Of a stretch of DNA of 45,847 nucleotides, positions 1 through 45,847 are shown one piece after another (within the stretch, counting starts at the first letter, position 1; every line of letters starts with the position of its first letter). The notes under the pieces are model-generated. The model was not told the origin of the DNA. It did not search any database and was given only the letters and a program-made list of their open reading frames with translations. This DNA is from a bacterium (GTDB taxonomy: Bacteria > SZUA-79 > Acidulodesulfobacterales > Acidulodesulfobacteraceae). Position numbers and translations under genes: made by a program. The DNA lies in contig JAJYPL010000009.1 of NCBI GenBank assembly GCA_021795355.1, positions 1 through 45,847 on the forward strand, in the 5' to 3' direction.

Positions 1-447
1 GATGCCGTGTCTTCTCAAGAGATAGAAGAAAAAATAAAATTAGAGTTTGATGATTTTAAGCCTAAAAAATCGAAAATAAAATATAATAACGTATCGGACG
101 AAAATGTTTGCGAAAAGAAATTAAGCGTTTACGACGGCGTAAGCAGGATGTTCGGTTTTGACGGCAATGATGCGGCTATAGGTTTTATAAGCCCGATGTC
201 CGAGCATTTTTGCGGGGACTGCAACAGGCTCAGGCTTACGGCCTCAGGAAATCTCAGACTTTGCCTCTTTTACGACAATGAGTACAATATTAAAGATATT
301 CTAAAAGAAAGCGACGACGATATTGTTTTCGAAAAAATTTCTAATATCGTCAAGTTAAAACATTTCAAGCATAATTTTAACGAAAAAGCGGAAAAAAAAG
401 TAAACATGTCTTTGGCAGGCGATTTTATGAACGCAATCGGCGGGTAA
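1..447 (+). CDS. moaA: GTP 3',8-cyclase MoaA, C-terminal part (5' end outside window)
   Basis: The reading frame is open from base 1, so this is the 3' end of a longer gene. It encodes the C-terminal domain of MoaA, the radical-SAM enzyme that begins molybdenum cofactor synthesis by rearranging GTP. Visible here is the second [4Fe-4S] site that binds substrate, [19 protein letters not shown] (a C-x2-C-x13-C pattern), and the C-terminal Gly-Gly (AIGG) that is conserved in the family and completes the active site. The N-terminal radical-SAM CxxxCxxC motif lies upstream of the window. A molybdenum cofactor supply fits with the molybdoenzyme operon at 22871-29281. The identification is firm; only the missing 5' half is unknown. 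Confidence 0.93.
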
Positions 448-473
448 TTAATTTTTGTAGTTGACTTTTTATA

Positions 474-570
474 GTCATTGCGAGCGAAGCAATCTCGCAT
501 GATAGTATTTTGCGAAATGCCAATGGATTGCTTCCGTATTTTACTATATAAAAGATATGCCCGCAATGAC
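474..570. repeat. MITE/REP-like imperfect inverted repeat between moaA and gyrA
   Basis: The moaA-gyrA gap holds a 97-bp element whose ends are perfect inverted repeats, GTCATTGCG (474-482) and CGCAATGAC (562-570). Internal arms GAAGCAAT (486-493) and ATTGCTTC (527-534) continue the dyad. The motif 'cattgcgagcgaagcaatc' is a familiar dispersed non-coding palindrome in many bacterial genomes. It carries no coding sequence, so it is best read as a short non-autonomous mobile or REP-like element that could also form a transcript-end hairpin. Confidence 0.6.
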
Positions 571-606
571 TGTTGATTAAATAAATAAATACAAAGGAGA
601 AAAATT

Positions 607-3039
607 TTGGAGCAGACAAGCATTATCAACATTAACATCGAAGACGAGATGAGGCAGTCCTACTTAGACTACGCGATGAGCGTTATTATAGGCAGGGCGC
701 TTCCCGAAGTAAAAGACGGATTAAAGCCTGTTCACAGAAGAATTCTTTTTGCTATGAACGAAATAGGCAACGATTTTAACAAGCCGTATAAAAAATCCGC
801 AAGAATCGTCGGAGACGTTATAGGTAAATATCATCCTCACGGCGATGCGGCGGTTTACGATGCAACCGTCAGGATGGCGCAGGATTTTTCTTTAAGATAT
901 CCTCTCGTCGACGGGCAGGGAAACTTCGGTTCTATAGACGGCGACCCTCCTGCGGCTATGAGATATACGGAAATAAGGATGACTAAGCTTTCGTCTTTCC
1001 TGCTCGACGATATAGATTTTGAAACGGTCGATTTTACTCCTAACTATGACGGTTCTTTGCAGGAACCGGCTGTTTTACCGGCTAAATTTCCGAATCTTTT
1101 AGTCAACGGTTCGTCGGGAATAGCGGTCGGCATGTCTTCAAATATACCTCCGCATAATCTTACGGAAGCCGTGGATGCCGTTCTTTATTACATAGATAAT
1201 TCTGAATGCTCTATAGACGACATTATGCAAATAATTAAAGGCCCTGATTTTCCTACAGGAGGCATTATTTACGGTTATTCGGGAATCAATAATTATTTTA
1301 ACACAGGAAGAGGACTCGTTAAAGTAAGGGCAAAACATCATTTTGAAAAAGCAAAAATAATTATTACCGAAATACCTTACCAGGTCAACAAGTCTAAAAT
1401 ACTTGAACGCATAGCGGAACTCGTCAAGGAAAAAAAGATAGAAGGAATATCCGACCTTCGCGACGAATCGGACAGGGAAGGCATGAGGGTAGTTATAGAG
1501 CTGAAAAGAGACGCAAACGAAACCGTGGTAATGAATAATCTGTTTAAACACACTCAGCTTGAAGAAACTTTCGGGGTAATTTTCCTTGCGATAGTAAATA
1601 ACCAGCCTAAAATTTTAAATATAAAGGATATGCTGGCTCTTTTCGTGGATTTCAGAAAAGAAGTCGTAACGAAAAGAACGATATTCGAACTGAAAAAAGC
1701 CGAAGCCCGTCTTCATATTTTGGAAGCTTTTAAAATTGTAGCGCAAAATATAGACGAAGTTATAGAACTTATTAAAACTTCGGAGTCTCCTTCCGCCGCT
1801 AAAGAACGCCTTATGCAGAAATACAGCTTTTCAGAAATTCAGGCGCGGGCGGTACTCGACTTAAAATTAGAGAAAATCACCAATCTTGAACGCGAACATA
1901 TCATTAAAGAATATGAAGAAATATTGGATAAAGTAAAAAAACTAAGGGAACTGCTTGCCAGCGAAAAACTTATAAAAGACGTCATAAAAGAAGAGCTTAA
2001 GATTATAAGGGATAAGTTCGGCGATGAAAGAAAGACCGAAATAGTTCCTGAAGAAAACGAAACCGAACTTATAGACCTAATTCCCAATGAAGCAATGATC
2101 GTCATGATGACTGAAAACGGCTACATTAAAAGGACCAAGCTTTCGACGTTTAAGGCTCAAAACAGGGGCGGCAAGGGACAGACCGGCATAAAATCAAAAG
2201 AGGAAGATTTTGTGGCAAGCTCCTTTTGCGCAAATACGCATGATAATATTCTTTTCATTTCCAACTTTGGAAATGCTTATAAATTAAACGTTTACTCTAT
2301 ACCGGAAACTCTTAAAACCTCAAAAGGCAAACCGATAGTAAATCTTCTTAACTTGAAAGAAAAAGAAACCGTTTCGTCCGTGCTTCCGATTAAGAATTTC
2401 GACGTTAATTATTCTATCTTTATTGCTACTAAAAAAGGGCAGATAATAAAAACGTCTTTGGATAAATTTTCAAATATCAGAAAAAACGGTTTAATAGCTA
2501 TAAAGCTTAAAGAAGGCGACGAAGTTATAAGCACGCGGATAGTGGACAATGCTTTAAAAAACCAGCTTGTCGTAATCGCCACTAAAAACGGAAAATCCCT
2601 TTGCGCGGATGTGGATAATTTTAGAACGCTTGGAAGGGGAGCCATGGGCGTAAGAGGCATAGCGCTTTCAAAAAACGACGAGGTAGTGTCTATGGACGTA
2701 CTTTCTTCGGAAAACGATTATCTTGTCTCTATTACCGAAAAAGGTTTCGGCAAAAAAACTATCATGACCGAATTCAGGAAACAGAGCAGGGGCGGCAAGG
2801 GGATAATAGCCGTTAAAACCGGAGCGAGAAACGGATTCGTGGTATCCGTCCTTAAAGCTTCTGGAGATAACGATATAATATTAATAACCTCAAACGGTAA
2901 AATTATAAGGATTAACGAGTCTAATTTAAGAAGCATAGGAAGAAATACTATGGGCGTTAAATTGGTCAATTTAGACGAAAACGAAAGAGTCGTCAGCGCT
3001 GTAATATCGTCAAACGATATAACGGAAGATTATGAATAA
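607..3039 (+). CDS. gyrA: DNA gyrase subunit A
   Basis: This 810-residue protein is the breakage-reunion and DNA-wrapping subunit of gyrase, which works with GyrB to introduce negative supercoils using ATP. The catalytic tyrosine is Tyr120 in AAMRYTE, inside the strongly conserved stretch after [14 protein letters not shown]. The C-terminal beta-pinwheel domain carries a GyrA-box variant, QNRGGKG (518-524), which favours gyrase over topoisomerase IV. Translation starts at a TTG preceded by AAGGAG at 593-598. In the quinolone-interacting segment [11 protein letters not shown], residue 81 is Ala where E. coli has Ser83, while the acidic residue (Asp85) is kept. The stop overlaps the gpsA start by 8 nt, so the two are co-transcribed. 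Confidence 0.97.
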
Positions 3040-4054
3040 AACCGTAGGAATTATCGGTTCGGGAAGTTTTGGAACGGCTTTAGCCGTTAATTTTTCAAAA
3101 TTTGCGGATGAAGTTTATTTAAAATGCAGAAGTAAAGAGTTTGCCGAAGAACTAAAAATAAAAAGATATAACGAGTATTATCTAAAGGATGTCAGGCTGG
3201 GCGAAAATATAACGGTAACCGGCGATTACGAAACCGTCTTTAAAAATTGTAAAATTATATTTTTAACCGTTCCGTCCAAAGCGCTGAAGAATACTCTTTT
3301 AGATATAAAAGAAAACGAGGATAAATTCGATTTCGGCTCTTATATATTTTTAAATACGGCTAAAGGGCTTGGAGACGAGTCTATGAATTTGCCGAGCGAA
3401 GTTTTTAAAAGCGTGTTCGGCGAAAAAATGTTTGCAAGATACGCCGTTTTAAGCGGTCCGAGTTTTGCGGCGGAAGTCTCAAGGTATCTGCCTACGGCAG
3501 TATGCATAGCATCGCAAAACGATGAAATTTTAAAAGAAATAAAAATTTTTTTTAAAAATGCGGTAAACTTTAGAGTATATACTTTAAACGACGTTAAAGG
3601 GGTAGAACTCGGAGGATCCCTTAAAAACGTAATAGCTATTGCCGCCGGAGTTTCCGACGGGCTTGGACTGGGCAACAATGCAAGGGCGGCTCTTCTTACC
3701 CGCGGTATCGTCGAAATGACGAGATTCGGCGAAGCTATGGGGGCGGATAGTCAAACTTTTACCGGACTTTCCGGCATAGGTGATTTAATGCTGACCGCCG
3801 CTTCCAACTTAAGCAGAAACAGAACGGTAGGGCTCAGGATAGGCGGAGGGGAAAATATAGATTCGATTTTAAATGGAATGAAGATGGTTGCGGAAGGAGT
3901 CGCGACGACAAAATCGGTGCATAATATAGCTAAACAAAAAAATATTTATATGCCCATTACCGAAGTGGTTTACTCCATTCTTTACGAAGGGCTGAAGCCT
4001 TCCGACGCCATAATCAAGCTTTTGGAAAGAGATATAAAGGATGAATTTATCTAA
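3032..4054 (+). CDS. gpsA: NAD(P)-dependent glycerol-3-phosphate dehydrogenase
   Basis: GpsA reduces dihydroxyacetone phosphate to sn-glycerol 3-phosphate, the backbone for phospholipids, in the cytoplasm. The protein has 340 residues, the usual length. It opens with a Rossmann motif ([10 protein letters not shown], GxGxxG at 9-14). It has the conserved catalytic lysine in [13 protein letters not shown] (Lys198) and the family signature [14 protein letters not shown] that follows. The ATG lies inside the gyrA end (8-nt overlap), implying translational coupling. The gene is followed by two palindromic repeats rather than by a clear T-tailed terminator. Confidence 0.95.
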
Positions 4055-4056
4055 TG

Positions 4057-4083
4057 CGGTGCCAGAATTTAATTCTGGCACCG
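4057..4083. repeat. Perfect 13-bp palindrome after gpsA (REP-like or terminator hairpin)
   Basis: The arms CGGTGCCAGAATT and AATTCTGGCACCG are perfect reverse complements separated by one base. No T-run follows, so it is a poor intrinsic terminator. It shares the core GGTGyCAGA with the larger palindrome 43 bp downstream, which suggests a related pair of mobile-type palindromes. It could also protect the gyrA-gpsA mRNA 3' end. Confidence 0.55.
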
Positions 4084-4125
4084 CCGCAAAATTGAATCAG
4101 GTGGCGGAATTGAAGAATTTAATGG

Positions 4126-4210
4126 AAAAGGTGTCAGATTTTATTTTCCGCATACGTAATAGTCTATTAACATATAATTTATTTGCGGAAAATAAAATCT
4201 GACACCTTTT
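4126..4210. repeat. 85-bp MITE/REP-like element with perfect 27-bp inverted arms
   Basis: The left arm (4126-4152) and right arm (4184-4210) are exact reverse complements. They begin AAAAGGTGTCAG and end CTGACACCTTTT, around a 31-nt AT-rich centre. The motif GGTGTCAGATTTTATTTTCC resembles palindromes mobilised by REP-associated (IS200-like) transposases, from general knowledge. No transposase is present in the window. The element ends 26 nt before the OsmC-like start codon and would form a strong hairpin in any read-through transcript from gpsA. Confidence 0.65.
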
Positions 4211-4236
4211 CCCGAAAGTAGGGAGGTGGAGGCATT

Positions 4237-4659
4237 ATGGGAATAAAATTAGAATATTTAAAAAATTTGCAGTTTAAAGCGGTTTCCGAACATAATGAAA
4301 ACTATTCTATACTATTGGATACGTCTAAAGACACCGGAGGCGACGAAGCCGGTATAAGGCCGACCGATTTGATTATGGTAAGCCTAGCCGGATGCAGCTC
4401 TATGGACATAATATCCATTCTGAAGAAAAAAAAGCAGATTATAACCGATTTTAAGGTAAACGTTACGGGCGAAAGAGCGGATACTCATCCGAGAGTTTTT
4501 ACCAAAATATCTATAATTTATGAATTTACGGGCGAAAATATCGACGAACAGGCTGTTCAAAGGTCTGTAGAGCTTTCTAAAGATAAGTACTGCAGCGTCT
4601 GGGCTATGCTGAAACAGTGCGTAGATATAGAATGGTCGTATAAAATTAAAAATTGTTAG
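4237..4659 (+). CDS. OsmC/YhfA-like family protein (thiol peroxidase-like)
   Basis: This 140-residue protein belongs to the OsmC/Ohr superfamily, which reduces organic hydroperoxides through paired cysteines. Both family cysteines are present: Cys53 in SLAGCSSMDIISIL and Cys119 in DKYCSVWAML. That spacing and context match the YhfA-like subgroup, whose substrate is not well defined. The ATG at 4237 follows a strong ribosome-binding site (GGGAGGTGG). Its stop lies 12 nt before the next start, so it is probably co-transcribed with the AMMECR1-like gene. Peroxide defence is plausible in an anaerobe that also carries cytochrome bd, but this is inference. Confidence 0.85.
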   Translation: MGIKLEYLKNLQFKAVSEHNENYSILLDTSKDTGGDEAGIRPTDLIMVSLAGCSSMDIISILKKKKQIITDFKVNVTGERADTHPRVFTKISIIYEFTGENIDEQAVQRSVELSKDKYCSVWAMLKQCVDIEWSYKIKNC

Positions 4660-4670
4660 AGGCGATAAAC

Positions 4671-5243
4671 ATGAAAAATTATGATTTAACGGAAAACGAA
4701 AAAGCCGTTTTGTTGAAAATAGCCAGAAAATCGATAGAGGACAGTTTTAACCGCAGCAGAGATTTATATATTAACTCGAAAGACTTAATTTCTTCATTGA
4801 CGGATAATCTTAAAGCGGACGCGGGCGTATTTGTTACCCTAAAAACAAAAGGCGAACAGTTAAGAGGATGTATAGGCAATTTTAACTTTAATATTCCGGT
4901 TTATCAAAACGTTTATAACATGGCAAAAGAGGCGGCTTTCAGCGATCCCAGATTTATGCCGCTCGATGTTAACGAACTTAAAAACGTAAAAATAGAAATA
5001 TCGGTTTTGACGCCCCTGCAAAAAATTGACGACCTTGAAAAAATAGAAATAGGTAAACACGGACTATATATTATAAAAAACGGCCGTCACGGGGTTTTAC
5101 TTCCGCAAGTCGCAACTGAAAACGGTATGGACAGGCGGCAGTTTCTGGAGGCGGTTTCCATGAAAGCCGGCCTGCCTCCCGATGCATATAAGCAGGACGC
5201 CGAAATACTTATTTTTTCGGCTATAGTTTTCGGTGAAAATTGA
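4671..5243 (+). CDS. AMMECR1 domain protein (AmmeMemoRadiSam system protein A-like)
   Basis: About 190 residues with the AMMECR1 hallmark LRGCIGNF, followed by AFSDPRF and the ILTPLxKI-type segment (SVLTPLQKIDD) typical of the family. I chose the ATG at 4671 because TAGAGG lies 8-13 nt upstream; an upstream TTG at 4653 sits inside the preceding gene without a ribosome-binding site. In many prokaryotes this family occurs with Memo-like and radical-SAM partners (AmmeMemoRadiSam), but neither partner is in this window. The biochemical role is unknown. The stop overlaps the next gene by one base (TGATG), tying it to the tetrapyrrole genes that follow. Confidence 0.88.
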   Translation: MKNYDLTENEKAVLLKIARKSIEDSFNRSRDLYINSKDLISSLTDNLKADAGVFVTLKTKGEQLRGCIGNFNFNIPVYQNVYNMAKEAAFSDPRFMPLDVNELKNVKIEISVLTPLQKIDDLEKIEIGKHGLYIIKNGRHGVLLPQVATENGMDRRQFLEAVSMKAGLPPDAYKQDAEILIFSAIVFGEN

Positions 5244-5887
5244 TGAAATATTATCCCGTAAACCTTAATATCGAAGGTAAAAAAGTTCTCGTTATAGGCG
5301 GCGGATCGGTCGCTTCGAGGAAAGTCGAAAGGCTTTACGAGCGCGGAGCCGATATAACGGTCATATCCCCTGAAATATCGGAAGAAATTAAAAAACTTGC
5401 CGATAAAAACGCATTAAAAATTATTGAAAGAATATATGAAGCAGGCGATGAAAAAAGCTTTTTTGCCGTATTCTGCGCGGTATCGGCAGGCGATGAAAAT
5501 TCCAAGATGGAAAAAAAACTTTACGAAAGATGCGTTAAAAAAAATATTTTAATAAACATCGCCGATAAGCCGGATTTTTGTACTTTTACGCTTCCGGCGC
5601 TTGTTTCGAGGGGCGAATTCGATATAGCGATTTTTACCAGCGGACACAGTCCGAGGCTTGCCAGAAAAATCAGGGAAGATTTAGAAAAAGTTTACGGGGA
5701 AGAATACGATACTTACGTTAAAATCCTCGGCTTTATAAGAAAAGAGATTAAATTAAAAAAATATCAGCAGAGTAAAAATCAAGAACTTTTTGAAGAATTA
5801 ATCAATTCGGATCTTTTCGAGCTTATAAAGGATAAACGATTTTCCGAAGCAAGCCTTTTTATAAGCAATTTTATCAAGAGGGCATAA
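5243..5887 (+). CDS. Precorrin-2 dehydrogenase (Met8p/CysG N-terminal type)
   Basis: About 214 residues resembling the N-terminal half of CysG and yeast Met8p. These oxidise precorrin-2 to sirohydrochlorin with NAD+, and in some cases also insert iron to make siroheme. The Rossmann motif is VIGGGSVASRKVERL, followed by ADITVISPEI. The segment DFCTFTLPALVSRGEFDIAI and the SPRLARKIRE helix are characteristic. The ATG at 5243 is fused to the upstream stop (TGATG); a TTG one codon earlier is less likely. The position next to hemA, hemC, cobA-hemD, ahbC and ahbD fits a role in making siroheme as a haem precursor. Confidence 0.9.
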   Translation: MKYYPVNLNIEGKKVLVIGGGSVASRKVERLYERGADITVISPEISEEIKKLADKNALKIIERIYEAGDEKSFFAVFCAVSAGDENSKMEKKLYERCVKKNILINIADKPDFCTFTLPALVSRGEFDIAIFTSGHSPRLARKIREDLEKVYGEEYDTYVKILGFIRKEIKLKKYQQSKNQELFEELINSDLFELIKDKRFSEASLFISNFIKRA

Positions 5888-5892
5888 ACATA

Positions 5893-6711
5893 ATGCTTAA
5901 AGAGCTGTATTTAATTCCATTAATTATATATATTTTTTCTTATATCGTTTTTGCGTTTAAAGACAAAAAATATTATAAACTTTTTATCTATTTAATTTAT
6001 GCCGGATTTATATGCCAGAGCATAATTTTTTTAACATTTTTGGGAATTAAAGGGTTTGCGGTGCCCGTTCATATTGACAGATTCGTTTTTTTCAATGCAT
6101 GGATTTTGATGTCGGTAGTGGTAATATTCGGCTTTTTTTATAAAGTCGAATATATTCTCCTGTATATTACCCCTTTAGTCGCCGTAAATTTGATCATAGC
6201 TTTTTTTGTTCCGCATATACATGTAAGGCCCGTTATGGAAAATACGGACAGAATTATTCTTCTTACCCATATATTGCTGATATTGGTTGGCGATTCCCTT
6301 TTTGCCCTTGCTTTTATAGTTTCTTTAATATATATTTTTCAGGAAAGAAAAATAAAAAGTAAAAAGAATTTGAAAATCTTAGATATGCCTTCAAGAAGCG
6401 GCTACAATTTGGAACTGCTGGATAATATAAACTATATCTGTTTAAAAGTAGGTTTTCCGTTTATAACTATCGGAATTGTTATGGGAATTTATCTGTCGGG
6501 TTCACTGTTTAAAACATTTTTAGTAGTCAAGCCTATCGAAATTATGTCTTTGATAACATGGTTTATTTATGCGGTTTTGCTGCATGAAAGAATGGCAAAA
6601 GGTTTAAGGGGAAAGAGAGCGGCCGTATTCGGCATTATAGGTTTTCTGCTTATATTGGCCAGCTTAGGTTTCTCTTTTTATTTTTTTCCGGCTTTTCACG
6701 GATTTGAATAA
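5893..6711 (+). CDS. HemX/CcsA-like multi-pass membrane protein
   Basis: A 272-residue, very hydrophobic protein with about eight predicted transmembrane helices, matching the cytochrome c assembly (CcsA/CcmC/HemX) family in size and topology. It sits 38 bp before hemA, where HemX-type genes are found in other bacteria. The C-terminal part (SLITWFIYAVLLHERMAKGL, then GKRAAVFGIIGF) looks like HemX. However, the tryptophan-rich haem-handling WWD motif of true CcsA proteins is not visible; the aligned segment reads KTFLVVKPIE. A role in modulating glutamyl-tRNA reductase or in haem handling is therefore more likely than cytochrome c ligation, but this is inference. Confidence 0.75.
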   Translation: MLKELYLIPLIIYIFSYIVFAFKDKKYYKLFIYLIYAGFICQSIIFLTFLGIKGFAVPVHIDRFVFFNAWILMSVVVIFGFFYKVEYILLYITPLVAVNLIIAFFVPHIHVRPVMENTDRIILLTHILLILVGDSLFALAFIVSLIYIFQERKIKSKKNLKILDMPSRSGYNLELLDNINYICLKVGFPFITIGIVMGIYLSGSLFKTFLVVKPIEIMSLITWFIYAVLLHERMAKGLRGKRAAVFGIIGFLLILASLGFSFYFFPAFHGFE

Positions 6712-6731
6712 TTAATCAATTTAAGACATAT

Positions 6732-6750
6732 TATAGTATAATAAATTTTA
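6732..6750 (+). promoter_or_regulatory. -10 box placed for a leaderless hemA transcript
   Basis: TATAAT at 6737-6742 lies 7 nt before the hemA ATG at 6750, overlapping a TATAGT at 6732. No Shine-Dalgarno sequence exists in the 38-bp gap. Transcription from this box would begin at or within a base or two of the ATG. A convincing -35 at 17 bp is not seen. The same arrangement recurs at 19632, 31601, 34482, 36925 and 44481. Confidence 0.5.
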
Positions 6751-8141
6751 TGGATATTTTAATTATCGGATTAAATCATAAGACATCAACTATAAACGAA
6801 AGAGAGACGGTTTCAAAAAAACTTCTCACGCCGGAACTAAGGCGGGAGTTTATAGAAAAACTGCTTGAACTTAAAGATGAAGCCGGCAGACAGCTTATAA
6901 AAGAAATAGCCGTTCTTACGACATGCAACAGGTCCGAATTTATAATGAATCTTTCTTACTGGACTCAGGGAAAAGGCGGACATGCGATTAAAAATTACAT
7001 CGCAAAATATTTTTTCGACGATTTGGAAAAGGAAAAAATTTTATATATGTATCTTAACGAAGATGCCGTAAGACATCTTTTTACGGTAGCGTCGAGTTTA
7101 GATTCCATGATAATAGGCGAGCCGCAGATACTTGGGCAGTTAAAAGGAGCTTATAATGAGGCTTGTAAGTTTAATACCAGCGGACAGTTTTTAAATAAAC
7201 TGTTTCATAAAGCTTTTAACTGCGCAAAAACGGTCAGAACTGAAACTAAGATAGCGTCTTCTGCCGTGTCGGTCAGTTATGCCGCCGTGGAACTGTCCCG
7301 CAAAATTTTTAACGGTTTGGAAGATAAAAAAGTGCTTCTTCTCGGTGCGGGCGAAATGGGCAAGCTCACCGTAAAACATTTTATAAAATACGGCGTAAAA
7401 AACATCAATATAGCAAACAGAACCGCAGAGAAAGCGCGCAGGTTCGTCGAAGAATCTTTTGAAGATAAGGAAAAAACATATTTAAACGTCATAGATTTTT
7501 CGGAATATTATAAAAACTTGCCGAATTCCGATATCGTTTTGTGTTCGACCGGTTCGGAAGATTATATATTAAAGTATGAAGATATCGTGCCGGTTATAAA
7601 AATGCGCAAACAGAAACCTTTATTTTTAATCGATATTTCTATGCCGAGAAACATAGACCCGGAAATAAATAAAATACCCAACGTTTATTTATTCGACATC
7701 GACGACATCGGAAAAATGATCGAAAACAATATCGAAATTAGAAAGCGTGAAGCCGATGCGGCTATAGATTTGATAAATGCCTCGGTAGCTGAGTTTATGA
7801 ACTGGAAAGAGTCGTTGAATACCGTTCCCGTTATAATATCTTTAAGAAATAAAATTAAAAATCTGCTTGAATCCGAACTTTCGAGATATATAACGGACGA
7901 AAAAGAAAAAGATATAGTGGTCAATTCTTTAACCAACAAACTGCTTCACGAACCGACCATGCTGATTAAAAAGTCGTCTTTAAACCCCGACGGAATAAAT
8001 TCTATTAAAACCGTCAAGGCCCTTTTTAACTTAGACTCGGAAGATTATTCCGAAGTTTCTAAAAAGCATATTTCGGAATCTGTATCGGAAACGGCAGCGG
8101 AATCGGAATACAGCGAAACTAAAATAAAACTTGTAAAATAA
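6750..8141 (+). CDS. hemA: Glutamyl-tRNA reductase
   Basis: HemA reduces glutamyl-tRNA(Glu) to glutamate-1-semialdehyde with NADPH, the first committed step of C5 tetrapyrrole synthesis. The protein has 463 residues. Diagnostic segments are GLNHKTSTINERE near the start, the nucleophilic cysteine in VLTTCNRSEF (Cys59), SMIIGEPQILGQLKGAY, and the NADPH-binding Rossmann motif VLLLGAGEMGKL. The acidic, Ser/Glu-rich C-terminal tail is extra to the core. No ribosome-binding site precedes the ATG, but a TATAAT box lies 7 nt upstream. The gene begins the hemA-hemC-cobA/hemD-ahbC-ahbD run. HemL and HemB, the next two enzymes, are not in the window. Confidence 0.95.
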   Translation: MDILIIGLNHKTSTINERETVSKKLLTPELRREFIEKLLELKDEAGRQLIKEIAVLTTCNRSEFIMNLSYWTQGKGGHAIKNYIAKYFFDDLEKEKILYMYLNEDAVRHLFTVASSLDSMIIGEPQILGQLKGAYNEACKFNTSGQFLNKLFHKAFNCAKTVRTETKIASSAVSVSYAAVELSRKIFNGLEDKKVLLLGAGEMGKLTVKHFIKYGVKNINIANRTAEKARRFVEESFEDKEKTYLNVIDFSEYYKNLPNSDIVLCSTGSEDYILKYEDIVPVIKMRKQKPLFLIDISMPRNIDPEINKIPNVYLFDIDDIGKMIENNIEIRKREADAAIDLINASVAEFMNWKESLNTVPVIISLRNKIKNLLESELSRYITDEKEKDIVVNSLTNKLLHEPTMLIKKSSLNPDGINSIKTVKALFNLDSEDYSEVSKKHISESVSETAAESEYSETKIKLVK

Positions 8142-8152
8142 AAAGGCGAATT

Positions 8153-9109
8153 TTGAAAATTAAATTAGGAACAAGAGGAAGCAAACTGGCTTTATATCAG
8201 GCAAATCTCGTTAAAAGCAGACTGGAATCGCATTACGAAAGTTTAAATGAGAATATAAGCGTAGAAATCATAACGGTAAAAACAACAGGAGATAAAATTT
8301 TAAATGCTTCGCTTAGCAGTTTCGGCGGAAAAGGTTTGTTCGTTAAAGAAATAGAAGAAGCTCTTTTCGGCGGAGATATAGATATTGCGGTCCACAGCTT
8401 AAAAGACGTGCCGCAAGTAATTCCGGAAGGTTTGGAAATAGGCGTAACCCTTAAAAGAGACGATCCAAGCGACTGCATAATCCTTAAGGAAAAACCGAAA
8501 TCGGCTTTAACCGGCTATATTCAAGATTTAACGGAACTTTTAAAAAAAGGCGCAATCGTAGGCACTTCAAGTTTAAGAAGGCGGTCTCTTTTGGACAGAT
8601 ATTCCGAAGGGCTTATATTTGAACCTTTAAGGGGCAATATAGATACGAGACTCGAAAAAGTTAAAAAAGGTTTTTTCGATGCGGTAGTTTTATCATCTGC
8701 AGGATTAGTCAGGCTTAATCTTCAGTCTTATATAGACGCGTTTTTAGACCCTTCGGTATATATACCTCAGTGCGGACAGGGGGTAATCGCAGTGGAATAC
8801 AGGACGGACAGGAATGATATTAAAGAAGCTATGAAACCCTTAAACGATGAAGATACGTTTAAAGCTGTTTTTGCGGAAAGAGCGTGCATAAGGGCATTGG
8901 ACTGCGGGTGTGCTTCGCCTGTCGGCGCTTATGCACACATTGAAGGCGGAGAAATATACATAAAAGGTTTTGTTTCAAATACTTTAGGGGAATATTTGGA
9001 AGACGAATTTAAAGGCAAAAAAGAAGATTATGAAAATATCGGGAACGGCTTGGCTTTAAGGCTTATCGAAAATGGAGCTATAGGAATACTCGGAAAAAAT
9101 AATTTGTAA
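8153..9109 (+). CDS. hemC: Hydroxymethylbilane synthase (porphobilinogen deaminase)
   Basis: HemC joins four porphobilinogens into hydroxymethylbilane. At 318 residues it is the normal size. It begins IKLGTRGSKLALYQANLV, contains VHSLKDVP and GTSSLRRRSLL with the substrate-binding arginines, and carries the dipyrromethane-cofactor cysteine in DCGCASPVGAYAH. The start is TTG at 8153 with AAAAGGCGA just upstream. It lies 11 nt after hemA and 51 nt before cobA-hemD, so it is probably part of one transcript. Confidence 0.95.
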   Translation: MKIKLGTRGSKLALYQANLVKSRLESHYESLNENISVEIITVKTTGDKILNASLSSFGGKGLFVKEIEEALFGGDIDIAVHSLKDVPQVIPEGLEIGVTLKRDDPSDCIILKEKPKSALTGYIQDLTELLKKGAIVGTSSLRRRSLLDRYSEGLIFEPLRGNIDTRLEKVKKGFFDAVVLSSAGLVRLNLQSYIDAFLDPSVYIPQCGQGVIAVEYRTDRNDIKEAMKPLNDEDTFKAVFAERACIRALDCGCASPVGAYAHIEGGEIYIKGFVSNTLGEYLEDEFKGKKEDYENIGNGLALRLIENGAIGILGKNNL

Positions 9110-9160
9110 AATAAACAAAACAATAATAATAATTAAATTATGAAAGGAATTTAAAATCAT

Positions 9161-10774
9161 ATGAAGACTGAAGAAGTTAAAAAAACGGGTAAAGTTTATC
9201 TTGCCGGCGCAGGACCCGGAGATCCGGAACTGCTTACGCTAAAAACCAAAAGAATTCTCGGCGAAGCCGACGTGATAGTTTACGACAGCCTAATTTCCGA
9301 GGAAATTTTATCTTATGCAAAAGAAGGATGCGAAATAATTTATGCAGGGAAAAGATCTTCGAACCATACTCTTCCTCAATATTCCATTAACGAACTTCTT
9401 GCGGAAAAAGCTAAAAACAATAGCATCGTTTTAAGGCTTAAAGGCGGCGACCCTTATCTTTTCGGAAGAGGCGGCGAAGAAGCCGAAAGGCTGTTTAAGG
9501 ACAATATCGAGTTTGAGGTAATACCGGGTATCTCTTCTTCTTTTGCCGTTCCGGCTTATGCGGGAATACCGCTGACCCACAGGGATTATGCTTCTACGGT
9601 AGCCATCGTTACGGGACATGAGGGAGAGCATAAGGAAAAAAGCACGATAAACTGGAAAGGATTGGCTGGAGCGGATACTATCGTCATATTAATGGGCTAT
9701 AAAAATTTAGATTCCAATACTAAAAATTTAATAGAAGCCGGTAAAGATAAGGATACCTCCTGCGCGGTTATTCAGGAAGGAACTACTTTAAACCAGAAAG
9801 CCGCGGTAGGCACTTTAAGCACCATAGCCGAAGAGGTAGAAAAAAAAGGATTGAAAAGCCCTATGATATTAATAGTGGGCAACGTGGTAAAATTAAGAAA
9901 TACGCTTAACTGGTTCGAAACGAGGCAGTTAAGCGGTTTAAGCGTTATCGTTACCAGAGGAGAGGGGCAGTCGGGAACCCTGTCGGGGAAACTTAAAAAA
10001 CTCGGCGCATTCGTTATAAATCTTCCTCTTATAAAAATAATAAAAGAAGGCAAAAATATAGACGAAGCAAAAATCGGCAAAGCCGTAAGCAATATTAAAA
10101 GCTATGATTATCTGATTTTTACCAGCGCAAACGCCGTTTCCGGATTCTTCGGCCGTTTTTTTTCAAAAGGAATGGATGTAAGAGCGCTTTCAGGCAAAAA
10201 AATTATTTCGGTAGGCAAAGTTTCCTCCGAGGAGCTTTTAAAATACGGGATAATTCCGGATATTGTCCCGTCCGAGCCTTCCCAGGCCGGAATAATCGAT
10301 GCTTTAAAAGACATCGATATTAAAGCTAAAAAGATTCTTTTTCCGCAGGCTTTAAAAATCAATAAAGACCTTCCGGAATTTCTTGCTTCTAAAGGAGCCG
10401 GCGTCGAAAATCTGCCCGTTTACGAAACCGTAGTGCCGGAAGAGTCTCAAGAAGCTATAAGAGAAGTTTTCGTTTCCCTAAAAAAAACCGGCAAAAATAT
10501 AGGTCTGCCTGATAATTTAGATTTTAAAAATATTCTTGTTACTTTTACAAGCTATTCTACCGTAGAAAATTTTGCAAGCGCTTTAAAAGATATCGACAAA
10601 AACCTTTTAAAAAAAGTAGTTTCTTCCGGCGTTAAGTTTGCAAGCATAGGAAACAAAACGGCCGAATATGCGTTGGGATTTGGCATAAAATCTGATATAA
10701 TATCTAAAGACGTTAATATAGATTCGCTTGTAGGCGGAATAGTCGATTATTATAAAAAAAATAATAAAAACTAA
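9161..10774 (+). CDS. cobA-hemD: Fused uroporphyrinogen-III C-methyltransferase / uroporphyrinogen-III synthase
   Basis: A 537-residue two-domain enzyme. Residues about 10-250 form the SAM-dependent methyltransferase CobA/SUMT: VYLAGAGPGDPELLTLKT, LRLKGGDPYLFGRGGEE and GISSSFAVPAYAGIPLTHRD are its signatures. Residues about 255-535 match HemD (LSGLSVIVTRG, YDYLIFTSANAV, then ILVTFTSYSTVENF). HemD closes hydroxymethylbilane to uroporphyrinogen III; CobA then methylates it to precorrin-2. This feeds the precorrin-2 dehydrogenase at 5243. Such fusions are common where tetrapyrroles run through siroheme. The ATG at 9161 has AAAGGA upstream. Confidence 0.93.
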   Translation: MKTEEVKKTGKVYLAGAGPGDPELLTLKTKRILGEADVIVYDSLISEEILSYAKEGCEIIYAGKRSSNHTLPQYSINELLAEKAKNNSIVLRLKGGDPYLFGRGGEEAERLFKDNIEFEVIPGISSSFAVPAYAGIPLTHRDYASTVAIVTGHEGEHKEKSTINWKGLAGADTIVILMGYKNLDSNTKNLIEAGKDKDTSCAVIQEGTTLNQKAAVGTLSTIAEEVEKKGLKSPMILIVGNVVKLRNTLNWFETRQLSGLSVIVTRGEGQSGTLSGKLKKLGAFVINLPLIKIIKEGKNIDEAKIGKAVSNIKSYDYLIFTSANAVSGFFGRFFSKGMDVRALSGKKIISVGKVSSEELLKYGIIPDIVPSEPSQAGIIDALKDIDIKAKKILFPQALKINKDLPEFLASKGAGVENLPVYETVVPEESQEAIREVFVSLKKTGKNIGLPDNLDFKNILVTFTSYSTVENFASALKDIDKNLLKKVVSSGVKFASIGNKTAEYALGFGIKSDIISKDVNIDSLVGGIVDYYKKNNKN

Positions 10775-10788
10775 AGGAGAAGATATAA

Positions 10789-11979
10789 ATGATAGGAATT
10801 TCAAAACTTTACTGCGGAGGGGTTCATGCCTCGGATGCACTTAGATACGGGCGCATGTCGAGCAAACTTCCGTCCCATCTTTTGCAGTTTTCGGAAGATA
10901 AAAAACCCGTTATAGTATGGAATATGACAAGGACTTGCAATTTAAACTGCGTACACTGCTATTCGCAGTCCAAAAACCTGCAATATAACAACGAACTTAC
11001 GCTTGAACAGGGGAAAGCTTTTATAGACGATATATCCGTTTTCGGTTCTCCGGTTATGCTTTTTTCCGGCGGAGAACCTTTGATGCATCCTAATTTTTTA
11101 GACTTGTGTTTTTACGCGAAGTCTAAAGGAATGAGAGCCGTTATTTCAACCAACGGAACGCTTATTACGAGAGAACTCGCCAAAGAATTAAAAAAAGTGG
11201 GTTTATCATACGTAGGCATAAGCCTTGACGGATTAGAACCTGTTCACGACAGGTTCAGGGGCAAAAAGGGCGCTTTCAGGGAAGCGATAGACGGCATAAA
11301 TTATGCTAAAGAAGCCGGAATTAAGGTAGGACTGAGATTTACCATAAACAAAAGAAACGCCGAGGAAATACCCGGAATTTTTAAGCTTATGGAAGAAGAA
11401 AATATTCCAAGAGTCTGTTTTTATCATCTTGTTTATGCGGGAAGAGGAACGAAGCTCATGGAAGAAGACTTAACGCATGAAGAGACGAGGCAGACGGTGG
11501 ATACCATACTTGAACTGACCAAAGAGGTTTATTCCAGAGATAACCAAAAAGAAGTCCTCACGGTGGACAACCACGCCGACGGCCCTTATATTTATTTAAA
11601 ACTTTTAAAAGAAGGCAAAACCGAAGAAGCGGCAAACGTTATGAGCCTTCTTAAAATGAACGGCGGCAATAGTTCGGGAGTCGGCATAGGATGTGTAAGC
11701 TGGGACGGCGAAGTTTATGCAGACCAGTTCTGGAGGCACTATTCTTTCGGAAACGTGAAGGAAAGAAAATTCAGCGAAATATGGACGGACACCTCTAACC
11801 CTTTAATGCAACAGCTTAAGAACAAAAAAGAATACGTTCAGGGAAAATGTAAAACCTGCAAATGGCTCGATATCTGCAACGGAAATTTCAGGGTAAGGTC
11901 CGAGGCGAAAGAAGACGATTTATGGTCGCCGGATCCGGCCTGCTATTTGACCGAAGAGGAGATAAGCGATGCAAAATAA
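10789..11979 (+). CDS. ahbC: 12,18-didecarboxysiroheme deacetylase AhbC (radical SAM)
   Basis: A 396-residue radical-SAM protein with the cluster motif CNLNCVHC (Cys50, Cys54, Cys57) and a C-terminal SPASM-like set of cysteines (GCVSWDG, GKCKTCKWLDIC). The N-terminus ISKLYCGGVHASDALRYGR and the segment SSKLPSHLLQFSEDKKPV are typical of AhbC/NirJ-type proteins. In the alternative haem pathway AhbC removes two acetate side chains from didecarboxysiroheme to give iron-coproporphyrin III. Co-location with ahbD and siroheme genes makes AhbC far more likely than NirJ; no other haem d1 genes are seen. It overlaps ahbD by 11 nt. AAAGGAG precedes the ATG. Confidence 0.9.
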   Translation: MIGISKLYCGGVHASDALRYGRMSSKLPSHLLQFSEDKKPVIVWNMTRTCNLNCVHCYSQSKNLQYNNELTLEQGKAFIDDISVFGSPVMLFSGGEPLMHPNFLDLCFYAKSKGMRAVISTNGTLITRELAKELKKVGLSYVGISLDGLEPVHDRFRGKKGAFREAIDGINYAKEAGIKVGLRFTINKRNAEEIPGIFKLMEEENIPRVCFYHLVYAGRGTKLMEEDLTHEETRQTVDTILELTKEVYSRDNQKEVLTVDNHADGPYIYLKLLKEGKTEEAANVMSLLKMNGGNSSGVGIGCVSWDGEVYADQFWRHYSFGNVKERKFSEIWTDTSNPLMQQLKNKKEYVQGKCKTCKWLDICNGNFRVRSEAKEDDLWSPDPACYLTEEEISDAK

Positions 11980-13108
11980 TCATATGTCTCATCCTCACGG
12001 GCATCCGGCCGGCATGATGCACGGCGGAGCAATGCCCAAAAAAAACGAACTAAGATTGGTTTTCTGGGAGCTTACCGCAAGATGCAACCTTAAATGCGTT
12101 CACTGCAGGGCGGAAGCGCAGATGGAAAGGCAGGAAGATGAACTTTCTACCGAAAAGTGTTTCAGCGTAATAGACGATTTATGCAAATTTAGCAGCCCGA
12201 TACTTATTTTAACTGGAGGCGAGCCTCTTTACAGGGAAGATATTTTCGATATAGCCGAATATGCGACGAAAAAAGGCTTAAGGGTGGCGCTTGCCACCAA
12301 CGGAACTTTAGTTGACGAAAAAATTGCAAAACGCATTAAAGAAAGCGGCGTAAAAAGAGTTTCTATAAGTCTTGACGGTTCAAACGCCAAAACCCACGAT
12401 TCTTTCAGGATGATACCCGGTTCTTTCGACAGCGCTTTTAACGGAATTAAAAATCTGCAGAAGGAAGGCATAGAAGTTCAAGTGAACACTACAATAGCAA
12501 GGCATAATGAAGACGAAGTGCCGGATATACTTGAATTAGCTATTAAAAACAATTTAAAAGCCCTGCATATATTTATGCTGGTTCCGGTCGGATGCGGAGT
12601 TCAAATCGCCGATTCCCAGATGCTCGATAAACAGAAATACGAAGATATACTTTCTTGGTTTTACGACAAGACTATGGAGCTTAGGGGTAAAATAGAATTA
12701 AAAGCTACATGCGCGCCTCATTTTTTCAGGATTATGCATAAAAAGGCAAAAGACGCAGGCATAACTATAACTCCGGAAACGCACGGAATGAATGCTGTTA
12801 CCAAAGGATGCCTTGCGGGAAGCGGAGTGATGTTTATATCGAGAAAAGGAGTTGTTCAGCCGTGCGGCTATCTTCCTGTTCAGGCGGGAGACGTTACAAA
12901 ACAGTCTGCCGAAGAGATATGGAGCGGTTCCGAGGTGTTTTTAAATTTAAGGGATACGGGACTTTTAAAGGGTAAATGCGGTATCTGCGAATATAAAAAA
13001 GTCTGCGAAGGCTGCAGGGCAAGAGCATATTACGAAAAAGGCGATTATATGGAAGAAGAACCTTACTGTATTTACGAGCCGATAAAAGGAAGAATTTCGG
13101 GTAAATAA
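11969..13108 (+). CDS. ahbD: Haem b synthase AhbD (radical SAM)
   Basis: A 379-residue radical-SAM protein with CNLKCVHC (Cys39, Cys43, Cys46). Its short His-, Gly- and Met-rich N-terminus (HPHGHPAGMMHGGAMP), then LRLVFWELTARCNLKC, is typical of AhbD. The C-terminal cluster is CGICEYKKVCEGCRARAYYE. AhbD oxidatively decarboxylates the two propionates of iron-coproporphyrin III to vinyl groups, giving haem b. With ahbC, cobA-hemD and precorrin-2 dehydrogenase this shows that haem is made through siroheme rather than protoporphyrin. The start overlaps ahbC. The His-rich N-terminus might bind metal, but that is speculative. Confidence 0.91.
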   Translation: MQNNHMSHPHGHPAGMMHGGAMPKKNELRLVFWELTARCNLKCVHCRAEAQMERQEDELSTEKCFSVIDDLCKFSSPILILTGGEPLYREDIFDIAEYATKKGLRVALATNGTLVDEKIAKRIKESGVKRVSISLDGSNAKTHDSFRMIPGSFDSAFNGIKNLQKEGIEVQVNTTIARHNEDEVPDILELAIKNNLKALHIFMLVPVGCGVQIADSQMLDKQKYEDILSWFYDKTMELRGKIELKATCAPHFFRIMHKKAKDAGITITPETHGMNAVTKGCLAGSGVMFISRKGVVQPCGYLPVQAGDVTKQSAEEIWSGSEVFLNLRDTGLLKGKCGICEYKKVCEGCRARAYYEKGDYMEEEPYCIYEPIKGRISGK

Positions 13109-13117
13109 AATTAACCT

Positions 13118-13537
13118 ATGGATAAGAAAGCAAACGTCCTTCACAGATTTATCGCAAAGACAATAGATTTGCTGATATTCGGCTTTTTAAGCGAGATGTT
13201 TTACCCTTACGGTTATCTTGCGGGAGTTCTTTATCTGCTGATTGCCGACGGTTTTTTCGACGGGGCGAGCTTAGGCAAAAGGCTGATAGGATTAAAAGTT
13301 ACGACCGGTCTAGATAATAAACAGCCTGAGTTTAAAGAATCCATTATACGAAATTCTTTTATAGCGGTTCCCCTGCTTTTTTCTTTCATTCCTTTATTGG
13401 GCTATTTTCTTTTAGTTGTAATAGGCGCTATTATATATGCGGCGGAAATCTATTTTATTATAAAAAGTCCTGAAGGCGACAGGCTCGGCGACAGATTTGC
13501 CTTTACCCACGTAATAGACGTTCCAAGAAATAAATAA
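13118..13537 (+). CDS. RDD family membrane protein
   Basis: A 139-residue protein with three or four hydrophobic segments and the family's Arg-Asp pattern: HRFIAKTIDLLIFGFL near the start, DGASLGKRLIGLKV in the middle, and GDRLGDRFAFTHVI at the end. RDD proteins are integral membrane proteins of poorly known function; some have been linked to ion or small-molecule transport. It lies 9 bp after ahbD and 4 bp before polA, without a clear ribosome-binding site, so it is likely translated as part of the haem-gene transcript. No specific role in haem synthesis can be read from the sequence. Confidence 0.82.
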   Translation: MDKKANVLHRFIAKTIDLLIFGFLSEMFYPYGYLAGVLYLLIADGFFDGASLGKRLIGLKVTTGLDNKQPEFKESIIRNSFIAVPLLFSFIPLLGYFLLVVIGAIIYAAEIYFIIKSPEGDRLGDRFAFTHVIDVPRNK

Positions 13538-13541
13538 AAAA

Positions 13542-16268
13542 ATGGAAAAAGACAGCATTAAAGCCGATCTTTTTTTGATAGATTCCAGTTCCTATTTTTA
13601 CAGGGCGTTTTATGCCCTTCCCCCGCTTACAAATTCAAAAGGAAAACCTACCGGCGCAGCTTTGGGATATACCAGAATGCTTATGAAACTAATCAAGGAA
13701 GCGGACATAAAATACGGCGCATGCCTGTTCGATTCCAAAGAGAGTTTCAGGAAGCAGTCTTACGAGGAATATAAAGCCAACAGAAAAGGAATGCCCGAAG
13801 ATTTAGTCTCGCAGGTCGATTACTTAACCGATATTTCTTATCTTCTTGGGTTTGAAACTTTTAAACTTAACGGTTACGAGGCGGACGATTTAATAGCCAG
13901 AACGGTAAAAAACTTTGAAGGCGGCGATACCTATATTTGCATAGTGAGCAGCGATAAAGACCTTAAGCAGCTTCTCTCCGATAAAGTTTTTATGTACGAT
14001 GCCCTTAAAAATAAAATTATAACAAAAAATATTTTTGAGGAAGAAAACGGAATAAAGCCGGAAGAATACAAGTACGTTTTGGCGCTTATGGGCGACGCGT
14101 CCGACAATATACCCGGAATTAAAGGAATAGGCGGGATAACCGCATTTGCGCTGATTAAAGAATATAAAAATTTAGACGGCATTTATAAAAATATAGATAA
14201 TATTAACAAGCCTAAACTTAAAGAACTTTTAGTAGCATACAAGGAAGACGCTTATAAAAGCTTAGAGCTTGCATCTTTTTACGAAGATATCAGCTTAAAT
14301 GAAGCGTATTTTATTCCGGGTTCCGAAAAATCCGCAGAAAATAATAAAGAAAATAACAAAGCATTTAATGCCCTTGAAGATTTTGCTTTAAAAGAAAAAA
14401 GCAGAGAAGGGCTTTATAAAGTTTTTAAAGAGCTTGAATTTAATTCACTGATAAAAGATTTAGGAGTCGAAGATAATAAATCGGGCGAAGCGGATAAAGA
14501 TATTAACGATAATATGAAAATGAAAGACGCCGAAACCGTTTCCGCCGTTTCTCAAAATTTCTCCGAAGACATTGAATTTCTTTCTATTTACGTCGATTTT
14601 ACCGAGAAAAAGAAAGAATTATTCGACGACGAATCAAATCCTATATATATTTATTCTAAGGAAACGGGTCAAGCTTCATACGGACTTCAAGATATTTTGG
14701 ACGGCAAACGTTTAACGGATTTATTGAAAGACGGTTCAGTTTTAAAAATAGGGTGCGGGCTTAACGCCGCAAAACTTTTTTTAGAAAATAACGGGATCGA
14801 ATTTAACGGACTTTATTTCGATATAAAAATCGCTTCCTACCTTTTAAATCCGATAAAACATAAACATACTTTCGAAGATATCGAAGCGGAATTTCAAGAC
14901 GCCCTTAGGTCCTTAAAATTCGGCGGTTCAAAAAATTATGCCCTTACGGTCTATTACTTATATAAAATATTAAAAACCGAAATAGAAACGGACGGCAGTT
15001 TAAAACGCCTGTTCTATGAGGTCGATATGCCGCTTTCGGCGGTCCTTTTCGAAATGGAAAAGGCGGGGTTTAAAGTGGACAAAGATATGCTTATGTCTTT
15101 ATCGGCGTCTTTAGATTCGGATTCAAAAAAACTTACGGGTATAATACATAAAATCGCCGGCAGTGAATTTAATATTAATTCTCCTAAGCAGTTGAGCGAA
15201 ATTATGTTCGACGAAATGAAATTTAAGCGCGTTAAAAAAAACAGCACGGATATAGAAGTTCTTCAGACGTTAAAAGCGGAATTCGAGATACTTCTCGGAA
15301 ACGGCAGCGAAGATAAGACATTAAGAGATTATCTTTTATTTTTAGACAGTTTGATATCTTACAGAAATAAGGTTAAGCTAAAGACGTCATTTGTCGACGT
15401 GCTTTTAAGGGAGACTGACAAAGACGGCAGGGTGCATACGTCTTTGTCTCAAATAACGACTTCTACGGGAAGGCTTGCGAGCCAGAGCCCCAACCTCCAA
15501 AATATTCCCGTTTCCGGAGAAGAAGGGCTTAAAATAAGACGCTCTTTTATAGCAAAAGACGGCTTTACGCTTCTTTCGGCGGACTATTCCCAGATAGATT
15601 TAAGAGTAATGGCTTCAATTTCCGGAGACATGCCGTTAATTGAAAGTTTTAAAAATAACGAAGATATTCACGCAAAAACCGCGGGAGAAATTTTCGGAGT
15701 TGCCGCGGAAGCGGTCGATAAAGATATGAGAAGAAAAGCGAAAGTAATTAATTTCGGAATAATTTACGGCATGAGCCCTTTCGGTTTATCCAAAGAACTC
15801 GGTATTTCATCTGAGGAAGCCAGACGGTATATAGATTTATATTTTAAAAACCATCCCGCCATAAAAGAATATATGGAAAAAACGGTCAAAGAAGCAAGGT
15901 CTGACGGATTCGTAAGGACAGCCTTCGGAAGAAAGTGCTATATAGAAAACATAAATTCCGGAATAAAAAATTTGTCGTCGTTTTCCGAAAGGGCTGCGAT
16001 AAACGCGCCTATTCAGGGAACAGCCGCCGATATAATTAAAATAGCCATGGTAAATATTTATAAATACGTTCAAAACGACGCAATTCTAAAAAACTCCGCA
16101 AAAATGCTCCTTCAGGTTCACGACGAACTGATATTCGAAGTTGAAGAATCAATAGCAAAAGACTTCGCCGAAGTTACCGCCCCGCTAATGACAGACCAAA
16201 ATCTTCTGTCCGGCGTTCCGCTGTCCGTAAATATCGGAATCGCAAAAAACTGGGCGGAAGCTCATTAA
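13542..16268 (+). CDS. polA: DNA polymerase I
   Basis: A 908-residue PolA that fills gaps and removes RNA primers. Residues about 10-290 are the 5' nuclease domain (LIDSSSYFYRAFYALPPL, GYEADDLIA, ALMGDASDNIPGIKGIG). The polymerase domain has motif A (SADYSQIDLR), motif B (RRKAKVINFGIIYGMSPFG) and motif C (LQVHDELIFE). The middle 3'-5' exonuclease domain is present but appears inactive. Where E. coli has the metal-binding DTE motif this protein has YVDFTEK, and the second exonuclease motif is degraded (GCGLNAAKLF), so proofreading is probably lost, as in Taq and Bacillus PolA. It follows the RDD gene by 4 nt. Confidence 0.95.
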   Translation: MEKDSIKADLFLIDSSSYFYRAFYALPPLTNSKGKPTGAALGYTRMLMKLIKEADIKYGACLFDSKESFRKQSYEEYKANRKGMPEDLVSQVDYLTDISYLLGFETFKLNGYEADDLIARTVKNFEGGDTYICIVSSDKDLKQLLSDKVFMYDALKNKIITKNIFEEENGIKPEEYKYVLALMGDASDNIPGIKGIGGITAFALIKEYKNLDGIYKNIDNINKPKLKELLVAYKEDAYKSLELASFYEDISLNEAYFIPGSEKSAENNKENNKAFNALEDFALKEKSREGLYKVFKELEFNSLIKDLGVEDNKSGEADKDINDNMKMKDAETVSAVSQNFSEDIEFLSIYVDFTEKKKELFDDESNPIYIYSKETGQASYGLQDILDGKRLTDLLKDGSVLKIGCGLNAAKLFLENNGIEFNGLYFDIKIASYLLNPIKHKHTFEDIEAEFQDALRSLKFGGSKNYALTVYYLYKILKTEIETDGSLKRLFYEVDMPLSAVLFEMEKAGFKVDKDMLMSLSASLDSDSKKLTGIIHKIAGSEFNINSPKQLSEIMFDEMKFKRVKKNSTDIEVLQTLKAEFEILLGNGSEDKTLRDYLLFLDSLISYRNKVKLKTSFVDVLLRETDKDGRVHTSLSQITTSTGRLASQSPNLQNIPVSGEEGLKIRRSFIAKDGFTLLSADYSQIDLRVMASISGDMPLIESFKNNEDIHAKTAGEIFGVAAEAVDKDMRRKAKVINFGIIYGMSPFGLSKELGISSEEARRYIDLYFKNHPAIKEYMEKTVKEARSDGFVRTAFGRKCYIENINSGIKNLSSFSERAAINAPIQGTAADIIKIAMVNIYKYVQNDAILKNSAKMLLQVHDELIFEVEESIAKDFAEVTAPLMTDQNLLSGVPLSVNIGIAKNWAEAH

Positions 16269-16342
16269 GAAGTAAAAATTCGCTATTTTCTTTTAACTTT
16301 AACATTTTCAGTTCATTAAATCCGATGTTTTTCATTTTTTTC

Positions 16343-16435
16343 TTGACAAATTTTTTGCATGTGATATAAATATGATAAATAGGATTAAATTTATCTTAAT
16401 TATTTTTTTGACAATTCTAAATTATGAGGTAAAAT
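16343..16435 (+). promoter_or_regulatory. Tandem sigma70-type promoters of cydAB
   Basis: The 317-bp gap before cydA holds two promoter-like pairs, each with a perfect -35. P1 is TTGACA (16343-16348), 16 bp, TATAAA (16365-16370). P2 is TTGACA (16408-16413), 16 bp, TAAAAT (16430-16435). P2 gives a leader of roughly 140 nt, extremely AT-rich, with repeated TAAATAATAT units around 16441-16470 and no obvious folded structure. The candidate Rrf2 operator lies between the two promoters. Confidence 0.6.
16379..16400. promoter_or_regulatory. Candidate Rrf2-type operator upstream of cydAB
   Basis: ATAGGATTAAATTTATCTTAAT matches 18 of 22 positions of the site in front of the rrf2-like gene (19141-19162). 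The pair defines a dyad of the form AaGAyxAAxTTTrTCTT. It sits at the predicted P1 start point and just upstream of the P2 -35 box, a position suited to repression. The link to the Rrf2 protein is an inference from shared sequence and gene proximity. Confidence 0.5.
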
Positions 16436-16585
16436 TTAATTAAATAATATTAAATAATATTAAATTTTATTTATTTATAATTATTAAATATTTAATTTTT
16501 GATCGCTTTAGATATTGTCATTTATTTTACATTTGGCGTTATTTTTTATTTTAATTTAATTTTTTCTAACTTTAAGGGGTGCTTT

Positions 16586-17989
16586 ATGGATAGTACAGCT
16601 TTATTACTGGCGCGTATCCAGTTTGGAATGACGGCCTTTTTCCACTTTCTTTACCCGCCTTTGACCATCGGTTTGGGCCTGCTTTTAGTAATAACCGAAG
16701 GAACTTATGTTTTTACGAACAATCAGGAGTATTTAAGGATTACCCGTTTTTTTGCAAAATTATTCGCTATTAACTTTGTCGTAGGCGTTGCAACCGGAAT
16801 CGTTATGGAGTTTCAGTTCGGAACGAACTGGGCGCAGTATTCGTCTTTTGTGGGCGCTATATTCGGTTCGCCTCTTGCAATAGAAGGATTGTTTGCATTT
16901 TTTATGGAATCTATTTTCGTTGGCGTTATGCTTCTCGGATGGAACAGGCTTTCTGCCAAAGCCCACTGGGTATCTACGATACTTGTAGCATTCGGTTCTA
17001 CTTTGTCGGGCGTATGGATTTTAGTAGCAAATTCGTGGATGCAGACGCCTGCAGGCTACAAAATAGGTTCTAACGGAATACCGAAAATGACTAATTTCTG
17101 GCATGTGGTTTTTAATCCATACTTCCCGTCCGAATTTATTCATACGATAATGGGCGCATGGGAATATTCCGCTTTTTTTATGGCGGGCGTTGCCGCATGG
17201 TTCTTAATTAAAAATAATAAAGATATGGTAATGAGAAAGGCTTTAAAAGTGGCCGTTATAGTAGGCGTAATCGTTGCCTGCGGACAGATTTTAGTGGGCG
17301 ATATAGGGGCAAGAGAAGTCGTAAAGTACCAGCCGACCAAATTGGCAATGATGGAAGCTCTCTGGCATTCTCAGAAATATGCGCCGGAAACGCTTTTTGC
17401 ACTGCCTAACAATGCTACCGAATCTAACGGCCCGCAAATAGGGATACCGGATATGCTAAGTATGCTTTCTTATTTAAATCCTGCCGCAAAAGTTATGGGT
17501 TTGAATGCGGCTATCCGCTATATTAACAAAAAAGATTATAAAACCGACCATACTAAACTTACCCTTGCTATGTTTCCGCCTGTGTGGATCGTGTTTTGGT
17601 CGTTTCATATAATGATGTATTTCGGATTTTATTTTGCGTTAATTATGCTTATAGCTTTATATCTTCTGATTAAAGACAAACTGTTCGACAGTCCGAAGAT
17701 GTTAAAATTATTGTGGTTTTCTACATTTTTGCCGCTAATTGCAATCGAATTAGGATGGTTTACGACCGAAATCGGAAGGCAGCCGTTTACGGTTTACGGA
17801 CTTTTAACAACCGTTGATTCGGTTTCTAAGAACGTAAGCGTTTTAGACGTAGGTTTATCCGTCGTAATGTTTGTTTTAATTTATCTGACATTAGTTTCCT
17901 TTGCCGTTTATCTTTTTAAAAGAGAATTAAGGGAAAGAGCTGAAGGGAAAGACGAACTTTCCGGCGAATCCGCAAAGGCGGCAAATTAA
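16586..17989 (+). CDS. cydA: Cytochrome bd quinol oxidase subunit I
   Basis: CydA carries haems b558, b595 and d and oxidises quinol while reducing O2 to water at the cytoplasmic membrane. I place the start at the ATG at 16586, behind AAGGGGTG; an upstream TTG at 16499 would add an implausible 29 residues. The 467-residue protein opens ARIQFGMTAFFHFLYPPLT, with the conserved haem-ligand His20. It contains EGLFAFFMES, the FIHTIMGAWEY region and GRQPF near the C-terminal helices. The Q-loop is short compared with the E. coli enzyme. In a likely anaerobe this is a high-affinity, O2-scavenging oxidase. cydB follows 29 bp later. Confidence 0.95.
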   Translation: MDSTALLLARIQFGMTAFFHFLYPPLTIGLGLLLVITEGTYVFTNNQEYLRITRFFAKLFAINFVVGVATGIVMEFQFGTNWAQYSSFVGAIFGSPLAIEGLFAFFMESIFVGVMLLGWNRLSAKAHWVSTILVAFGSTLSGVWILVANSWMQTPAGYKIGSNGIPKMTNFWHVVFNPYFPSEFIHTIMGAWEYSAFFMAGVAAWFLIKNNKDMVMRKALKVAVIVGVIVACGQILVGDIGAREVVKYQPTKLAMMEALWHSQKYAPETLFALPNNATESNGPQIGIPDMLSMLSYLNPAAKVMGLNAAIRYINKKDYKTDHTKLTLAMFPPVWIVFWSFHIMMYFGFYFALIMLIALYLLIKDKLFDSPKMLKLLWFSTFLPLIAIELGWFTTEIGRQPFTVYGLLTTVDSVSKNVSVLDVGLSVVMFVLIYLTLVSFAVYLFKRELRERAEGKDELSGESAKAAN

Positions 17990-18018
17990 AATAATTAGAA
18001 TTAGGAGGTGTTATTATC

Positions 18019-19035
18019 ATGAACTTAAATATATTATGGTTTATTCTTGTTGCCGTTATCATTTTGGGCTGGTCGGTTATGGACGGGTTTGATTACGGCG
18101 TAGGCGGACTTTTAAATTTCATTGCAAAAAACGATGAAGAAAAGAGATACGTTATTAACGCAATTGGGCCTGTTTGGGACGGAAACCAGGTTTGGCTCAT
18201 ACTTGGAGGCGGCGCAGTTTTTGCAGCTTTCCCGCTGGTTTATGCGTCTATTTTCAGCGGATTTTATCTTGCGATGATGCTGGTTGTATGGCTTATAATA
18301 TTCAGGGCGGTTTCATTTGAATTTAGAAGCAAAGTCGAAAGCGCAGGCTGGAGGAAGTTCTGGGATGCCGATATTACGGTTACCGGTCTCGGCATTGCTT
18401 TGCTGCTCGGCGTGGCTATAGCAAATATATTAATGGGAGTTCCGCTGAATAAAGAACATGTGGACTATCAGTCGCTTTTCAGCCTTTTAAATATTTTCGG
18501 TTTGGTAGGCGGACTTATATCTCTTTCAATGTTTTTAATGCACGGCTCTGCTTATTTAATTATGAAAACCGAAGGAGAAGTTCAGCAGAGGGCAAGGACT
18601 TTTGCAAAAGGATTTGCCGCAGCCTTTATAATCGTTACTTTGCTGTTTTTAATAATTTCTCCGATATTTGCCCCAAGGCTTCTCGGCAACAGTTTCGGCG
18701 CAATAGGCGACATTGTTCCGGTTATAATGCTTATAGGCGCTATAGGAGTTATACTGACGGCCGGGTCTTCAAGCGATATAAAGCCGTTTGCATATTCTAT
18801 CGTAGCTATTATAGGCGCTGTGGCAAGTTTAGCCGTCGGTATATTCCCCGATATAGTTCCGTCTTCTATTAATACAAAATACAGCTTGAACATATATAAT
18901 TCGGCTTCAAACCATTTAACGCTTTTAGTTATGCTCATTGCAACTATTATCGGTTTGCCGCTTGTATTAATATATGCAATTTACGCATATAAAAAGTTTG
19001 GCTTAAAGGTTCAAATGGACGACAGCAGTTATTGA
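18019..19035 (+). CDS. cydB: Cytochrome bd quinol oxidase subunit II
   Basis: CydB is the 338-residue partner of CydA, an all-helical membrane protein that stabilises the haem groups. The signature VMDGFDYGVGGLLNFIAK and the segment IGPVWDGNQVWLILGGGAVF are diagnostic. About nine hydrophobic helices follow. AGGAGGTG precedes the ATG at 18019. No separate cydX-like micropeptide was found in the 34 bp before the downstream terminator, and no cydDC transporter genes are in the window. Confidence 0.95.
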   Translation: MNLNILWFILVAVIILGWSVMDGFDYGVGGLLNFIAKNDEEKRYVINAIGPVWDGNQVWLILGGGAVFAAFPLVYASIFSGFYLAMMLVVWLIIFRAVSFEFRSKVESAGWRKFWDADITVTGLGIALLLGVAIANILMGVPLNKEHVDYQSLFSLLNIFGLVGGLISLSMFLMHGSAYLIMKTEGEVQQRARTFAKGFAAAFIIVTLLFLIISPIFAPRLLGNSFGAIGDIVPVIMLIGAIGVILTAGSSSDIKPFAYSIVAIIGAVASLAVGIFPDIVPSSINTKYSLNIYNSASNHLTLLVMLIATIIGLPLVLIYAIYAYKKFGLKVQMDDSSY

Positions 19036-19069
19036 TTTTTTATATATAAATTTTAACCTTTACCCAAAA

Positions 19070-19118
19070 GCCCTATAATAAAATTAACCCCCCTTAATTT
19101 TTTATAGGGCATTTTTTT
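19070..19118 (+). terminator. Intrinsic terminator of cydAB
   Basis: GCCCTATAA (19070-19078) pairs with TTATAGGGC (19102-19110) and is followed by a run of seven T (19112-19118). The loop is long and AT-rich and can pair further. It ends the cydAB transcript shortly before the rrf2 promoter. Confidence 0.8.
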
Positions 19119-19129
19119 GTAATTTCTTA

Positions 19130-19162
19130 TATAATAAAATATAAGACAAATTTTATCTTAAT
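19130..19162 (+). promoter_or_regulatory. rrf2 -10 box and candidate autoregulatory operator
   Basis: TATAAT at 19130-19135 is followed at the expected start point by the dyad ATAAGACAAATTTTATCTTAAT (19141-19162), related to the site upstream of cydA. No good -35 is visible because the spacer region is the cyd terminator T-run. Placement over +1 suggests negative autoregulation by the Rrf2 protein. Confidence 0.5.
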
Positions 19163-19175
19163 TTGAGGTGTTTAT

Positions 19176-19619
19176 ATGAATATTTCAAGAGCCAGCGATT
19201 ATGCTATAAGAGGGCTGGTATATATGGCTAAACAGCCTGCAGGAACGGTATGTTTTGTAAAAGATATAGCAAAAAACACAAATTCGCCGGCTTCTTTTAT
19301 GTCAAAGATATTTCAAACGCTTGCAAAAAGCGGCATTGTTCATTCTTTTATCGGAACTAAAGGCGGATTTACGTTTAACGTTCAGCCCGAAAATATTACT
19401 ATAAAAACGGTTATCGAAATTATCGACGGACCTATATTGCTCAACCGCTGCGCCGTAAATAAATCCGCCTGCAATGAAATAGACAATTGCGACGTTCATT
19501 ATATGTGGGCGGATATAAGAAAAATCCTAATAAAAGCCCTTAATGCCTATTCTATCGCCGATTTTGCCAAAGATAAAAAAAATAATAAGGAAGTTTTATC
19601 GGAAGTTATAAATTTTTAA
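19176..19619 (+). CDS. Rrf2 family transcriptional regulator, Fe-S cysteine type
   Basis: A 147-residue winged-helix regulator. The N-terminus MNISRASDYAIRGLVYMAK and the helix-turn-helix around SPASFMSKIFQTLAKSGIV are typical of Rrf2. Three cysteines, Cys92, Cys99 and Cys105, are arranged as in IscR, NsrR and RsrR, which bind an Fe-S cluster and sense Fe-S status, nitric oxide or redox state. GAGGTG precedes the ATG. Position and the shared operator suggest it controls cydAB and itself, perhaps in response to O2 or NO. Which signal it senses cannot be read from sequence alone. Confidence 0.88.
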   Translation: MNISRASDYAIRGLVYMAKQPAGTVCFVKDIAKNTNSPASFMSKIFQTLAKSGIVHSFIGTKGGFTFNVQPENITIKTVIEIIDGPILLNRCAVNKSACNEIDNCDVHYMWADIRKILIKALNAYSIADFAKDKKNNKEVLSEVINF

Positions 19620-19643
19620 CAAATAATGTGGTAAAATATCGTT

Positions 19644-20579
19644 ATGAAAAACAAAACGATATTTTATATCGCACTTGCCGTTATAATTATTTTTGCGTTT
19701 ATTTTTGCAATCTACTTTATACATCAAAATAATTCCGCAAAAGATGCACTAAACCTTAATAAGCTGTCCCCTGTCAGCGTGATAAATAAGCGGGCTTTGA
19801 GTTTGCGCACGCGGGCAAAGCAATCCGAAGCGCCGCAAACCTTTAATCTTGCAATAGCTTCTATGATGTCGCCCGTAGCAAATATCGATGCCTATAAGCC
19901 TTTTGCAAGATATATCGGCCGCGCGCTTCATATGCCCGTTAAGATTGTTCAGAAGCGAACTTATTTGGCGGTTAATAACCTGCTTATAAAAAATAAAATA
20001 GATTTAGCTTTTATATGTACCGGAGCATACGTTTACGGAGGATTAAAAAACAAAGTAAAAATAATCGCCGTACCCGTTATAGACGGAAGAAAGACGTATC
20101 AAGCCTATATAATTGCACATAAGCCTTCGAAGATTAAATCTATTAAAGATTTGAAAGGAAAGGTGTTCGCTTTTACCGAACCGCTTTCTAATACGGGTTA
20201 TGAATATCCCGTAAGTTTTTTTAAAAAAAAAGGCATAAACCCGAAGACTTATTTTAAAAGAGTAATATTCACTTATAATCATACTGATTCCATTAAAGCT
20301 GTTGCGTCCGGCATCGCCGACGGCGCATCGGTCGATTCCATAGTTTACTCTTACACGTACGATAAATATAAAAGCGTAAGGCTTCACACTAAAATTATTT
20401 TAAAATCCCCTCTGTTTCCTATCCCGCCTATAGTTATGCCCGACGGGGTTAATAAAAGATTAAGGGCTAAAGTTGAAAAAATTCTTTTAGACATGTCGAA
20501 AAATCCTAAAGGCAGACAAATTTTAAAAAAACTCAATATAAACGGTTTTGCCGCGCCGGATATAAGTATATATAAATAA
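19644..20579 (+). CDS. PhnD-like periplasmic binding protein, membrane-anchored (sensor component)
   Basis: A 311-residue protein of the phosphate/phosphonate (PhnD) periplasmic-binding family: FNLAIASMMSPVANIDAYKP, IDLAFICTGAYVYGG, then KSIKDLKGKVFAFTEPLS and DSIKAVASGIADGASVDS. It starts with a single hydrophobic segment (about residues 7-27) without a lipobox or clear cleavage site, so it is probably anchored in the inner membrane facing the periplasm. No ABC permease or ATPase is nearby. Instead it lies 2 nt before a histidine kinase. PhnD-like domains form the ligand-binding part of the tetrathionate sensor TtrS and of the arsenite sensor AioX, so a sensory role is most likely. TAAAAT lies 6 nt before the ATG (leaderless-type start). 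Confidence 0.82.
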   Translation: MKNKTIFYIALAVIIIFAFIFAIYFIHQNNSAKDALNLNKLSPVSVINKRALSLRTRAKQSEAPQTFNLAIASMMSPVANIDAYKPFARYIGRALHMPVKIVQKRTYLAVNNLLIKNKIDLAFICTGAYVYGGLKNKVKIIAVPVIDGRKTYQAYIIAHKPSKIKSIKDLKGKVFAFTEPLSNTGYEYPVSFFKKKGINPKTYFKRVIFTYNHTDSIKAVASGIADGASVDSIVYSYTYDKYKSVRLHTKIILKSPLFPIPPIVMPDGVNKRLRAKVEKILLDMSKNPKGRQILKKLNINGFAAPDISIYK

Positions 20580-20581
20580 AT

Positions 20582-22009
20582 ATGGGACTTTCTTTATTGC
20601 CTTCTGCAGCATCTATTTTAAAAAATTTTTATAACATTTCTTTAAGGATAAAAGTTATAAGCCTTGTCATATTTGCTACTCTTCTGCTCGGACTCCCGGT
20701 TATATATTTCGTAAATAAAGATTTTTCTCTGCAGAATAATATGCAGTTAAAATTAATGAGCTTAGCAATAGGCAAACAATTATCGTCACAGTCGGTAAAT
20801 TATATTTTAGAAGACAATATTTATGCATTAGATAAGTTATTAAAAAGTTCGATTAAAAGCGACCCCGACGTAGTTTACGTATTTATCGAAAATAGAAAAG
20901 GCGAAGTTATCGCTTCCACTTTTGACGGCGGATTTCCTGCAGTTTTATTGAAAGTTAACCGCTTTAATCCTAAAAAGTTATCCGCCGTCAGTATCAAAAC
21001 AAACGATGGTTTGGTATACGATACCGCCGTTCCGATATTGCGCGGCAGATTAGGCTTAATAAGAGTCGGAATTTCAAATAAAAGGTCGAGCCTGCTCCTT
21101 TATTCCCTCATAAGATCCATAATAATAGTGATGATTTTTGCCGCCGTTTTAGCTATTATACTTTCAAGTTCTATTGCATGGTGGGTTATGACTCCGGTAG
21201 TAAAACTGTCTGAAGCTTTTAAAAAAGTCAAAAGCGGCAGTTACGACGTAAAGATCGATATCAAAAGAGACGATGAAATAGGAATGCTCGCTAGAGATTT
21301 TAATAAAATGGCGTTAAGCTTAAAAAAAGCAGACGAAGAAAGAATCGAAAACGACAACCTAAGGAAAAATTTTATTAATAACGTTATAAAAGCTCAGGAA
21401 GAAGAAAGAAAAAGGATAGCAAAAGACCTGCATGACCAGTTTGCCCAGGTGCTGGCATATATAAAAATAAGAATAGGTCTCCTTAAAAACCTTAATAATA
21501 TTGAAGAAGCAAAAGAAAGCATCGCTCAAATCGGCGAAGAGCTTACGAACGCCTTAGATGCAGTGAGAAATATCGCAAAAAGCCTTATGCCGGGGATACT
21601 TGAAGAAATGGGTCTGGTATGCGCCGTGTCAAGCTATATAGACGATATTAATAGAAAGAGCCTTAATTTTAAAGTAGATTTTTTTCCTAACGAAAACATT
21701 AAAGATAAAAGATTTGATCAGAATATAGAAATTAACATTTACAGAATAATTCAGGAGGCTCTGTCTAACGCTATACTGCACTCTCAGGCAAATAATGTTA
21801 AAATAAGTTTAAAGACTATTGAAGGGGAAATCGATTGTATCATAAAAGATAACGGAACAGGTTTTAATTATGAGTCTATAAGCAAAGAGAGCCTCGGGAT
21901 ATTCGGAATGATAGAAAGAGCAAAACTTCTTGGCGGAGATTTAAAAATTAAATCCCAAACCGGCCGCGGAACCGAGATAAATTTTTATGTGCCGGCAGAA
22001 TTAAAATAA
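20582..22009 (+). CDS. NarX/HPK7-type sensor histidine kinase
   Basis: A 475-residue membrane kinase. TM1 is at about 22-45, a periplasmic loop runs to about 170, TM2 is at about 175-200, and a HAMP linker follows (WWVMTPVVKLSEAFKKVKSG). A HisKA_3 dimerisation domain has the phospho-acceptor His284 in ERKRIAKDLHDQFAQVLAY. The ATP-binding domain shows the N-box QEALSNAILHSQ and the G-box DNGTGFN. The periplasmic region is small and is not itself a binding-protein fold, which fits with the adjacent PhnD-like protein supplying ligand recognition. The start is 2 nt after that gene. Its partner is the LuxR-type regulator 38 bp downstream. Confidence 0.93.
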   Translation: MGLSLLPSAASILKNFYNISLRIKVISLVIFATLLLGLPVIYFVNKDFSLQNNMQLKLMSLAIGKQLSSQSVNYILEDNIYALDKLLKSSIKSDPDVVYVFIENRKGEVIASTFDGGFPAVLLKVNRFNPKKLSAVSIKTNDGLVYDTAVPILRGRLGLIRVGISNKRSSLLLYSLIRSIIIVMIFAAVLAIILSSSIAWWVMTPVVKLSEAFKKVKSGSYDVKIDIKRDDEIGMLARDFNKMALSLKKADEERIENDNLRKNFINNVIKAQEEERKRIAKDLHDQFAQVLAYIKIRIGLLKNLNNIEEAKESIAQIGEELTNALDAVRNIAKSLMPGILEEMGLVCAVSSYIDDINRKSLNFKVDFFPNENIKDKRFDQNIEINIYRIIQEALSNAILHSQANNVKISLKTIEGEIDCIIKDNGTGFNYESISKESLGIFGMIERAKLLGGDLKIKSQTGRGTEINFYVPAELK

Positions 22010-22047
22010 TACAAATAAATAATATCAATATATACGGAGAAAGAATC

Positions 22048-22719
22048 TTGATAAACATAGTTTTAATAGACGACCACTTTCTTATGGTTTCCGGCTTGAA
22101 AATGATAATAGCCGGACATAATGATATGCAGGTCGCGGGAACCGCAAACGATGCAGCGTCGGCAATGGGAATCGTCAAGGAAAAGAAGCCTGACGTTATA
22201 GTTTTGGACATTTCGCTCCCAAAAACTAACGGATTAGATCTGATAATCGGACTTAAAGAAATTTCTCCGGATTCCAAAATACTGATTTTAACGATGTATG
22301 AAGACAAGCAGTATGTTCAGAGGGCTCTTGACAACGGTGCATTAGGCTATCTGCCTAAAAAAGCCGTAGAAAGCGACCTTATATACGCGATTAAGACCGT
22401 TGCCGAAGGAGAGCTGTATATTCATTCTTCGCTGGTTAAAGATTTAATCGGCAGGGATAAAAATAAAAACGAAGGCGGCGATTCTGCCGGAAACCAGAAT
22501 ACTCTGCTGGATTTATGGCATAATTTAAGCGACAGAGAACAGGAAGTGCTTATAATGGTAGCGGAAGGTTTTTCAAACAAGGAAATAGGGCAAAAACTTT
22601 TTATTAACGACAAAACCGTTGCTACGCACCGCTTAAGGGGAATGGAAAAATTAGGCTATATCAGCAAATCGGAACTCGTGGATATTGTCTTCTTCAAACT
22701 TAAATTAATAAATAAATAA
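22048..22719 (+). CDS. LuxR/NarL-family response regulator
   Basis: A 223-residue regulator. The N-terminal receiver domain has the acidic pair in VLIDDHF and the phospho-acceptor Asp54 in VIVLDISLP; the C-terminal LuxR helix-turn-helix is LSDREQEVLIMVAEGFSNKE with NDKTVATHRLRGMEKLG. TTG at 22048 is the start, behind ACGGAGA. It is co-oriented with the PhnD-like and kinase genes and lies 151 bp before the ttrB-like gene. It is the obvious activator of the molybdoenzyme operon, as TtrR is for ttrBCA in Salmonella. The 22761-22781 direct repeats are candidate binding sites. Confidence 0.92.
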   Translation: MINIVLIDDHFLMVSGLKMIIAGHNDMQVAGTANDAASAMGIVKEKKPDVIVLDISLPKTNGLDLIIGLKEISPDSKILILTMYEDKQYVQRALDNGALGYLPKKAVESDLIYAIKTVAEGELYIHSSLVKDLIGRDKNKNEGGDSAGNQNTLLDLWHNLSDREQEVLIMVAEGFSNKEIGQKLFINDKTVATHRLRGMEKLGYISKSELVDIVFFKLKLINK

Positions 22720-22760
22720 ATTTACCGTAATATTTTTTCTTCATTTTATTTCAGATTTTT

Positions 22761-22838
22761 TCCTACAAAAATCCTACTTTGTATTATTTCATTAAGTCTA
22801 TTTCCGTGATATTAATATATATGTAATTTGCAATTTAC
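22761..22838 (+). promoter_or_regulatory. Candidate activator sites and promoter of the ttr-like operon
   Basis: Two direct repeats TCCTACaaaa and TCCTACtttg start at 22761 and 22772, 11 bp (one helix turn) apart, as expected for a response-regulator dimer. They precede a weak -35/-10 pair, TTTCAT (22787-22792), 17 bp, TATTAA (22810-22815), the kind of promoter that needs an activator. A second dyad, GTAATTTGCAATTTAC (22823-22838, two mismatches), covers the expected start point and might bind a second regulator. All assignments are inferred from pattern and context. Confidence 0.4.
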
Positions 22839-22870
22839 GATAATTTTAATATAAAGGAGGGGATAGGTTA

Positions 22871-24007
22871 ATGAAAGAAGAAAATATTTCTGAGAATCAA
22901 GACCCAAAATTTAAAGAAAAAGAGAAAGAAAAAGAGCTAAAAGAAGGCGGCTCAAAAAGAAATTTCATTAAAATGCTCGGGTTAGGAGGATTGGCGGCGG
23001 CGGTCGGCGGCGCGGCGGGGCTGTCTAACGCAAGCAAAGCGGCTGCGGCTGCTTTAAAAAAAGGAAACGCTAAAAAAAGCGGACACAACTCGCCCGAAAA
23101 AGGCAGCGGCATACCCACCGGCGCTTTAAAAAATCACAGATGGATGGGATGGATGAATCCGTCGCAGGACGTAAAAGACGGATGGAACGAATGGATGAGG
23201 ACGATAGAAAATCCTCACAATCTTCCGATATGGCACGATAATTTCTGGACGATTAAAAAATCCAAACCTAAACATCACTGGGCAATCGTAATGGATTTGA
23301 GAAAATGTGTGGGATGCCAGGCATGCGTAGTAGCCTGCAAGAGCGAAAATAACGTTCCTTTGGGCGTTTTCAGGACGGTTGTTCAGGTAATGGAAACTGG
23401 TCATATGGTCCCCGATCCTTCGGGAGACGTCGTTACGGATGAAGGCAGTTATACCGCTAACGTAAAAAGATTCAGCCTTCCGAGAATGTGCAATCACTGC
23501 GACCATCCGCCTTGCGTTGAAGTATGCCCGGTTAAGGCTACGTTTAAAAGGCAGGACGGAGTCGTTCTTATAGATTACAACATATGCATCGGCTGTCTAA
23601 CGTGCGTTCAGGCTTGCCCTTACGATATGAGATTTGCAAATCCGGTTCAGCATACGGCCGATAAATGTACATTATGCGTTCACAGAATAGACAGGGGTCT
23701 TATGCCGGCATGCGTAACTTCCTGCGTCGGCAGGGCAAGAAAGTTCGGTGATTTAAACGACCCGAAGAGCGAAGTATCAAGGCTTATTGCAGAGTTTCCT
23801 ACCGCTAAACTTAAACCTGGCGCAGGAACGGATCCTCAGGTATTTTATATAGATTTAGAAGGCAGGCTTGTAGATCCGACAAATCCCGAAGAGGTCAAAA
23901 TGGTTTATACTTACGGAATGGGATTGGAAACAAGCTCCTATAAAAAATTAGGCGGCAAAGCAGACCTTCCGTTTAAAGAAGAAAAAGAAAATCCATACGC
24001 GGGATAA
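22871..24007 (+). CDS. TtrB-like 4x[4Fe-4S] ferredoxin subunit of a molybdoenzyme, Tat-type signal
   Basis: A 378-residue electron-transfer subunit with 16 cysteines in four clusters: CVGCQACVVACKSEN, MCNHCDHPPCVEVCP, CIGCLTCVQACP, and CTLCVHR with ACVTSCVG. It begins with a lysine/glutamate-rich stretch and a Tat-like signal at about 28-60, GSKRNFIKMLGLGG followed by an Ala/Gly-rich core. The expected Arg-Arg is Lys29-Arg30. The Salmonella tetrathionate reductase subunit TtrB is known for the same Lys-Arg variant. It should pass electrons from the NrfD-like membrane subunit to the catalytic subunit on the periplasmic side. AAAGGAGGGG precedes the start. The order B-C-A matches ttrBCA. A polysulfide- or thiosulfate-reductase PsrB-type role is the alternative. 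Confidence 0.85.
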   Translation: MKEENISENQDPKFKEKEKEKELKEGGSKRNFIKMLGLGGLAAAVGGAAGLSNASKAAAAALKKGNAKKSGHNSPEKGSGIPTGALKNHRWMGWMNPSQDVKDGWNEWMRTIENPHNLPIWHDNFWTIKKSKPKHHWAIVMDLRKCVGCQACVVACKSENNVPLGVFRTVVQVMETGHMVPDPSGDVVTDEGSYTANVKRFSLPRMCNHCDHPPCVEVCPVKATFKRQDGVVLIDYNICIGCLTCVQACPYDMRFANPVQHTADKCTLCVHRIDRGLMPACVTSCVGRARKFGDLNDPKSEVSRLIAEFPTAKLKPGAGTDPQVFYIDLEGRLVDPTNPEEVKMVYTYGMGLETSSYKKLGGKADLPFKEEKENPYAG

Positions 24008-24069
24008 GATTTTATTAGAGCTAATTTGAAATAACTAATTTTAATTTTTAAATTTTAAGGAGTATATAT

Positions 24070-25251
24070 ATGATTGCGATTAACGGTACCTACGGTACGC
24101 TGGAAAATATTTATTGGGGGCTTCCGATAGTTATTTATCCTTTTCTTTCGGGACTTCTTGCCGGTTCTTTCGTGGTCGGCGCCCTTTATCATCTTTTTCA
24201 TATAGAAAAACTTAAGCCTGTATCGAAACTTGCCCTTATATCAAGTTTCGCTATGCTTCTCTTGGCGGCGATGGCTCCGCTTGCAGATGCCCTTCAGCCG
24301 TCGAGGGCAATATGGGAATTATATTTAAGAGACCATTTCCCCTATTCTCCGCTTGGCATGTTTATAATAATATGGACTATATTCGCCGTAACGTTTCTTT
24401 TTGAACTGTATTTTCTTTTTAGGACGGATAATATTAAAAGAGCGGCTGCCGATACGGGCTTGCGCGGCAAAGTATCTAAATTTTTAACCTTTGGAAGCAC
24501 GGATATATCTGAAATCTCCGTAAAAAGAGACCACAAAGCTTTGTGGATTATATCCATTCTGGGAATTATACTGTCCGTATTGTTCCACGGCTACGTCGGG
24601 TTTTTATTCGGCGCCATAAAAGCCAGGGCGCTCTGGTCCGACCCGATAATTCCGCCGATGTTCATATCTTCAGCGGTAGTTTCGGGTATAGCATTCGTAG
24701 GATTACTATATATAGTGGGTTTCGGGGTTTTTTCGAATAAAAATAAAATAGAAGCAGACACTCTCGACACTTTAAACCAGGCGCTTATTTATGCAATTTT
24801 TGCAGACCTGTTTTTTGACCTCATCGAATGGCTGTATTCGGTCAGGGGATATAATTCTTATGAGATTTATAAAGATTGGCATGCCGTTTTTTCATGGGGT
24901 GCGCCGGGCGTTTTAACCGTTAACTACCATATAATTCAGCTATTATTCGGATTAATTATTCCTGTAGTACTTTTAATAATTTCAAAAGGAGTAAGAAGGT
25001 CTATTTTCTGGACGCTTATTCTCGACATATTTGTGACCGTAGGCGTTTGGGCGATGAGATTTAATACCGTTATAGGAGGTCAGATGCCTACCAAGATAGG
25101 TCAGGGGACTATCCAGCTGAACATCCCTTTTTGGGACTACGACGGTTATTTGACCGGTATAGGGCTTTTCGGATTAGGTATTTTTATAATATTCGTTTTC
25201 GGTTATTTTCTGGGATGGGAACATGAACCCGAAACTTTAAATAAGCAATAA
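24070..25251 (+). CDS. TtrC/NrfD-like membrane quinol-oxidising subunit
   Basis: A 393-residue polytopic membrane protein of the NrfD/PsrC/TtrC family, with about nine hydrophobic segments. The N-terminal LPIVIYPFLSGLLAGSFVVG and ADALQPSRAIWELYLRDHFP resemble quinol-site regions of NrfD-type subunits. It would anchor the ferredoxin and catalytic subunits and exchange electrons with the quinone pool. AAGGAG lies 8 nt before the ATG. It lies 62 bp after the ferredoxin gene and 12 bp before the catalytic gene. It cannot be separated from PsrC or selenate/arsenate-type membrane subunits by sequence alone. Confidence 0.87.
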   Translation: MIAINGTYGTLENIYWGLPIVIYPFLSGLLAGSFVVGALYHLFHIEKLKPVSKLALISSFAMLLLAAMAPLADALQPSRAIWELYLRDHFPYSPLGMFIIIWTIFAVTFLFELYFLFRTDNIKRAAADTGLRGKVSKFLTFGSTDISEISVKRDHKALWIISILGIILSVLFHGYVGFLFGAIKARALWSDPIIPPMFISSAVVSGIAFVGLLYIVGFGVFSNKNKIEADTLDTLNQALIYAIFADLFFDLIEWLYSVRGYNSYEIYKDWHAVFSWGAPGVLTVNYHIIQLLFGLIIPVVLLIISKGVRRSIFWTLILDIFVTVGVWAMRFNTVIGGQMPTKIGQGTIQLNIPFWDYDGYLTGIGLFGLGIFIIFVFGYFLGWEHEPETLNKQ

Positions 25252-25263
25252 GGAGGAAATATA

Positions 25264-28200
25264 ATGTCAATGAACAGAAGGGATTTTTTAAAATATGCAA
25301 CTTTTGGAGCGGTAACCGTCGCGGCGGGTGCCGGATTAACCCAGTGGGCAGGAGGGCTGTTTCATTACGAAGGAGAATACGTATATCCCGGAAGAACGGA
25401 AAACTGGAAGGGAGTGGAAGTAAAGTTCACTACCTGCAAACAGTGCCACAGCGACTGCGCCGCAATGGCAAGGGTATTTAACGGAACTATCGTTAAATTA
25501 GACGGCAATCCATACGATATTCAGACGACCGAGCCGAATATTCCTTATGCTACGCCGATGGAAGAAGCAATCGATTACGTAGGGACGAATTTCGACACGT
25601 CTAAGCCTTTCGTCGACGGGGCGCATTCCGTATGTCCGAGAGGCGCGGCGGGAACACAGACCGTTTACGATCCATACAGAGTATATATGCCTTTAAAAAG
25701 GGTAGGAGAAAGAGGTTCGAAAAAATTCAAAGTTATTTCTTACGAACAGTTAATAAAAGAAGTTGTAAACGGCGGATATTTGTTTAAAGACGTGCCGGGC
25801 GAAGAGAAAAGATTCGTCGAAGGCTTTAAGCATTTATGGAACGACGGAAAAAACAGGTTTGTTCCGGCGGATTCAAGATATCCTGATTTCGGTCCTAAAA
25901 CAAATCAGTACGTAAGCTATTGGGGAAGAGCGGAAGCGGGGCAGGCTAATTTTATATCAAGATTTGCAAACGCTCTCGGTTCGGTTAATGCAATGCCGCA
26001 TGTTTCTATTTGCGAACTCTCGCACCACGTTTCTACGTTCAGGACTTTTCCGGGAACCAATATGCTGAAACCCGACCTGCCGAATTGCGAGCATCTGCTG
26101 ATATTCGGAGCAAACTATTACGAGGCTAATTTTCCGATGCAGACGCTCGGAAGACGCTCGGCGGAAGCGACAGCTTCGGGAAAATTAAAAATAATCGTAG
26201 TTGACGTAAGAGCCGGAAACCAAGTTATTCACGCAGACAGGTATATCCCGATAGCCCCCGGCGGCGACGGAGCTCTTGCTATGGGAATGCTGCGCTGGAT
26301 AGTGGAAAACAAAAGATACGATGAAAATTTCCTGACTAATCTAAACCACGTTTCTGCAAACGCCAACGGCGAGCCTAATTTTTCCAACGCTTCTTATCTG
26401 GTAGTCGCAGACGAAAGTAATAAAGGTTTTGCAAAGTTCTTAAAAAGCGGCAAATCATTTTATGCGATAGACAAGGCAACCGGAAAGCCTGTATTAACTT
26501 CAGGTGCAGGAAAAGGCGACCTGTGGCCTACCGGATTTTTATCTTTAGCTCCCATAAACGTGAACGGCGTAAACTGTATGACGAGTATGCAGATGCTGTG
26601 GAGCGAACTTAAAAAACACACTATAGAAGAATATGCAAAAGAGGCCGGTCTTGCTACAAGGGTGATACCAGAACTTGCGGCCGATTTTACTTCGCACGGC
26701 AAAAAAGCCGTTGCGGATTACTACAGAGGTCCTGTAAAACATACCAACGGATTTTACCACGGCCGTGCAATACAGCTTTTGAACGTAATAGTCGGAAACG
26801 TTAACTGGCAGGGCGGCTATATTAACGGCGGAGGCGGAGCCAACATAATGGGCGGCAAAGGCTTCCCTTATGCGCTAGGAAAATGGCCGGATTTTGTTCC
26901 CGCAAAAGGCGTAAAGATTTCAAGGGAAGGATCTTTCTACGAGAAATCTTTGGAATATAAAGAAAAAGTTGCAAGGGGTGAATCGCCGTTTCCGGCTCAA
27001 AGGCCATGGTTTCCGTTCAGCTTCGGCATGTGGCAGGAGATATGGGGAGGGACCTATTTCCAATATCCGTATCCTGTAAAGATACTTTTCCAGCATATGG
27101 CAAATCCCGCATGGTCAATGCCGGCTATGGGCGGAGTGGACGACGAATCCAAGCCTTGGATGAGGATGATAAAAGATAAGGAGAAAGTCCCGTTATTTAT
27201 TGCGTCCGATTGTTATATTTCAGAAAGTTCGGCATATGCAGACTATATCGTTCCCGATATAACTTATTTGGAGGGATGGGCGTTTCTCGGCAATCTTCCG
27301 ACATATCCGACTGCAAGGACTTCGGTAAGACAGCCCGTAATAGAACCTATGACGGAAAAAACTCCCGACGGAAGACCCATATGCATGGAGAATTTTCTTA
27401 TAGACGTAGCAAAAGCAATTAAGCTTCCAGGATTCGGAGAAAACGCATTCCTCGAAGGCGGAGAACTGAACCGCGCAGAAGACTATTATTTAAAAATGGC
27501 TGCAAATATTGCATACGACGGCAAGTCCTATCTTTCTAAAAAAGGGAGCAGATTCGTTCACTTAGGCCCCGTGCCGGATGCAAATGCCGACGAGATGCAG
27601 ACGGTTAAAAATTATATTGCCAAATTCGGAAAATCCCTGCGTCCGTATGAGTGGAAAAAAGTCGCCTATGTAATAGCCAGAGGCGGCAGATACGAAGATT
27701 ATAACGTCGGCTACCTACCTTGGGGAAAACCGAAGTGGGTAACGCACTTATGGAATCCTAAAGCTCCTGTCAATATGTATAACGAAGACGTCGCTACGAC
27801 GCATAACGCAATATCGGGCGAAAGGTTCTGCGGAACGACGATATTGCTGCCCCACAGAAACATGAAAGGAGAATTCTTGGATAAATTGTATCCAAAGAGC
27901 GAATATCCGCTCAGGGCGTCAACGCACAGGCAGCCTATTCATTCAAAATCCAGGACTATCGCAGACCCGTGGCTGTTAGAGTTACTGCCGGGCGGCTTCT
28001 GGGAATTAAACGAAGTGGATGCTAAAAAGCTTGGATTATCCGACGGCGATACGATAAAAGTAATCTCTCCCACTTATCAGAAAGGCATTACGCACAGGGT
28101 AAGGATTATGCCTTCGGTAAGGCCCGGCGTAATTACGGCGGCTACCGCTTTCGGAAGATGGCTTTACGGTTCGGGAGAATGGTATATAAACGGAAAGAAA

Positions 28201-28362
28201 TACACCGGAGATCCTGCGAGAAATGCGGGTGTGCATCCTAACGCCCTGTTCCTGCTGGATGATTCGATAGCGGCTAAAGACGGCTGGACTACGGTTTTAA
28301 CCGACCCCGTAGGCGGTTCTATGGTTTACTTTTATGCGCCGGTCAAGATAGAAAAGGTATAA
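25264..28362 (+). CDS. TtrA-like molybdopterin oxidoreductase catalytic subunit (tetrathionate/polysulfide type)
   Basis: A 1032-residue catalytic subunit of the DMSO-reductase family, the size of tetrathionate reductase TtrA. A Tat signal (MNRRDFLKYATFGAVTVAAG) sends it folded to the periplasm. The N-terminal [4Fe-4S] site is Cys58-x2-Cys61-x3-Cys65 ... Cys124 (SVCPRG). Cys250 in SICELSHHV is the likely molybdenum ligand, by position. The phrases VYDPYRVYMPLKRVGERG and NVNWQGGYINGGGG fit the TtrA/polysulfide-reductase branch. With the B and C subunits, TorD chaperone and two-component sensor it should reduce a soluble sulfur oxyanion such as tetrathionate using quinol. Other substrates (thiosulfate, polysulfide, selenate, arsenate) are not excluded. 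Confidence 0.85.
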   Translation: MSMNRRDFLKYATFGAVTVAAGAGLTQWAGGLFHYEGEYVYPGRTENWKGVEVKFTTCKQCHSDCAAMARVFNGTIVKLDGNPYDIQTTEPNIPYATPMEEAIDYVGTNFDTSKPFVDGAHSVCPRGAAGTQTVYDPYRVYMPLKRVGERGSKKFKVISYEQLIKEVVNGGYLFKDVPGEEKRFVEGFKHLWNDGKNRFVPADSRYPDFGPKTNQYVSYWGRAEAGQANFISRFANALGSVNAMPHVSICELSHHVSTFRTFPGTNMLKPDLPNCEHLLIFGANYYEANFPMQTLGRRSAEATASGKLKIIVVDVRAGNQVIHADRYIPIAPGGDGALAMGMLRWIVENKRYDENFLTNLNHVSANANGEPNFSNASYLVVADESNKGFAKFLKSGKSFYAIDKATGKPVLTSGAGKGDLWPTGFLSLAPINVNGVNCMTSMQMLWSELKKHTIEEYAKEAGLATRVIPELAADFTSHGKKAVADYYRGPVKHTNGFYHGRAIQLLNVIVGNVNWQGGYINGGGGANIMGGKGFPYALGKWPDFVPAKGVKISREGSFYEKSLEYKEKVARGESPFPAQRPWFPFSFGMWQEIWGGTYFQYPYPVKILFQHMANPAWSMPAMGGVDDESKPWMRMIKDKEKVPLFIASDCYISESSAYADYIVPDITYLEGWAFLGNLPTYPTARTSVRQPVIEPMTEKTPDGRPICMENFLIDVAKAIKLPGFGENAFLEGGELNRAEDYYLKMAANIAYDGKSYLSKKGSRFVHLGPVPDANADEMQTVKNYIAKFGKSLRPYEWKKVAYVIARGGRYEDYNVGYLPWGKPKWVTHLWNPKAPVNMYNEDVATTHNAISGERFCGTTILLPHRNMKGEFLDKLYPKSEYPLRASTHRQPIHSKSRTIADPWLLELLPGGFWELNEVDAKKLGLSDGDTIKVISPTYQKGITHRVRIMPSVRPGVITAATAFGRWLYGSGEWYINGKKYTGDPARNAGVHPNALFLLDDSIAAKDGWTTVLTDPVGGSMVYFYAPVKIEKV

Positions 28363-28378
28363 ATAATAAAATCACTAA

Positions 28379-28467
28379 TTCTGGATTTCCGTTTTTACGG
28401 TAACATTTTACCCCTCTTTCGGTGAAAATTCACCGATTCCATTACCGAAAAAAGCGGAGGTCCGGAA
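28379..28467 (+). other. Extended imperfect hairpin in the ttrA-torD gap
   Basis: In RNA, bases 28379-28396 can pair without interruption with 28450-28467, 18 pairs including five G-U wobbles. A small internal loop then leads to CGGTAA/TTACCG (28398-28403 with 28442-28447). An apical hairpin (28419-28436, TCGGTGAAAATTCACCGA) closes the structure. There is no T-run, so it is not an intrinsic terminator. It lies inside the operon, where it could stabilise or separate the ttrA message. It could equally be a decayed palindromic element: AATAAAA lies on both sides, a possible short target duplication. Confidence 0.5.
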
Positions 28468-28525
28468 ATAAAACTTTTAAAATTACAATTTTAATTTATT
28501 ACATTAATTCAAAAGGTGCATTTTC

Positions 28526-29281
28526 ATGGATTTCGATAATATTATAACCGAAGAAAAAATCGATTTAGAAACTTTTGGAAAGTTATCTTCTTACAGAAAC
28601 ATGATATATAACTTTTTTTCAAGAGTGTTTGCAAAAAGACCGGATTTAAAGTTTTTGGAAAGCCTTACCCATGAAGAAATAGAAAGCGTAATAGGCGGTT
28701 TATGCGAAGACGACCAGGCTGCCAAAGATTTAGGTTTATCCGTCAAAGAAATTTTATCTTCAAATAATAATTTAGAAAATACCGAAAGGGAATTCGACGA
28801 ACTTTTCATAATTCCGACGCCGGGAAGATTCATACCTCCCTATATAAGCTATTATCTCGGAGGGGGCAATCAAAAAACGGGCTTGGGAGGCGGAGATAAA
28901 TCCGGAAACGAAGGCGATCTCGCTCTCGTAGATAAATTAGAAATTACGTATAAGACGTTAAATTTCGAGCTGAAAGACCAAGGCAGCGTTTCTATGAAAA
29001 GGCCCGACCACATTTCCTATATTTTAGGATTTATGGCGGCGCTTATAAGCCTTGAAGACAGGTATCTTACGGGACAGACCAAAGAACCTATGGCTTTTAA
29101 AGAAGTCGTAGGAAACGAATTTATGTTTTTTAACGAATTCGTAGGCAACTGGGCAGGCTTATTTGCCGACGAGATAATCCAGCGGTCGGGTTCGGCGTTT
29201 TATTCGTCGGCGGCTAAACTTATGCAGGGTTTCATAGCATGCGAAAAGAGGGATTATAATAGTATTGTTACAAAAATTTAA
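28526..29281 (+). CDS. TorD/DmsD-family molybdoenzyme chaperone
   Basis: A 251-residue helical protein with the TorD signature EREFDELFIIPTPGRFIPPY, plus a second conserved helix RPDHISYILGFMAALISLED. Members bind the Tat signal and apoprotein of a partner molybdoenzyme and hold it until the cofactor is inserted. The partner is almost certainly the TtrA-like protein 163 bp upstream, whose twin-arginine signal needs such proofreading. A Gly-rich insert at about 112-130 (GGGNQKTGLGGGDKSGNEG) is unusual and probably a flexible loop. AAAGGTG lies 11 nt before the ATG. Confidence 0.88.
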   Translation: MDFDNIITEEKIDLETFGKLSSYRNMIYNFFSRVFAKRPDLKFLESLTHEEIESVIGGLCEDDQAAKDLGLSVKEILSSNNNLENTEREFDELFIIPTPGRFIPPYISYYLGGGNQKTGLGGGDKSGNEGDLALVDKLEITYKTLNFELKDQGSVSMKRPDHISYILGFMAALISLEDRYLTGQTKEPMAFKEVVGNEFMFFNEFVGNWAGLFADEIIQRSGSAFYSSAAKLMQGFIACEKRDYNSIVTKI

Positions 29282-29356
29282 CTTAATTGTAATAATCTTG
29301 TAATATTCGTTTGATAGAATAAGCTATGCAAGCTGAAAAAGATTAAAAATAAAAAT

Positions 29357-29830
29357 ATGAACATAATAAAACAATTATTTATTTTATTTTTATCAACATT
29401 TTTAATATATGCAATATCGATGCAAGGAAATGCTTTTGCGTCGCAAACGCAATCTGCATCTAATTTATCAGTGGGGCTTAAACAAAAAACAGGGCTTATT
29501 TATAAAGAGATCGGTATATTAAAGCCTTATTCAGTCAGCAACGTATCGGAACTTTTAAACTTAATTAAAAATTATACGGTTTTTTTAAATAAAATTAAAA
29601 AAGAATCTTCAGACAAAACCTTATTATCCTCAGTTAATATTAATATGAAAAAAATATTAAAAATAAGGAACGGTTTTAAAAAAGATCAGAAAACTATTGA
29701 AAACTGGTGCAACGAAAATTTAAAAAACCATCCTAAAGGGATGTCTCCTGCATTGCAAAAGAAGTGGAATGCCGTTTGCAGTTTCGGCGGCGGAAACTAT
29801 TTTGGACCGGCTATACCCGGTTGCGGTTAA
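29357..29830 (+). CDS. Small secreted protein of unknown function
   Basis: A 157-residue protein I do not recognise. It has a typical Sec signal: a short basic start, a hydrophobic core (about 7-22) and a likely cleavage after AFA near residue 28. The mature part is Lys/Asn-rich and mostly helical, with three cysteines in the C-terminal third (NWCNE, AVCSFG, PGCG) and a Gly/Pro-rich tail (GGGNYFGPAIPG). It lies between the molybdoenzyme chaperone and the porin, 98 bp before the latter. A periplasmic or surface role in the same respiratory process is possible but unsupported. No Shine-Dalgarno sequence is visible. Confidence 0.65.
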   Translation: MNIIKQLFILFLSTFLIYAISMQGNAFASQTQSASNLSVGLKQKTGLIYKEIGILKPYSVSNVSELLNLIKNYTVFLNKIKKESSDKTLLSSVNINMKKILKIRNGFKKDQKTIENWCNENLKNHPKGMSPALQKKWNAVCSFGGGNYFGPAIPGCG

Positions 29831-29927
29831 TAAAAAAGCGTGAAGGGAAAAATATCGTATTTATTTTTTGTTTCAAAGCGGAAATATAAAAATTATGTAA
29901 CTTTAAACTAAGAAGAAGGAGGAAGTC

Positions 29928-31523
29928 ATGTACAAAATTAATAAGACAAAAAAGATGATGCGATTAAGTATGCTGCCGACATTTGTTTTTGCAGCGGCCG
30001 CAGTTCTTGCATTAGTCTTTTCGTTCAGCGGGGCAGGGAAGGCTTACGCATCGGGAGCCGCCCTTTACGAAAACCCCAACACCGGCGAAATATTTTTAAC
30101 GCCCGGCTCAGGCAGGGTAAAAGTAGGGCAGAGCGTTATTAATCAATTATTGAAGCCGAATGCGGCAAAGACTACAAAGCAGATTAATAATTTAAAAACG
30201 ACCGAAAAGAAGTTGGAGGCTTCGCTGAAAACCGTCAAAGGTGAAACTCTTCCGGCTTGGACGAAGCATGTTTCATTAGGCGCATTAGTTTATATGGGTT
30301 ACGGATATTATACCCAGCCTGGATTAACCGAAGGTTCTCTGCAGTTGGAAGAAAATCCGCCTGCAACCGGCAATAACGGCTATAACGCGTTTAACGTAAA
30401 CAGGGCATATTTAATATTCCTGTATCATCAGGATAACTGGTTTTTGAAAATTACGCCTAATTTTTTCAAATCTAATAATTCAGGTGCTACGGACGGAAAC
30501 CAATATTTCAGGCTGAAATACGCATTTTTACAGTTCAATCATGTTTACGACGCAAACGGTTTAACCGTTAACTTGAAAGCGGGACAGTTTCCGACCCCAA
30601 TGGTCGCTTGGGAAGACGGTTTATTGGGTTATCACGTTGCGGAAAGAACCCCATGGGGTTTCTTAAACGTAACATCTACTCAGGCGGGACTCGGTGTTTC
30701 GGGTAAATACAGAACTAACGGAAGGGTTTATCTTGCATATAACGCAGGTTTCTTTGACAACGCCGCGTTTCACGCAAACGAAACAGTTGACCAGAAATCT
30801 CCTCAGGCAAGATTAACCATTTATCCCTTAGGGGCGGATTCCGCTTTAAACGGACTTAGCATCAGCGGATATTACGCATGGGCTGAAGACAATTCAAATT
30901 TTGGAGATGCAGTGGATACAAGTAATACAAATACTCCCGAAACGAGAGTTTCTGCTGTACTCGACTATAAAACGCCGAATGCCAATATCGCACTGCAGTA
31001 CGATCACGCAATAAATCACATCGTAAATCCAGGTGCCGGCGAAAGCGGGGACTACGATAGTTATTGCGGAATTAATACATCCGGCACCTATCAATGTAAT
31101 AGCGGCAGTACATCCATATCAGATTCATCATTTGCTTCTTCAGGTGCAATAACAGCTTTATACACCGGTCATAACGTCGAACACGGATACGATGCTTTCG
31201 GATATTATAATATTCCAAATACTAAATTCGGATTTTTCGGACTTATTCAGAGATATTATTATCAAGATACCAATTACAACTCCAAAGGCGATGCTTTGCC
31301 GAGCGGCAATCCTTTCGATTTCCAAAGAGGCGTTGCAGGATTGGCATATCATCTTAACAGCCATGTTACATTAACTTGGGATTGGCAGAACTATCAATAT
31401 TTATATGCTAAAGACTATAGAGATATACCTTCTACCTCGCCGGAATATAAGTATTATGAAGATTACGGCCAGTGGATGGGGCAGACCAACGCATTTTTCA
31501 TGCAGGCAAGAATTGCATTCTAG
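29928..31523 (+). CDS. Outer-membrane porin-like beta-barrel protein
   Basis: A 531-residue secreted protein with a long signal peptide ending near YASGA (about residue 42) and a short periplasmic coiled region (about 80-108, TTKQINNLKTTEKKLEASLK). Many alternating hydrophobic, aromatic beta-strand-like segments follow. The last residue is Phe (MQARIAF), the usual outer-membrane assembly signal. The coiled N-terminus plus barrel resembles phosphate-selective or general porins with a trimerising stalk. GGAGGAAG precedes the ATG, and a strong terminator follows. It may admit the anionic substrate of the upstream reductase, which is inference from proximity. The protein confirms a Gram-negative envelope. 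Confidence 0.82.
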   Translation: MYKINKTKKMMRLSMLPTFVFAAAAVLALVFSFSGAGKAYASGAALYENPNTGEIFLTPGSGRVKVGQSVINQLLKPNAAKTTKQINNLKTTEKKLEASLKTVKGETLPAWTKHVSLGALVYMGYGYYTQPGLTEGSLQLEENPPATGNNGYNAFNVNRAYLIFLYHQDNWFLKITPNFFKSNNSGATDGNQYFRLKYAFLQFNHVYDANGLTVNLKAGQFPTPMVAWEDGLLGYHVAERTPWGFLNVTSTQAGLGVSGKYRTNGRVYLAYNAGFFDNAAFHANETVDQKSPQARLTIYPLGADSALNGLSISGYYAWAEDNSNFGDAVDTSNTNTPETRVSAVLDYKTPNANIALQYDHAINHIVNPGAGESGDYDSYCGINTSGTYQCNSGSTSISDSSFASSGAITALYTGHNVEHGYDAFGYYNIPNTKFGFFGLIQRYYYQDTNYNSKGDALPSGNPFDFQRGVAGLAYHLNSHVTLTWDWQNYQYLYAKDYRDIPSTSPEYKYYEDYGQWMGQTNAFFMQARIAF

Positions 31524-31558
31524 ACAAACTCAAAACTTTTCTCTCTAGCACCTCCCTG

Positions 31559-31592
31559 ATACCCGCCCTAAAAAGCGGGTATTTTTATTTTT
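31559..31592 (+). terminator. Intrinsic terminator after the porin gene
   Basis: ATACCCGC (31559-31566) pairs with GCGGGTAT (31575-31582), with an 8-nt loop and a downstream TTTTATTTTT tail. It ends the porin transcript. Its T-tail forms the left edge of the 27-bp direct repeat that bounds the accessory island. Confidence 0.9.
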
Positions 31593-31606
31593 AAATCTGA
31601 TATAAT
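31580..31606 (+). repeat. Left boundary direct repeat of the accessory island (with -10 box)
   Basis: Bases 31580-31606 are identical at all 27 positions to 36904-36930, 5,324 bp away. Including the following bases through ATGT, 35 of 37 positions agree. The repeat ends in AAATCTGATATAAT, so each copy carries a TATAAT box 6 nt before an ATG (31613 here, 36937 at the right copy). The two copies bracket all the accessory genes between the porin and the sugar-isomerase-like gene. Confidence 0.8.
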
Positions 31607-31612
31607 CAATAT

Positions 31613-31645
31613 ATGTTTTACGACGATTTTTTTTCTGAATTATAA
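31613..31645 (+). pseudogene. Ten-codon ORF behind the left repeat promoter (probable gene remnant)
   Basis: An ATG 6 nt after TATAAT opens a frame of only ten codons (MFYDDFFSEL) before TAA. A neighbouring frame continues for another fifteen Lys/Asp-rich codons (YKNKDNKDIKELKKR). This looks like the start of a gene broken by a frameshift and decayed. It might instead be a short leader peptide. No family can be assigned. Confidence 0.3.
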
Positions 31646-31697
31646 AAATAAAGATAACAAGGATATTAAAGAACTAAAAAAGCGATAAGTTTAAAAT

Positions 31698-31844
31698 ATG
31701 AAAAAAGAAAAAATTACGCCCAAGCGCTATAATTTAAATAATTTAATCGAAAGCAATAATAATAATAACGATAATAATAACGTTATATCCTCGGACGACC
31801 GTTTAGGCGGAAGCCCGCTCACTATAAAAGAAACGTTAATATGA
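31698..31844 (+). pseudogene. Truncated DUF433-like antitoxin fragment
   Basis: A 48-codon frame begins MKKEKITPKRYNLNNL, runs through an Asn-rich stretch encoded by AAT repeats, and ends VISSDDRLGGSPLTIKETLI. The last part resembles the first strand-and-turn of DUF433 proteins (a 'GGxPxIxGTRI'-like motif), antitoxin-type proteins often paired with DUF5615 toxins. The frame stops right after that motif, so the helical remainder is missing. A small hairpin GACTCgaaGAGTC (31843-31855) overlaps the stop. I treat it as a remnant; assignment is tentative. Confidence 0.35.
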
Positions 31845-31856
31845 CTCGAAGAGTCT

Positions 31857-31912
31857 AAAATTTTCTTTTATAAGATTAAAAAATCAATACTTAAAAAATA
31901 AAATCAGGGATT
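31857..31912. repeat. Module-flank repeat L, copy A
   Basis: Fifty-six bases match 35843-35898 at 54 positions. Copy A lies just downstream of the stop of the DUF1016-like/GHKL module; copy B runs into the stop codon of the HEPN gene. The rest of the window between the two copies differs, so this is a local duplication that marks the 3' edge of two different minus-strand modules. Confidence 0.8.
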
Positions 31913-31946
31913 ATTTCGATTATAATATTGAGAAAAGAAATTCCCT

Positions 31947-32408
31947 TTATGTTTTCTTTGCACTCTTATTATCCCTGTATTTAGACCACGATATTTCAGG
32001 GTCTAACATAGAGATTTTTGAAAATCTTTTTCTGAAAGAAATTATTTTGCCTATAGAACTTTCGGACATACCGGTATCCGCCGCAAATGTTTTATTTTGC
32101 TTTACAATATAAAAACCGAGGTCGTCGATTCTTTCAAGATAACGCAGTATATGTTCGCCTATTAACCAATACAGACGGGGGTCGGCTTTCTTCTTGGAAC
32201 GCACAGATGCTTCCGACAGTAATCCCCTTATATTGCTCAATAAAATAGTATAGTCTGTTTCGATAAAACTTAATTCCTGGCGAATATTTTTTGTTTCGTC
32301 GTCAAGTTTGTCTATAGAAGTAGCAGTTTTGCATCTTCCGGTTATTTTGTCTCTTATTATTTTTAAAGGATATTTTTCATTTATCTGCGCTTTAATAATT
32401 CTTTTCAT
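31947..32408 (-). CDS. DUF1016 N-terminal-like helical protein, partner of the GHKL ATPase
   Basis: A 153-residue, largely helical basic protein. The central part (LLSNIRGLLSEASVRSKKKA, DPRLYWLIGEHILRYLE, TGMSESSIGKIISFRKRF, then PEISWSKYRD) resembles the N-terminal winged-helix-like domain of DUF1016 proteins, whose longer members carry a nuclease-type C-terminal domain. That nuclease part is absent here. It overlaps the upstream GHKL gene by 4 nt (ATGA), so the two are translationally coupled and probably act together. Function is unknown. A DNA- or protein-binding adaptor in a defence- or toxin-like module is one possibility. Confidence 0.5.
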   Translation of the reverse strand: MKRIIKAQINEKYPLKIIRDKITGRCKTATSIDKLDDETKNIRQELSFIETDYTILLSNIRGLLSEASVRSKKKADPRLYWLIGEHILRYLERIDDLGFYIVKQNKTFAADTGMSESSIGKIISFRKRFSKISMLDPEISWSKYRDNKSAKKT

Positions 32409-33988
32409 GCTTCTTTTCCCCAGTCCGATAAAAAGCGGTTTATAAATGTCTGCAAAGATTTCTGTTCCTGAAGATAGCCTGATAAAACAAATGCGGTCGA
32501 AACGACGATATGGTATTTCTCTCCGCCGCTTTTTGCAATTTTCTTGAAAGCAGGATGCTCGTTATTTATCCATACGGTCCCTTCTTCTATTTTTCCCAAT
32601 TCGTTAGAATCTTTATTATCGTAAAACCCGATCATTAATCCGGGCGGCTTTCTTTTTCCTTCCTGCGTTTTACCGTTTTTTTGTTCGTCTGCATCTATAT
32701 CTAAATTTGGAAGTCTGTTTTTGGTATTTTTATCGTTTTCTGTATTTTCGTTATTTTTTATATCTTCGCTTCCTTCGGTATCTTCTTTTTTTCCTATATT
32801 GCCGTTGTTTATATCGGTTCTTTCAGAGCCTTCTTCTATTGCCGTTCCTTTTTCTAAAGCTGAAGTATCGGCAGAAACGCCGTTATCGGTTTCAAATTTT
32901 TTTCTTCTGCCGAACAAAGGGTCTAATTCAGGGAAGTCGTTAAGCATATTATCCAGAATTTCACGAATTTCTTTTTCAAGCGGACGCAATTCTTTTGCAG
33001 GTTTTTCTCGGGATTCGTTTATTTCGCCGAATTCTTTTAAAATAGGTTCTATAACTTCTTGAACGGCTTTACGATAGCGGTAATATTTCTGAAGGCTTGC
33101 CGTATCTTTTAAAAAATCGGCTTTATTGGTGGTTAAAATTAACGAAAGACCCGGCATTTCGACTACTCCCGATATATAATCCGGATTTTTTGACGAAATT
33201 CCAAGCCAATCCCATCCGTGTTTTATGACTTTTCCGCAAGTAGATATCGCTATTCCTCTTTTTTCTTCATCAAGCGGGTTTTTATATTTCCTGACGAAAC
33301 CGACCCCTACAGGTTTTGCCTTTTTTCCAAATTGAACTTTAAAAGCTTTACTCTTTTCAAAATCCATCATCTCGGATAAGCTTATTTTTTCTTCGTTTAC
33401 GTAAAAATTAATGCCGTTTTTATAAATAAACCTTAAAGCTATTTGAAAAGTTGCATCCATAATGGTATAGAAATGTTTTTGAATAGTTTTCTTAATAAAC
33501 CCTGGATTAAGCAGTTCGGAATGATTTGATTTGAAAAATATCGATACGGCGGTTCCGTGCGGCGAATTGATTAATTTAGAATCTGCAAAGGCCGGAGTTA
33601 TATATTTCCATGGAGCTTTTTCGTCATTTTCCAATTTCCATTTTGTTGCACCGCGAAAATTTCCGTTCGCCGTTTCCGTAACGACCTCTTTCGCTATAAG
33701 CAGGGATAATTTTGCGCCGACGCCTGCAAAGCCGATGCCCATGCCTCTTGTTTTTGTGGTCGATGCGATATTGTGATATCCGTCCAGTTCTTTTTTATTC
33801 ATTCCTTTCCCGTTATCTATAACGGTCAGAATATATTTTTCGGAATCGACGATAAATCTTATATCGCTTGCATGAGAATCGAGTGAATTTGCGACCAGTT
33901 CGGTAACGATAACTTCTTCCTGAGGGAACGGATAGGAATCCCGTATATCTTCCAATAAATGATGTAAATTTACCCTTGTTTCGCCCAT
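32405..33988 (-). CDS. GHKL (Hsp90/MutL-type) ATPase of unknown function
   Basis: A 527-residue protein with an N-terminal GHKL ATP-binding fold: N-box VTELVANSLDSHASDI (Glu30, Asn34), G1 box VIDNGKGMN (Asp58-Gly62) and G2 box GMGIGFAGVGAKLSL (82-95). This resembles MutL, MORC and Hsp90-like ATPases rather than histidine kinases, since no phospho-acceptor domain is present. Residues about 380-455 are a low-complexity Asn/Asp/Glu/Lys linker, and a small C-terminal domain follows. It lies 19 nt after the cytochrome c gene on the same strand and overlaps the DUF1016-like gene. Stand-alone GHKL ATPases of this type often occur in defence islands, but no described system is recognised here. Confidence 0.7.
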   Translation of the reverse strand: MGETRVNLHHLLEDIRDSYPFPQEEVIVTELVANSLDSHASDIRFIVDSEKYILTVIDNGKGMNKKELDGYHNIASTTKTRGMGIGFAGVGAKLSLLIAKEVVTETANGNFRGATKWKLENDEKAPWKYITPAFADSKLINSPHGTAVSIFFKSNHSELLNPGFIKKTIQKHFYTIMDATFQIALRFIYKNGINFYVNEEKISLSEMMDFEKSKAFKVQFGKKAKPVGVGFVRKYKNPLDEEKRGIAISTCGKVIKHGWDWLGISSKNPDYISGVVEMPGLSLILTTNKADFLKDTASLQKYYRYRKAVQEVIEPILKEFGEINESREKPAKELRPLEKEIREILDNMLNDFPELDPLFGRRKKFETDNGVSADTSALEKGTAIEEGSERTDINNGNIGKKEDTEGSEDIKNNENTENDKNTKNRLPNLDIDADEQKNGKTQEGKRKPPGLMIGFYDNKDSNELGKIEEGTVWINNEHPAFKKIAKSGGEKYHIVVSTAFVLSGYLQEQKSLQTFINRFLSDWGKEA

Positions 33989-34007
33989 TAGCGTTTATTT
34001 GCCGTAT

Positions 34008-34364
34008 TTATTTTAACGAATTAAGATAATAAGCAACATATTTGACCTGCTTATCGGTTAAAATTTGCGAACAGTAAGGATCCATCCTGCAGCTTCTTAT
34101 TGCCTTTTCCGTCTGCTTAATCGAAAGATGTTTATTTCCCCATCCCGCAAGAGCTGCTATATTATCGGTTCTTTTCCCTTTAACGAATGAATGGCAGCGG
34201 ATACAGCCCGACTTTAAAACAATTCTTTTACCACTTAATATATAAAGTTTAAGTTTTGTTTTTGTTAAAGACTTATGTAAAGCAAAACTATGTTTAACAA
34301 AAATAAATAAAAATCCGGCAAAAAATAAAAAAGAAGTTAATAAAAATATTTTTTTAATAGACAT
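34008..34364 (-). CDS. Small monohaem c-type cytochrome, membrane-anchored or secreted
   Basis: A 118-residue protein with an N-terminal hydrophobic signal or anchor (about 5-23) and one haem-attachment motif, Cys54-x2-Cys57-His58 (SGCIRCHSF). The C-terminal ILTDKQVKYVAYYLNSL helix is typical of small cytochromes c. Methionine in RMDPYCSQIL is a possible axial ligand, and two further cysteines surround it. A minus-strand promoter TTGAAA-16-TATAAT (34434 to 34407) and TAGGTG before the ATG support expression. It would carry electrons in the periplasm. Its position 5' of a GHKL module is odd, and a truncated second copy lies at 36679. Confidence 0.85.
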   Translation of the reverse strand: MSIKKIFLLTSFLFFAGFLFIFVKHSFALHKSLTKTKLKLYILSGKRIVLKSGCIRCHSFVKGKRTDNIAALAGWGNKHLSIKQTEKAIRSCRMDPYCSQILTDKQVKYVAYYLNSLK

Positions 34365-34406
34365 TGAAAATCACCTAACAAAATTTTAATTTTATATTAC
34401 ATTTTT

Positions 34407-34434
34407 ATTATAGCATTCGGATTAATATTTTCAA
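34407..34434 (-). promoter_or_regulatory. Promoter of the cytochrome c / GHKL transcript
   Basis: On the minus strand TTGAAA (34434-34429) is separated by 16 bp from TATAAT (34412-34407), about 43 nt before the cytochrome c start. The same block is repeated at 36817-36845, where it faces the MNT/HEPN genes. It is arranged divergently from the DUF4143 ATPase promoter. Confidence 0.6.
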
Positions 34435-34495
34435 TGATGAAATAAGTGAAGACTTTAATATAGTTATGTTTCTGATTCGACTATAATCTAAATAT

Positions 34496-35752
34496 ATGTT
34501 GAATTATATAAAAGATTATAATATAATCGAAAGTATGAAAAATGAAAAAATCGCCCTTATACAGAGAGACGAATATATTAAAGACATTGAAAATTATATA
34601 GATAAGCCTATAATAAAAGTGCTGATAGGTATGCGCAGAGTTGGAAAAAGCGCTATTATAAAGCTTTTAATCGATAAACTGCTCAAAAAAGATATACCCG
34701 CTTCTAATATCATTTATATAAATAAAGAATCTCTTGAATTTGACGAAATAAAAAACTACAAAGATTTATATCGATACGTACTAAATTATTTTAAGGGCGT
34801 TAAAAACAGAAAATATATTTTTATCGATGAAATTCAGGAAATTGCAGAATGGGAAAAAACCGTAAACTCTTTTTTAGCCGATAATTACGGCGATATTATA
34901 ATATCCGGTTCTAACTCAAAACTGCTTTCTTCGGAACTTGCTACCCTGCTTAGCGGCAGATATATCGAGATGCCGGTTTATCCGCTTACGTTTAAAGAAT
35001 TTTTGCGGTTTAGGTTAAAAAAAACCGATAAGGAAACGGAATTTAAGAATTTTTTGCGTTATGGAGGATTGCCGGGCATACATTTATTACCCCTAAATGA
35101 CGATGCCGTATTCGTTTATCTGAACTCTATATTAAATACCGTTTTATACAACGACGTAATTATAAGACATAAAATTAGGGATGCCGCCGTATTCGATAAA
35201 ATAGTTAAATACCTGTTCGATAATATAGGCAATATAACGACGGCAAAAAAAATTGCCGATTACTTCAAGTCGCAAAAAGTGAAAGTTTCCGTCGATACGG
35301 TTTTGAACTATATAAGCTATTTAGAAACAAGTTTAATTATCGATACAGTGCCCAGATACGATATAAAAGGCAAAAAGTTTTTAGAATTTCACGACAAGTT
35401 TTTTTTAAACGATATAGGACTTAGAAACGGATTTATAGGATACAGAGAGAAAGATATTAACGGACTGCTTGAGAACATAGTATATAAAGAATTGCAATCC
35501 AGAGGCTACAAAGTATCCGTCGGCGCTATTAACCAATTTGAAATAGATTTTATTGCCGAAAAACAAAACGATATAAAATACATCCAGGTCTGCTATTTAT
35601 TAAACGACAAAAGCATAATAGACCGTGAGTTCGGCAATTTAGAAAAAATTAGGGACAACTACGAAAAAATCGTAGTCTCTATGGATAAGTTTTTTCCTGA
35701 AGATAGGAACGGTATAATTCATCAGAATCTAATTGATTTTTTGATGGCTTAA
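34496..35752 (+). CDS. AAA ATPase with DUF4143 (AAA_14-type)
   Basis: A 418-residue ATPase. Walker A is GMRRVGKS (45-52), Walker B is YIFIDEIQEI, and the sensor-like IIISGSNSKLLSSELATLLSGR is typical of AAA_14 proteins. The C-terminal DUF4143 part ends with a restriction-endonuclease-like segment, NQFEIDFIAEK...YIQV, seen in this family. These proteins are widespread in mobile and accessory regions and their role is unknown. TATAAT (34482-34487) lies 8 nt before the ATG and no ribosome-binding site is seen, so the mRNA is probably leaderless; a second in-frame ATG is at 34535. It sits alone between the two minus-strand modules. Confidence 0.87.
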   Translation: MLNYIKDYNIIESMKNEKIALIQRDEYIKDIENYIDKPIIKVLIGMRRVGKSAIIKLLIDKLLKKDIPASNIIYINKESLEFDEIKNYKDLYRYVLNYFKGVKNRKYIFIDEIQEIAEWEKTVNSFLADNYGDIIISGSNSKLLSSELATLLSGRYIEMPVYPLTFKEFLRFRLKKTDKETEFKNFLRYGGLPGIHLLPLNDDAVFVYLNSILNTVLYNDVIIRHKIRDAAVFDKIVKYLFDNIGNITTAKKIADYFKSQKVKVSVDTVLNYISYLETSLIIDTVPRYDIKGKKFLEFHDKFFLNDIGLRNGFIGYREKDINGLLENIVYKELQSRGYKVSVGAINQFEIDFIAEKQNDIKYIQVCYLLNDKSIIDREFGNLEKIRDNYEKIVVSMDKFFPEDRNGIIHQNLIDFLMA

Positions 35753-35842
35753 TTTATTTAATTATAACTCCGCCTATACTACCCCTGTTAAAAAAGAATA
35801 ATAATCCATTTTATTTTTATTTGCGAAATCCAAAAACGCGTA

Positions 35843-35898
35843 AAAATTTTCTTTTATAAGATTAAACAATCAATACTTCAAAAATAAAATCAGGGATT
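35843..35898. repeat. Module-flank repeat L, copy B
   Basis: This copy matches 31857-31912 at 54 of 56 positions. It includes the last codons and stop of the HEPN gene (stop at 35890-35892). Because copy A contains the same tail without a HEPN gene in front of it, copy A may be the scar left by loss or replacement of a HEPN-type gene. Confidence 0.8.
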
Positions 35899-36309
35899 TA
35901 TTTGCTTGATTAATAATTGCCTTATTTTATCGATGCTTTTTATAAATTTTCCGGCAATTTCTACCGCCCTTTTTGCCTCAGGCTCGGTTACTTCCGAAAA
36001 ATCGTCATAGTCGGCTTCATTCCTTAAAGACATTAATTCCTGATATATTTTACCGGTTTCGAAATCAACCGTTTTGTCTTTTACGAAATGAAGCGAAAAC
36101 ATGGTTTTTACGCCGTCGTGTTTTGCAGGATCTATGCCTTTTAGAATAAGCAGCGACCTTGCGGCATGATATACGGAATAGTAGCTTCTGTCTGCCGACG
36201 TCTTGAATCTCTTGGACTTTAGGTTGAATAAGGCATCTTCAAGCATTTCATTCGATTTTTGAAATCTTAAATCGGATAATGCCGTTTTTTCGTCATGGGT
36301 TAATTCCAT
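35890..36309 (-). CDS. HEPN domain protein (HepT-like toxin)
   Basis: A helical protein of about 139 residues from the ATG at 36309; an ATG at 36324 would add five residues. It has the HEPN features AFxNLKxKRFKTSADRSYYSVYHAARSLL and the C-terminal RNEADYDDF. This is the R-x-x-A-D-Y form of the HEPN RNase/AMP-acceptor motif rather than the classic R-x4-H. It overlaps the upstream nucleotidyltransferase gene, the standard MntA-HepT arrangement, in which the MNT protein neutralises HEPN by adding AMP. It is read from the minus strand and may use the captured cytochrome c promoter copy at 36817-36845. Confidence 0.85.
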   Translation of the reverse strand: MELTHDEKTALSDLRFQKSNEMLEDALFNLKSKRFKTSADRSYYSVYHAARSLLILKGIDPAKHDGVKTMFSLHFVKDKTVDFETGKIYQELMSLRNEADYDDFSEVTEPEAKRAVEIAGKFIKSIDKIRQLLIKQINP

Positions 36310-36631
36310 ATAAAACAACCCCATCTTTTTTAATGTTTTGATAAAAACCTGTTTTAAATCTTTTGTTATTATTAAATGAATGCAATGGAACGATTGTTAC
36401 TGAAAACGGGATGCCGGTCTTAATTTCTTCCTCATAAAAAATATCGTTTATAAAAGAAATTTCCTTAGGCAATTTTTTACCGACGACTACGAGAACGTCC
36501 ATATCGGAATCTTCCGAAAAATCTCCTCTTACCCGCGAACCGAAAGCCGTGACGCTTATTATATTGCTTCCCGCTCCGGTTTTTATTTTGTCGATAATTC
36601 TTTTAAACGAATCGGTTTCATATAGATACAT
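36293..36631 (-). CDS. Minimal nucleotidyltransferase (MntA-like antitoxin)
   Basis: A 112-residue protein with the nucleotidyltransferase core TAFGSRVRGDFSEDSDMDVL: Gly31-Ser32 and the metal-binding Asp43 and Asp45, ten residues apart as the family requires. MNT proteins of this size pair with HEPN proteins. In characterised pairs they AMPylate a tyrosine of the HEPN toxin. The HEPN gene overlaps its 3' end. The 31-codon leader ORF and the promoter of the duplicated cytochrome c segment lie directly upstream on the same strand. Confidence 0.88.
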   Translation of the reverse strand: MYLYETDSFKRIIDKIKTGAGSNIISVTAFGSRVRGDFSEDSDMDVLVVVGKKLPKEISFINDIFYEEEIKTGIPFSVTIVPLHSFNNNKRFKTGFYQNIKKDGVVLYGINP

Positions 36632-36677
36632 ATAATTATTTTATCATAATTGAATAATAAAAGTGTTGCGGCATTAG

Positions 36678-36846
36678 ATTAGTGTTTATTTGCCGTATTT
36701 ATTTTAACGGAAATAAATAAAAATCCGGCAAGAAATAAAAAAGAAGTTAACAAAAATATTTTTTTAACGGACATTTTGAACCTCCTAACAAAGTTTTAGT
36801 TTTACGTTACATTTTTATTATAGCCGGTCAGATTAATATTTTCAAT
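36678..36846 (-). pseudogene. Deleted second copy of the cytochrome c gene (signal peptide and promoter only)
   Basis: Bases 36678-36709 match 33987-34018 (31 of 32), and 36710-36846 match the region from 34301 on with scattered changes. The intervening 282 bp, the whole mature cytochrome including the CxxCH site, is missing. The junction falls at a shared TTAAC, which suggests a microhomology deletion. What remains is an ORF of 31 codons (36774 to 36679) that starts MSVKKIFLLTSFLF and runs out of frame to a new stop. It is preceded by a perfect AGGAGG and a TTGAAA-17-TATAAT promoter (36845 to 36817). The stretch 36632-36936 holds nothing else besides the right boundary repeat. Confidence 0.8.
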
Positions 36847-36903
36847 TAAAACTTATATATTCCTTATCCTTTTATTCCGAAATAAAATAAGCAGTTAATT
36901 ATC

Positions 36904-36930
36904 TATTTTTATTTTTAAATCTGATATAAT
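36904..36930 (+). repeat. Right boundary direct repeat of the accessory island (promoter of next gene)
   Basis: Identical over 27 bp to 31580-31606. Here it supplies the TATAAT (36925-36930) that lies 6 nt before the ATG of the intact sugar-isomerase-like gene, so this copy is functional sequence. Recombination between the two copies would remove the island and join the porin terminator directly to this promoter. Confidence 0.8.
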
Positions 36931-36936
36931 TAATAA

Positions 36937-37857
36937 ATGTATTGCGAAAATTTTAATAAAGACGGCAGGCTGAATTTCGGAGTAAATACCGATTCATTTT
37001 TCGGTATAGGGTTCGGTCTTCTCGGCGATAACAATATAGACCGTCTTCAGTCTTCGTTCGACGATTTCTTCAATCTTTTAAATTCCTATAATATAGGCAA
37101 TATCGAAATAAACACTGAAATAGAACAGTTAAGCCATGGTTCTTTACAAAAATTCGTTATTCCTTCGATAAACGCTTTTTCTTCAAAATTGCCGTTCCCG
37201 CTTTCCGTTTCTGTCCATCTTCCTTATCTTCAGCTTAATCCGGCAAGTCCTTTAGAAGATTATAGGCGGGTTTCGGTTAAAGCGATTATTGGGGTAATAA
37301 ATGCATGCAGGGGGTTGGACGTTAAAAAATTCGTTATCCATCTGACCTCCGAATTTGAAGATTCAATTATGTTTTTTCCTATAGAAGAAAAAGCAAAAAA
37401 GGCTTTAATCGATATTGCCGTCCGCCAGGCAAAGAAAAGCATGTCCGAAATATTAAAAGAAACCGAACTGCCGCCGGACGTTTTTGCTTTAGAAAATCTT
37501 GAGGCTTTTCCGTTCGATTATTTATATCCGATAGCAGAAGAATTAGCCATATCCCTTTGTTTCGATATGGGACACTGGGGGCTAAACGGTTTTATGCCGG
37601 AGGATTTTCTAAAAAAATTCGGCATTAACCGGATAGGCGAAATGCATATACAGAATATGTCGGAAAAAAGAACCGATTTAAGAACTACCGTAAGAAACGA
37701 ACACAGGCCGCTGGGAACCGGTATTTTAAACCCCGCGGTATTTTTTCGTTCCATTATAGAGAAGGGGGAATTTTCCGGACCTTTGATAATAGAAAACAGG
37801 TCTAAAGAAGATTTAACAACCTCCTTAGATTATTTGAAAGCGCATAATTTCATATAA
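36937..37857 (+). CDS. Sugar-isomerase/endonuclease-IV-like TIM-barrel protein
   Basis: A 306-residue protein of the AP endonuclease 2/xylose-isomerase-like TIM-barrel superfamily. Candidate metal ligands occur at the expected strand ends: SVHLPYLQL, KFVIHLT, FALENLEAF, CFDMGHWGL, GEMHIQN and LIIENRS. It may be a sugar isomerase or epimerase, or a phosphoesterase such as the cobamide-remodelling enzyme CbiR, which shares this fold; sequence reading alone does not decide. It has no ribosome-binding site and a TATAAT 6 nt before the ATG, suggesting a leaderless transcript. It is followed after 55 bp by an MFS transporter gene and may be co-transcribed with it. Confidence 0.75.
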   Translation: MYCENFNKDGRLNFGVNTDSFFGIGFGLLGDNNIDRLQSSFDDFFNLLNSYNIGNIEINTEIEQLSHGSLQKFVIPSINAFSSKLPFPLSVSVHLPYLQLNPASPLEDYRRVSVKAIIGVINACRGLDVKKFVIHLTSEFEDSIMFFPIEEKAKKALIDIAVRQAKKSMSEILKETELPPDVFALENLEAFPFDYLYPIAEELAISLCFDMGHWGLNGFMPEDFLKKFGINRIGEMHIQNMSEKRTDLRTTVRNEHRPLGTGILNPAVFFRSIIEKGEFSGPLIIENRSKEDLTTSLDYLKAHNFI

Positions 37858-37912
37858 AAACCGGTTATAGATATTACAGATATTGTAAATATGAATACTT
37901 TAAATTATATAA

Positions 37913-39151
37913 ATGCCTTTCTCGGATAACGATAAAAATAAAAGCAGGTTTTTCACCGCGCCTCTTCTCCTTTCTTCCGCCGGAATGTTTTTGGACGGTT
38001 ATTCGTTAACCGTAACCGCATTCGCTATAATACTTATCAATCCGTATTTCCGCCTGAATACTTTAGAGTCCGGCTTAATTATAGCGTCCGTCGTGTTTGG
38101 CAGTATAATAGGAGCATTGCTTATCGGATATTTCAGCGACGTTTTCGGGAGAAAGTCGGTTTATATTTTAAATATGGCTGTTTTCGTTGTATCCGGTATC
38201 GTATCGGCATTTTCCGCAAATTTTATAATGCTATTGTTATCCCGAATTGCTCTGGGCGTTGCGGTAGGAGCCGATTATCCGGTATCTAATTCTTATATCG
38301 CGGAAACTGCGCCCGAAGCGCTCAGGGGCAAGCATCTTTCCTTCGCCGGCTTGTCGTTCGGCATAGGCTCGATATTTTCCTCTTTAACAGCGGCGGCCAT
38401 TTTTCCTTTCGGACCGGAAATGTGGCGTTTTATGTTCGGTATCGGCGTAATTCCGGCATTTATAGTAATGCTTTTAAGAATCTCTATGCCCGAATCTGAA
38501 AGATGGATAAATGCAAAACGCATTAAAGAGGAATATAAAAAAAATAAATTATATATAGCGGGAATGTTTTCCAAGGCGCATATAAAAAATACCCTGCTGT
38601 ATTCTTCTATCTGGTTTTTGTACGATATCGGAGCATACGGCATAGGGCTTTTAATCCCGTTAATTTTTAAAAAAAGCGGATTTATTTCAAACGAAGGCAA
38701 TGCGCTTATAACGTCTTTAATTCTTTTAACAGGCATAGTAAGCTCAGCGGCCGGGCTTTTAAATATAGATAAGATAGGAAGAAAGAATTTGCAGCTATTA
38801 GGTTTTGCGGGGATGGGCATTTCCCTTTTTCTTATTCCTTACTTTTACGGCACGTTAGCAGGTCTTGCCGCCGTAATTTTTACGGCCGAAATTTTTAATT
38901 CTTTAGCGTCTTTAACGGTAGGGATTTTTCCCGCCGAGCTTTCGCATACGTCTTTCAGGTCGTCGGCTTACGGATTTTCGGCTATGGCCGGCAAAATAGG
39001 GGCGGTATGCGGAGTCTTAATAATGACGTACTTTGTCAGGGAGAATAAAAATCTGGGCTATTATGCCGTAGCGGGTTTAATATCCGCCGCCTTTTTTCTT
39101 TCTTTTTTTCTGCCGGAAACGAGGAATAAACGGTTAGATGAAATTAAATAA
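37913..39151 (+). CDS. Major facilitator superfamily transporter (sugar/organic-acid type)
   Basis: A 412-residue permease with about twelve transmembrane helices. The loop 2-3 motif GYFSDVFGRKSVYILN and the segment SRIALGVAVGADYPVSNSYIAE with PEALRGKHLSF are typical of the sugar-porter and metabolite-symporter branch. The second half repeats the pattern around NIDKIGRKNLQLLG, and the C-terminal PAELSHTSFRSSAYGFS resembles the same group. The substrate is unknown. The position behind the TIM-barrel gene suggests a small catabolic or salvage pair. No Shine-Dalgarno sequence is evident at the ATG. Confidence 0.87.
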   Translation: MPFSDNDKNKSRFFTAPLLLSSAGMFLDGYSLTVTAFAIILINPYFRLNTLESGLIIASVVFGSIIGALLIGYFSDVFGRKSVYILNMAVFVVSGIVSAFSANFIMLLLSRIALGVAVGADYPVSNSYIAETAPEALRGKHLSFAGLSFGIGSIFSSLTAAAIFPFGPEMWRFMFGIGVIPAFIVMLLRISMPESERWINAKRIKEEYKKNKLYIAGMFSKAHIKNTLLYSSIWFLYDIGAYGIGLLIPLIFKKSGFISNEGNALITSLILLTGIVSSAAGLLNIDKIGRKNLQLLGFAGMGISLFLIPYFYGTLAGLAAVIFTAEIFNSLASLTVGIFPAELSHTSFRSSAYGFSAMAGKIGAVCGVLIMTYFVRENKNLGYYAVAGLISAAFFLSFFLPETRNKRLDEIK

Positions 39152-39176
39152 TAATATTAAGCCGTTCCGATTTTTC

Positions 39177-39211
39177 TTGACTTAATTTTTTATCGGATAT
39201 ATATTTATAAT
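39177..39211 (+). promoter_or_regulatory. Promoter of the kdp leader
   Basis: TTGACT (39177-39182), 17 bp, TATATT (39200-39205), with a second TATAAT at 39206-39211. Transcription would start near 39212-39218, a few tens of bases before the riboswitch aptamer. Confidence 0.65.
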
Positions 39212-39241
39212 AAATTACATCATTGCTCGTGTAAAAATAGT

Positions 39242-39378
39242 TCTTTGAAATTTAAAGCTTAGTTCCCTTGCATAAAAAAGGGAAGCGGAGAAACCAATAT
39301 TTAGGGGCGAATATCTTTTCGATAGAGGAATACTCTTTATCCTTAGCCCGTCAGCTAACTTCGTAAGCTATTAAAGAG
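39242..39378 (+). promoter_or_regulatory. c-di-AMP riboswitch (ydaO/yuaA class) upstream of kdp
   Basis: The leader contains the conserved blocks of this class in order: GGGAAGCGGAGAAACCAA (39281-39298), AGGGGCGAATA (39303-39313) and CCGTCAGCTAACTTCGTAAG (39348-39367). Outer pairing between AAAGCTTA (39254-39261) and TAAGCTATTAAAG forms P1. This class binds cyclic di-AMP and usually turns off potassium-uptake and cell-wall genes when the nucleotide is abundant. The following genes are kdp, a known target type. The match is by motif recognition; edges are approximate. Confidence 0.88.
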
Positions 39379-39513
39379 TTTTAGATAAAGTTAAATATAA
39401 TTAGTTTATAATAAACGCAATATACGCAGATTATTCTTGAAATAAATTCAATTATATTTAATAAATAATAATGCGTCATATGTTTGCCGTATAATGTTTT
39501 GCTTATTGCTTTA

Positions 39514-39550
39514 ATAGCCGAAGGTTTCAGAACCTCCGGCTATTTTTTTT
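39514..39550 (+). terminator. Intrinsic terminator between riboswitch and kdpF
   Basis: ATAGCCGAAGGTT pairs with AACCTCCGGCTAT (one mismatch, four-base loop) and is followed by eight T. It lies about 135 nt after the aptamer and about 100 nt before kdpF, so it is the natural expression platform for transcription attenuation of the kdp operon. The 118-nt AT-rich linker presumably holds the competing pairing. The rest of the 500-bp gap shows no further gene. Confidence 0.85.
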
Positions 39551-39652
39551 GCAAAAATGCGGACTTAAGCATTTATGCATTAGATGTAAGGCTCATAGGA
39601 GTAAAACCGCCAAAATTTTAATTTATTTAATAAGAACGGAGGAGGACGATTT

Positions 39653-39739
39653 ATGATAGAAAATATTATTCTTCTTATAGTTTCGATTTTAGTACTGGCA
39701 TATTTGTTTTATGTTTTGATATACCCCGATAAATTTTGA
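39653..39739 (+). CDS. kdpF: Potassium-transporting ATPase small subunit KdpF
   Basis: A 28-residue single-helix peptide starting MIENIILLIVSILVLAYLF and ending IYPDKF. It matches the KdpF pattern, a hydrophobic helix followed by a short Pro/acidic-Lys/Phe tail, and its length (29 in E. coli). GGAGGAGG lies 8 nt before the ATG, one of the strongest ribosome-binding sites in the window. KdpF stabilises the KdpABC complex. The conventional first position in the operon is kept. Confidence 0.85.
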   Translation: MIENIILLIVSILVLAYLFYVLIYPDKF

Positions 39740-39852
39740 ACAAATACAAAATACAAAATATCGATATCAAATTATGAACTATAGAACGATGCAATTAGCT
39801 CAACAGCTTAAATTGAAATTTAATTGAAATTAAAAACGGAAGGAGAGTCAAA

Positions 39853-39939
39853 ATGATAGCATTTTTAATCGCTTTTGCCGGCATAGCCGCAATGTATGCC
39901 GTATTATGGCTGTTTACGGATTTTATAGATAATATTTAA
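39853..39939 (+). CDS. Second 28-residue membrane peptide between kdpF and kdpA
   Basis: An ATG behind AAGGAGAG (spacing about 7 nt) opens a frame of 28 codons, MIAFLIAFAGIAAMYAVLWL then FTDFIDNI. It is a single hydrophobic helix with an acidic tail, the same length as KdpF but of different sequence. It is located 113 bp after kdpF and 40 bp before kdpA. A strong ribosome-binding site and operon position support real translation. It may be an additional small subunit or a KdpF paralogue. I do not know a named family for it. Confidence 0.6.
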   Translation: MIAFLIAFAGIAAMYAVLWLFTDFIDNI

Positions 39940-39979
39940 TTTAAGTTAAATATAATTAAAAATAAAAGAGGTGCGAATA

Positions 39980-41704
39980 ATGACTTATACGGGAGTTTTG
40001 CAGATTTTAATAACGCTTGCGGCTATGGTTATAGCAGCGGTTCCGTTAAGCAAATATCTTGCGCATGTTTTTAACGGCGAACATACGTTTTTAGACGGGA
40101 TAATAAATCCTGCGGAAAATTTAACTTTAAAATTCTTGAGGGTTAACCAAAATGAAGAAACGGGCTGGGTTACATATTTAAAGACGGGGCTTATAGTCAA
40201 TTTCTTGATGCTGGCGGCAGTCTATTTCATATTAAGATTTCAAAATTTTCTTCCGTTTAACCAGATGCATTATCCGGGAATGCCGTGGGCTCTGGATTTT
40301 AACACGGCAATAAGTTTTATAACAAATACTAACTGGCAGAATTACTCGGGAGAACAAACATTGTCCAATTTTTCGCAGATGTCGCTTGTTTTTTTGCAGT
40401 TTACTTCCGCCGCTACGGGGCTTGTTTTTGCCGTAGCTTTTATCCGCGGGATTGTAAGGCGCGAAGCAAAATATGTAGGCAATTTTTACGCGGACTTTAT
40501 AAAAGCGATTTACAGGCTTTTTCTTCCTTTGGCAATTATATTTGCGGTTATAATGCTTTGGCAGGGCGCCCCGCAGACTTTTGTAATGCAGAAAAAAATC
40601 GTTAATATGACGGGAGTCAAGCAGAAGCTCTCGATGGGACCCGTAGCTTCTATGGTATCCATCGAAAACATAGGCACCAACGGAGGAGGTTTTTACGGCG
40701 CAAATGCCGCTCAGCCTTACGAAAATCCTAATCCTTTTACTAACGCTTTAACTATATTTATGATGGGGACTATTCCTATAGCGCTTTTTTTAATGTACGG
40801 AATAATGACAGGTAATAAAAAGCATGCTTGGACTTTATTCGCAGTTGCTATGACGCTTCTTTTGGTCTGTATAGCCGTTGTTTATTCTCAGGAGGCTCAC
40901 GGCAATCCGTTCCTTGCAAAGTTAGGAGCTAATATAAGCGTTTCTAAAAATAACCCGGGCGGCAATATGGAAGGGAAACAGGAGCATATAGGAATAGCGC
41001 AGACCTCTTTATTTGCGGCGGCTACCACGGCATTTACCACCGGCAACGTCGATTCCGCCCACGACAGTTTTATGCCTCTTTCGGGTATGGTTCTTATCGC
41101 CGAAATGATGTTGAACCTGATATTCGGCGGAAAAGGCGTCGGGCTTTTAAATATGCTCACTATGGTAATTATAGCCGTGTTCATTGCCGGGCTTATGGTG
41201 GGGCGGACGCCCGAATTTCTCGGAAAAAAAATAGAGGCAAAGGAGGTTAAGCTCGCTACGCTTGCAATGTTTGCCCACGCGTTTATTATTCTTATCCCGT
41301 TTGCTATAGCCTTAGCGATACCGGCGGGATTAGCCGGCATACTGAATCCCGGTCCGCACGGTTTAAGCGAGATTTTATACGCATATACTTCAGCGGTAGC
41401 AAACAACGGATCCGCGTTTGCGGGTCTTAACGGCAATACGCTTTTTTATAACATATCGCTTGGACTTGCGATATTTTTCGGCAGGTATATTCCTATAATA
41501 TGCCAGGTCGCAATAGCCGGTTCGTTAATCAAAAAGAAAAGCATACCGGAATCTGCAGGAACTTTTCCTGCGCACGGCTTTTTATTTTATACGGTTGTAA
41601 CGGCAACCATACTGCTCGTGGGAGCGTTAACGTTTTTCCCCGCGCTTGCGCTTGGACCCGTCGCCGAACATTTTGCGATGGTAAAAGGACATCTGTTTTA
41701 TTAA
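39980..41704 (+). CDS. kdpA: Potassium-transporting ATPase subunit A (K+ channel-like subunit)
   Basis: KdpA selects and binds K+ in the high-affinity KdpFABC pump. The 574-residue protein has about ten helices and the selectivity-loop signatures SIENIGTNGGGFYGANAA and TSAVANNGSAFAGL, plus FTTGNVDSAHDSFMPL. I use the ATG at 39980, since AGAGGTG lies 6 nt upstream; the GTG at 39971 is part of that ribosome-binding site. The size is close to E. coli KdpA (557). It is followed not by kdpB but by kdpC. Confidence 0.95.
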   Translation: MTYTGVLQILITLAAMVIAAVPLSKYLAHVFNGEHTFLDGIINPAENLTLKFLRVNQNEETGWVTYLKTGLIVNFLMLAAVYFILRFQNFLPFNQMHYPGMPWALDFNTAISFITNTNWQNYSGEQTLSNFSQMSLVFLQFTSAATGLVFAVAFIRGIVRREAKYVGNFYADFIKAIYRLFLPLAIIFAVIMLWQGAPQTFVMQKKIVNMTGVKQKLSMGPVASMVSIENIGTNGGGFYGANAAQPYENPNPFTNALTIFMMGTIPIALFLMYGIMTGNKKHAWTLFAVAMTLLLVCIAVVYSQEAHGNPFLAKLGANISVSKNNPGGNMEGKQEHIGIAQTSLFAAATTAFTTGNVDSAHDSFMPLSGMVLIAEMMLNLIFGGKGVGLLNMLTMVIIAVFIAGLMVGRTPEFLGKKIEAKEVKLATLAMFAHAFIILIPFAIALAIPAGLAGILNPGPHGLSEILYAYTSAVANNGSAFAGLNGNTLFYNISLGLAIFFGRYIPIICQVAIAGSLIKKKSIPESAGTFPAHGFLFYTVVTATILLVGALTFFPALALGPVAEHFAMVKGHLFY

Positions 41705-41732
41705 TTAAAATAATCTAAAGAGGATGTTTATT

Positions 41733-42353
41733 ATGTTAAAAGAATTGGTAAAAATGATAAAACTAACCATTTTATTATATATTATATGTTCGCTCGGCTA
41801 TACTTTTCTTATCTGGGGCATAGGAAAAATAGCCTTTCCGTTTCAAGCCGACGGGAGCATCGTTTATAAAAATTCAAAACCTATAGGCTCGATGCTTATA
41901 GGCGAAAAATTTACTTCTCCGTATATATTCAACGGAAGGCCGTCTTATGCCGGAAACGGTTATAACGGTACGGAATCCGGCGCATCCAATTATGCTCCTG
42001 CAAACGGCAAATATATTGCAATTGAGAAGAAATTAATAGATAGATTTTTAAAAGAAAATCCTTCCGTTAAAAAAGGCGGAGTACCGGCAGATATCGTAAC
42101 CGGCTCCGGTTCGGGACTAGGTCTTTATATTTCTATAGCGGCAGCGTTTGATCAGGTTGGCAGAATATCGTCGCTTACGGGAATACCAAAGGCTGTGCTT
42201 AATAATCTTGTTAAGCGCAATATATCTTACCGGCAATTAGGCATATTCGGAACTCCAGGCGTAAATACGGTAAAATTAAATTTAAAACTGTCTTTGCTTA
42301 TAAAAAAATATAATTTCAAGCTGTATAAAAATATCTTCAAAGGACTTGTTTAA
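41733..42353 (+). CDS. kdpC: Potassium-transporting ATPase subunit C
   Basis: KdpC is the single-span periplasmic subunit that raises K+ affinity of the Kdp pump. The 206-residue protein has one N-terminal helix (about 10-30) and the family segments GSMLIGEKFTSPYIFNGRPS, GSGLGLYISIAAAFDQV and GIFGTPGVNTVKLN. The ATG at 41733 has AAAGAGG at suitable distance; the ATG at 41724 abuts that site. In most bacteria kdpC follows kdpB. Here it lies between kdpA and kdpB. Confidence 0.94.
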   Translation: MLKELVKMIKLTILLYIICSLGYTFLIWGIGKIAFPFQADGSIVYKNSKPIGSMLIGEKFTSPYIFNGRPSYAGNGYNGTESGASNYAPANGKYIAIEKKLIDRFLKENPSVKKGGVPADIVTGSGSGLGLYISIAAAFDQVGRISSLTGIPKAVLNNLVKRNISYRQLGIFGTPGVNTVKLNLKLSLLIKKYNFKLYKNIFKGLV

Positions 42354-42405
42354 ATATAAGGATTAATAATTAATTTAGTTTAATTTTGAACAGAGGAAAA
42401 AAATA

Positions 42406-44454
42406 ATGTCGAATAAATCGTATTATGTTTCTGCATTCAGCAAGGATATAATGCTATCCGCAATAAAAGATTCGTTTAAAAAACTTAATCCGAAAATAAC
42501 GGTTAAAAATCCGGTTATGTTCGTAGTCGAGATCGGTTCGGTTATTACGTCGGCAATATTTATCAAAGACCTTTTCCTTCACGATTTTAAATCTGTCTCT
42601 TTTGTTTTTCAGATAACCGTATGGCTTTGGTTTACGGTTCTATTCGCAAATTTTGCCGAAAGCATTTCCGAAGGAAGAGGCAAGGCTCAGGCGGACAGCC
42701 TTAGAAGAACAAAGACCGAGGTAACGGCAAGACTGCTTAAAGAAGACGGAAAGGAAGAAAAGATAAAAGCTTCGTTGTTGAGAAAAGGCGATACGGTAAT
42801 TGCCGAATCGGGGGACACGATACCTTCGGACGGAGAGATAATAGAAGGAATCGCTTCTGTGGACGAATCCGCCATTACTGGAGAATCCGCTCCGGTAATA
42901 AGGGAAAGCGGCGGAGATAGAAGCGCCGTTACGGGCGGCACGAAGGTATTGTCGGATAAAATTATAATAAGAGTAACGTCCAATCCGGGAGAAAATTTTA
43001 TAGATAAAATGATTTCTTTGGTAGAAGGCGCTTCAAGGCAGAAAACGCCCAACGAAATAGCGCTTAATATTTTGCTTGTAATGCTTACGGCTATATTTTT
43101 AGTCGTGGTGGTTACTTTAGAACCTATGGCCGGTTATTTTCGCGGCTACATTTCTCCCGTTATATTGGTTGCCCTTCTTGTATGTCTAATACCTACTACT
43201 ATAGGAGCGCTGCTTTCGGCAATAGGCATTTCCGGCATGGACAGGCTCGTCAAGCATAACGTCATCGCTATGTCGGGAAAAGCCGTCGAGGCCGCAGGCG
43301 ACGTTAATACTCTTTTGCTGGATAAAACCGGAACAATAACTTTCGGCAACAGGATGGCCGTTTCTTTTATTCCGTCGGACGGTTCGGACGTTAACGAATT
43401 AGCCGATTATGCTCAGCTTTCGTCTTTAAGCGACGAAACTCCCGAAGGAAGATCTATAGTAACTTTGGCAAAGCAGTACGGTTTCAGGGGAAGGCATATC
43501 GACGAAAAAAATATAGAGTTTATTCCTTTTTCGGCTTTTACCAGAATGAGCGGAGTTAATCTGCTGGATAAAAAATTGCAGATAAGAAAAGGGGCGGTAG
43601 AAGCGGTTATAAAGTTCGTCGGGCAGAATAAAGGCAAGGTTTCGGATAAAACCGTAAAAACAGCGGAAGAAATTTCAAAAAAAGGCGGAACGCCTCTTGC
43701 CGTTGCGTTAAATGACCGCATGCTCGGCATTATACATTTAAAAGACGTCGTCAAGGGCGGAATTAAAGACAGAATTGACAGCCTAAGGAAAATCGGCATT
43801 AAAACCGTTATGATAACAGGCGATAATCCATTAACGGCAAAAGCTATTGCGGACGAAGCCGGAGTGGACGATTTTATTTCTGAAGCTACGCCGGAAACCA
43901 AAATGGCTCTTATAAAAAAAGAACAATCGCTGGGCAAACTCGTAGCGATGACGGGCGACGGCACTAACGACGCTCCGGCTTTAGCTCAGGCCGACGTCGG
44001 CGTTGCTATGAATACCGGCACTATGGCGGCAAAAGAAGCGGGCAATATGATAGACCTTGATTCTAATCCTACTAAACTGATAGAAATAGTCGAGATAGGC
44101 AAACAGCTTCTTATAACCAGAGGATCGCTCACTACGTTTTCTATAGCAAACGACGTGGCAAAATATTTTGCCATAATACCGGCAATGTTTGCGCCTATTA
44201 TTCCCTGGCTTGCGCCTTTAAATATAATGGGGCTTTCTTCGCCTGAGTCGGCTATACTTTCGGCGGTAATATTCAATGCTGTTATAATAATAATTCTCAT
44301 TCCGCTTGCGTTAAAAGGGGTTAAATATAAACCTGCGGCGGCATCTTCTATTTTAACTAAAAATCTTTTAATTTACGGACTCGGCGGGCTGATAGTTCCG
44401 TTTATAGGCATTAAAATAATTGATATGATAATTACCTATTTGCATTTGATTTAA
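42406..44454 (+). CDS. kdpB: Potassium-transporting ATPase subunit B (P-type ATPase)
   Basis: KdpB is the ATP-hydrolysing P1A-type subunit. The 682-residue protein has the phosphorylation site [13 protein letters not shown] with Asp306, the actuator motif ITGESAPV, the nucleotide-domain KGAVEAV, and the hinge [18 protein letters not shown]. It begins with the usual short cytoplasmic stretch and seven or so helices. GAGG precedes the ATG. It pumps K+ with KdpA under potassium limitation. Confidence 0.96.
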
Positions 44455-44493
44455 TTTGATGAGGCGTTAAAATTATATAGTATAATTTAATAA

Positions 44494-44724
44494 ATGACTA
44501 TGACTATACTTACTGCATACGGAGCATTTGTAGTTGCATTAATGGTGATTTTTTATGCCCTAGAACCAAAGGATCATATTTACACTTTTTTATTTGGACT
44601 ATCCTGCGTAGCTTCGGCTTTATACGGATTTTTGGCGGGAACATGGCCGTTCGGGATAGCGGAAATTATCTGGGGCATTGTTGCGTTTAGGAAGTGGATC
44701 AATCGCATCAAAGAACAAAATTAA
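44494..44724 (+). CDS. Small two-helix membrane protein between kdpB and kdpD
   Basis: A 76-residue protein with two hydrophobic stretches (about 8-22 and 31-48) and a conserved-looking middle, FYALEPKDHIYTFLFGLSC, followed by YGFLAGTWPFGIAEIIWGIV and a basic end. Short proteins of this look recur in other bacteria, including near kdp genes, but have no known function. It has no ribosome-binding site; TATAAT at 44481-44486 is 7 nt before the ATG, so it may have its own leaderless transcript inside the kdp locus. A link to potassium sensing or Kdp assembly is only positional. Confidence 0.72.
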   Translation: MTMTILTAYGAFVVALMVIFYALEPKDHIYTFLFGLSCVASALYGFLAGTWPFGIAEIIWGIVAFRKWINRIKEQN

Positions 44725-44753
44725 GATAAAAAAAATAAAAAGGGCAATGAATA

Positions 44754-45847
44754 TTGAAAATAGAATATAACAGACCGTCGGCAGATTCGATACTTAATAA
44801 AATAAAATATTCTTCAAGCGAAACTAACGTTTTTCGGGTGTATCTCGGCGCGGCTCCCGGGTCGGGCAAAACGTTTATGATGCTTGAAGACGGGAATTAT
44901 CTCCTTGAACACGGAATAGACGTAGTTATCGGATATGTCGAGCCGCATGGAAGGAACGAAACGGAAGCCGAAATAAAAAATCTCGAGATAATTCCCCGAA
45001 AAAAAATTGAATACAGAGGGTCTATTTTTGAAGAACTCGACGTTGAGGCTGTTATTAAGAGGAGACCTTCTATTGTTTTAATTGACGAGCTTGCGCACAA
45101 TAATATTCCGGGTTCGGTAAATTTAAAAAGATATCAGGACGTCATAGAAATTTATAAAAAAGGCATAAGCGTATTTACGACTTTAAATATATTTCATCTT
45201 AATTCTATTGCCGAAAAAGTAGAATCGGAACTTGAAATAAAGGTCAGCGAAAGAGTTCCGGATTATATCTTAAATTATGTTACCGAGATTATAAACGTCG
45301 ATATTCCTGCGGGAGAATTAATAAAAAGGCTTACTTCCGGAAAAATTTATTCTAAAGAAAAAATTCAAGCCGCTTTAAATAATTTTTTTAAAATTGAAAA
45401 TCTTATAGTTTTAAGAGAGATTTCATTAAGGACTATCGCCGATGAATTAAGTGCTCAATCCAATAAAATAGGAAATCCCGACGATAAAATCGAATTAAAA
45501 TCTAACGAAAGGGTTATGGTGCTGATCAGTTCTAATCCTGATTCGGCAAGGCTTGTAAGGATTGGTTCAAAACTTGCGGGAAGGCTGAATTCCAACCTCT
45601 ATGTTCTGCATATTAATTTAAAACATAGGGAGAACAATAAATCGGAGGATTACGAAAGATCTCTTTCAAAAAATATTTCCGTTGCGGAAAATTTAGGAGC
45701 CGCAGTTTTTAGTTTTCGGGCAGACGATGTTGTTTCCGGCGTTATAGATTTTGTTAAAAGCAATAATATTTCTCATCTTGTAATAGGAGCGACAAACGAA
45801 AAAAGAAAATTTTTCGGCATATTTCCAAAGAAAAGCATAGTGAACCG
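44754..45847 (+). CDS. kdpD: Osmosensitive K+ channel sensor KdpD, N-terminal part (3' end outside window)
   Basis: The frame opens with TTG at 44754, about 8 nt after AAAAAGGG, and runs off the window, so 364 residues are visible. The KdpD sensor domain shows Walker A (VYLGAAPGSGKTFMML), IDELAHNNIPGS and VFTTLNIFHLNSI. From about residue 250 a universal-stress-protein-like domain follows (ERVMVLISSNPDSARLVRIG, LVIGATNEKRKFFG). The kinase half, if present, lies downstream. Some KdpD USP domains bind c-di-AMP, which would add a second layer to the riboswitch, but this has to be inferred. KdpE is not in view. Confidence 0.9.
   Translation, partial: MKIEYNRPSADSILNKIKYSSSETNVFRVYLGAAPGSGKTFMMLEDGNYLLEHGIDVVIGYVEPHGRNETEAEIKNLEIIPRKKIEYRGSIFEELDVEAVIKRRPSIVLIDELAHNNIPGSVNLKRYQDVIEIYKKGISVFTTLNIFHLNSIAEKVESELEIKVSERVPDYILNYVTEIINVDIPAGELIKRLTSGKIYSKEKIQAALNNFFKIENLIVLREISLRTIADELSAQSNKIGNPDDKIELKSNERVMVLISSNPDSARLVRIGSKLAGRLNSNLYVLHINLKHRENNKSEDYERSLSKNISVAENLGAAVFSFRADDVVSGVIDFVKSNNISHLVIGATNEKRKFFGIFPKKSIVN

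Follow-up and report, generated by a model that had tools for sequence, protein, structure and literature searches.

The window, by which we mean the whole stretch of 45,847 nucleotides analysed here, carries a kdp operon, and the leader elements and kdp genes described below lie on its forward strand. The first gene of the operon is kdpF (39653-39739; PF09604, 35.2 bits; TIGR02115, above its cut-off). It is followed by an ORF for a second small membrane protein of 28 aa, MIAFLIAFAGIAAMYAVLWLFTDFIDNI (39853-39939), which gave no match in Pfam or NCBIfam and is present in all the leaders examined. At a kdp locus of another phylum (L132), a similar ORF of 31 aa at about 2139-2234 lies before KdpF rather than after it. 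Next are kdpA (39980-41704; TIGR00680, 651 bits), kdpC (41724-42353; best matches to the KdpC models NF001454 and TIGR00681, below their cut-offs) and kdpB (42406-44454; TIGR01497, 1060 bits). The order kdpA-kdpC-kdpB (39980-44454) is found in the relatives too, the usual order being A-B-C. A small membrane protein of 72–88 aa that gave no family match accompanies kdp; it is encoded after kdpB in the window (44494-44724), and proteins of the same type are encoded between kdpA and kdpC at two related loci (L007, 7749-7991; L010, 7937-8203).

The last gene of the window (44754-45845) is KdpD-like, with the N-terminal sensor and Usp parts (PF02702), and is cut by the end of the contig. The best NCBIfam model for this cut copy is KdpD_non_kinase (NF038185), at a score below its cut-off. 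In the relatives in which the gene is complete, KdpD stops at 385–396 aa and has no kinase module, and at two of the loci (L003, L008) the gene that follows KdpD is unrelated and on the other strand. When the kdp loci were inspected for the marks of a KdpDE-controlled operon, neither a histidine-kinase module nor a KdpE encoded with the operon was found.

The source genome is a metagenome-assembled genome (MAG) of an uncultured organism, 1.31 Mb in size and 66% complete. It encodes two Omp85 proteins, and the host is thus taken to be diderm. It presumably belongs to Candidatus Acidulodesulfobacterales, a group described from acid mine drainage (PMC6776010). No relatives of intermediate rank are listed between those of the same family and those of the same domain, and the group thus looks like an isolated family of high rank; one near relative bears the label Deltaproteobacteria. 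The preliminary description had expected c-di-AMP signalling in this lineage and had named a diadenylate cyclase as the thing to look for. Such an enzyme is indeed encoded in the MAG: a CdaA-type cyclase lies directly before a ybbR gene (TIGR00159, 228.7 bits against a cut-off of 188.8; PF02457 with CdaA_N). The search for a DAC domain covered 19 genomes of the group and found it in 17, the two DAC-less genomes being incomplete (59% and 86%). A DHH-DHHA1 protein in L121 is at most a candidate c-di-AMP phosphodiesterase; it resembles NrnA, yet its score is below the cut-off.

The leader upstream of kdpF had been assigned from its consensus blocks to the ydaO/yuaA class, and the covariance search bore this out. 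A c-di-AMP riboswitch aptamer (RF00379) was identified by cmscan at 39246-39383 with 77.6 bits, far over the gathering score of 38 (E 1.9e-16), the match spanning the whole model (1-134). It is the sole Rfam match within the window and the sole RF00379 match in the MAG. Duplex folding together with reading of the sequence gave an extended P1 stem, in which the 5′ strand at 39251-39261 pairs with 39364-39375 and A39370 is bulged. The core blocks of the aptamer, CCCGUCAGCUAAC among them, are retained, and the alignment to RF00379 shows four non-standard pairs.

Many relatives have aptamers that score above that of the window, up to 102 bits. In genus g2 a peripheral stem of the aptamer is enlarged by a large insertion, which takes these copies below the Rfam cut-off; insertion-bearing c-di-AMP aptamers of this kind (L177-L182, L007, L010) would escape routine annotation. 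Rfam scans of four kdp loci (L005, L006, L007 and L010) had suggested that no riboswitch was there. For L007 and L010 this proved wrong, the aptamers being found by means of boxA (see below) and the CAGCTAAC..GCTATTAAAG block. At the kdp loci of L005 and L006 neither this block nor boxA was found. These two operons (L005, 5400-5850; L006, 5609-5977) stand in other gene contexts and, having neither riboswitch nor boxA, are natural controls; their KdpA proteins are 87–89% identical to KdpA of the window. The idea that the riboswitch was acquired together with kdp from acidophilic Bacillota found no support, the Bacillota kdp loci examined having no RF00379 match.

An intrinsic terminator (39513-39550) lies between the aptamer and kdpF, as the preliminary description had stated. 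Its stem (39513-39544) consists of 8 + 5 bp with one mismatch and a UCAG loop, has a folding energy of -16.4 kcal/mol and is followed by a U tract that runs to 39550. This hairpin was not detected when the region was scanned with a consensus terminator pattern, most likely because of the one internal mismatch. The distance from the end of the aptamer to the stem was computed as 129 nt, close to the 135 nt given earlier.

The 3′ strand of P1 contains a sequence that can pair elsewhere. GCUAUUAAAG (39367-39376) is exactly complementary over 10 nt to CUUUAAUAGC (39509-39518), which shares six bases with the 5′ arm of the terminator. Matches of at least 10 nt at the antiterminator position arose in only 2 of 3000 dinucleotide shuffles of the linker. 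The two halves are separated by an A+T-rich linker (39377-39508), which is 132 nt long in the window and folds into AU hairpins. The antiterminator formed by the two halves and P1 are mutually exclusive, and so are the antiterminator and the terminator. As duplexes, P1 without ligand and the antiterminator have energies of -7.4 and -12.2 kcal/mol, respectively.

The folding analysis covered the equilibrium secondary structure of the ligand-free RNA. Within this scope, folding of the growing transcript gave the antiterminator a probability of 0.91–0.98 from 39519 to 39536. The same ligand-free folding gave 0.76–1.00 in the other 17 copies described below while the 3′ arm of the terminator was missing. 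Past 39536 the terminator of the window prevails at equilibrium. In the full-length RNA at equilibrium the terminator is favoured, both in the window and in the other copies, and hence the switch must be kinetic.

Conservation of these elements was followed in 30 related genomes by a pattern search for CAGCTAACTTCGYARGCTATTAAAG in which up to two mismatches were allowed; every match was exact. The sequence occurs in 18 copies in 16 of the 30 genomes, distributed over three of six genera. CTTTAATAGC recurs at the start of the terminator in all 18, and both antiterminator 10-mers are likewise kept in 18/18. A kdpF start lies downstream of the riboswitch in 17 copies, the exception being that of G028. 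Two of the genomes carry the kdp operon twice, each with its own riboswitch (L086 and L100 in G006; L090 and L098 in G011), although mixed bins are possible in these MAGs. Linker lengths range between 57 and 404 nt: the linker measures 57–158 nt in the genus of the window, 112 nt in G019 (genus g5) and 337–404 nt in genus g2. The antiterminator halves never vary and so offer no compensatory changes in support of the pairing; two fixed 10-mers joined by a freely varying linker are the pattern expected of a long-range switch. The possibility that the linker has a conserved fold was rejected, since its sequence is common only to the close relatives of the window and its length is free elsewhere. 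The extended expression platform suggested earlier for this region thus holds in respect of the two conserved 10-nt switching halves and fails in respect of a conserved extended structure, and the distance given earlier falls within a broad span of values.

The position of the terminator, far from the aptamer for this class (the platform of the Bacillus thuringiensis kdp riboswitch takes 56 nt; PMC6488665), could be explained if the hairpin ended transcription of the upstream MFS gene or were a plain leader terminator on which the aptamer does not act. However, in the 18 copies it keeps its place between aptamer and kdpF despite differing upstream genes, and in each of them the sequence exactly complementary to the 3′ strand of P1 extends into the 5′ arm of the terminator. 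We regard this explanation as the least probable of those considered. A terminator controlled through the P1 strand is the reading that is followed below.

The 5′ end of the leader carries a further element, which is absent from the preliminary description. A candidate sigma-70 promoter, TTGACT-17-TATATT, was found by consensus scan at 39177-39205, from which transcription would start near 39212; promoter-like sites are about as frequent in this region as expected by chance, but sites resembling TTGAC(T/A)-N17-TATAWT precede boxA in most of the related leaders. The boxA, GTTCTTTGAAA (39240-39250), lies just 5′ of P1 and is present in 17/17 leaders with sequence at this place. The 17 leaders with an intact 5′ end all open just before P1 with TTCTTTGA, and the GTTCTTTGA at this place is the boxA of the lineage itself. 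From boxA to the P1 3′ strand there are 274–327 nt in genus g2 and 122–192 nt in the other copies. The leader as a whole is roughly 440 nt long and reaches about 900 nt in g2.

The identity of this element was judged from the contexts that it shares. boxA is known on rRNA and CRISPR leaders (PMC5725501, PMC7862264). Where the rRNA operons of sister genomes are assembled, G[T/C]TCTTTGAAAATTGAA lies in the 16S-23S spacer, close before 23S. The spacer boxA was read from these genomes, a 16S gene not having been found in the MAG of the window itself, and the boxA of the window matches this sequence type. It differs from the gamma-proteobacterial consensus GYTCTTTAANA (PMC5725501) at position 8, where it has G for A; this consensus belongs to a different group, and the rRNA of the lineage also has G. 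The exact extended 17-mer GYTCTTTGAMAATTRAA, to which the window (39240-39256) has one mismatch, gave 24 matches over the 30 genomes: 14 in kdp riboswitch leaders, 8 in 16S-23S spacers, 2 in CRISPR leaders and none elsewhere. With one mismatch allowed there were ~60 matches, against 8 for a reversed control pattern. A search of 188 kb of strand-bases from loci of the group gave five instances of GTTCTTTGA[AC]A, all of them at kdp riboswitches, and in c-di-AMP leaders of other phyla a boxA-like sequence was seen in 2 of 36, which is about chance. In the two CRISPR instances boxA stands 5′ of the array. In one (L212 in G001, 1501-2029) the repeat ends with AATTTCTACTGTTGTAGAT and has a spacing of 61–63 nt; in the other (L198 in G027, 1083-1517) the array repeats every 65–67 nt. 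One of the two arrays has a Cas12a-like repeat.

The last bases of boxA adjoin P1, and part of its conservation could therefore come from the stem. It might accordingly be supposed that riboswitch and terminator are valid but that GTTCTTTGAAA is no working boxA, and that descent has preserved it simply as promoter-region sequence or as the 5′ flank of P1. In the window there is indeed an overlap between its last bases and the extended stem, and the 17 copies, which come from relatives, are not 17 independent observations. Against this, the spacing between boxA and P1 varies (L086, L096) while the sequence of boxA is constant, the element lies downstream of the likely promoter at a varying distance, and outside kdp leaders the 17-mer is confined to 16S-23S spacers and CRISPR leaders, with nothing above chance in the c-di-AMP leaders of other phyla. 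A non-working boxA is thus considered unlikely. The contexts of the 17-mer, the absence of boxA from the riboswitch-less kdp operons and the chance level in other phyla together make its presence on the kdp leader well supported as a real sequence element, for which an effect on transcription may be proposed.

An aptamer, a terminator, an invariant alternative pairing, a boxA recognised by its shared contexts, kdp as target and a cyclase can thus all be read from the DNA. From them we infer ligand binding, the direction of the switch, and the loading of Nus factors with its effect. The leader is most probably a c-di-AMP OFF riboswitch that governs kdp by transcription termination, with the leader boxA loading Nus factors; we put the probability of this at about 0.8. 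This agrees with the original proposal that kdp is under a c-di-AMP riboswitch with a terminator, and adds to it the antiterminator that would compete with the terminator before kdpF. The ligand step would follow that of the riboswitch class and of the kdpFABC riboswitch of B. thuringiensis BMB171, at which c-di-AMP has been measured to promote termination (PMC6488665).

At high c-di-AMP, when potassium is sufficient, the ligand would keep the P1 3′ strand inside the aptamer. With P1 held, the terminator hairpin (39513-39544) would form and transcription would end before kdpF. At low c-di-AMP, when potassium is scarce, 39367-39376 would be free and could pair with 39509-39518 once this is transcribed; such pairing would precede synthesis of the 3′ arm of the terminator, and the polymerase would read through. 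NusB and NusE (S10), bound to boxA, would presumably join the elongation complex. The Nus complex could protect the leader, which is long, A+T-rich and not translated, against Rho or an early loss of polymerase, and/or hold the P1 region close to the RNA exit, giving the two halves time to pair over 57–404 nt. Nus-assisted folding over distance has been given as the primary role of boxA at rRNA (PMC5725501). At suhB, however, Nus factors have been shown to favour termination by Rho (PMC5725501), and their effect on the kdp leader could thus have either sign.

The opposite direction, an ON switch in which ligand-bound P1 favours read-through, is difficult to reconcile with the strand common to P1 and the antiterminator, as a P1 stabilised by ligand removes the antiterminator; the B. 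thuringiensis kdp riboswitch is also an OFF switch (PMC6488665). An ON switch is accordingly held to be highly improbable. Slightly less so, and still very improbable, is an aptamer that has decayed and lost its c-di-AMP binding, in a leader that is constitutive or answers another signal. The score of the window aptamer against those of its relatives, its four non-standard pairs and the large insertions of the sub-threshold g2 copies could be taken in this sense, but the core blocks including CCCGUCAGCUAAC are kept, the switching halves are still conserved and the cyclase is present in nearly all the genomes searched. An OFF switch with a presumably functional aptamer is the reading compared with known systems here.

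The closest known case is B. thuringiensis BMB171 kdpFABC, which the arrangement resembles in aptamer class, target operon, terminator before kdpF and a KdpD with the N-terminal part only. In the earlier study kdp riboswitches were counted in 12 species, in every one of which KdpD was reduced to its N-terminal part, and a restriction to Bacillales was concluded (PMC6488665). In the present diderm group a riboswitch-kdp arrangement with kinase-less KdpD is found in 16 of the 30 genomes. The platform of B. thuringiensis directly follows the aptamer, whereas here the switching halves are 57–404 nt apart; in the diderm leaders, the ones in which boxA was looked for, it stands at the head, and the host is diderm.

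The class had been described as best known from Gram-positive bacteria. Its use by a diderm host stands, and it is not rare in Gram-negatives: RF00379 was present in 40 of 297 genomes sampled from the phylum represented by G051, and Gram-negative use of the class is thus not in itself remarkable. The sampled targets in that phylum include Kup and APC-type permeases. One diderm locus of this phylum (L132, 1500-3129) contains an aptamer, an adjacent terminator, a small ORF, a KdpF-like ORF and kdpA; its terminator comes immediately after the aptamer, unlike the long linker of the window leader. The riboswitches of the G051 phylum share the aptamer class with the present leader but do not show boxA above chance (2/36). 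Conversely, the boxA of rRNA spacers and CRISPR leaders in this lineage is the same element as the leader boxA, but the known rRNA, suhB and CRISPR boxA sites (PMC5725501, PMC7862264) are not riboswitches, whereas here boxA heads a leader that would sense a ligand and that contains an intrinsic terminator. As judged from its sequence, the system is a known riboswitch class using standard logic; it is new for kdp in the host phylum, and its variant features are the boxA head and the nearly free length of the linker. No boxA-headed riboswitch was reported in the literature searched, the coverage of which was incomplete.

These results suggest that c-di-AMP control of Kdp extends from Bacillales to diderms, contrary to the published restriction (PMC6488665); there, too, the kdp riboswitch is accompanied by a KdpD without the kinase module. 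A boxA-headed leader would join processive antitermination and riboswitch attenuation, layers of control that are usually treated apart. It is conceivable, though we hold it at slightly less than even odds, that the leader is a composite in which boxA/Nus processive antitermination is built into the riboswitch, the Nus-modified complex carrying the sensor strand and so allowing switching over hundreds of nucleotides. If this is true, the boxA clients of this group would include the riboswitch as a third class, beside rRNA and CRISPR arrays. With this arrangement it can be tested how leaders whose switching halves lie far apart escape premature termination and fold in time.
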